From NCBI GenBank assembly GCA_022340665.1, contig JAJDNM010000023.1:1-37457 (forward strand): 37,457 nt of DNA, in the 5' to 3' direction. Both the position numbers and the translations under genes were made by a program. The notes below the pieces were generated by a model. It was not told where the DNA came from, did not search any database, and saw nothing but the letters and a program-made list of their open reading frames with translations. Positions 1 through 37,457 of this stretch are shown one piece after another; within the stretch, counting starts at the first letter, position 1, and every line of letters starts with the position of its first letter. The stretch is from Acidobacteriota bacterium. Lineage in GTDB: Bacteria; Acidobacteriota; Thermoanaerobaculia; Thermoanaerobaculales; Sulfomarinibacteraceae.

Positions 1-157
1 CGACGACGACAATCAGCTCGATGAGAGTAAATCCCGCCGCTGGCGAATTCTGAATTCTGAATTCTGAATTCTGAATGCCGCGACGAGGGTTCGCCCCGAA
101 GGTGCCAGGGGGGCGGGCGGGAATTCCCAATTCCGAATTCCTAATTCCAAATTTCAT
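1..157 (-). CDS. Prepilin, type IV pilin/pseudopilin-like (3' part off the window)
   Basis: The reading frame opens with ATG at 157-155, four bases after the stop of the upstream pseudopilin gene, and runs off the window edge at base 1. Residues 42-52 read GFTLIELIVVV, the classic prepilin peptidase site (cleavage after Gly) with Glu at +5 and the start of the hydrophobic assembly helix. The leader before the cleavage site is about 42 residues, far longer than the usual 6-25, because a GAATTC-type tandem repeat tract and a G/C-rich core are read in frame within it. An alternative start is the TTG at residue 10; no ATG or GTG lies closer to the cleavage site. It is co-transcribed with gspG and is presumably another pilin or minor pseudopilin of the same machine. 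The pilin identity is secure; the start codon is not. Confidence 0.75.
   Translation of the reverse strand, partial: MKFGIRNSELGIPARPPGTFGANPRRGIQNSEFRIQNSPAAGFTLIELIVVV
46..150. repeat. GAATTC heptamer tract with G-rich core
   Basis: Four head-to-tail copies of the 7-mer GAATTCT lie at 46-73. They are followed by a G/C-rich core with a G-run at 108-121, then a second degenerate tract of AATTC units at 121-150. Because GAATTC is palindromic, the two tracts are also inverted copies and could pair. The block sits between gspG and the GFTLIE motif of the next prepilin and is translated in frame in the leader. Its layout resembles the blocks near 10.6, 30.5 and 34.3 kb. Confidence 0.8.
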
Positions 158-161
158 TACC

Positions 162-623
162 TCACCAATCCGCATACTTGGTCCCGTCGATCGCGGTTCC
201 TTCAGAACTGGTTCGTACGTCATATACGTTTTCACCACCCCAGCTGGTCGCATCGAGATCGTCCTGGTATGAGCGCAACTCCCAGTCGTCGCGAGTCATC
301 GGGTCGACAGGAATTCTCCGCATGAATCTCATCTTGGTTTCCTGGCCAACGATCTCTATCCCTTCTACCAGCACTTCCAGGCTCTCCGGGTATCCTTCGC
401 CGCCAACGGTGATCGGTATCAACCCCTGGTCCGAGAGCCTCTTGTACTCGTCGATCGCGGTTCTGATTTGCCGCAGCGCCAACCGAAGCTCGGCCTCCTT
501 CTGGCGCTTCACCGTGAATTTCGCGACCGGCATCGCCATCGAGGCGAGGATAGCGATCAGGGCCACAACCATTACCAGTTCGGCGAGGGTAAAACCCAGT
601 GAAGCTCGAGATCTGCGCCTCAC
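162..623 (-). CDS. gspG: GspG-type major pseudopilin
   Basis: This 153-residue protein starts MRRRSRASLG followed by FTLAELVMVV. That is a short basic leader, a prepilin peptidase site after Gly10 and Glu at mature position 5, then a hydrophobic helix to about residue 35. The rest resembles the GspG/PilE-like globular part: an alpha-helical spine (residues 36-65) and a C-terminal region with RIPVDPMTRDDWELRSY, the 'DP.T...W.L' signature common in GspG-type proteins. It would be cleaved and N-methylated by a prepilin peptidase, which is not encoded here, and polymerised in the periplasm. Its ATG overlaps the gspD stop (ATGA). GspG is the best call; a minor pseudopilin is possible. Confidence 0.85.
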   Translation of the reverse strand: MRRRSRASLGFTLAELVMVVALIAILASMAMPVAKFTVKRQKEAELRLALRQIRTAIDEYKRLSDQGLIPITVGGEGYPESLEVLVEGIEIVGQETKMRFMRRIPVDPMTRDDWELRSYQDDLDATSWGGENVYDVRTSSEGTAIDGTKYADW

Positions 624-3043
624 CTTTCCTCCGGAACCCGATCCTCACCGGCAATGAACAGGGAGCCGTCGGACGCCGCCACCGGGACGCGGGTACCGTC
701 GCCGGTCACTGCTCCGCTGGCAGATACGACGAGCGGCACCGGCCCCGAATCAATCGCCTGCACTTTCAGCGCTACGATCGCCTGCCCGCCCTCCACCGCG
801 TTGGCAAATACCAGTTCGAGGTCGATCCAACCTTGCGCCTGATCGATCGAATTTCGCAGGATCTCCGCACCGGGCGCCGGCATGACGTCGTGGACCCAAA
901 CTCTGGACGGATCGTAGGCAATCCCGACCGGTAGCCTGTAGGATCCCGATCCGCCACGAACAACCAGCTGCAGAACAGTCTCCTGACCCGGTATCAGGGA
1001 CACGACCGAAGGCTCGAGGCCCACCAGCAGCGGCGGCAATGACGGGTCGATGTCGCTGGTTGGAACGAAATCGGGCACATCGTCCCAACCGACATCCGTC
1101 GGTGACTCATCCTCATCAAATATGCTCTTTTTTTGCGGTGGCACGAGCTCGGTGCCCTGGTTGGGTGTCTGCTCCTGGGGGCTCACTCGCCGGGGCGCCG
1201 TAGGTCTTCTGGTGCTCGGTGCCCGCTGAGTCGCGCCGCTCTCGTCCGGCCGCACATTTCCTTCGGCTCCGGATCGCTCGTCGAAGGGTCCCCTGGGAGC
1301 GCGCCCCGATTGCACCCTGGGACGCGTGCCCGAGAACGAGATCCGGCTCTCGGTGCCGACCCAGACGGGCGCCAAGTCCTCTTCCTCGATGTCGGGGAAG
1401 CGGATGATCTGAGGCGTCAGGGTGAGCACGAGATCGGTGTTCTTGTCGGTGGTGCTCTCGGATCGGAAGAGACGACCGAGAAATGGTATGTCGCCGAGCA
1501 AGGGCGTCTTGGTCACGCCCGAGCTCTTGTCGCGTCTGATGAGCCCGGCGAGGAGGCTCGTTTCGCCGCTCTTCAGTCGGATGACCGACGTGATCGTGCG
1601 GGTTCCGATAGTGATTGCCTCTGTATCGCCCACGGCGACCGTCTCCCCGACGTTCGAGATTTCCACCTTGAGGTTGAGCGTGATCTCGCGATTGTGGTGG
1701 ACGCGAGGTTCGACCTCGATCTGGATTCCGACGTCCCGGTATTGGAAAGAGGTGATCGGCACCACGCTGCCACCGATGGTGTTGGAGGTATTGAAGCTGG
1801 TGACCGGAATCGGCACCTGGTCGCCGATCATCAGGCTCGCCTTCTCGCCCTCGGTGATCCGAAGCTGCGGCTGGGCCAGGACCTGCGCCTCGCCGGAAGA
1901 CTTGGCGAGGTTGATCAGGATCGAAGGCACGTTGATGTACCACATTCCCCGGGTGATGTTCTGGTAGTCGTCCAGGCCAACGCTTCCTTCCGGCGCACTG
2001 GGGTTGGTGTTGATGTCGGCCGGATCGAATCCGAGGTTGAAGCTGTAGGTCGACAGCGCCGTTCCGATGTCCGAATTCTTGGAGGTCGTGACGATCAGGA
2101 TCTCCACATCGACCAACACCTCGGCCTTCGCCTTGTCGTTGATGCGGATGAGCTTTTCAGCGATGGCCACCTTGTCCGCGGTATCGCGCAAGGTGATCGC
2201 GTTGAGCTGCTCGTTGGTCGAGAGTCGACGCGCCTCGATCAGAGATCGCAGTAGCTTGTCGACCTCTTTCACATCCGCGTTCGAGAGGAAGAACGTCTTG
2301 ATGACCAGGTCCTCGTAATCGCGGCGGTTCTGGGGAGTGTCCTCGGCGATGATGATGGAGTTCTCGTCGAGGACCTTGTAGAAATGCCCGGCCGCCTGCA
2401 TCACCATTTCGAGCGCCTGCTCCGCGGTGAGTTCGCGTAGCTCGATGGCGAGCTTGTCATCCTTGAGCTTGGGGTCGAAGAGGGTGTTGAATCCGTAGGC
2501 TTTACCGATCGCGTCATAAATCTCCTTGACCGATTTTGGCCGTGGAAAGTTGAGTGTGATCGGCTCCTTGGACAGCGGATCGAGGACCGGCGGTTTGACC
2601 TTCGCCTGCCGTGCCTCCCTCTTCATCTCCTCCAGCCGGCGCGCGCCCTCCGGCGTCGACAGCAGTTCCATGTCCCTCATGACATCGTTCAACACCTGCT
2701 CGGCATATTGGTTGGCCGGATCAAGCTGGACGGCCATCTGGAGTTCCTTGCGAGCAGCCACGAGGCGGCCCAGCTTCTGAAGCATTACTCCGTTGTCGAA
2801 ATGTTTTTGCGCCGCCTTCTGGCGTGCAAAAACGAGCTGCATCTTGTACTCGACGTTCTCCGGGTCCTCCGCCAGAGCCTGAAGATAGTGGTACACGGCA
2901 GCGTCCCAGTTCTTGTGCTTGAATGCATCCTCACCCTCATCTGCCGTCTTTTTGGCGGTGGTACACCCGATCGACCCGATGATCAGAACGAGTGCGGTCA
3001 GGATCGAAGAGGCCCGAGCGCTAATTTTCAGACAACGGTACAC
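620..3043 (-). CDS. gspD: GspD/PilQ-family secretin lipoprotein with C-terminal cohesin-like domain
   Basis: The protein has 807 residues. A lipoprotein signal ends in GSIGC (lipid-anchored Cys27). Domains in order: TPR-like helices (35-125); a secretin/TonB short N domain (165-235); an N1-like ring domain (245-315); and the secretin beta-barrel domain (about 370-548), with the family features VLAQPQLRITEGEKASLMIG and LLGDIPFLGRLFRS. A Pro/Arg/Gln-rich linker (560-665) follows. Last comes a beta-rich domain (670-800) with a PGQE turn and V-x-L alternation that looks like a cohesin or Ig-like fold. It should form the outer-membrane channel for the pilus/secretion machine. The TPR at the N-terminus may serve in assembly, as pilotin or PilF-like TPR proteins do. 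The fused C-terminal domain is unusual for a secretin; its cohesin resemblance is my inference. Confidence 0.92.
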   Translation of the reverse strand: MYRCLKISARASSILTALVLIIGSIGCTTAKKTADEGEDAFKHKNWDAAVYHYLQALAEDPENVEYKMQLVFARQKAAQKHFDNGVMLQKLGRLVAARKELQMAVQLDPANQYAEQVLNDVMRDMELLSTPEGARRLEEMKREARQAKVKPPVLDPLSKEPITLNFPRPKSVKEIYDAIGKAYGFNTLFDPKLKDDKLAIELRELTAEQALEMVMQAAGHFYKVLDENSIIIAEDTPQNRRDYEDLVIKTFFLSNADVKEVDKLLRSLIEARRLSTNEQLNAITLRDTADKVAIAEKLIRINDKAKAEVLVDVEILIVTTSKNSDIGTALSTYSFNLGFDPADINTNPSAPEGSVGLDDYQNITRGMWYINVPSILINLAKSSGEAQVLAQPQLRITEGEKASLMIGDQVPIPVTSFNTSNTIGGSVVPITSFQYRDVGIQIEVEPRVHHNREITLNLKVEISNVGETVAVGDTEAITIGTRTITSVIRLKSGETSLLAGLIRRDKSSGVTKTPLLGDIPFLGRLFRSESTTDKNTDLVLTLTPQIIRFPDIEEEDLAPVWVGTESRISFSGTRPRVQSGRAPRGPFDERSGAEGNVRPDESGATQRAPSTRRPTAPRRVSPQEQTPNQGTELVPPQKKSIFDEDESPTDVGWDDVPDFVPTSDIDPSLPPLLVGLEPSVVSLIPGQETVLQLVVRGGSGSYRLPVGIAYDPSRVWVHDVMPAPGAEILRNSIDQAQGWIDLELVFANAVEGGQAIVALKVQAIDSGPVPLVVSASGAVTGDGTRVPVAASDGSLFIAGEDRVPEER

Positions 3044-3614
3044 GAGTGTCCTCCGAAGGGGCGTATCCTACGTAGCCGATGACGACCGATTCCAGTCCGA
3101 TCTCACGCACGATGAACAATCCGTCGAGCACAGTTCCGACGATCGCGACGTCGATCTCGTTCGAGCCTGGGCTGTCTCCAGGCTTGCGGAAAGCCGCCAC
3201 GTGGAACTGTTCGGGCCCGAAGAACCCGATGTATTCGCGATCAAACGGCGGTGGCGGTGCCTTGATTTCGCCGTCTTCTCCAACTGCGAGACGTGGCGTC
3301 GGAGTCGGACGTGGTGGCAATGTGGGTCGGGGCATAGCAGTCGGCCGTGGTCTGGCGGTCGGTGTCGGGCGGGCCCGAAACGCGAACGGATTTCCACTTG
3401 ACGGGATAGTCTGACGATCGTGCGAAACGAACGAATCCGTCTCCAGGGGCTCCAGATTCCTGGCCTCGTACTCGAGCGCAGCGGTTCTGGAGACGCCACC
3501 GCCGATGCCGCCCTCGCCGAGGAAGCGGATCATCGCCACGACCACAACAACTGCCAGGATGGTCAGCAGAATTGCCAGCCGCAGCCGTTCGTTGGCCATT
3601 TTTGCGTCAGCCAT
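3021..3614 (-). CDS. PilP/GspC-like inner-membrane linker protein
   Basis: This 197-residue protein has one N-terminal membrane segment (about residues 12-31), then a long low-complexity Pro-Arg-Thr spacer (about 78-110, repeated PRPT units). A small C-terminal beta-rich domain (130-197) has the pattern FGPEQFHVAAF and VAIVGTVLDGLFIVREIG, typical of PilP and of the GspC homology region that contacts secretin N0. It would link the inner-membrane PilN/O complex to the secretin. It overlaps the downstream gspD start by 23 bp and the upstream pilO stop by 8 bp. The ATG at 3614 is used here; an in-frame ATG five codons on is an alternative. The family call rests on layout and position between pilO and gspD. 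Confidence 0.7.
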   Translation of the reverse strand: MADAKMANERLRLAILLTILAVVVVVAMIRFLGEGGIGGGVSRTAALEYEARNLEPLETDSFVSHDRQTIPSSGNPFAFRARPTPTARPRPTAMPRPTLPPRPTPTPRLAVGEDGEIKAPPPPFDREYIGFFGPEQFHVAAFRKPGDSPGSNEIDVAIVGTVLDGLFIVREIGLESVVIGYVGYAPSEDTRVPLSEN

Positions 3615-4233
3615 CGCTGGTCTCAGCGGCGGCCGAAATGCCGCCTGTCAACTGGCGAAGCCGACCTGCATCCGCCTCGGCCAGAAACGTCGCAATATTG
3701 ACCTGGATCTTCAGGTCGCGACTCAAGGGATCTTCGTCCCCGGCGAGATTCAGGTCTTCTATCACCAGGAATTCGGGGCTCGATTGGAGAGCTGCCAACA
3801 TCTGTCTGATCTGCGGATACTCCGCGTCGACGCCGAACCGAATTCCGAAGCGGATAAAACCCGTCTTTTGATCCTCTTTTGCGGTGTACGTGAATGTGCC
3901 CGGAAGCAGTCCGGCATCTCGAGTCGCAGAGCCGACTGCGCGAAGGATTCGGGTCAACCGCTCATCCAGGTTTCCGTACACCTCATGGTAGAGCCGGTCG
4001 AACTGACGGTTGATTTCCTCAACATCCCGGCGGTCCGACTCCGCCGCCGCCTCGATCTTTTCGAGGCGCGCGATCTCCCGCTCGAGCTCTTCGACCTGGT
4101 TTCGAATCTGGGCGCGCCGCCCCCCAGATTCGGACGTTTGCCACACGTAGAAGGTCGCCGCCACCACGCACAGCAGCACCGCAGGCAGCCACACCGCCAG
4201 CAGGCGACGCCACGGGCGGATGTCGATGGTCAT
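3607..4233 (-). CDS. pilO: PilO/GspM-like inner-membrane assembly protein
   Basis: This 208-residue protein has a short cytoplasmic N-terminus, one membrane helix (about 10-31), a periplasmic coiled coil rich in Glu/Arg heptads (about 38-80), and a ferredoxin-like domain (about 90-190). This is the architecture of PilO and GspM. In type IV pili PilO heterodimerises with PilN and couples PilM and the ATPase to the periplasmic parts. The gene overlaps pilN upstream by 4 bp (ATGA) and the PilP-like gene downstream by 8 bp. Sequence conservation in this family is low, so the call relies on architecture and order M-N-O-P. Confidence 0.75.
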   Translation of the reverse strand: MTIDIRPWRRLLAVWLPAVLLCVVAATFYVWQTSESGGRRAQIRNQVEELEREIARLEKIEAAAESDRRDVEEINRQFDRLYHEVYGNLDERLTRILRAVGSATRDAGLLPGTFTYTAKEDQKTGFIRFGIRFGVDAEYPQIRQMLAALQSSPEFLVIEDLNLAGDEDPLSRDLKIQVNIATFLAEADAGRLRQLTGGISAAAETSDG

Positions 4234-4799
4234 GGCGCCTCCGGTACCGGGTGATAATTCACCCGCAAATTCATGGCATAGTCCGCGGAGGTTTCCTCAG
4301 GCGATGCCTCCATCGACGGCGTCGGATCCGAAAACCGAGGATCAGCAATCAGATTATCCAGCAACTGCAACATTGCTTCGCGGTTGTGCGCGACCAGCGC
4401 CAAAGACAGCGTCACCTCGTCTGTACCGACGCCCGGTGAGATTCGTGTCAAGCGCACGTCGTACGGCATGATCCGCTCGATGTCATCGAGCATTTCCAGC
4501 CAGGAGAAGGAATGCTCACGGAGAATCAGATTCGTGGCTTCGACACGGTGCGTGAGCGACCGCCACGGCAGCCTTTCCAGGGCTGCCACATCTTTCCGGA
4601 CCTGTGTCTCGAGAAGCTCATGACGCGCGAGCAGCGCGTCTCGGCGTGCCATATCGTCGTCGAGCGCACGATCCGCAACCAAGAACAACCGCAAATCAGC
4701 GGCCAGCAGAATTGCCGCCGCCACTCCTGCGATGGCGGTCACGATCCAAACCGGCCGTGTATTGAGAAAAGGCCGCGTCGCGAGGTTTGGCGTGATCAC
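4230..4799 (-). CDS. pilN: PilN-like inner-membrane assembly protein
   Basis: The best start is the GTG at 4799, which overlaps the pilM stop (GTGA) and has a GGGGAGG ribosome site just upstream. This gives 189 residues beginning MITPNLATRPF; a longer frame to 4880 is just overlap with pilM. 'NLATRPF' near the N-terminus is the PilN motif that docks into the groove of PilM. A membrane helix follows (about 16-38), then a coiled coil and a ferredoxin-like periplasmic domain. PilN binds PilM in the cytoplasm and PilO in the membrane. Confidence 0.8.
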   Translation of the reverse strand: MITPNLATRPFLNTRPVWIVTAIAGVAAAILLAADLRLFLVADRALDDDMARRDALLARHELLETQVRKDVAALERLPWRSLTHRVEATNLILREHSFSWLEMLDDIERIMPYDVRLTRISPGVGTDEVTLSLALVAHNREAMLQLLDNLIADPRFSDPTPSMEASPEETSADYAMNLRVNYHPVPEAP

Positions 4800-5713
4800 C
4801 GTACCTCCCCTGACACGACTGCGAGAGCCGGCTCCAGTCTCGCCCACCCAATCCGTTCGACCACTGTCGTCGGGCCACACGGCGGTCGGGCCTGCTCGGG
4901 GGCCGGCGCCAGACCATCCTGCCGGTTCATCCAGCCGCGAAGCACCGCGTCGATTTCAGGGCGCTCGCAGCTCAACTTCACACCGATCTCGTCGTCAACC
5001 CCCAAGGCGTCGCGGATGAATCCGAGGGTCATTGCCGCCTCACGGACAACGGCCGTGCCATCCCCGTTGCCGGCAGGCAGGGGCTTCGTGCGCAAAAGCT
5101 GTGGCACTCCACCGATCAGGAACAGCAGCGACAAGCAACCTTCCTCGTGTTGAACCAAAAGAAATGGCGGAGCATCTCCGGAGAGTCGAGGAACGAGGGC
5201 GAAGAGTCGGGTCGTGACGAGTCCGACTTCGACGCCGATTTCGGAGAAACAGGCCTCGACGCTCGCTATCGCTCGTTCGATGCCAGCCATGACCAGCAGC
5301 CGTCGTCGCCCGTCGGCCTCGGGCAAGCGCACGATCGAGACACGAAGTTCTGCAGGTGGTACCGGCAGAAGTTTCTTGAGCCGCCATCTCACGACGTCGA
5401 GAAGCTCCTCCTCCCGTCGCGGCAATTTGTCGACTTCAAGCATGAAACTTCGTAGCCAACCGGTTGGCACGACCACAGCCGCCGTCCGCGCACCTTCGGC
5501 TGCTCCTTTGAGCTTGGCCAGCCTTGGGGTCACGACCTGACTCCGAACTGACTGAAGACCGACCGGCCCGACCTCTACACCGCCGCCCGGAACATCCTCC
5601 GCTGCGCAGTGCACCTCCTGGGTCTTCGTCCGATGGGCGATCGCCACCAAACCTGGATCGAACGCCCAGCTGGTCGACGGCGGCGGACTGGTGACCAGAC
5701 GATCCCAGTTCAT
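4796..5713 (-). CDS. pilM: PilM/GspL-like actin-fold assembly protein
   Basis: This 305-residue soluble protein has no signal or membrane segment. The sequence TAAVVVPTGWLRSFMLEVDKLP and the following WRLKKLLPVPPAEL stretch match the conserved early region of PilM, the FtsA/actin-like cytoplasmic member of the type IV pilus assembly complex (related to the GspL cytoplasmic domain). It should recruit PilN through that protein's N-terminal peptide. The start ATG overlaps the gspE stop (ATGA), and its own stop overlaps the pilN GTG, which implies tight translational coupling. It is shorter than typical PilM (about 350) and its nucleotide-binding loops are poorly conserved. Confidence 0.75.
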   Translation of the reverse strand: MNWDRLVTSPPPSTSWAFDPGLVAIAHRTKTQEVHCAAEDVPGGGVEVGPVGLQSVRSQVVTPRLAKLKGAAEGARTAAVVVPTGWLRSFMLEVDKLPRREEELLDVVRWRLKKLLPVPPAELRVSIVRLPEADGRRRLLVMAGIERAIASVEACFSEIGVEVGLVTTRLFALVPRLSGDAPPFLLVQHEEGCLSLLFLIGGVPQLLRTKPLPAGNGDGTAVVREAAMTLGFIRDALGVDDEIGVKLSCERPEIDAVLRGWMNRQDGLAPAPEQARPPCGPTTVVERIGWARLEPALAVVSGEVR

Positions 5714-7347
5714 TCGACGAACGTCACCTTGTTGACGTCATGAAGGGAGGTTTCACCGGCAAAGACCTTCTGCAAGGCTGACTCGCGAAGGAACCTCATG
5801 CCCTCCGCCTTGGCCGCCCGTTTGATCTCAGCTGCAGCCCGACGATCGAGAATCAGCTGGCGAATATTGTCCGAGAGATTCAGAAGCTCGGCGATCGCCA
5901 GCCGGCCCCGATAGCCGGTCCCGTTGCATTCGATGCAACCACCACCCTCGAAGAATGTGAAGTCGCGATACCGATCCGGATCGAGTCCGGAATCCTCGAG
6001 CATGGTGTCGGAAATCTGCACCGGCCGCTTGCAGTGCAGACAGATGCGACGAACCAGACGTTGGGCAAGTACGCAATTGAGGGCAGCTACGAAGTTGTAG
6101 AGATCGACGTTCATGTTGAGGAAGCGGCCGATGACATCGACCACGTTGTTCGCATGAACTGTCGTGAATACCAGGTGCCCGGTCAGGGCCGACTGTACGG
6201 CAATCTGCGCAGTTTCCTCGTCCCGAATCTCGCCAACCATCACCTTGTCTGGATCGTGACGCAGAATGGACCGCAGGCCCCGGGCGAAGGTGAGGCCCTT
6301 CTTTTCGTTGACCGGAATCTGGGTGATCCCCTTCAGCTGGTACTCGACCGGGTCCTCGATAGTGACGATCTTGTCCTCGCTCGAACGGATCTCGGACAGG
6401 CAGGCATACAGCGAGGTCGTCTTGCCCGAACCGGTGGGCCCGGTAACCAGGACCATGCCGTACGGCTCGTTGATGAACTTCCTCAGCTGTCGCTTGGTGT
6501 CGTCCTCGAAACCCAGAACGTCGAGGTTGAGAGTCTTGAACTCGGCATTGGTGGACTCTTTGTCGAGGATTCTGATCACGGCGTCCTCACCATGAACAGT
6601 CGGCATGATCGAAACACGGAAATCGATGGTGCGGCCCGAGAATCGGACCTTGAAGCGTCCGTCCTGAGGAATTCGTTTCTCGGCGATATCGAGCTCCGAC
6701 ATAACCTTGATACGGCTGACGATGGTCGAGTGATGCCGCTTGTCGATGGACTTCATGGCCTGGTAAAGGACTCCATCGATGCGGTATTTCACCACGACTT
6801 CACGGTCCTGGGTCTCGATGTGGATATCCGAAGCACGCCGCTGAATGGCGTTGAAGAGAATCGAATCAACCAGTCGAATGATCGGCGACGAATCGGCGGT
6901 GATCCGATCGATGGACAGGACTTCCTCTCCGTCCTCCGCCTCCTGCACCAGCTGCATACTGAAGCCCTCGGTCGCCTCGTCCAATACTCGTTGGGTCGAC
7001 TCAGATTTCTCGAGGATATCGGCGATGCGGTTGGCCGGCGCAACGGTCACCTCGAGCGGCCTCGCCAGTACGAGCTCTACCTCGTTGAGGTTGACCACAT
7101 TGGACGGGTCCGCCATCACCACGTGCAACGTCTCACCCTCCGCCCGCAAGGGCAGGAATTGATAACGCAGCATGACCTCGACAGGAATCGTCCTGAAGAG
7201 TTCAGGGTCAACATGGAACTCGTGCAGCGGGTCGAAAGGAAGGTCGAGGCGGTCGGCCAACGCACGCGCGTTTTTCTCCTCTTCCTGTTCCTCCGTCTGC
7301 TGATCGAGCATGACGAGGTGTTTTTCGAGATTTGGATCAGTCGCCAT
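5710..7347 (-). CDS. gspE: GspE/PilB-type assembly ATPase
   Basis: This 545-residue hexameric ATPase drives extension of the pilus or pseudopilus from the cytoplasmic face. The N-terminal domain (about 30-120) is MshEN/GspE_N-like. The catalytic domain has the Walker A motif GPTGSGKT (303-310), an Asp box around GRFKVRFSGRTIDFRVS, a Walker B region KVMVGEIRDEET (368-379), and a His box near TTVHANN. A tetra-Cys zinc site (Cys436, Cys439, Cys471, Cys474) is of the GspE/PilB type and absent from retraction ATPases such as PilT. It lies 6 bp after gspF and overlaps pilM. No retraction ATPase is visible in the window. Confidence 0.96.
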   Translation of the reverse strand: MATDPNLEKHLVMLDQQTEEQEEEKNARALADRLDLPFDPLHEFHVDPELFRTIPVEVMLRYQFLPLRAEGETLHVVMADPSNVVNLNEVELVLARPLEVTVAPANRIADILEKSESTQRVLDEATEGFSMQLVQEAEDGEEVLSIDRITADSSPIIRLVDSILFNAIQRRASDIHIETQDREVVVKYRIDGVLYQAMKSIDKRHHSTIVSRIKVMSELDIAEKRIPQDGRFKVRFSGRTIDFRVSIMPTVHGEDAVIRILDKESTNAEFKTLNLDVLGFEDDTKRQLRKFINEPYGMVLVTGPTGSGKTTSLYACLSEIRSSEDKIVTIEDPVEYQLKGITQIPVNEKKGLTFARGLRSILRHDPDKVMVGEIRDEETAQIAVQSALTGHLVFTTVHANNVVDVIGRFLNMNVDLYNFVAALNCVLAQRLVRRICLHCKRPVQISDTMLEDSGLDPDRYRDFTFFEGGGCIECNGTGYRGRLAIAELLNLSDNIRQLILDRRAAAEIKRAAKAEGMRFLRESALQKVFAGETSLHDVNKVTFVE

Positions 7348-7353
7348 ATTTCC

Positions 7354-8562
7354 TCAGGCAATCCGGGTTACGATCGTGAGCAAAGGATAGTAGACCGCCA
7401 GCAAGAGTCCAGCAACGATCACGCCCATAACGACCAGAATCAAGGGTTCGAAGAGGGTGACGATGCGTCCAAGAGTGAACTCGATCGACTCGTCGAAGAA
7501 ATCCGATGTGTGACTCAACATTTCGGGTAACGCGCCCGTCGATTCCCCGACCCGGATCATCGCCAACGCCAGGTTCGGCAGATATCCCGTGTCGTCAAGA
7601 GCGTCGGACAGCGGCCTCCCCTCCTGTACCTCCTGCACACAATCGAGAAACAGCTCCGAGATATATGCGTTGCTGATCGAGGTCGCAGCCGTTTCCAGGG
7701 CCGGCACCATCGGGGTTCCACCGCCGAGGAGGATCGCCAGCGAGCGACTGAACTGAGAGAGTGCAAAGAGATGCGTGAGCCGACCGAGCAACGGTATCTT
7801 CAGCTTCCAGCGATCGGTGATGAGGCGCCCCGAAGGTGACGTCCGCCAGACCCTTACTGCGTACCAGGCCGCGATCGCCCCACCCACTATCAGAATGAGA
7901 TTGTTGCTCACGAACTCGGCCGATCCGATGACCAGGCGCGTCGGCACCGGCAGCTCTGTTTCGAACTGCAGATAGAACTGTGAAAAACTCGGGATGACAT
8001 AGGTCATGAGAATGGCGACCAGTCCGGTCGCAAGGACCACCAGCACGGCTGGGTAGGTCAGGGCGCCAATGATCTTTTTGCGTACGGCCTCGACCAGCCG
8101 CTGGTACTCGACATATCTTTCGATGACCTGTTCGAGTTCTCCGGTGCGCTCTCCGGCCCGCAACGAGTTTGCGTAGAGCCGCGGGAAGGTGTCGCCAAGT
8201 GCAAGAAACGCATCCGACAGTGCAACTCCGGTCGTCACCTGCTGATGCAGTTTGTCCAACAAGGTCCTGAAGTGAGGATTGGATTGTTGCTCCTTGAGGA
8301 GGTCAAGAGACTGAGCCAACGGCATGCCTGCGTGAAGCAAAGTCTTGAGCTGGGTATTGAAGAGCATGAAGTCCTGCCCACTGACCTTCTCGGAACGCGA
8401 GAAGAACGGCAGTCGAAATCGGGACCGTGCCCCAGCCAGGCTGAATACGTGGAAACCTTCACCCTCGAGTTCACGACGGAGTGCATCTATGGAAGCCGCC
8501 ACCCGCCGCTGCTCCACCAGTGATCCATCTGGGGCGCCGAGCCTACAGACGAACTCGGGCAC
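7354..8562 (-). CDS. gspF: GspF/PilC-type inner-membrane platform protein
   Basis: This 402-residue protein has the two-repeat T2SSF architecture. A cytoplasmic domain with FNTQLKTLLHAGMPLAQSLDLL (around 68-90) is followed by a membrane segment (about 165-190) and a second segment (about 212-232). The second cytoplasmic repeat includes FSRSLAILLGGGTPMVPALE, and a C-terminal membrane helix (about 370-395) ends the protein. It forms the platform rotated or moved by the GspE ATPase. Translation begins with GTG at 8562, directly after the stop of the upstream gene. Confidence 0.95.
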   Translation of the reverse strand: MPEFVCRLGAPDGSLVEQRRVAASIDALRRELEGEGFHVFSLAGARSRFRLPFFSRSEKVSGQDFMLFNTQLKTLLHAGMPLAQSLDLLKEQQSNPHFRTLLDKLHQQVTTGVALSDAFLALGDTFPRLYANSLRAGERTGELEQVIERYVEYQRLVEAVRKKIIGALTYPAVLVVLATGLVAILMTYVIPSFSQFYLQFETELPVPTRLVIGSAEFVSNNLILIVGGAIAAWYAVRVWRTSPSGRLITDRWKLKIPLLGRLTHLFALSQFSRSLAILLGGGTPMVPALETAATSISNAYISELFLDCVQEVQEGRPLSDALDDTGYLPNLALAMIRVGESTGALPEMLSHTSDFFDESIEFTLGRIVTLFEPLILVVMGVIVAGLLLAVYYPLLTIVTRIA

Positions 8563-9276
8563 TCAGTAACTCCCGAATTCCCTGGCGTGGACGATGAGGA
8601 CGAGGACTTTTTCAGAATCCTCGGAATTGCCGGCGCCAATATAGACGGTCTGGTTGGGGGACAGGAGAACGCGAGTTCGAAGAATTTCGTTGGCCTTCAG
8701 AGTGCCGTCTGAAGCGAGCTCGGTTCGCTCGAGAACCAGATGTTGAAGTTGGAGACGATTGCCCGGGTCTGGACTGCCCCAAGGGGTCTCGCTCGAAAAA
8801 TGCGGCACCTGTGGGACGAAGGACACACGGAAAGACGATCCGAGCTCGGCCTGCGCCCTCGAACCCAGTACGCCTTCGATGGTGGAGGCACCGATACGGT
8901 GGAACGAATCGACTTTGTACATTCGCCGCAGCCGTTCCTCGACCTCGACTTCGTCGATCGAGCCATAAGGCAGGGCCTTGCCACCTTCGAGGAGATCGAC
9001 CCGAATGCCATATGAGCCAGGCACCTGGTCGAGCATTTCAATCAGCGCCGTCACACGAGCAATGATCTCGGGATCATCCTGGACGACAATCCTGGAGAGC
9101 TTCGGCTGCAGAGTCAGACTGCCCGTATCAGACAGCAGACCCTGCACGGCATCCGACGCCTCCGACACCGAAACGTGTTCGAGCCTGAAGACCCTCGACA
9201 TCGTCTGCCCTTCGGTTGCAGAAACCGACGCGGCAATCACAGCGATCACCAGAAACACCAGAGACCGCCTCAACAT
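8563..9276 (-). CDS. Exported protein resembling a secretin N domain
   Basis: The start is taken as the ATG at 9276, just after the anti-sigma stop, giving 237 residues; a longer frame merely overlaps that gene. Residues 1-22 form a signal peptide (MLRRSLVFLVIAVIAASVSA). Residues about 28-90 contain FRLEHVSVSEASDAVQGLLS and a following RIVVQDDPEIIARVTALIEMLDQ. This is the pattern of secretin N1 (NolW-like) domains: short hydrophobic strand, helix, then 'I.v.D.p..i..v..li..LD'. The remaining 140 residues are beta-rich and unrecognised. No secretin barrel is present. A periplasmic accessory that binds the secretin ring or senses its state is a reasonable guess, given its place between anti-sigma and gspF. 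Confidence 0.6.
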   Translation of the reverse strand: MLRRSLVFLVIAVIAASVSATEGQTMSRVFRLEHVSVSEASDAVQGLLSDTGSLTLQPKLSRIVVQDDPEIIARVTALIEMLDQVPGSYGIRVDLLEGGKALPYGSIDEVEVEERLRRMYKVDSFHRIGASTIEGVLGSRAQAELGSSFRVSFVPQVPHFSSETPWGSPDPGNRLQLQHLVLERTELASDGTLKANEILRTRVLLSPNQTVYIGAGNSEDSEKVLVLIVHAREFGSY

Positions 9277-9277
9277 C

Positions 9278-9787
9278 TCAGAGCTCCATCGCCGGATCGA
9301 CAATGAAATACATCGCCGAATCAGAGTTATCGTCCGCCGCGAACTGATAGACGCGCACCGTCTCGCTTTCCATTTCAACCTCGACGCTCGGAGGCGGAGT
9401 CTTTGCTTCAAGATTCCGAGACGATTCTGCGCTCGACCTTGAGGGGATGCCGTTGCCGGTCATCCCGAGCCACGCGATGCCACCCCCGACGACGATGATC
9501 ACCGCAGCTGCCGCTGCCAACCACGGCCGGCGGTTTCGGCTCAGGCGACGTTCGAGCCGATCATGGCGAATTCGCGCGGTGACCGAGCTGACACAAGCTT
9601 CAACCGCTTCGGCATCGGTTGGTGGATCCTGAGCTGCGGTGAAGAACAGACTCGGTTCCTCTCGCAGCGCTCGATTGCGACACGCCACACACTCTCGAAG
9701 GTGGCTTTGGAACCAACCCCGCCGATCCTCGTCAAGAGTCTCGTCAACGTAGGAACCGATCATCTCGCGGAAAATTTCGCAGTTCAT
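9278..9787 (-). CDS. Anti-sigma factor with zinc-finger (zf-HC2/ZAS) domain
   Basis: This 169-residue protein begins MNCEIFREMIGSYVDETLDE and has the zinc-binding anti-sigma signature H29-x3-C33-x2-C36 (HLRECVAC), with Cys3 as a possible fourth ligand. A single membrane helix lies at about 88-108, followed by a roughly 60-residue extracytoplasmic tail without a clear domain. It starts one base after the sigma factor stop. By family knowledge it should hold the preceding ECF sigma factor inactive until a redox or envelope signal. The tail ends with a hydrophobic stretch of unknown role. Confidence 0.85.
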   Translation of the reverse strand: MNCEIFREMIGSYVDETLDEDRRGWFQSHLRECVACRNRALREEPSLFFTAAQDPPTDAEAVEACVSSVTARIRHDRLERRLSRNRRPWLAAAAAVIIVVGGGIAWLGMTGNGIPSRSSAESSRNLEAKTPPPSVEVEMESETVRVYQFAADDNSDSAMYFIVDPAMEL

Positions 9788-9788
9788 T

Positions 9789-10364
9789 TCATCCCCTCTC
9801 GGATGCGGGTAGATACTCCGGGAAACGCTCTTTGAGCTCCCTTCGCAGCACCTTCCGAGCCTGAAAAACGTGATTACGAACCGTGGTCGCGGAACAACCC
9901 AACACCTCCGCTACCTCCGCCGTGTCGAAACCACTCATCTCCCGCAGCACGAAGGCGCTGCGCTGTTGCGGCGTCAACTCTTCTACGAGCTGCCCGAGGA
10001 TATCGTCGGCCTCGCTTCTATCGAGCCGCGAAGCAGCATTTTCACCGTCTCCAACCAAGCGGAGCCGATGCTCGGTCCCTGCCTTGTGAGCCCGCTCCCG
10101 ACTTGTCCGAGACCGCAGCAGGTCGATGGCGAGGTTGGTCCCGATACGATAGATCCAGGTAGAGAAACTGTAGCGGGGATCGTATCGGTCGAGTTTCTGC
10201 CAGGCCTTGAGGAACGCCATCTGCACGACATCCCACGCCTCGGCTTCATCAGCGAGGATTCTAAACACAGCCCGGTGAAGGCCGCCCGAATGCCGCCGGA
10301 CCAACTCGGCATAGGCATCCTCGTCACCTTCCTTGGCGGCCTGGATCCACTCGCGATCACTCAT
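9789..10364 (-). CDS. ECF-family RNA polymerase sigma factor
   Basis: This protein has about 191 residues from the ATG at 10364 (MSDREWIQ), which has a GAGGCG ribosome site. An in-frame ATG at 10424 would add 20 residues. Region 2 (about 8-80) holds FRILADEAEAWDVVQMAFLK and YSFSTWIYRIGTNLAIDLLR, the -10 recognition and core-binding segment. Region 4 (about 125-180) has LTPQQRSAFVLREMSGFDTA then EVLGCSATTVRNHVFQARK, the -35 helix-turn-helix. It heads the pilus/secretion operon with its anti-sigma gene one base downstream, so autoregulation is likely. The exact ECF subgroup cannot be assigned by eye. Confidence 0.93.
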   Translation of the reverse strand: MSDREWIQAAKEGDEDAYAELVRRHSGGLHRAVFRILADEAEAWDVVQMAFLKAWQKLDRYDPRYSFSTWIYRIGTNLAIDLLRSRTSRERAHKAGTEHRLRLVGDGENAASRLDRSEADDILGQLVEELTPQQRSAFVLREMSGFDTAEVAEVLGCSATTVRNHVFQARKVLRRELKERFPEYLPASERG

Positions 10365-10534
10365 GGCCGCCTCGTGACGCCCGCTGAAGTCCACAGGCTG
10401 CACACACAGGTTCTCCCTCACCATCGTTCCCCGTAACTGTTTACGGAGGTCCGAGGACTCGCGTTGGTCTCGTCAGAGAGGATCCTAGCACCACGATCGC
10501 GTCGGAACCGACCATGACCACGATTCATGGGAGT

Positions 10535-10563
10535 ATTCTGACCGCAAATCTCACAAATGTAAA
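10535..10563 (-). promoter_or_regulatory. Candidate promoter of the sigma/pilus operon
   Basis: Read on the minus strand, TTTACA (10563-10558) and CAGAAT (10540-10535) are separated by exactly 17 bases, an acceptable housekeeping-type -35/-10 pair. It lies 111 bp before the longer sigma ATG and 171 bp before the preferred one. No convincing ECF-type GGAAC element was found nearby. Confidence 0.4.
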
Positions 10564-10582
10564 GAGTTAACACTTATTGATC

Positions 10583-10689
10583 CTCGATACTCAATGCTCG
10601 ATACTCGATACTCGATGTTTGGTTGCCGCATCTGTGTCCCCAGGGGCGGGTAGGGGGATGGAGTGTCGAGTATCCAGGATCGAGTATCC
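10583..10689. repeat. CTCGATA heptamer cassette with G-rich core
   Basis: Five consecutive 7-mers at 10583-10617 follow CTCGAT(A/G), with one variant, CTCAATG. A core of about 46 bp carries GGGGCGGGTAGGGGG at 10643-10657. After it, two TCGAGTATC units (around 10664-10688) are inverted copies of the same heptamer, so the block could fold into a long hairpin. The gap between the sigma gene and the selenoprotein gene (10425-10736) holds only this and the promoter. Confidence 0.85.
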
Positions 10690-10736
10690 GCCCTTCGGGA
10701 TCAGCTAAGATCCTGCTAGCGAGCATGGAGGGTCGA

Positions 10737-10958
10737 ATGGACATCTCGATCGAATACTGCGTGGTTTGAAACTACGAGCCTCGGGCCGCCGGACTGGCGG
10801 CCGAGTTGGACCGTGAGTTTGGTTCATCAACCGATCTGATCAAAGGGAGGAATGGCGACTTCGAGGTCGTAGTCGACGGGAAAACCGTGTTCTCGAAGCG
10901 TGCCCTCGGTCGATTTCCGGAAGACGGAGAGGTCGCCACAGCGATACGACGTCTATAG
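10737..10958 (+). CDS. selW: SelW/Rdx-family selenoprotein (in-frame TGA = Sec)
   Basis: Reading through the TGA at 10767-10769 gives 73 residues: MDISIEYCVVU then NYEPRAAGLAAELDREFG, with a later LIKGRNGDFEVVVDG and VFSKRALGRFP, ending at TAG 10956-10958. These are hallmarks of the Rdx/SelW thioredoxin-like family. They comprise a first beta strand ending in Y-C-x-x-U, a helix, 'I.G..G.FEV.V.G', and 'VFSK...GRFP' with a closing helix. The CxxU redox pair places Sec exactly where Cys or Sec occurs in homologues. A strong ribosome site GGAGG (10727-10731) lies 5 bases before the ATG. A SECIS-like hairpin follows the TGA. The role is probably thiol redox protection in the cytoplasm. A standard gene caller would miss it. 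The Sec machinery genes (selA, selB, selC, selD) are not in this window. Confidence 0.92.
10780..10805 (+). promoter_or_regulatory. Bacterial SECIS element
   Basis: A ten-base-pair stem pairs CTCGG-CCGCC (10780-10790, with one bulged G at 10785) with GGCGGCCGAG (10796-10805), capped by the five-base loop GGACT (10791-10795). The loop begins 21 bases after the TGA codon and has G at its first two positions, which fits the bacterial SECIS consensus (loop roughly 16-37 nt from UGA, G in the first loop positions). It would bind SelB and deliver Sec-tRNA. Confidence 0.85.
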
Positions 10959-11007
10959 TCACCAAGTCTCCGTCGACCCAAGATCCTGCCATGGACGCCC
11001 GGGCAGT

Positions 11008-11997
11008 CTACTCCGGTTTGCGATCGTCCGATCCTAGCCGTCGGCGATAGATGTGCCGCTCGAGAATTCGCGAGTATGGTGTCCAGGCCTCGTCGTCGGA
11101 TCCCTGAGCTGCGATCGCCTCCACCATCCCCGCCATCTTCGAATCCAGGTTGTCGACCATGTGCACCAGAAGGGCTTCCGGGGTCTTAGGCCGACGGGGG
11201 GAGCCAAACTCGTACTCACCGTGATGGGCAAGGAGAATGTGCAGGAGCTGGCGTCGGGTTTCGGGTGGGAACGACTCCAGCTCGGCTATCTTCCTGTCGA
11301 CGTACAACGTCTCCATCGGAATATGGCCGATTAATCTGCCATCGTCCGTGTATTCGATCGATGCACCGATATCGAGCTCCCAGATCTTTCCGAAATCGTG
11401 CAGCAGGCATCCAGCAACCACGAGATCGTCGTTCAGTTGGTAGTGCCGCGCCAGGTCTCGCGCCACAGTGGTGACTGACAGGGAGTGTTCGAGTAGGCCG
11501 GAGCGAAAGGCATGATGCATCGAGCGAGCCGCCGGCGCAGCCTTGAACAATCTCTCTATTTCCGAATCCGAGAAGATCCTGAACAGGAGCTGGCGGAGGT
11601 TCGCGTCAGAGACCTCTTCGATGAGCCTGTTGATTTCCTTCCACAGGTGGTCGGGGTCTTGAGCCGATGAGCGCACGAAAAGATCGTCTTTCACCGATTC
11701 ACCCGGAAGGAGTTCGGCCTGGCGCACCACCACCTGCAGTTGCTGGTTGTAGCGTTGCACCTGGCCTTTCACCGAGACGACGCTGCCGGGCTCCAGGGTC
11801 TCCCGAAGCTTCTCTACGTTCTGCCAGACCAGGGCCGCCACCTCGCCCGTCTTGTCCCCCAGCGTGGCCGCGAGATATGGACCCCCTCCTCGGCGCTGAC
11901 GAACATCTACCCCGCGTACCGCATAGCACTCGTCGACGTCCGTGCCGGCACGCAGGTCCCTGATCCACACTCTTTTCGGGTCGCTGAGTGCAGACAT
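11008..11997 (-). CDS. YhaM-like 3'-5' exonuclease (OB fold + HD domain)
   Basis: This protein has 329 residues from the ATG at 11997, chosen because it follows the upstream stop directly and begins with the conserved region; longer frames overlap surA. Residues 15-110 form an OB-fold nucleic-acid-binding domain (AATLGDKTGEVAALVWQNVE, then GSVVSVKGQVQRYN). Residues about 150-290 form an HD phosphohydrolase domain with HHAFRSGLLEHSLSV and the HD pair in CLLHDFGKIWEL, then HILLAHHGEYEFGSP. This combination is that of YhaM/CBF1, a manganese-dependent 3'-5' exoribonuclease involved in RNA turnover. It ends the ribBA-mfd-foldase cluster and is convergent with the selenoprotein gene. Confidence 0.88.
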   Translation of the reverse strand: MSALSDPKRVWIRDLRAGTDVDECYAVRGVDVRQRRGGGPYLAATLGDKTGEVAALVWQNVEKLRETLEPGSVVSVKGQVQRYNQQLQVVVRQAELLPGESVKDDLFVRSSAQDPDHLWKEINRLIEEVSDANLRQLLFRIFSDSEIERLFKAAPAARSMHHAFRSGLLEHSLSVTTVARDLARHYQLNDDLVVAGCLLHDFGKIWELDIGASIEYTDDGRLIGHIPMETLYVDRKIAELESFPPETRRQLLHILLAHHGEYEFGSPRRPKTPEALLVHMVDNLDSKMAGMVEAIAAQGSDDEAWTPYSRILERHIYRRRLGSDDRKPE

Positions 11998-11998
11998 C

Positions 11999-12970
11999 TC
12001 AGGCGCCGCCCAGGTTGGCGAACACGATGTCGAGGTACTCCCGGTGGACCTCGACCAGATATTGCTGCCGGAGCTTCTCCACAAGCCCCTTCGTCTGGCC
12101 TTCGTAGCTTTCTGCCGAACGTTCTCTTCGGAGTTGCTCGGCAACCTCGTCGAAGGACTGGTATCCCGCGGGAATCCTCTGTACGAGGCGGACGACCTGA
12201 ACACCTCCGGGGACAGTCAGCGGATCCGCTACGCCACCTTCCTCGAGCGGTTCCAGCGCTCGTTTGAGATCCGGCCTGCAATCGTCCACCGGAATCTGCC
12301 CGAGCTCCTGAAGCTCTGAGCCGGCAAGGGTTGCCTCGGCTTTGAGGTCGGCCCCGTCCCTTACCCTTTGCACGAGCCCCTGCGCACGGCGGTTGAGATC
12401 GGCCGCTCCTGCTTCATCCGAAGTCAGAAAGACCTGTTCCAATTCGACCATTGCCGGCACCCGAAATTTCTCCTTCTCGACCTCGTACTGCTGCTTGAGC
12501 TCTTCTTCGGTGATCTCGACGGGCCGCACCTCTCCCTGAACCGTGCGTTGCACAGTAATTGTCCTCCGATAGCGCTCGCGCAACGCTTCGACTGTCAGGC
12601 CCGAACTGGCGAGGGCCTGCTCCCAGGCCTCATCATCCTGGAGGTTGTTTTCCTCTCGGAGGTTGGCGAGAGCCTGATCCACCATCGCGTCGTCAACCGT
12701 GAGGCGCTTCTCCGTCGCCCGCTCCATCAGAATCATCTCGCTCACCATTTGTTCGAGGAGCATGTCGGTGAACTGGCGCAGCTCTTCGTTGTTCGGCTGG
12801 TTCGGCATCTGGGTGAGCTCCTGGCGCACCCGTTCGGTAAATTCGGATATTGTGACGATTCGATCGTTGACGCGAGCCAGGATCCCCTCGACGAGAACCC
12901 GCTCCGATGCCTGAATCGGCACGGCTGCCATCAGGACACCGATCAGCAATCCTGGAACTCGAAAGCGCAT
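11999..12970 (-). CDS. SurA-like periplasmic chaperone / peptidyl-prolyl isomerase
   Basis: This protein has 323 residues from the ATG at 12970, preceded by GGAAGGATAGGAAA and 4 bp after the upstream stop. A signal peptide ends near VPIQASE. The N-terminal SurA-type chaperone segment (about 27-165) contains VNDRIVTISEFTERVRQEL and LLEQMVSEMILMERA. A parvulin-like domain (about 175-275) follows, but its active-site residues are not well preserved. It should escort outer-membrane proteins, including possibly the secretin, across the periplasm. It sits next to a second foldase, which suggests a divided pair. Confidence 0.85.
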   Translation of the reverse strand: MRFRVPGLLIGVLMAAVPIQASERVLVEGILARVNDRIVTISEFTERVRQELTQMPNQPNNEELRQFTDMLLEQMVSEMILMERATEKRLTVDDAMVDQALANLREENNLQDDEAWEQALASSGLTVEALRERYRRTITVQRTVQGEVRPVEITEEELKQQYEVEKEKFRVPAMVELEQVFLTSDEAGAADLNRRAQGLVQRVRDGADLKAEATLAGSELQELGQIPVDDCRPDLKRALEPLEEGGVADPLTVPGGVQVVRLVQRIPAGYQSFDEVAEQLRRERSAESYEGQTKGLVEKLRQQYLVEVHREYLDIVFANLGGA

Positions 12971-12974
12971 TTTC

Positions 12975-13814
12975 CTATCCTTCCGCATACCTACCTGTGT
13001 ACGGAAACCACAGGTTGGTGTCGTAGATTTCAATTTCGATCCTGGTCGAAAGCCTCTGGATGCAGCCCCGAGTGTGTTCGCGAATTTTCTTCTGCGTGAA
13101 CTCGCTGCGTACCGCGGCTTCGACCTCGGCCAGGTCCGGAGGCCCGGCGGGAATCACCTCCAGGACCTGAAACACATGATAGCCAGAAGGCCCTTGCACG
13201 GGCTCGGAAAATTCTCCTGGCGCCAGGGAGAAAATCACCGCATCGATTTCTGGCGAGAGCGCGCCCTGATCGAAAAACCCGAGCTCGCCACCATCCGCCG
13301 CATTCGGCGCCCGACTCATGTTGCGCGACACTTCGACGAAGTTTTCGCCCGCGTTCAGGAGTCGAAGGGCCTCGAGACCCTCCTCGTGACTGTCTACCAG
13401 AAGCTGCCTGACGTGGGCCTTCGCCGGACGCTCGTGTTCCGCCCTTCGACCGACCTCGGTCGCGATTTCGTCCGCGGTCAGATTGGGCGCCGGCCCGCAC
13501 AACTCGTCGAGGAGCCATTGCACCTCTGACGGACCCATCGGCGAGGAGCTGTCGGGGAGCGACACCTCTCTCTGACGCGCCGCTTCCAGAACCACCTGTC
13601 GGTCGAGATATTGGTCGAGCAACCCGGACAACACGTGTGCGCTCACCGCCTGCCATGCCTCACCAGTCACGTCACTGACGTAGCTCTGAAAGGTGGTGAT
13701 TCCGACCGTTTGCCCCCCGACCCGTGCCAAATCGGTTTCATGTGCCCCACACGCCATGACCATGGCCGCACCGAGCGCCGCGAGGATTCGACACAAGGAA
13801 CGCAAGTCGCTCAT
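12975..13814 (-). CDS. PrsA-like parvulin lipoprotein
   Basis: This protein has 279 residues from the ATG at 13814 (an in-frame TTG lies two codons upstream). A lipoprotein signal has the lipobox MVMACG near residue 22. The middle is a SurA-N-like helical part. Residues about 130-225 form a rotamase (parvulin) domain with AHVRQLLVDSHEEGLEALRL, MSRAPNAADGGELGFFDQGA and GPSGYHVFQVLEV, the standard 'S.....GGdLG.f..g' and 'GyHi' signatures. It should assist folding of exported proteins at a membrane surface. The gap to surA is 4 bp, so the two are co-translated. Confidence 0.88.
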   Translation of the reverse strand: MSDLRSLCRILAALGAAMVMACGAHETDLARVGGQTVGITTFQSYVSDVTGEAWQAVSAHVLSGLLDQYLDRQVVLEAARQREVSLPDSSSPMGPSEVQWLLDELCGPAPNLTADEIATEVGRRAEHERPAKAHVRQLLVDSHEEGLEALRLLNAGENFVEVSRNMSRAPNAADGGELGFFDQGALSPEIDAVIFSLAPGEFSEPVQGPSGYHVFQVLEVIPAGPPDLAEVEAAVRSEFTQKKIREHTRGCIQRLSTRIEIEIYDTNLWFPYTGRYAEG

Positions 13815-13842
13815 CAGCAAAGAGTACCATGCTCATTCAAGC

Positions 13843-14874
13843 TCAGCTGGGATCGTCGATTACGGCTGAGCTGGAATGAGGGAGGTGTTTGCGGTAAAGC
13901 GGGCGGAGAGCCCAGCCGAAGACGCTGCCCATTGGCCGTCCCGTAAATGCCGAAGCCATCCGCAGCAATCCCTCGCCGACCAGGAGATAGTCGAGAAGGA
14001 GGAGGAATGCCGGCGCCGATCCGAGGTCGTCTTGGAAATTGGAAACGCCACCGACGAGCTCGGCCGCAGCACCCGCAACCGTCAACCAGGAAGCTCGAAC
14101 GCCGAGCTCCTCGGCCCAGCGCAACTGATCCGATGCCGGACCCAGGGTCACTGCAGCCGTCACCAACATCGTTCGTACAAACGACGGAGGCTTTTGACCC
14201 TCGAACGTGGTCGGCGAGCGTTCTTCTGCTTTGCCGGCCACCCCTCGATCCGTGCAACAGAACGGTACACCGAGGAACGATCCGATTGGCTCACCACCTC
14301 CTGCGGCCGAGGCCAAGCGCACGATGCCGCTTATCAAGAAAATCGGCCCCGGAAGGGCAAGAATGAGCGGCATGAACAAACCGCCGCCAACCGCCATCAA
14401 TATGATCTGGACTGTTCCCGCGGCCCCGGCCGCGAGCTCGAGGACGGCCGAAATCTGGGTCGCACGTTCCGCCGGAAAGCCCCACTCATTCGCCCACTTT
14501 TTCTGAAGATCCGCCGGCGCCAGACCGAGCAGCGGAAGTAGCAACAGGGTTATTGCCCGTTTCCGCAGTTTCCGTGATTCGAGCTCCTCCTCTTCGGCGA
14601 CTGTTCGAATCGACGCTCGCTCGAGCTCGAACACGGTGCGCATCGCCTTCGGTTCCTCCCAGCGGCACAACGACCATCTCTCACCTTTTCTGGTGGCCAC
14701 CCGGTCCACAACCTCAAAGGGTCGTCCGCCCCACAGCACGGCGGTCCCGGGCGCCAGTCCTTCGCTCACCCGCCACGGGAGCTTCAGGCGCGGGCTAAAA
14801 ACGTGCAGCTGGCCGTCACTGCCATGATTTACACGAACACCGAAACCGAGATCTTCTCCCTGAGGCAAGTCCAC
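13843..14874 (-). CDS. Unrecognised multi-pass membrane protein
   Basis: This 343-residue protein starts with GTG. The first 80 residues are soluble and beta-rich and read like a small sensor or SH3-type domain (FSPRLKLPWRVSEGLAPGTA). A charged helix follows, then hydrophobic segments at about 106-122, 145-190 (two helices) and 235-250, and weaker ones near 265-300. Two similar halves may exist: the phrases 'KWANEWGFPAERATQISAVLELAAG' (first 13 residues of it most clear) and 'RWAEELGVRASWLTVAGAAAEL' align, as do 'GGEPIGSFLG' and 'TGRPMGSVFG'. So an internal duplication is likely. It sits between mfd and the foldase genes. I do not recognise the family. Confidence 0.8.
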   Translation of the reverse strand: MDLPQGEDLGFGVRVNHGSDGQLHVFSPRLKLPWRVSEGLAPGTAVLWGGRPFEVVDRVATRKGERWSLCRWEEPKAMRTVFELERASIRTVAEEEELESRKLRKRAITLLLLPLLGLAPADLQKKWANEWGFPAERATQISAVLELAAGAAGTVQIILMAVGGGLFMPLILALPGPIFLISGIVRLASAAGGGEPIGSFLGVPFCCTDRGVAGKAEERSPTTFEGQKPPSFVRTMLVTAAVTLGPASDQLRWAEELGVRASWLTVAGAAAELVGGVSNFQDDLGSAPAFLLLLDYLLVGEGLLRMASAFTGRPMGSVFGWALRPLYRKHLPHSSSAVIDDPS

Positions 14875-14908
14875 GCTGTTATGGTACTGCTACGAGAGCC
14901 CGCCAGGG

Positions 14909-17900
14909 CTATTGTCCTTCCGCCCGCAACGATTCCAGGAAGCGGATGATCTCTTCCATGTCCGCCTCGTCTCCAGCGACCGGAAGGGTGATTTCCCCGT
15001 TCGGGCTCACCGCCGCGCCCCGCCAATCGCCAACCACGTCAGCAAAATCGGAGGAGGGTTTGACCGCCGGGTCCATGCGGAGCCGCCACTTGCGCGCTCG
15101 CCGAACCACCGAAGTCATCCCCGCTCTGCGAGCGGCCATGCGTACCCGTTGGGCACGAGCGAGATCGTCGACCTGTGGGGGGGCCGGTCCGTATCGATCG
15201 GACACCTCCTCGAGCAGTGACGCGAGCGCCTCGTCGTCGTCACAAGCGGCGAGCCGTTTGTAAAAGCTCAGGCGGAGGGAAGGCTCGGGCAGATACCTCT
15301 CCGGTAGCTGGAGGTCCATGCCGAGACGAAGTTCGACCTCGCGTTGAGTGTGCGGAACCCGGCCCTCGAGCTCGGCCACAGCCTCCTCGAGGAGTTGACA
15401 GTAGGTCTCGAACCCCACGGCCTCGAGAAATCCGTGCTGTTCGGCCCCCAACAGGTTCCCGGCACCGCGGATTTCCAAATCTCGGGCCGCAATCCGGAAC
15501 CCGGCGCCGAGCTCGCAGAATTCTTGGATGGCCGCTAGCCGTGCGCGCGCCGTTGGCGTCAGGCTCAGGCCCGGAGGCACCATGAAGTAGGCGAAAGCGA
15601 GACGCTCAGACCGACCGACGCGCCCCCTCAGCTGGTAGAGCTGCGCGAGACCGAAACGATCCGCGCGGTTGACCAGAAGGGTGTTGGCGTTGGGGATGTC
15701 GAGCCCGTTTTCGATGATCGCCGTCGCCAGGAGCACGTCTGCTTCGCCCGACAAAAACGTGTGCATCGCGCGTTCAAGGTCGCGTTCCGACATCTGACCG
15801 TGGGCCACCACGACCTTCGCTTCCGGAACCGTACGACACACCCAGTCGGCAAATGCACCAATCGATCGAACACGATTGTGGACAAAATACACCTGCCCTC
15901 CGCGCTCCATCTCGTACAGGATCGCCTCGCGAACCACCTCCTCCGAGAACTCGATCACGCTCGTCTCGACCGCTTGGCGGTCGCGTGGGGGAGTCTCGAT
16001 GATCGAAATGTCCCGAAGGCCGCTTAGAGACAGGTTCAAGGTGCGCGGTATCGGGGTTGCGGACATGGCGATCACGTCGACCTCCGTGCGGAGCTTTTTG
16101 AGGCGCTCTTTCTGAGCTACCCCGAACCGCTGCTCCTCGTCGAGAATCACCAGGCCGAGATCGCGGAAAAGAACCGAATCGGCGAGTAACCGGTGGGTTC
16201 CCACTACGATGTCGACTCGACCGTCTCGTAGGCCCTCGACGACCTCCGAGGCCTCGCTCCTTGAGACAAATCTCGAGAGCATCCGCGCCTCGACGGGAAA
16301 TCCCTCGAGCCTCCGCCGAAATGTCTCCAGGTGCTGATCCACGAGAATCGTGGTTGGCGCCAGGACCGCCACCTGCTTTCCGTCAAGCACCGCCTTGAAG
16401 GCGGCACGAATCGCGACCTCTGTCTTGCCGTAGCCGACATCGCCACACAACAAACGGTCCATCGGGCGCGCCGACTCCATGTCTTGCTTGATCTCGGCCA
16501 CCGCGCGGTCCTGGTCGGACGTCAGCTCGAACTCGAAGGCTTCCTCGAACTCCCTTTGCCAAGGTGAATCCGGTGAGTACTCGTAACCTTTCGAGGTCTG
16601 CCGTACGGCTGCCAACCGAAGCAGCTCCGCCGCCATTTCCCGGATCGCTTTTTTGACCCTCGCCTTGCGCCGCCGCCAGCTTCCACCTCCCAGGCGATCG
16701 AGCTTCGGCGGAACCTCGGTCTCGCCCGAGGCGAATTTCTGAATCAGGTCCGCGCGCTCCACAGGCACCATCAGGGAGTCTCCCCCGTGATACGCCAGGG
16801 ACAGCATCTCCAGCTCCCGCCCCTCCACCGTCACTCGCCTGAAACCCTTGAATCGCCCGATGCCATGATCGAGATGGACGACCAGGTCCCCGGGTCTGAG
16901 ATCGCGGAGATCCGACACGAACGCTCGCGCACCCGGCCGGCGGCGGCGGGGGCGGGGCACAGAGGTCAGATCGCGTCGTCCATAAACCGCGAGCACGTTT
17001 TCCCAAACGAACCCGCGCTGCAATTCACCTTCGACAATTGCCACGCTTCCCGGCGGGGGCGTCGTGGTTAACGGTTCCACCTCTCCTTCTCTCAGCAGAT
17101 GTGCGAATCGCCGACCTTCTCCCGGGGAACCAACAACCAGCGTCTGGACCATGTCGCAGGCGCGTCGCGACCGCAACTCGGGCACCAGATCCGGCAATCG
17201 GCGCACGAAGCTCTCCGCCGGGCGGGTCGCCAATCGGCGCCATTTCGTCGATCCATCCACCAGCTCCAGCTGTTCTATGCGCAATGAGGCATCGTCGATC
17301 GACGGCCAGAGCTTCTCCGGATCGGAGAGCAGGCGATCGGGAGGCGGAATCTCCATCGTGCGTTCGCTGAGAGTCTTCCACTCTCGATCCTGCACCTGCC
17401 ACCAGCGTGCGAGCGCACCCGTCACTTCGTCTCGATCACACACTACGACGTTTTTCGCGAGGTCGAGCCAGCTCGTCGACTCGCTCCCCAGATGAAGCGC
17501 TCCCCACCAGAGACGTCGCTCCACGCCTTCGGCCATTTGAACCGCCAGAGCCGGGTATTCGGCCTCGAGCTGCGCCGATATCTCGGCAAGAACCTGTGGC
17601 TTAGCTGGAAAGACATCGATCGGAAGCAGCGAGAGCTCGTCGATCTGTTCGTCGGAACTCCTCTGGCTGGTTGGATCGAAGCTCCTGATCGACTCCACAC
17701 ACTCGTCATCGAGCTGGAGCCTCATACCCTTCTCTCCGCCGGCGTGGATATCTACCACCCAGCCACGTATCGCGAAATCACCGGCCTCTTCGACCAGATC
17801 GACGCGCCGATAACCCGCCACACTCAGCTTTTCGGCCATCGATTCGAGATCGACAACCTGCCCTACATGCAATCGGAGGGTCGCTTCGCTGATCGCGTTC

Positions 17901-18283
17901 GGAACCGGCACCGGCGAGCCGAGCACGCGTGCCGGCACGACCACGAGATCCACGCCACCCTCACCGATGCGTTGCAGGAGATCGACCGTCCGAAGCCGCG
18001 CTGCAAGCGAAGGTTCAGTACCAAGATAAGGACCCGCAAATTCTGCCGGAGCGAGGCCCACTCGCAGATCCGGCGCGAGCAAACCCAGGCCCGCGGCAAG
18101 GTTCTCCGCGTCTCGTGTGCGCGGCACGACAACCAGGGTGAGATCCGTCGGCCACCCGTGCTCCGCGAGAGCGGCCATGACCAGGGCGCGGGCACCGGGG
18201 ACCACGCCACCGACCGCGAGTCCAGGCACACCGTCCCTGAGCTCACGGGTGAGAGTGGCCAGGTCCGGCAGTGGATACTTCAT
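14909..18283 (-). CDS. mfd: Transcription-repair coupling factor Mfd
   Basis: This protein has about 1124 residues from the ATG at 18283; an upstream in-frame ATG at 18313 would add ten. It removes RNA polymerase stalled at DNA lesions and recruits UvrA. Numbering from the longer start, a UvrB-like N-terminal region (to about 350) is followed by the CarD-like RNA polymerase interaction domain with DLVVHLDHGIGRFKGF (476-491). The RecG-like motor has Walker A GDVGYGKTE (624-632), the DEEQ box (725-728) and SATPIPRTLNLSLSG (751-765). The motor's second half follows (VAHGQMSERDLERAM), then the C-terminal UvrA-masking domain. Length is normal (E. coli 1148). Confidence 0.97.
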   Translation of the reverse strand: MKYPLPDLATLTRELRDGVPGLAVGGVVPGARALVMAALAEHGWPTDLTLVVVPRTRDAENLAAGLGLLAPDLRVGLAPAEFAGPYLGTEPSLAARLRTVDLLQRIGEGGVDLVVVPARVLGSPVPVPNAISEATLRLHVGQVVDLESMAEKLSVAGYRRVDLVEEAGDFAIRGWVVDIHAGGEKGMRLQLDDECVESIRSFDPTSQRSSDEQIDELSLLPIDVFPAKPQVLAEISAQLEAEYPALAVQMAEGVERRLWWGALHLGSESTSWLDLAKNVVVCDRDEVTGALARWWQVQDREWKTLSERTMEIPPPDRLLSDPEKLWPSIDDASLRIEQLELVDGSTKWRRLATRPAESFVRRLPDLVPELRSRRACDMVQTLVVGSPGEGRRFAHLLREGEVEPLTTTPPPGSVAIVEGELQRGFVWENVLAVYGRRDLTSVPRPRRRRPGARAFVSDLRDLRPGDLVVHLDHGIGRFKGFRRVTVEGRELEMLSLAYHGGDSLMVPVERADLIQKFASGETEVPPKLDRLGGGSWRRRKARVKKAIREMAAELLRLAAVRQTSKGYEYSPDSPWQREFEEAFEFELTSDQDRAVAEIKQDMESARPMDRLLCGDVGYGKTEVAIRAAFKAVLDGKQVAVLAPTTILVDQHLETFRRRLEGFPVEARMLSRFVSRSEASEVVEGLRDGRVDIVVGTHRLLADSVLFRDLGLVILDEEQRFGVAQKERLKKLRTEVDVIAMSATPIPRTLNLSLSGLRDISIIETPPRDRQAVETSVIEFSEEVVREAILYEMERGGQVYFVHNRVRSIGAFADWVCRTVPEAKVVVAHGQMSERDLERAMHTFLSGEADVLLATAIIENGLDIPNANTLLVNRADRFGLAQLYQLRGRVGRSERLAFAYFMVPPGLSLTPTARARLAAIQEFCELGAGFRIAARDLEIRGAGNLLGAEQHGFLEAVGFETYCQLLEEAVAELEGRVPHTQREVELRLGMDLQLPERYLPEPSLRLSFYKRLAACDDDEALASLLEEVSDRYGPAPPQVDDLARAQRVRMAARRAGMTSVVRRARKWRLRMDPAVKPSSDFADVVGDWRGAAVSPNGEITLPVAGDEADMEEIIRFLESLRAEGQ

Positions 18284-18451
18284 CACAGAGGCATCGATCC
18301 TACAGCGTTTCATGCCTGAGCACTCACTCTTCCCGAGAAGATGCAGAGGGGAAAGGCGAGAAGGAGCAGAGGAGATTACGTATCCTCGCCCCTTCTTCTT
18401 TTCTCAACGAGTCGGGTTATCTGACCTTCGAAGAGCCAACGCCGCGGTCAA

Positions 18452-19669
18452 TCACACCATCTTGAGCAGATGCCCCATTTTGAGCTTCTTGGTTTCGAGG
18501 TAATCCCGGTTGCTGTCGGTGGGAGGCACTTCGAGCGGTACGCGCTCTACGATTTCGAGGCCAAAACCGCGCAGCGCGGTGTACTTTTTCGGGTTGTTGG
18601 TCATCAACCGCAGCCGCCTCGCTCCGAGATCGACCAGAATCTGGGCTCCGGTTCCGTAGTCGCGCGGATCCGCCTTGAACCCGAGGTGGAGATTGGCCTC
18701 CACGGTGTCCTCACCGTCATCCTGGAGCTCGTACGCGCGCAGCTTGTTGAAGAGACCGATGCCCCGGCCCTCCTGGAGCAGATAAAGCAGTATTCCGGAA
18801 CCCTCTTCTGCGATCCTGCGCATCGCTGCGTCGAGCTGGGAGCCGCAGTCGCACCGGCGGGAGGCGAAGACGTCTCCAGTCAAACACTGAGAGTGGACTC
18901 GAACAAGAACTGGCTCGCTCGAGTTGATCGATCCCATGACCAACGCCACATGCTCCTCACCCGTCACCCGATTGCGGTAGCCGAAAATGCGGAAATCTCC
19001 CGCGTCTGTCGGCAGAGCTGGGCCCGCCACGCGTTCGACGAGCTTCTCCGTCCGCATGCGATGAGCGATGAGATCAGCCACCGTGAGGATGCCGAGGCCG
19101 TGTTCGCGGGCGAATTGCTCGAGCCGCGGCAGCCGTGCCATCTGACCGTCGTCGTCCATGATCTCGCACAGGACCCCGGACGGCGTCAGGCCGGCCATCC
19201 GCGCCAGATCGACCGACGCTTCGGTGTGGCCGGCCCTCTTGAGCACCCCTCCTCGCATCGCTCGTAGGGGAAACATATGGCCGGGACGCTGAAGATCATT
19301 TGGTCGAGTCTTCGGGTTGACGATCGCTCGCACGGTCGCCGCACGGTCGTGAGCGGAAATGCCGGTCGTAGTCCCTTCGCGGACCTCGACGCTGACCGTG
19401 AAGGCCGTGCCGTGGGCCGAGGTATTCTTCTCGACCATCAGCGGTAGCTCGAGCTCGTCACAACGCTCGCCCGTGATCGACACGCAAATCAGGCCACGCC
19501 CGAAACGGGCCATGAAGTTTATTGCCTCAGGGGTCACCATCTCGGAGGCGAGAATCAGGTCGCCTTCGTTCTCTCGGTCGGCATCGTCGACGACGATGAT
19601 CTGCTCACCGCGCGCGATCCTCGCCGCTGCCTCTTCGACCGTGATAAAAACGTCGTTGGTTTCCGTCAT
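18452..19669 (-). CDS. ribBA: Bifunctional DHBP synthase / GTP cyclohydrolase II
   Basis: This protein has 405 residues from the ATG at 19669, with GGGAGAG just upstream. The N-terminal RibB domain (about 5-205) contains [20 protein letters not shown] and [12 protein letters not shown] and makes 3,4-dihydroxy-2-butanone 4-phosphate. The C-terminal RibA domain (about 210-400) has the zinc Cys triad in [15 protein letters not shown] and [13 protein letters not shown] and opens GTP, so both precursors of riboflavin are made. No other rib gene is nearby. I looked upstream for an FMN riboswitch and did not find one. Confidence 0.97.
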
Positions 19670-19852
19670 GCACTCTCCCATGTTCGCCGACACACAGCGA
19701 GCCCGAATGGTAGCCGTTCGCCACCCACGCCGCAAGCGCAAACGTCTCGATTTCGGAATGATGGATGCCCTCGCTTTCCTTTTCCTCTGTTTACCTGTTC
19801 CGATATATCCCTCGAAAGAGGACACCTTTGAAGGGTAGAATCGCGGGGCACC

Positions 19853-21028
19853 ATGGAAAACGATGTCATATACCTGGACTACAACGCCTCGACGCCGTGT
19901 GACCCGAGAGTCGTGGAGGCGATGGAGCCGTACTTCACTGAGGTCTACGCCAACCCCGCGAGCCGCAGCCACCGACCAGGCCAAGCCGCGTTCACCGCGC
20001 TGGAAAACGCCCGCGGAACGGTCGCAGCCTCAATCGGAGCGCGGATGGCCAGCGAAATCGTTTTCACCTCCGGCGCCACCGAGGCGAACAACCTCGCGAT
20101 CCTCGGTTCCGCCCGGGCACGGGTCGCTCGCGGCCGCCACCTGGTGACTCAGGCAACCGAACATCCGTCGGTGATCGAGGTCCTGCGTGCACTCCAATAT
20201 GACGGATGGACGCTCTCCGAAATCGGCGTCGACGCGGGAGGCCGCGTCCGCCTCGACGAGCTCGACGCCGTTTTGTCGGACGAAACAGCTCTGGTGAGTG
20301 TGATGCTCGCGAACAACGAGACCGGAACCGTGCAGAAAATTCGCGAGATCGCCGATCTCGTCCACGCGCGGGGCTCGATCCTCCACTGCGATGCGGCCCA
20401 AGGTGTCGGTAAGATCAGAGTGGATGTGGACGACCTCAGTGTCGATCTTCTCAGCCTTTCGGGGCACAAGGCGTACGGACCCAAGGGAATCGGAGCCCTC
20501 TATGTACGCAAGACCGCTCCACCTCTCAAGCTCGATTCGTTGCTCCACGGCGGCGGTCACGAGGGCGGTATCCGCTCGGGCACACCCAACCTGCACGGAG
20601 CGGTAGGCCTCGCCCGGGCCCTCGAGATCTGCGGCGTGGAGCTCGACACGGAGAGTCCGCGAATCGCAGCACTCCGAGACCGGCTCGAAGCCTCTGTGAC
20701 AGCTGCCGTAGAGCACGCGACGGTCAACGGCTCGTCCAGTCACCGTCTGCCGGGCACGAGTAACATTTCGTTCCCCGGTATCGAAGGCAACGCCCTGCTC
20801 GCCTCGCTACCGGATCTGGCGCTCAGCAGCGGATCTGCCTGCACGTCGTCCCACCCCGAGGCGTCACCCGTTCTGCTCGCGATGGGGGTGAAGCCAGAGC
20901 TTGCCAGGGCCTCGTTGCGGATCAGCGTTGGACGTTTTACAACCGAAGAAGAAATCGTTCGTGCGGCTTCGCGCATCTGCGAGGAGGTCGTGCGCCTGCG
21001 GAACCTGAAGCGTGGCAGAAGGCGTTAG
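19853..21028 (+). CDS. Cysteine desulfurase (IscS/NifS family)
   Basis: This 391-residue PLP enzyme starts [15 protein letters not shown]. The PLP lysine is Lys206 in [12 protein letters not shown], and the catalytic persulfide cysteine is Cys330 in SSGSACTS. The ATEHPS and [10 protein letters not shown] motifs that hold PLP are intact. It releases sulfur from cysteine for Fe-S clusters or thiolation. A role in selenium delivery is possible in principle, since a selenoprotein gene lies 9 kb away, but nothing in the sequence singles that out. No iscU or regulator adjoins it. It is divergent from ribBA. Its TAG stop is formed by the first bases of the inverted-repeat element downstream. Confidence 0.93.
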
Positions 21029-21207
21029 CCCGCATTATTCATGAGGGTTCGTCGCGAGGGCGGCGAGGTGCCGTGCCCAGTGGAGTTTGCGACCCGAGGG
21101 GCGCGGCGGCGTACTTGACGGTACGTCGAGCACCCCAAGGCGAGCAAACACCGCTGGGTATGGTGCATCGCCGGTCGCAGTAAAGGCTTCATGAATCACA
21201 CGGGCTA
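21026..21207. repeat. 182-bp long-inverted-repeat element with TAGCCCG ends
   Basis: The ends are 19-bp inverted repeats matching at 16 of 19 positions: TAGCCCGCATTATTCATGA at 21026-21044 and the complement of 21189-21207. Inside, the 40-base arms 21062-21101 and 21133-21172 are also inverted copies (28 of 40 positions by hand alignment), around a central 31 bp containing near-palindromic GTAC motifs. The whole block could fold as one long hairpin. It fills the gap between two convergent genes and supplies the stop codons of both. It has no coding capacity. It could be a MITE-like insertion or a structured bidirectional terminator. Confidence 0.85.
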
Positions 21208-22415
21208 GGTGTAGCGTCCTCATCGTGATAGAGCAGGATGCCTTCGAGATGGTTTTCGAAGTCGGTCACTGACGCACGCCATGAATCGAAGAGGTGTTCG
21301 AAACCACGCCCCTCTTCGATGCATCGTCTCGCCTCCGGCGAGCCGGTCAAGAGATCCAGAGCCGGGACTTCGCTGACGAACTCGTACGGATCCGAGCGCC
21401 AGGTAAAGTCCGTCGGGTGCAGGTCGTGGATCGTCTTGAGGAGGTGCAGGCCAAAGGCCACTGGTTCGAGAGCATCACGATCGACAAGGTGTGTTTCGAC
21501 GCCCGCACAGACCTCATTGGCGTGTTTTCCGAACACCGGTCGAAAGCGTGTCGGGCGGAAGGCGACCCCTGAAAGGTCGAGATCGCGCAGGTTGGATACG
21601 AGCCTCTCCGCGTCGATCCACGGCGCACCCACCAGGTGGAAAGGTCTCGAGGTCCCGCGACCCTCAGAGAGAGTCGTTGCTTCCAGAAAACAGAGGCCGG
21701 GGTAGAGAGAAGCCGTTTCCAGAGCCGGCATGTTGGGGCTCGGCAGCACCCAGGGAACATCGGTGTCGTCCAGCCAGTCACGCCGTCGCCAACCCCGGCA
21801 CGGAACGACAGTCAGTTCGAGCTGCGGATAGCGCTGGCGCTGCAGCAACAGCGCAATTTCACCCAGAGTCAGCCCGTGACGCGCAGGCACCGGTAGCTGG
21901 GAGACGAAACTCTCGAAGCCTCGCTCCACCAATCCACCCTCCCGCATCACTCCGTTGATCGGGTTCGGCCGGTCGAGGAGCATGACTTCTACAAGTGCCT
22001 TTTCGCAAGCCGCCATGACCCAGTCCATGGTTGCAGCGAACGTGTAGTAGCGAGAGCCGATATCGGGCAGGTCAACCACCACCACCTCGACACCGTCGAG
22101 GTCCTCCTGCTTTGGCGCGAGCGTTTCGGCCGAGCAGCCGTATAACGAGCGCACTTCGCAGCCGGTAAGCTCATCCCGAAGATCTTCCACCGCCTCCATG
22201 TCCTGGGCGACTCCGTCGAGACCGTGCTCTGGCGCGAAGAGGCGAACCAGGGGTCCGGGATTCACGGCGAGCAGGGCCGTCCGGGCTGGATCGAGCCTTG
22301 CGGTCACCGTCGCCTGGTTGGAGAGCAGGGCCCAGCCGCGGCCGCCGATCAGCTGCGGTTTTTCGAGCAAGATTTCGAGGCCAGTTTGAACCCGTTGCAT
22401 AGCCGTATGGTACAT
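21189..22415 (-). CDS. DUF1343 / NamZ-like exo-beta-N-acetylmuramidase
   Basis: This protein has 408 residues from the ATG at 22415, with GAGG upstream; ATG codons on either side are alternatives. DUF1343 features are clear: GLEILLEKPQLIGGRGWALLSNQ near the start (first 20 residues shown by the GLE...LLSNQ pattern), LFAPEHGLDG, VVVDLPDIGSRYYTF, DRPNPING and LPSPNMPALETASLYPG. NamZ of Bacillus in this family removes terminal N-acetylmuramic acid from peptidoglycan fragments. There is no signal peptide, so action on imported muropeptides in the cytoplasm is likely. Its last codons and TGA stop lie within the inverted-repeat element. Confidence 0.88.
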   Translation of the reverse strand: MYHTAMQRVQTGLEILLEKPQLIGGRGWALLSNQATVTARLDPARTALLAVNPGPLVRLFAPEHGLDGVAQDMEAVEDLRDELTGCEVRSLYGCSAETLAPKQEDLDGVEVVVVDLPDIGSRYYTFAATMDWVMAACEKALVEVMLLDRPNPINGVMREGGLVERGFESFVSQLPVPARHGLTLGEIALLLQRQRYPQLELTVVPCRGWRRRDWLDDTDVPWVLPSPNMPALETASLYPGLCFLEATTLSEGRGTSRPFHLVGAPWIDAERLVSNLRDLDLSGVAFRPTRFRPVFGKHANEVCAGVETHLVDRDALEPVAFGLHLLKTIHDLHPTDFTWRSDPYEFVSEVPALDLLTGSPEARRCIEEGRGFEHLFDSWRASVTDFENHLEGILLYHDEDATPSPCDS

Positions 22416-22592
22416 CGCTCCCTCGGCACGCAACCTCGGATGGGACGGAGTCGCCGATCAGTCACATTCGAGACTTTAGGGATCACGCTCGACCTACGAA
22501 GGCCCAAAGATCACCGAGTTATGCTGCAAAAGAACTCTTTCGATCACCACTCCTCGGTCCCTGTATCTTTTCGGTCCCACTCCCCCTCCGGA

Positions 22593-22623
22593 CAAAAAAT
22601 TTCCTTCCCAGGAAACCTTTTTG
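22593..22623 (+). terminator. Hairpin with T-tract upstream of msrA
   Basis: TTTCCT (22600-22605) pairs with AGGAAA (22610-22615) around the loop TCCC, flanked by CAAAAA and TTTTTG that also pair. On either strand it is a small hairpin followed by five or six T residues. It lies 41 bp before the msrA start, so it may act as a terminator or attenuator. The rest of the 22416-22664 gap shows no gene. Confidence 0.4.
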
Positions 22624-22664
22624 TGTTCTCCGGCATTACTAGTGATTGAACTGGAGGTCACGAG

Positions 22665-23294
22665 ATGCGATTCAACAAATACGCAATCGGCGCGCTGTTC
22701 GCCGTTACGGTGCTTGTCGCCACCGCCCTGCTCGCGCCGCTCGGCCACGCGAACGACGACGGCACCGAATTTGCGACCTTTGCCGGCGGTTGTTTCTGGT
22801 GCATCGAGGCCGACTTCGAGAAGGTCGAAGGTGTGCTCTCGGTCGTGTCGGGTTACACCGGTGGCTCTGTTGCCAACCCGACCTACGCCCAAGTCTCGTC
22901 CGGCAAAACCGGTCACACCGAAGCGGTGCGCGTCGCCTTCGATCCCGAGATCGTGAGCTACGAAGATCTGCTCGCGATTTTCTGGCGCAACATCGACCCG
23001 ACGGTCAAAAACCGGCAATTCTGCGACGTTGGAAAACAGTATCGGACCGCGATCTTCTATCACGACGAGAGCCAGCGTCAGGCCGCCGAGAAGTCGCGCG
23101 CTGCGCTCGAGAAAACCAAGCCCTTCGCCGTACCGATCGTCACCGAGATCACACCAGCCGCCGAGTTCTATCCTGCCGAGGACTATCACCAAGATTTTGC
23201 CAAAAAGAATCCGGCCCGATACCAGAGCTACCGCAAAGGCTGCAAACGCGACAACCGGCTATCGGAGATTTGGGATGAGAAGAATGAAAAATAG
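22665..23294 (+). CDS. msrA: Exported peptide methionine-S-sulfoxide reductase MsrA
   Basis: This 209-residue protein has a signal peptide (about 1-29, ending GHAN) and the MsrA core with the catalytic motif [17 protein letters not shown] (Cys43). Further matches are [18 protein letters not shown], and [14 protein letters not shown], with resolving cysteines later (RKGCKRDN). It reduces methionine-S-sulfoxide in periplasmic proteins. GGAGG stands 7 bases before the ATG. The next gene, msrB, overlaps its end by 20 bp, so both stereoisomers are handled by one operon. Confidence 0.95.
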
Positions 23295-23853
23295 GCTGCC
23301 CTCGTCGTTTCTTGTCGCTGTTTGTTGTATCGTCCCGCTTTCATCGCAGTGCACCGCGCAGGGCGGCGCGCAGGACACGAATCGAAGCACGGGGAACACG
23401 AAAATGAGCAAGCAAGAACTCCAACAAAAACTGACGCCCGAGCAGTACAGGGTGACCCAGGAATGCGGTACCGAGCCGCCGTTCAAGAATGAGTACTGGG
23501 ACAACCACCGGCCCGGCATCTACGTCGATGTCGTGTCCGGAGAACCGCTTTTCGCCTCGATTCACAAGTACGACTCCGGTTCCGGTTGGCCTTCCTTCAC
23601 TCAGCCCCTGGTGAAGGAGAACATCGTCGAGCAGGAGGATCGCAGTCTCCTGATGGTGCGGACGGAGGTGCGCTCATCGGGAGCGGACTCGCACCTCGGC
23701 CATCTCTTCGAGGACGGACCGGCACCGAAGGGCCTCCGATACTGCATCAACTCGGCCGCTCTCCGTTTCATCGCCGTGGAGGATCTCGAAGACGAGGGTT
23801 ATGGCGAGTTTCTGCCGCTCTTCGAGGAGAAAGCCTCAGGTTCGAGCCCCTAG
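23275..23853 (+). CDS. msrB: Exported peptide methionine-R-sulfoxide reductase MsrB
   Basis: This protein has about 192 residues from the ATG at 23275 (GGAG 6 bases upstream); an ATG three codons later is possible. Residues 1-30 are a signal peptide. The MsrB domain (about 43-180) has [41 protein letters not shown] and the catalytic [11 protein letters not shown]. The two CxxC zinc knuckles seen in many MsrB proteins are absent: the first reads D-V-V-S ([13 protein letters not shown]). It is therefore of the zinc-free class. It overlaps msrA. Confidence 0.94.
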
Positions 23854-23916
23854 CTCGCCCCACGCCCGCCACCGCTTCGTCATAATGGAGCAGTAGCTTG
23901 CAGTGGAGAGGCAGGG

Positions 23917-24957
23917 ATGACAGACAAGCAGCGAGTGGCCCTCATATTCGGTGGCCGTTCAGGCGAGCACGATGTGTCCATCGTCTCGGCCCGATCGGTC
24001 GATCGAGCGCTCGATCGCAACAAGTACCAGGTAGTTCCCCTGGCAATCGACCGGCAGGGGTTGTGGACTGACGCGAGCACCGCCCGGCGGGTCCTTGACG
24101 ATTCTGCAAACCGTGCCGACAAGGTTGTTCGCTTCGAGGGCACGTCCCGGCTCGATCCTGGCCTCCTCGATGGCACGATCGATATCGCCTTTCCCGTTCT
24201 GCACGGCCCCTTTGGAGAGGACGGAACCATCCAGGGGCTTTTCGAGATGATTGATCTCCCGTACGTTGGATCGGATGCCACCTCGTCGGCCCTGTGCATG
24301 GACAAGATCTTCTGCAAACGGATGTTTGCCCAGGCCGGCCTGCCGACCTCTGACTGGGTCGAGTTGGACCTGCCTACATGGTCGGAAGACGTTCGTCACG
24401 TCTCCGTCCAGTGCCTGGATCTCGGACTTCCAATTTTCGTCAAGCCAGCGCGGTTGGGATCATCAGTTGGAATCAGCAAGGTCACTGATCCCGCCGACCT
24501 GGCGCCCGCGATCGAAACCGCGTTTGCTCAGGGCCAACGCGTGCTGGTCGAAAAAGGGCTCGATGTTCGGGAGATCGAAATCGCAGTCATCGGCAACCAG
24601 CACCCTCGAGCCGCCGTGCCCGGGGAAGTGGTGCCGGGTCACGATTTTTACGACTACGACGACAAATACCTCGATTCAACCTGCCAACTGCTTGCGCCTG
24701 CTCCGCTCGAAGAGAGGCAATCCGCGACGGCAAGAGAGCTCGGGGTGACGGTGTTCCAGCTTCTCGGTTGTACCGGAATGGCTCGGGTTGATCTATTTCT
24801 CGAGCACGATAGTGGTCTTTTTTGGGTCAACGAAATCAACACGATTCCGGGTTTCACGCCGATTTCGATGTACCCCCGGCTGTGGGAGCTGTCCGGCCTC
24901 AGCTATTCGGAGCTGATCGACGAATTGATCCGCCTCGGTTTCGAACGCACTCGGTAA
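23917..24957 (+). CDS. ddl: D-alanine--D-alanine ligase
   Basis: This 346-residue ATP-grasp enzyme makes D-Ala-D-Ala for peptidoglycan. The start has LIFGGRSGEHDVS, then PVLHGPFGEDGTIQG, an ATP-grasp lid FVKPARLGSSVGISK, YDYDDKYLD (omega loop region) and VNEINTIPGFTPISMYP at the metal and D-Ala site. GAGAGGCAGGG precedes the ATG. It stands apart from any mur cluster here. Length and all main motifs are normal. A D-Ala-D-Lac specificity is not indicated, but I did not test it. Confidence 0.96.
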   Translation: MTDKQRVALIFGGRSGEHDVSIVSARSVDRALDRNKYQVVPLAIDRQGLWTDASTARRVLDDSANRADKVVRFEGTSRLDPGLLDGTIDIAFPVLHGPFGEDGTIQGLFEMIDLPYVGSDATSSALCMDKIFCKRMFAQAGLPTSDWVELDLPTWSEDVRHVSVQCLDLGLPIFVKPARLGSSVGISKVTDPADLAPAIETAFAQGQRVLVEKGLDVREIEIAVIGNQHPRAAVPGEVVPGHDFYDYDDKYLDSTCQLLAPAPLEERQSATARELGVTVFQLLGCTGMARVDLFLEHDSGLFWVNEINTIPGFTPISMYPRLWELSGLSYSELIDELIRLGFERTR

Positions 24958-25036
24958 ACGACTCGGCCGGAAGCTCGGGTACGATACCCACCGGGAATCA
25001 CTTTCTTGAAAAGGCGGACCGCGCCGCCCCAAGGGC

Positions 25037-25065
25037 TTGACCAGGGTCCTCTCAAGCACTATGGT
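25037..25065 (+). promoter_or_regulatory. Candidate promoter of maeB
   Basis: TTGACC (25037-25042) and TATGGT (25060-25065) are separated by 17 bases, a good -35/-10 pair about 67 bp before the maeB ATG. Confidence 0.5.
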
Positions 25066-25131
25066 CCGCGCTCGTGGAAGCCCCTTGCGAGTCGATTCCG
25101 CCCGACAACGATCGAATCGAGGAAACCGGCC

Positions 25132-27393
25132 ATGAAGAAGATCACCAAACAAGAAGCTCTCGCCTATCACACCGGCAAACGACACGGGAAAACCGAGGTT
25201 GTGCCCACCAAACCGTGTATCACACAACGCGATCTCTCTCTTGCCTACACGCCGGGGGTCGCGGAACCCTGCCTCGAGATCGCGCGTGATCCCGAACTGG
25301 TCTACGAGTACACCAACAAGGGAAATCTCGTCGCCGTGGTTTCCAACGGCACGGCCGTGCTGGGGCTCGGTGACATCGGCCCGATGGCAGGCAAGCCGGT
25401 GATGGAGGGCAAGGGGGTTCTCTTCAAACGATTCGCCGATATCGATGTCTTCGACATCGAGCTCGATAGCAAGGACACTGAGGAGATCATCCGCTTCTGT
25501 GAGCTTCTCGCGCCCACCCTCGGCGGCATCAACCTCGAAGACATCGGTGCCCCCGAGTGCTTCGAGATCGAGGAGCGGCTCAAGCAGAGCACCGATATCC
25601 CGGTCTTTCACGACGATCAGCACGGCACCGCCATCATTTCAGGCGCAGCACTGATGAATGCGGTTGAAATCGCCGGCAAGAAGATTGAAGACGTCAAGGT
25701 CGTCTTCTCCGGCGCTGGAGCGGCCGGTATCGCCTGCGCCGCTTTCTATGTCTCACTTGGGGTCAAGCGGGAAAATCTCCTGATGGTCGACTCGAAGGGC
25801 GTGATCTACAAGGGTCGAAAAACCGGCATGAACAAGTACAAGGAGCTCTTTGCGGTCGACACTGATGCGCGCACCCTGGCCGACGCGATGGAGGGCGCCG
25901 ACGTCTTCGCCGGTGTTTCGGTCAAAGGCCTGGTCACCAAGGACATGGTCAAGTCGATGGCCCCGGACCCGATCATCTTCGCGATGGCCAACCCGGATCC
26001 CGAAATTCTCCCAGAGGACGCATTCGAAGTTCGATCCGACGTGATCATGGCCACTGGGCGATCCGACTATCCCAACCAGGTCAACAACGTGCTTGGTTTC
26101 CCCTTTATCTTTCGCGGTGCTCTCGATGTCGCGTCCACTCATATCAACGAGGAGATGAAACTGGCCGCGGCCCGCGCGCTGGCAGATCTCACCAAGGAAG
26201 ATGTTCCGGATTCCGTCGTCCGGGCCTACGGGGGCAAACAGATCAAGTTCGGACGCGACTACTTGATCCCGAAGCCCTTCGACTACAGGGTGCTGCTATG
26301 GGAAGCGCCAGCTGTCGCCGAAGCCGCGATCGAGACCGGAGTTGCACGCAAGCCGTACGCGTCGAAGGAGGAATACGTCCGCGAGCTCGAGAATCGCCTC
26401 TCGCGCACCCGGCGGGTCATGCACAGCGTATTCGACCAGGCAGCCGCCGACCCCAAACGAATCGTGTTCCCCGAAGGCGAGGTCGACAAGATCGTCCGTG
26501 CCGCGAAGATCCTCGCCGACGAATCCATCTGCAAACCGGTGCTACTCGGTTCCGCAAAAATCATTGAACGGCTCCTGGCCGATCACGAGGTGCCGGACGG
26601 CGCGGTCGAGGTCATCGATCCACTTGCCAGCGAGAAGGCCCAAGTGTACGCAGAAATCCTCGCCCGCACTCGCTGGCGCCGGGGCGTCACTCTGGATACT
26701 GCAACCAAGGCGATGCGCGATCCGGTCTACTTCGGCAACATGATGGTTCATCGCGGCGATGCCGAAGGACTCATCGCAGGCATCAATATGTCCTATCCGG
26801 AGACGATTCGACCCGCCCTGCAGATCCACAAGGTCCGCGAAGGTGTCAAGAAAGCCGCAGGCGCTTTCCTCCTGCTCTTCGAGGATCGGATGCTCTTCAT
26901 TGCCGACACAACGGTCAACCAGGACCCCACGGCGGAAGAGTTGGCAGAGATCGCCTGGCTCACGAGCCAGGCTGCCGAGCATTATTTCGAGGTCGAACCG
27001 AGGGTGGCGATGCTCTCGTACTCGAACTTCGGTTCCAACATCGACCAACGGTCACAGAAGGTCCGGGACGCCGTTACCATCGCCCAGGAAAGGTGGCCGG
27101 AACTCATCATCGAGGGCGAAATGCAGGCCGATACCGCCGTCGAACCATCGATTGCGCGCGAGGCCTTTCCGCTATCGCAGATCCAGGGTGATGCGAATAT
27201 TCTGGTCTGTCCGGATCTCGAGTCAGCCAACATTGCATACAAATTGCTGTGGCGCCTTGGCAAGGTGGAAGCGATCGGGCCCATCCTCATCGGCATCGAC
27301 GCCCCGGTTCACGTTCTCCAACGCGGGGTGGACGTCAACGACGTGGTCAACATGGCAGCACTTTGCGTCCTCAAAGCGCAGAGGTGGAGCTGA
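25132..27393 (+). CDS. maeB: NADP-dependent malic enzyme fused to phosphotransacetylase-like domain
   Basis: This protein has 753 residues from the ATG at 25132 (AGGA upstream); a longer frame to 25006 has no ribosome site and lacks family similarity. The N-terminal malic enzyme (about 10-410) has [34 protein letters not shown] and the nucleotide loop [15 protein letters not shown]. The C-terminal part (about 425-750) is phosphate acetyltransferase-like, as in E. coli MaeB (759 residues), where it regulates activity by acetyl-CoA rather than catalysing transfer. It converts malate to pyruvate with NADPH formation, linking the TCA cycle to biosynthesis. Confidence 0.96.
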
Positions 27394-27475
27394 CCCGACT
27401 CACGGTTGATCACGGCTGGAATGAAGCCTCGGCAGGTCTCTGTTATCGAGGAACAGTGAAATCGTGACACAACGG

Positions 27476-27499
27476 GTCTCCTCCGGGGGCCCGGGAGAC
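27476..27499 (+). other. Hairpin in leader of CBS gene
   Basis: GTCTC (27476-27480) and CCGGG (27483-27487) pair with CCCGG (27490-27494) and GAGAC (27495-27499), with a two-base bulge. It ends just before the GGAGG of the next gene and could affect its translation or terminate maeB transcripts, although no T-tract follows. Confidence 0.35.
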
Positions 27500-27512
27500 T
27501 CTGGAGGCGACC

Positions 27513-27956
27513 ATGCGGAATACTCTGAAATCCGTACTCGCGAGCAAGGGGACCGCCGTCCATCACGTAGCGCCAGAAGCTACTGTCCTCGACGCGGTCG
27601 AAAAAATGAACCAAGAACGTATCGGTGCGCTCCTGGTTTGTGTCTCAGGCGAACTAGTCGGCATTTTCACGGAGCGCGATGTGCTGTGTCGCGTAGTCGG
27701 CGAGAAACGCGATCCCGCAGCCACGAAGATCGTCGACGTGATGACGTCCGAGGTCGCGACCGTCAAATCGAGCACCCGCATCGAGGAGGCGATGGCGGTG
27801 ATCACCGAGAGGCGGATCCGACACCTTCCCGTGGTCGACGACGGGGACCTCAAAGGTGTTGTTTCTTCTGGAGACCTGACCCGCAGTGTGAGCCGCAATC
27901 AGGAGGGCCACATCCAGCACCTGACGGATTTCATCACGGGGAAGTATCCGGGTTGA
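27513..27956 (+). CDS. Two-CBS-domain protein
   Basis: This 147-residue cytoplasmic protein is made almost wholly of a CBS pair (about 13-65 and 77-132). The signatures are GALLVCVSGELVGIFTERDV with the second RIRHLPVVDDGDLKGVVSSG, and a linker with VMTSEVATV. Bateman modules of this type bind adenine nucleotides. Stand-alone pairs usually regulate another enzyme, but its partner is not apparent here. GGAGG stands 6-7 bases before the ATG. The gene follows maeB by 119 bp and may be cotranscribed. Confidence 0.9.
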   Translation: MRNTLKSVLASKGTAVHHVAPEATVLDAVEKMNQERIGALLVCVSGELVGIFTERDVLCRVVGEKRDPAATKIVDVMTSEVATVKSSTRIEEAMAVITERRIRHLPVVDDGDLKGVVSSGDLTRSVSRNQEGHIQHLTDFITGKYPG

Positions 27957-28028
27957 TTTCCGAATTCGGATTTCGGCGCACTGCCGCCACCCACATCCTT
28001 TGAAAACGAAACCTCGAACAACGAGAAC

Positions 28029-28051
28029 TCATGAATGAATAATGCGGGCTA
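28029..28051. repeat. Solo copy of the TAGCCCG terminal repeat
   Basis: The complement of this stretch reads TAGCCCGCATTATTCA followed by TTCATGA. It is the same end as the 21026 element but with TTCA duplicated. No partner arm is visible within a few hundred bases, so it looks like a remnant or an incomplete element. The surrounding 27957-28110 gap otherwise holds only degenerate CGAAC/CGAAA units. Confidence 0.75.
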
Positions 28052-28110
28052 GAAGCGCAACGCGTCGGGTGTAAACTGTTATGCACCAACGAAACACGCG
28101 GAGGATCGTC

Positions 28111-29037
28111 ATGAAGGGATGTCAGAGGTTGTTCTTGTCCGCGACTCTAGTCGCCATCGTTTTTGCCGGGGAGCCCGCCATCGCCCAGGAAGCCACCGGC
28201 GGACTTCGTTACACGGTGACCGTCACCAAGTTCGAGAATCAGTCTGGCTGGCATGGCCACTGGGATCTGGGCGACGCCTGGGACACAGTCCTCACCGACA
28301 TGCTCAACCAGACCGGCAAGTTCATCGTCCTCGGTGAGACCGACATGCGTGCTGCGGCTCTCGATGAACAGGACTTCGCAGCGTCCGGGCGCACGGCAGG
28401 AGGCAAAAAGGCACCTGTGACTGGACAGATGACACCCGCCCAGTTGCTTGTCAAGGGAGCCATCACTCACGTTCAGGGAGACACCGGTGGAGGCGGTGGT
28501 GGGATCCGCGTGAAAGGTTTCAACATCGGTGGCGGCGGCGGCAAGGGCGAGGTCAACGCGACAATCTACATCGTTGATTCGACGACCGGTCAGGTCCTGG
28601 CGTCAAAGAGCGTCGTCGGCACTCACAAGCGCCAGAACCTCGGCGTCGGATACAACACGGGCAGCTGGGGAGCAGCGTTTGGCGGAAACAAGAAGGACAA
28701 CGTCGGGCTGGCGGTGCAAGACGCGTGCGCCGAAGCGGTGGACTTCATGGTCGAACAGCTGCCGAACTTCTCCTGGACTGGCTCGGTTGTACTCACGAAG
28801 AACGGAAAGGTCTACGTCAACCGCGGCACTCGTGAAGGTGTTTCTGTAGGGCAGGAGTTTGTCGTCGGCGAAGCCGATATTCTTCGTGATCCGGACACCG
28901 GCGAGGTGCTCGACGAGAGCATGAACGAGATTGCGCGCCTCACCGTCAGCCAGGTCAAGGAAAAGATCTCCATTTGCGACGTCACCTCGGGTGATGCATC
29001 TGCGGTGGCAAAGGGTATGGATGTTCATCTGCCCTGA
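28111..29037 (+). CDS. CsgG-family exported protein
   Basis: This protein has 308 residues from the ATG at 28111, chosen for its GGAGG site; a longer frame begins ten codons upstream. It has a signal peptide (to about AIAQE, residue 26). The body matches the CsgG/curli-assembly fold: YTVTVTKFENQSGW, VLTDMLNQTGKFIVLGETDM, QLLVKGAITHVQGDTGG, VNATIYIVDSTTGQVLAS and AVQDACAEAVDFMVEQLP. A C-terminal beta domain (about 225-305, VYVNRGTREGVSVGQEFVV) is of the type seen in FlgT-like proteins. A lipobox is absent, unlike E. coli CsgG, and no curli subunit genes adjoin. A role in export or as an envelope sensor is possible, but unknown. Confidence 0.85.
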   Translation: MKGCQRLFLSATLVAIVFAGEPAIAQEATGGLRYTVTVTKFENQSGWHGHWDLGDAWDTVLTDMLNQTGKFIVLGETDMRAAALDEQDFAASGRTAGGKKAPVTGQMTPAQLLVKGAITHVQGDTGGGGGGIRVKGFNIGGGGGKGEVNATIYIVDSTTGQVLASKSVVGTHKRQNLGVGYNTGSWGAAFGGNKKDNVGLAVQDACAEAVDFMVEQLPNFSWTGSVVLTKNGKVYVNRGTREGVSVGQEFVVGEADILRDPDTGEVLDESMNEIARLTVSQVKEKISICDVTSGDASAVAKGMDVHLP

Positions 29038-29061
29038 CCGAATGGATTGCCGAAAACCAAG

Positions 29062-29089
29062 CCGCCGTGCTTTGGCGCGGCGGTTTTTT
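29062..29089 (+). terminator. Rho-independent terminator after the CsgG-family gene
   Basis: CCGCCGTGC (29062-29070) pairs with GCGCGGCGG (29075-29083; one G-T pair) around the loop TTTG and is followed by six T residues. It is a textbook intrinsic terminator 25 bp after the stop codon. Confidence 0.93.
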
Positions 29090-29110
29090 CATTGACTCTT
29101 TTCTACAATG

Positions 29111-29116
29111 TATAAT
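29111..29116 (+). promoter_or_regulatory. Consensus -10 box before the 151-residue exported protein
   Basis: A perfect TATAAT lies 33 bp before the TTG start, in an AT-rich patch right after the terminator. The only good -35 match, TTGACT at 29092-29097, is just 13 bases away, which is too short, so the -35 is uncertain. Confidence 0.45.
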
Positions 29117-29148
29117 TTTATTGGGGTAAAGCCCAGAGGGCGCACGAC

Positions 29149-29604
29149 TTGATTCAACGTACGACGAAGCTCATCGTGTGTGTGATGTTGGCAGGTGCCG
29201 GCGTGATCACCTCCCAGGTTAGCGAGTACCGGACTGTCGAAAACCCTTTTCAGGATGACTTCGAGTTCACCGTCAATTCTGATCTCCAGCCGATGGTCGA
29301 GATCTCGGGTGTTCGCTGGTCACGATTTGGGGTCCACGTCCGCGGTGATCGTGACATCGAGCCCGAAAAGGACATGCCGATCACGGTCGAACTCGGGTTC
29401 GTCAACACCAACCCGGAGGGGGTCAAGGTTCTCGTCATTGCTCTGTTCGAAGACACCTACGGGAATCCACTCGATCGGATCGAGTGCGCCCAGGTGAACG
29501 CTGCGACCAATCGGCTCAAGGAATCGACCCAGAAATTCAAGGTCTCCGGTCGGACACTGGAATCGATGCAGCGCGTCTACCTGTATTGTGAGATCGAGCG
29601 CTAA
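29149..29604 (+). CDS. Small exported protein of unknown function
   Basis: This 151-residue protein starts with TTG at 29149, with AGAGGG upstream. It has an N-terminal hydrophobic signal (about 5-22, LIVCVMLAGAGVITS). The mature part is beta-rich, with VEISGVRWSRFGVHVRGDRD and PITVELGFVNTNPEGVKVLV, which look like an Ig- or FxLYD-like sandwich, and two cysteines (near 113 and 147) that might form a disulfide. It follows the CsgG-family gene with its own promoter, and a joint periplasmic role is plausible by position only. I do not recognise the family. Confidence 0.75.
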   Translation: MIQRTTKLIVCVMLAGAGVITSQVSEYRTVENPFQDDFEFTVNSDLQPMVEISGVRWSRFGVHVRGDRDIEPEKDMPITVELGFVNTNPEGVKVLVIALFEDTYGNPLDRIECAQVNAATNRLKESTQKFKVSGRTLESMQRVYLYCEIER

Positions 29605-29622
29605 TCCGCCGCTCCCGGCCTG

Positions 29623-29675
29623 TTGTCACCACTCCTCCCGCCCGCTGTTCATACCTCATCTGCGGGAGGCGACAA
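29623..29675. terminator. Inverted repeat between convergent genes
   Basis: CCTCCCGC (29634-29641) pairs perfectly with GCGGGAGG (29662-29669), and TTGTC (29623-29627) pairs with GACAA (29671-29675) further out. It lies between the stop codons of the exported protein and folE. There is no T-tract, so it may be a bidirectional stem that aids termination or protects 3' ends. Confidence 0.5.
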
Positions 29676-29690
29676 GCTGCTGAGCTCGCG

Positions 29691-30350
29691 CTACCACGCC
29701 GTCTGCCGGCGGAGCAAAGAGAGAAACTCCTCGCGCACCTTGCGGTCGGCGAAACACCCCCTCAGCGCGGAGGTTGTGGTCAACGCACCCGCCTTCTTCA
29801 CCCCCCGCATTTCCACGCATAGATGGCGCGCTTCGATCACCACCATGACACCCTGGGGTTCGAGCTTGGTCCAGAGGAACTCCGCCACCTGCTCGGTCAA
29901 TCGCTCCTGGAGCTGCGGCCGCTTCGCATAGAACTCCAAGATCCGCGGTAGCTTGGAAAGGCCTATGACTTCTGCTTCAGGGATATAGGCGATATGCGCA
30001 TGGCCGTAAAACGGAACGAAATGATGGGCGCACATGGAGTAGAAGGGTATTTCCTTTTCGATCACCATGTGGTTGTATCCCTCTTCGTTCGGGAAAGTCG
30101 TGATTTTCGGCTCGGCCCCTTCTCTCAGGCCGTGAAACATTTCCAGATACATCTCCGCAACGCGGTGAGGAGTGTGTTTGTAGTTGGGATCACCGAGGTC
30201 GAGCTTCAGCTCTTGCATGATTGCGGCCATGTGTTCAGCCACGTTTTCGATAATTCTCTTTTCCTCTCCGCGAGCGATCGAGTTGTCGCCGTTGGTGGCC
30301 GAATCGGCCTGATTGCTTTTCTGTGAGTCGAAAATCGCTGGGTCATTCAT
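29691..30350 (-). CDS. folE: GTP cyclohydrolase I (FolE)
   Basis: This protein has 219 residues from the ATG at 30350, which has GGAGGA about 9 bases upstream; an ATG three codons earlier is too close to that site. The zinc-site Cys and His lie in FYSMCAHHFVPFYGHAHIAY, and the second Cys lies in EARHLCVEMRGVKK. KHTPHRVAEMYLEMFHGLRE and IGLSKLPRILEFYAKRPQLQ (20 residues) also match the family. It makes dihydroneopterin triphosphate for folate or other pterins. The first 35 residues are extra and polar. Confidence 0.97.
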   Translation of the reverse strand: MNDPAIFDSQKSNQADSATNGDNSIARGEEKRIIENVAEHMAAIMQELKLDLGDPNYKHTPHRVAEMYLEMFHGLREGAEPKITTFPNEEGYNHMVIEKEIPFYSMCAHHFVPFYGHAHIAYIPEAEVIGLSKLPRILEFYAKRPQLQERLTEQVAEFLWTKLEPQGVMVVIEARHLCVEMRGVKKAGALTTTSALRGCFADRKVREEFLSLLRRQTAW

Positions 30351-30433
30351 GCCTTGCATTCCTCCGTGCACGGACAATCGCTGCACAGCGTATCGTATTC
30401 CGTCCCACTCCACTACCCAGGCTCGACGGCTCT

Positions 30434-30580
30434 GCGGCAAAACGGCTCAACGGCAAGACGATTCGGCACGACCGCGGTCCCGACAACGGCTCGCGCCGCT
30501 TGGCCGTCTTGCCGCGGAACGGTGGGTGGAGAATCTCCAAGGGCTGTACAGCCGTCTTCCCGTGGGTGGGCAGGCGGCGG
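30434..30580. repeat. CGGCAAGACG inverted repeats with G-rich core
   Basis: CGGCAAGACG (30451-30460) is matched exactly by CGTCTTGCCG (30505-30514). The longer flanks GCGGCAAAACGG (30434 on) and the complement of 30496-30516 are also similar (17 of 21). A G-rich stretch, GGGTGGGCAGGCGGCGG, follows at 30564-30580. It occupies most of the 286-bp gap between the divergent folE and SDR genes. No gene is evident there. Confidence 0.7.
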
Positions 30581-30636
30581 AATCCGTGTGGCAGTCTGCC
30601 GGGCCGACGGGTGGGCGCTCTGTTACCATCCCGGCG

Positions 30637-31506
30637 ATGCCTGAATTCACTCCGCGCAAGATTCTCATCACCGGATCTCGTGGTCAGCTCGGCCGCGCTG
30701 TGGCGGACGCCTGTGCATTTCGGGATATCGATTTTGAAGGCCGTGATATCGATACACTCAACATCACCGATGCCGACGCCGTTGTGAGATGGATCGAGGC
30801 TGCAAAGCCCACCGACGTCGTCAACTGCGCGGCCTTCACCGCAGTCGACGACTGCGAGGCCGACGAGCAGCAGGCTTTACTGGTGAACGGAACCGCCGTC
30901 GGACACATGGCGGACGCCTGCAACGCGGTCGGAGCGAATCTCGTTCAGATCTCGACAGACTATGTCTTCGCCGGAGACGGCAGTCGACCATACCGCGAGG
31001 ATGACCCGGTCGCACCGATGAGCGCATACGGTCGAACCAAGCTTCGCGGGGAGGAGCTCGCCACCCGCGCCAACGGACATCTCGTTGTGCGCACCGCCTG
31101 GCTTTACGGACATGGTGGACGCAATTTTGTCGAGGCCATACGAAGCCAGATCGACAAGTCTGCGAGGAGTCTTCGAGTCGTGGCAGATCAACGGGGGAGC
31201 CCAACATTTTGTGGCGATCTCGCGGACGCGGTCCTCGACCTCATCACCGTCGGAGCCACAGGAATCGTACACGCCGTCAACTCCGGCGAGACGACCTGGC
31301 ATGGGTTCGCGGTCGCCATCGCTGACCTTCTCGGCAAGGAGATCGAGATTCAAAAGGTAACGACCCAGGAGTTCCCGAGACCGGCCCACCGGCCCGCGTA
31401 CTCCGTTCTCGACACTTGCCGTCTGGAAACCCTGCTCAACAGAGCCCTCCCCTCCTGGGACGACGCTTTGCGGCGCTACCTGGATATACCGTGCGCGTCC
31501 TCATAA
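30637..31506 (+). CDS. rmlD: dTDP-4-dehydrorhamnose reductase-like SDR (RmlD)
   Basis: This protein has 289 residues from the ATG at 30637; the open frame upstream is intergenic repeat. It is an extended-SDR protein of the RmlD type: the nucleotide site ILITGSRGQLGRAV, then VVNCAAFTAVDDCEAD, QISTDYVFAGDG, and the catalytic Tyr-Lys in SAYGRTKLRGEE. C-terminal features are RTAWLYGHGGRNFVE and DQRGSPTFCGDLADAV. It reduces dTDP-4-keto-6-deoxy sugar to dTDP-L-rhamnose. No rmlABC genes are in the window. It overlaps the next SDR gene by 16 bp. Confidence 0.9.
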   Translation: MPEFTPRKILITGSRGQLGRAVADACAFRDIDFEGRDIDTLNITDADAVVRWIEAAKPTDVVNCAAFTAVDDCEADEQQALLVNGTAVGHMADACNAVGANLVQISTDYVFAGDGSRPYREDDPVAPMSAYGRTKLRGEELATRANGHLVVRTAWLYGHGGRNFVEAIRSQIDKSARSLRVVADQRGSPTFCGDLADAVLDLITVGATGIVHAVNSGETTWHGFAVAIADLLGKEIEIQKVTTQEFPRPAHRPAYSVLDTCRLETLLNRALPSWDDALRRYLDIPCASS

Positions 31507-32438
31507 CCGGTGTCTCCGGATTCGTCGGGCACTACTTGGTCGAGCATATCGTCGAAGCTTCACCCGAAGCCGACATCTGGGGTCTGCTCTGGGCAGGTGA
31601 ATTTGCCAACGCTCCTCGCTCGGTTTTTGCAATCGAGGGCGATCTCACCAACATCTATTCACTGAAAAACGCCGTCGACCAGGCGAAACCGGAGGTTGTC
31701 TTCCACCTCGCCGCAGCCTCGTCGGTTGCGAGTTCATGGGACAACCCAGGGCTGTTTCTCGAAGTCAATGCACTCGGAACCGTCAACTTGCTGGAGGCAG
31801 TCCGCGATTACGATGCGAGGATCGTTGTGTCTTCGTCGGCCGAGATCTACGGTGCGGTTCCAATGGCGGAACAACCGATCGTCGAATCGGCACCGCTGGC
31901 ACCGATTTCGCCGTACGGAGTGAGCAAGGCGTCGCAGGATCTCGTGACAGCGCAATACTTCCACGGTCACGGCCTCGACACCGTTCGGATCAGACCCTTC
32001 CACCATACGGGACCGAGGCGGCCAGCGCGCTTCGTTGCCTCGAGTTTCGCCCGGCAGATCGCCCGCATCGAACGCGGCCTCGACCCACCCTGCCTGGCGG
32101 TCGGAAACCTCGAGGCCATTCGAGATATCACCGATGTCAGAGACGTTGTACGAGCCTACTGGCTGGGCGCGATGCACGGCAAAGGCGGAGAGGCCTACAA
32201 CGTCTGTTCGGGTCGCCAGACGACAATGCAGCAGGTGCTCGACGGCCTGCTCACCCTGACCGACATCGAGGTCGAGATCGAGGTGGATCCGGCGCGGATG
32301 AGAGTCGCAGACATCCCGTGCCAAGTCGGCGACAACAGCCGTTTCAGCGATCTGACTGGGTGGCGGGCCGAAATCCCGCTGGAGCAGACCCTCGGCGATC
32401 TCCTCGATTGGTGGCGCGACAGGGTCAGAGATCATTGA
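31491..32438 (+). CDS. NAD-dependent epimerase/dehydratase, GDP-4-keto-6-deoxymannose reductase-like
   Basis: This protein has 315 residues from the GTG at 31491, inside the end of the rmlD gene; this start places VRVLITGVSGFVGHYLVEH correctly at the N-terminus. It is an extended SDR with VVFHLAAASSV, VSSSAEIYG, the Tyr-Lys catalytic pair SPYGVSKASQDL and RPFHHTGPRRP. C-terminal VGNLEAIRDITDVRDVVRAY and YNVCSG are characteristic of Rmd/GMD-type enzymes acting on GDP-6-deoxy-hexoses. With RmlD it points to 6-deoxy sugar supply for surface polysaccharide. The exact substrate is inferred. Confidence 0.88.
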   Translation: MRVLITGVSGFVGHYLVEHIVEASPEADIWGLLWAGEFANAPRSVFAIEGDLTNIYSLKNAVDQAKPEVVFHLAAASSVASSWDNPGLFLEVNALGTVNLLEAVRDYDARIVVSSSAEIYGAVPMAEQPIVESAPLAPISPYGVSKASQDLVTAQYFHGHGLDTVRIRPFHHTGPRRPARFVASSFARQIARIERGLDPPCLAVGNLEAIRDITDVRDVVRAYWLGAMHGKGGEAYNVCSGRQTTMQQVLDGLLTLTDIEVEIEVDPARMRVADIPCQVGDNSRFSDLTGWRAEIPLEQTLGDLLDWWRDRVRDH

Positions 32439-32527
32439 TCAGTATTCGGTGATCAGTCTCGCACGTAGAGCAGCGACTTGAGTACCGGCACCCGCCGTGG
32501 CAGAGTGCCCGAAGGAGGATCGGCCAC

Positions 32528-34297
32528 ATGAGCAACGACCGGCGCAACCGGATCGCCCAATGGGCATTCGACACACGGGCCATTCTCGGCCGCTTCCACC
32601 TGTGGCTTGAGGATGTCGAACTACAGGGAATTACGAACTCGACAACCGAGGGCATCTCGTTCGTCGAAGGCTCGTTGGAACGGGCTTTCGTCATGGCGAC
32701 GGCAGTGACAGCTCTCGGTACGAGGCTCTTCGGCCGCTGGGGAGAAGGCGCTGACCTCGACAAGGCGGGTATCAACCGCGTGAAGAAAGATGCCGACGCC
32801 GTTTCAGCTTACGCCATGTCCGAGGCACTTTGGTATCTCACGCGAAGTCTGCCGGAGAACCACGCTGTGATGATTTCCCTCGGCGAAGGGCTGATGCCCA
32901 AGGCCGGCGAGACACCCGAAATGGGATCCAACCCCTTGCTGGGTTTCGGCAGAGTCTACGCGCGGCCTCAGGTCGCCCGTTTCCTCGACCGCCGAGTCCA
33001 CCGCCTGGTCAACGACCCATCTTACGAGTGGCCAAATTTCTGGCTCGATCTCCAAACCGCCGGCATCACCGTATGGGGTGCGGCAGTAGACACGCTCGAG
33101 AACACTTCCCGTTTCGCCAAGGGCAGTCCATCCGGCCCGATGACGGTACTCCACCTGTTCAATCAGCCGCTCAAGGTGGCCCGACCGTACGAGGGCTACA
33201 TGGGCAATCTGGCGTTGCCGCAAGCGGTGGTCTCGCGAGCAGCGGAGAAATCGATTCTGATCGACTTCAAAACACCTCGGGCCAAGGTCATGGAAGCGAT
33301 TCGTGACACCTATCCCAACCTAGCGCCGGAGAACGTTCACGTGTGGACACTCGGCGGGCCTTCCCGCGTGAATCGACTCAGCGCCCTGTGGGCGGAGTGG
33401 GAGGCGGTTGGTGCACACCTGGTCGAGGATGGCTGGATCCTTCCCCAGACCTCGCAACCGGTATTCACTGAATCCGGCACCTATGCACCCACTTTCCGCA
33501 TCGGGCCGTATGCGGATGATGAGGGAAGGACCCATCTCTTCATCTGCGACGGGTATGCCGCCTCAGCCGAAGCCATGCAGGCGGCCAGCCTCGATCCGAT
33601 ACTCGACCTTTCCACTTCGATGTGCCTTTTCTCGTCTCAATTCAAGGCCTCCATTGGGCGGGAGCAGCACATCATCACTCTCGACCCCGACAGCGACGAT
33701 TTCGAGGCCGAACTCGCCGCGACGCTCGAAGCCGAGATCGAGCCCGATTTCGTCGATGCGTATCGAGCGAGCCTGCAATCGGCGCGGGAAGCCTTGATGC
33801 CAGTCGACCAACGCACGCTGACGGCGGATGATTTTTTCCCGCTCAAGGAGTGGCGAGTTCTTGCCCTCGCCGGTTATCTGCTCCCCGATCCTTACAGTGG
33901 ATCTGAAGGAGTGAAGCAGGTGGCCGAAGACACGTTTCGGGTCACGACTCGTGCCGCGACCCGTCTCGGTCTGGTTGACGCGACTGTCGAGCTGCGGCTG
34001 ATGGAACCATTTGAGGAAATGCGAATGGTTTTTTCGCCGCTGCTCGATCGCTTTTACTCAGGGCAGGATTACCGGCGGCGAGCGGTCAAAATCTCGGATT
34101 CGGGCCGTATTCGCAACGAGCTCCAGACCCTCTGCTCAGAGGCCATCGAGTATCTGCCCGGAGACAGCATGCTGGTGCGCTTCAGTCAGATCGACGAATC
34201 GGTCATGCCGTCAGACAAACGAGAGCTGATCCGCGAGGTTCTGAAATGGTACAAGGCCAACCATCCGATCTGGTTCACATGGCTGGAGATGGATTAA
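32528..34297 (+). CDS. Protein of unknown function, 589 residues
   Basis: It is preceded by a strong AAGGAGGAT ribosome site 8 bases from the ATG. It is a soluble protein with no signal or membrane segment. Visible stretches include GITNSTTEGISFVEGSLERA, SEALWYLTRSLPENHAVMIS, MTVLHLFNQPLKVARPYEGY, HVWTLGGPSRVNRLSALW and EWRVLALAGYLLPDPYSGSE. It is moderately acidic, and its codon use is in keeping with its neighbours. The ending is Trp/Lys-rich (WYKANHPIWFTWLEMD). No catalytic motif is obvious to me. Neighbours (6-deoxy-sugar enzymes upstream, a thioesterase downstream on the other strand) give no clear job. Confidence 0.88.
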   Translation: MSNDRRNRIAQWAFDTRAILGRFHLWLEDVELQGITNSTTEGISFVEGSLERAFVMATAVTALGTRLFGRWGEGADLDKAGINRVKKDADAVSAYAMSEALWYLTRSLPENHAVMISLGEGLMPKAGETPEMGSNPLLGFGRVYARPQVARFLDRRVHRLVNDPSYEWPNFWLDLQTAGITVWGAAVDTLENTSRFAKGSPSGPMTVLHLFNQPLKVARPYEGYMGNLALPQAVVSRAAEKSILIDFKTPRAKVMEAIRDTYPNLAPENVHVWTLGGPSRVNRLSALWAEWEAVGAHLVEDGWILPQTSQPVFTESGTYAPTFRIGPYADDEGRTHLFICDGYAASAEAMQAASLDPILDLSTSMCLFSSQFKASIGREQHIITLDPDSDDFEAELAATLEAEIEPDFVDAYRASLQSAREALMPVDQRTLTADDFFPLKEWRVLALAGYLLPDPYSGSEGVKQVAEDTFRVTTRAATRLGLVDATVELRLMEPFEEMRMVFSPLLDRFYSGQDYRRRAVKISDSGRIRNELQTLCSEAIEYLPGDSMLVRFSQIDESVMPSDKRELIREVLKWYKANHPIWFTWLEMD

Positions 34298-34301
34298 TCA
34301 C

Positions 34302-34472
34302 GCTCGATGCTCGATGCTCGATGCTCGATGCTCGATTCAACCAATCACTAAATCGTAAGGCTGAATTGTCAAAGGGTGGGCGAACGGAACGAGAAACGAG
34401 TATCGAGAGACGAGTATCTGGCTGGCGGGTGGGCGGAGCAAATATCGAACATCCAACATCGAAGATCGAGAT
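34302..34472. repeat. GCTCGAT heptamer tract and related repeats
   Basis: Five perfect tandem copies of GCTCGAT lie at 34302-34336, beginning four bases after the stop codon of the 589-residue protein. Downstream come ACGAGTATC units (34396-34418), a G-rich core GGCGGGTGGGCGG (34424-34436) and further ATCGA/ACATC units to 34472. The heptamer is the same as at 10583-10617 (CTCGATG is a rotation). No gene is present in 34298-34485. Confidence 0.9.
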
Positions 34473-34485
34473 CTGTTTTTCAGCG

Positions 34486-34884
34486 CTATCGCAGCTTTTC
34501 GAGAGTCGCACGCACTTCTGGATCGATCGGCACCGGTCTGCCCGATCGCCTTTCAACGCATGCGAGACGGGTAACGGCCTCTGCAGCCACCTCGATTCCG
34601 GACTGCACCAGGTACTCGAAATCGAACGAGGCACCCCTGAGCTCGCCGACCCTGAGCCATACGCGAACCTCGTCCTCCAGCGCCACCGGCCGCTTATAGT
34701 CGATCTCGAGGCGTTTGACGAAGAACGGAATCTGCAACGCATCCCGACCACCGAACAATTCGGTCCACGCCTCGGTACGAGCGATCTCGAGATAGCTGGC
34801 GAAGGTGGCGTTGTTGACGTGGCCAAAGGCGTCGAGATCGCGCCACCGCACCTGGATGGGGCAGGAAAACGGGTAATCGTCCAT
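34486..34884 (-). CDS. Acyl-CoA thioesterase (YbgC/4HBT hot-dog family)
   Basis: This protein has 132 residues from the ATG at 34884 (MDDYPF); an upstream in-frame ATG adds only eight residues. The hot-dog signature RWRDLDAFGHVNNATFASY contains the catalytic Asp of the YbgC type and a conserved HVNN. ARTEAWTELFG and RLEIDYKRPVALEDEV follow the family pattern. It hydrolyses acyl-CoA or acyl-ACP thioesters. It stands alone, convergent with the 589-residue gene and divergent from the Sfp-type transferase. Confidence 0.92.
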   Translation of the reverse strand: MDDYPFSCPIQVRWRDLDAFGHVNNATFASYLEIARTEAWTELFGGRDALQIPFFVKRLEIDYKRPVALEDEVRVWLRVGELRGASFDFEYLVQSGIEVAAEAVTRLACVERRSGRPVPIDPEVRATLEKLR

Positions 34885-35054
34885 GGCGCAAGGGTAACAG
34901 CACTGCAACGGTTATCGGATGGACGTGTGCAGTTGTCAGTGATAAGTCATCAGTGCCCGCAGTGCTTTTCCGACGGCAGAACCAATCCCTGATCTCTGGG
35001 GCGGACGGTCGCCGTAAGTCATGAAAACCGGCCGATGGTAGTACGATTCCCTGG

Positions 35055-35756
35055 ATGAGTGAAATCAAAATCATTCCCGGCCAGGTACAGGTGTGGTGGG
35101 CAGATCTCCGCCTCAGCGAGGCGGAAATCGATCGCCTTCGAGGGATGCTCACACCCGAAGAACTGGTCCGGGCGGATCGATTTCGCGTCACCACAGCCGG
35201 GCGCCGGTTCATAGCAGCGCGGGCGGCCCTGCGCAGGATTCTGGCCCGGGCGACCGGCGTTGAGCCGACCGACATCGAGTTTTCGATCGGCAGCCACGGT
35301 AAGCCCTTTCTCGACAATTGCGGACTGAATTTCAACGCCAGCGATTCGGGAGATTTCGTGGCCGTCGCCCTCGCAACCGACGATATCGGTGTCGACATCG
35401 AATGCGTACGATCCTTGAAACGCGGTGCATCCCTCGCGCAACGGGTGTGCACTGAACATGAGCTGGGTGTTTTGGAGCGTACGCCCGAAGATCAGCGAGA
35501 TGCCCTGCTCCTCCGGTTCTGGACGTGCAAGGAGGCGGCACTCAAAGCTGTCGGAACCGGCCTGCCAGGAGGCATGAAGAACGTCGGGGTGGAAATTTCC
35601 GCGAATGGGAATCCGAAGGTAGTTCGCTTCGTTGACCAGGCCGGCCGATGGACCCTGGCGTTTCCCGGGCTGGATCCTGCGTTTCTGTGCTCGGTGGTCG
35701 TTCGAGGTTCAGGCTGGGACGCCGTCGGCCATCATTTCTCTCTTCAGTCGACGTAA
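35055..35756 (+). CDS. Sfp-type 4'-phosphopantetheinyl transferase
   Basis: This 233-residue protein loads carrier proteins with phosphopantetheine from CoA. The magnesium/CoA motif GVDIE (112-116; Asp114, Glu116) and WTCKEAALKAVGTGL (Lys159, Glu160) are intact, as are REF/RFIAARAALRRIL and GKPFL. The usual 'NxSHS' appears as NASDSGD (position 97 Asp instead of His), an atypical residue at a site that normally binds CoA phosphate. No polyketide or NRPS genes are nearby, so it may serve fatty-acid ACP or a distant cluster. Its end overlaps the convergent sulfatase-like gene by 13 bp. Confidence 0.92.
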   Translation: MSEIKIIPGQVQVWWADLRLSEAEIDRLRGMLTPEELVRADRFRVTTAGRRFIAARAALRRILARATGVEPTDIEFSIGSHGKPFLDNCGLNFNASDSGDFVAVALATDDIGVDIECVRSLKRGASLAQRVCTEHELGVLERTPEDQRDALLLRFWTCKEAALKAVGTGLPGGMKNVGVEISANGNPKVVRFVDQAGRWTLAFPGLDPAFLCSVVVRGSGWDAVGHHFSLQST

Positions 35757-37457
35757 CCCAGGGCTTCGAGCTGCCGTCTGGTGTCTCGATCGATCTCGGT
35801 CCGATGCTCCCCTGCCTCCTGTCTCAGGCGCCAGGTTGCCTCCCAGGCCTGAAGGCGCGACCGCAGCCAGTCGGCCTCGATGGAGGACGACCCGGCAACG
35901 TTGCGATGCTCACCGGGGTCGAACTCGAGGTGAAAAAGATACTCCGCGTCGTGCGTTCGACCCCGGCCTCGCCCCATGCCCCAGTCGAATCGCGGCCTCG
36001 GAACCCTGATCAACTTCCACCGTTCGGAGCGTGCCATCGCGGCCATCCTGAGGCCCGGAGCAGTGGCGAAGTGAAGGTTGGGCTCTCGGCCTCCGTTCCA
36101 CTCCCCGAAAATCGCGTCCCACAGTGCCCTGCCACCTTCCACATCACCTGCCTCTCCCGGCCTGACCAGGTTGACGAGGGAGGCGTGGAGATCGAGAGTG
36201 TCGGTCGGTTCAGCTACGACCGTGTGCGGAACGACGCCCGGCCACCACACGACCATCGGCACATGCAGCATTTCATCGTAGAGCGTGTATCCGTGAAGAA
36301 CGCCGTCATGGTCGAAGAGCTCCTCGCCGTGATCGGAGGTGATCACGACCATCGCTTGTCCCGGAAACCGGCGTTGAATCTCTTCCATCAAAGTACATAG
36401 CTCGGCGTCGTTGTACGCCAGATTCGCCGCGTACCTCTGGCGCAGCCATTTCTGGTCCTCGAGCGTCACCTCCCGTTCGGCGTCCCGGATCGAGGCGAGC
36501 GTCCGCGTCCGCCCGTCGAGGTGCTTTGCGGACGCGCTAACGAACCGGCGTGGATAAGGCCTGGGCGGAGTATAGGGATTGTGGGGATGGAGGGTGTGGA
36601 GATAGAGAAAGAACGACTCGTCGACTGCACGATTGTCGAGCCATCTGAGGACCGCCCGATGAACTCGCCTGGCACTGTCGTTGACGACGACCTTTCCTCC
36701 TCGGCGGTGATCCTGAACGATAGGAAGGTATTCGTAGTGTTCGAATCCTCTGGTCAGGCCGAACCCGGGCGTGAGATGCGGGTTGGAGGAGAACGACGCT
36801 GTCACGAACCCGGCCTGGGTAAACACCTCTGCCAGAGTTTCAGGCCCCGACGGGGACAGTGCGCGCCCCTGGAGAAAGCCGTGACCGGTGAAGAGAGACT
36901 TGGTGGCCGGCCCGGTGTTTGGAGCAACCGAAAAGTGATTCCTGAACACGGCTCCTTCGGATGCCAGCCGATCTATGCAGGGACTCGCGCCGATGGTCGC
37001 GCCGAGGTGGTCGACAAAGTCGGCGCGGAGCGCATCGAGCACGTAGACCAACACCACCCTCGGCGGATCCGGAGCCGATTCGGTCGTATGCGCAGCAGTA
37101 GTTGATTCACCGACCAGCCGCAAGTTTTGCCATCGTCCTGCGGATCCGGGTCCCTTCGCAGTCAACCGAATTCGAACCAAGCCCTCCGTGGTCCGCAGCG
37201 GCAGATCGACACTCCTGATACTGCCCGGCTCGACGGGCGACCCCCCCGCGAGATCGAAAACAGCTGGATTGGCATCGTCGCCGGTGTCGACCGAAATCGA
37301 GAAATGCTGTCGAGGGCTGGTCTCGAGCGGCGATTCGAATTTGCCCACGAGTCGGCTTCCGGCCTCAACCCAGCGCACGAACTCCACTGCCGACCAGCCG
37401 CTCTGCGTCACATCCTCATCCTCGATTTCGACCTCACCCCGCGGTGCCGCGCCGCTG
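35744..37457 (-). CDS. Sulfatase / alkaline-phosphatase-superfamily protein (5' end off the window)
   Basis: The frame is open to the window's edge, beyond the GTG at 37411, so the N-terminus is missing; about 571 codons are present. An initial beta-rich domain (around the first 120 visible residues) precedes the catalytic domain. The catalytic domain begins VVLVYVLDALRADFVDHLGA (metal Asp), with ASEGAVFRNHFSVAPNTGP, TSDHGEELFDH (metal Asp and His) and HGYTLYDEMLHVPMVVW. The position that carries Cys or Ser in sulfatases (C/S-x-P-x-R) reads T-G-P-A-T, so the formylglycine motif is absent. A phosphotransferase or phosphodiesterase with Thr nucleophile is more likely than a true sulfatase. No membrane segment is visible in this part. 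Confidence 0.88.
   Translation of the reverse strand, partial: SGAAPRGEVEIEDEDVTQSGWSAVEFVRWVEAGSRLVGKFESPLETSPRQHFSISVDTGDDANPAVFDLAGGSPVEPGSIRSVDLPLRTTEGLVRIRLTAKGPGSAGRWQNLRLVGESTTAAHTTESAPDPPRVVLVYVLDALRADFVDHLGATIGASPCIDRLASEGAVFRNHFSVAPNTGPATKSLFTGHGFLQGRALSPSGPETLAEVFTQAGFVTASFSSNPHLTPGFGLTRGFEHYEYLPIVQDHRRGGKVVVNDSARRVHRAVLRWLDNRAVDESFFLYLHTLHPHNPYTPPRPYPRRFVSASAKHLDGRTRTLASIRDAEREVTLEDQKWLRQRYAANLAYNDAELCTLMEEIQRRFPGQAMVVITSDHGEELFDHDGVLHGYTLYDEMLHVPMVVWWPGVVPHTVVAEPTDTLDLHASLVNLVRPGEAGDVEGGRALWDAIFGEWNGGREPNLHFATAPGLRMAAMARSERWKLIRVPRPRFDWGMGRGRGRTHDAEYLFHLEFDPGEHRNVAGSSSIEADWLRSRLQAWEATWRLRQEAGEHRTEIDRDTRRQLEALGYVD

Follow-up and report, generated by a model that had tools for sequence, protein, structure and literature searches.

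The stretch at 10737-10958 on the forward strand of the window (the whole 37,457-nucleotide stretch of DNA that was analysed) almost certainly encodes a SelW-like selenoprotein of the Rdx family, in which an internal UGA would be read as selenocysteine (Sec) with the help of a SECIS hairpin. The window belongs to Thermoanaerobaculia, since the named organisms most closely related to it are Thermoanaerobaculales bacterium Prado005 and Candidatus Sulfomarinibacter kjeldsenii (Acidobacteriota). The frame opens with ATG at 10737, runs for ten codons to a TGA at 10767-10769 and continues for 62 codons to a TAG stop at 10956-10958, giving 73 codons in all, exactly as an earlier, sequence-only reading had described it. 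The strong GGAGG site in that description is also present, as a GGAGGG ribosome-binding site at 10727-10732 (forward strand) that ends 4 nt before the ATG, and most of the close relatives shown have a GGAG-type site before the start. No plain ORF of at least 60 amino acids under translation table 11 occurs at the selW locus on the forward strand.

Read through the UGA, this frame gives a full-length Rdx/SelW protein, which begins MDISIEYCVVU NYEPRAAGL (U being Sec, at residue 11) and carries GRFP further on. The Pfam Rdx profile PF10262 matches with 68 bits (cut-off 22.6; E = 8e-19) on both sides of the UGA, and the read-through protein also passes the curated cut-offs of NCBIfam NF041051 (SelTWH; 95 bits, cut-off 88) and TIGR02174 (57 bits, cut-off 34). 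These matches cover nearly the entire product, and phmmer recovers solved SelW-related proteins with it. Alignment to Rdx/SelW sequences, proposed earlier as a check, thus returns a full-length family match, and the SelW/Rdx assignment made from the sequence alone agrees with both the profiles and a predicted thioredoxin-like Rdx fold. The AlphaFold model behind this prediction, built from 36 homologues with Cys substituted for Sec, has a mean pLDDT of 95.2. With this model as query, the top 21 Foldseek matches are chains of bacterial Rdx/SelW-related structures, and SelW-related structures superpose with a TM of about 0.9 and an rmsd of 1.1 (TM 0.93 for 2fa8). Cys8-Val-Val-Sec11 lies between the first strand (3-8) and helix 14-28 in the model, where the family has its CxxU/CxxC motif, and this loop between strand 1 and helix 1 is, as modelled, the redox site of the fold.

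The CxxC proteins 2fa8 (A. tumefaciens Atu0228) and 3dex (S. avermitilis SAV_2001) have the same fold (TM 0.88-0.93) at 30-40% identity, but carry Cys where the focal protein has UGA. Mammalian SELENOW, whose motif is CxxU, shares the Rdx fold with weaker similarity (2npb; phmmer E 0.003, TM 0.64), as does MIEN1/C17orf37 (2ljk; phmmer E 5e-7, TM 0.77).

Reading UGA as Sec requires a decoding apparatus, and the earlier reading had claimed that the genome encodes SelA, SelB, SelC and SelD, naming a complete lack of such genes as evidence against itself. Such a lack is not what was found: the focal genome has selA (495 bits), selB (337 bits) and a tRNA-Sec (selC) with anticodon UCA. For selD, the assembly (97% complete) has only hits below the cut-off. 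The best of these, on contig C83, was rejected as selD; it is a single 521-residue frame that joins a HypE-like AIR-synthase domain to a HAD hydrolase (L011 1432-2997).

The missing selD speaks for the alternative that the Sec machinery is not functional here, with selD truly lost and the selW gene on its way out. We consider this very unlikely. Across the class, selD exceeds the cut-off in 137 of 149 genomes, including three of the same genus, and in two same-genus genomes it encodes Cys and adjoins an rRNA methyltransferase-like gene (a name read from the sequence, not from a profile match). The selD-flanking gene of genome G108 matches the focal contig C94, which is 21524 bases long, as far as base 21506. 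Because the flanking gene runs to the contig end, the selD site is missing rather than empty, and selD probably, if not very probably, lies in an assembly gap just past the end of C94. Moreover, selA, selB and three UGA-containing genes look intact. Among the selD loci themselves (L058-L081), most of the class has an in-frame UGA and the focal family has Cys (TGC), so a switch between Sec and Cys in selD within the class is possible.

Sec decoding probably serves at least three genes in the focal genome. A ranking of in-frame TGAs by the coding signal of their own frame and by a SECIS-like hairpin, which covered about 2.2 Mb of the focal genome, placed SelW first. The notion that SelW is the only selenoprotein of the genome was rejected, as two further UGA genes were found. 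The first encodes a PrxU-family peroxiredoxin (L355 5787-6389, forward strand; C141 near 85928) with UGA at the peroxidatic position (FTFVU), a PrxU profile score of 380 bits (cut-off 270) and a SECIS-like hairpin with a GGUC loop, and is a probable second selenoprotein. The other, a TlpA/ResA-like thiol-disulfide protein (L336 8919-10328, reverse strand), has its UGA at 9234-9236 in the motif FWFPTUGGC, followed by a SECIS-like hairpin with the loop AGUUG, and is a probable third. None of the three molybdopterin oxidoreductase matches of the focal genome contains a TGA.

The position of the UGA in selW is conserved far beyond the focal genome. Rdx matches occur in 131 of the 149 class genomes, and all complete matches have a TGA in frame; the few matches free of a stop are all fragments that do not cover the site. 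All 91 class loci that were read, comprising 82 orthologues and 9 members of a second, longer paralogue group, have TGA at the same residue. A scan whose query starts after Sec, and is hence blind to the codon at that position, gave the same result in named genomes: 80 of 80 loci have the TGA there, some of them in records with the titles Deltaproteobacteria, Eisenbacteria, Myxococcota and Planctomycetota. No complete copy without the UGA was found in the class, and the UGA aligns with a Cys of CxxC homologues. Cys forms in the wider phylum sample make up a distinct CTQCRW-type subgroup, and for this reason were set aside as a poor control for the hairpin. Measured against seven relatives, dN after the UGA is 0.17-0.26 with dS above 1.1, and before the UGA pN is far below pS, which shows purifying selection on both sides of the codon.

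This conservation decides against a decayed Rdx gene, in which the UGA would have arisen from an ancestral Cys codon by nonsense mutation and the remainder would be a pseudogene. The position of the in-frame stop close to the 5' end and the absence of selD from the assembly would fit such decay, but a stop at one residue in all of the class and named loci, with strong purifying selection after it, makes this explanation extremely improbable. Stops at other sites in close relatives, which the sequence-only reading had put forward as the mark of decay, are likewise absent; the homologues share a single site, with the one exception of an extra TAG in the Rdx match of relative G075, at a contig edge.

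The paralogue group with its own UGA (L127-L135; genomes G021, G055, G063, G026, G022, G025, G131, G019 and G054) comes from other families of the class, mostly has a GCGGCGAGU-type hairpin and was not found in the focal genome.

In eukaryotes the SECIS is located in the 3' UTR, and in bacteria it is part of the coding region and closely follows the UGA. The hairpin in selW (10780-10805, forward strand) is within the coding region, and pairs the arms CTCGGGCCGCC (10780-10790) and GGCGGCCGAG (10796-10805) around the loop GGACT (10791-10795; GGACU in RNA). Its ten pairs form a 6-bp upper stem and a 4-bp lower stem separated by one bulged G. The distance from the UGA to the start of the loop is 21 nt; the ten pairs, the loop and this distance accord with the earlier description. 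Published constraints on bacterial SECIS elements specify a loop of 3-9 nt, an upper stem of 4-16 bp, a G in the first two loop positions, a distance of 16-37 nt from the UGA and an MFE of -7.5 or lower (PMC13188914). The focal hairpin lies within every one of these ranges, with its GGACU loop, 6-bp upper stem (10 bp with the bulge), 21-nt distance and about -15 kcal/mol for the upper hairpin. An Rfam scan of the window gave no matches.

Folding is more stable than in dinucleotide shuffles (z = -2.28), and the margin over synonymous recoding is modest (z = -1.43 for the focal gene, averaging -0.74 over 91 loci) because the motif AAGLAA in the protein already makes a hairpin likely. Nucleotides free of protein constraint were therefore tested, with codon and covariation tests used in place of the recoding test and its weak signal. 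Among the 82 orthologues, the loop Ser codon is AGT in 28 of 28 cases compared with 7 of the 216 Ser codons downstream in these genes (p 1e-30), and the loop Gly codon is GGT in 43 of 51 versus 75 of 496 in the background (p 3e-24). GGC, the commonest background Gly codon, never occurs at the loop position. Pairing at the two wobble-wobble positions of the upper stem persists in 81 of 82 and 82 of 82 orthologues, with compensatory changes (T-A, G-C). In a set of 29 sequences, double-changed cells in the ten-pair helix number 11, where shuffles give 2.9, and the covariation score of the helix exceeds all 500 shuffles (0/500) and all slid versions; the codon and covariation tests correct only partly for relatedness, and the compensatory changes occur in several families. 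Judged by these sequence patterns, the hairpin is a bacterial SECIS under nucleotide-level selection, and the claim that the gene carries its own SECIS holds, with covariation at synonymous sites of the stem and a loop codon chosen at the nucleotide level. Together with the Rdx match (E = 8e-19), the conservation of the UGA, the folding z-score and the covariation exclude a chance origin of the selW frame.

The focal loop GGACU is the sole one with A at loop position 3 among the 82 class orthologues (U in 71, G in 10). SelW in the class may be Sec-obligate: all complete orthologues seen have retained Sec rather than Cys, and the apical loop of the SECIS would meanwhile have drifted from GGUCU or AGUUU to GGGCU or, in the focal gene alone, to GGACU. 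This would hint that SelB recognition has changed or relaxed in the focal genus, a suggestion that we offer only tentatively.

That a suppressor tRNA decodes the UGA as some other amino acid (e.g. Trp, Gly or Cys) is scarcely credible, as it draws on nothing beyond the read-through itself and is opposed by the tRNA-Sec with a UCA anticodon, selA and selB in the genome, the alignment of the UGA with the redox Cys of CxxC homologues, the selection on the SECIS, and the fact that the other convincing read-through genes belong to redox families with UGA at the catalytic Cys. The UGA is thus very probably read as Sec, as first proposed, with the family, the Sec-UGA and the SECIS each supported by independent tests.

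Under Sec decoding, translation would start at the ATG at 10737 and the ribosome would meet the UGA at codon 11. SelB bound to the downstream SECIS hairpin would deliver Sec-tRNA(UCA), and after insertion of Sec, translation would proceed to the TAG. The gene product would be a small thioredoxin-like protein; its C-V-V-U redox motif sits between strand 1 and helix 1, and the protein most likely acts as a selenol/thiol oxidoreductase.

Bacterial SelW-like selenoproteins have been known since at least 2005, and both the family and the mechanism are established. They made up the largest selenoprotein family of the Sargasso Sea set, with 48 genes (PMC1088965), and very few Cys forms occur in Sec-using bacteria (PMC1794560). 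The focal protein shares their CxxU motif, size and fold (PF10262, NF041051, TIGR02174; PMC1088965, PMC1794560), as well as the in-frame UGA and, after it within the coding region, a SECIS, and has no family-defining difference. As a member of a well-known family and an instance of a class-wide trait, it is less surprising than the sequence-only reading implied, and knowledge of how selenoproteins are made is unchanged. Nevertheless, with this finding a conserved selenoprotein joins the gene content of Thermoanaerobaculia, a group that is largely uncultured and as a whole Sec-decoding; the literature searched has no mention of this class together with selenoproteins. The synonymous-codon and wobble-pair signals also provide unusually clean evolutionary proof of a bacterial SECIS, and the gene could be used as an example in training SECIS models.

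The surroundings of selW are syntenic across the family. A divergent ECF sigma factor gene lies on one side (9789-10424, reverse strand), which does not imply a functional link to selW, and a convergent gene for an OB-fold/HD-domain protein on the other (11008-12204, reverse strand). Upstream of selW by 48 bp, at 10578-10689 of the window, is a repeat of the heptamer type, GATACTC, in two inverted 31-nt arms. In a same-genus genome, the intergenic DNA next to selD (L060, about 2720-2835) has dozens of short matches in the focal genome. Both are probably interspersed palindromic repeats, which need not form one shared family.
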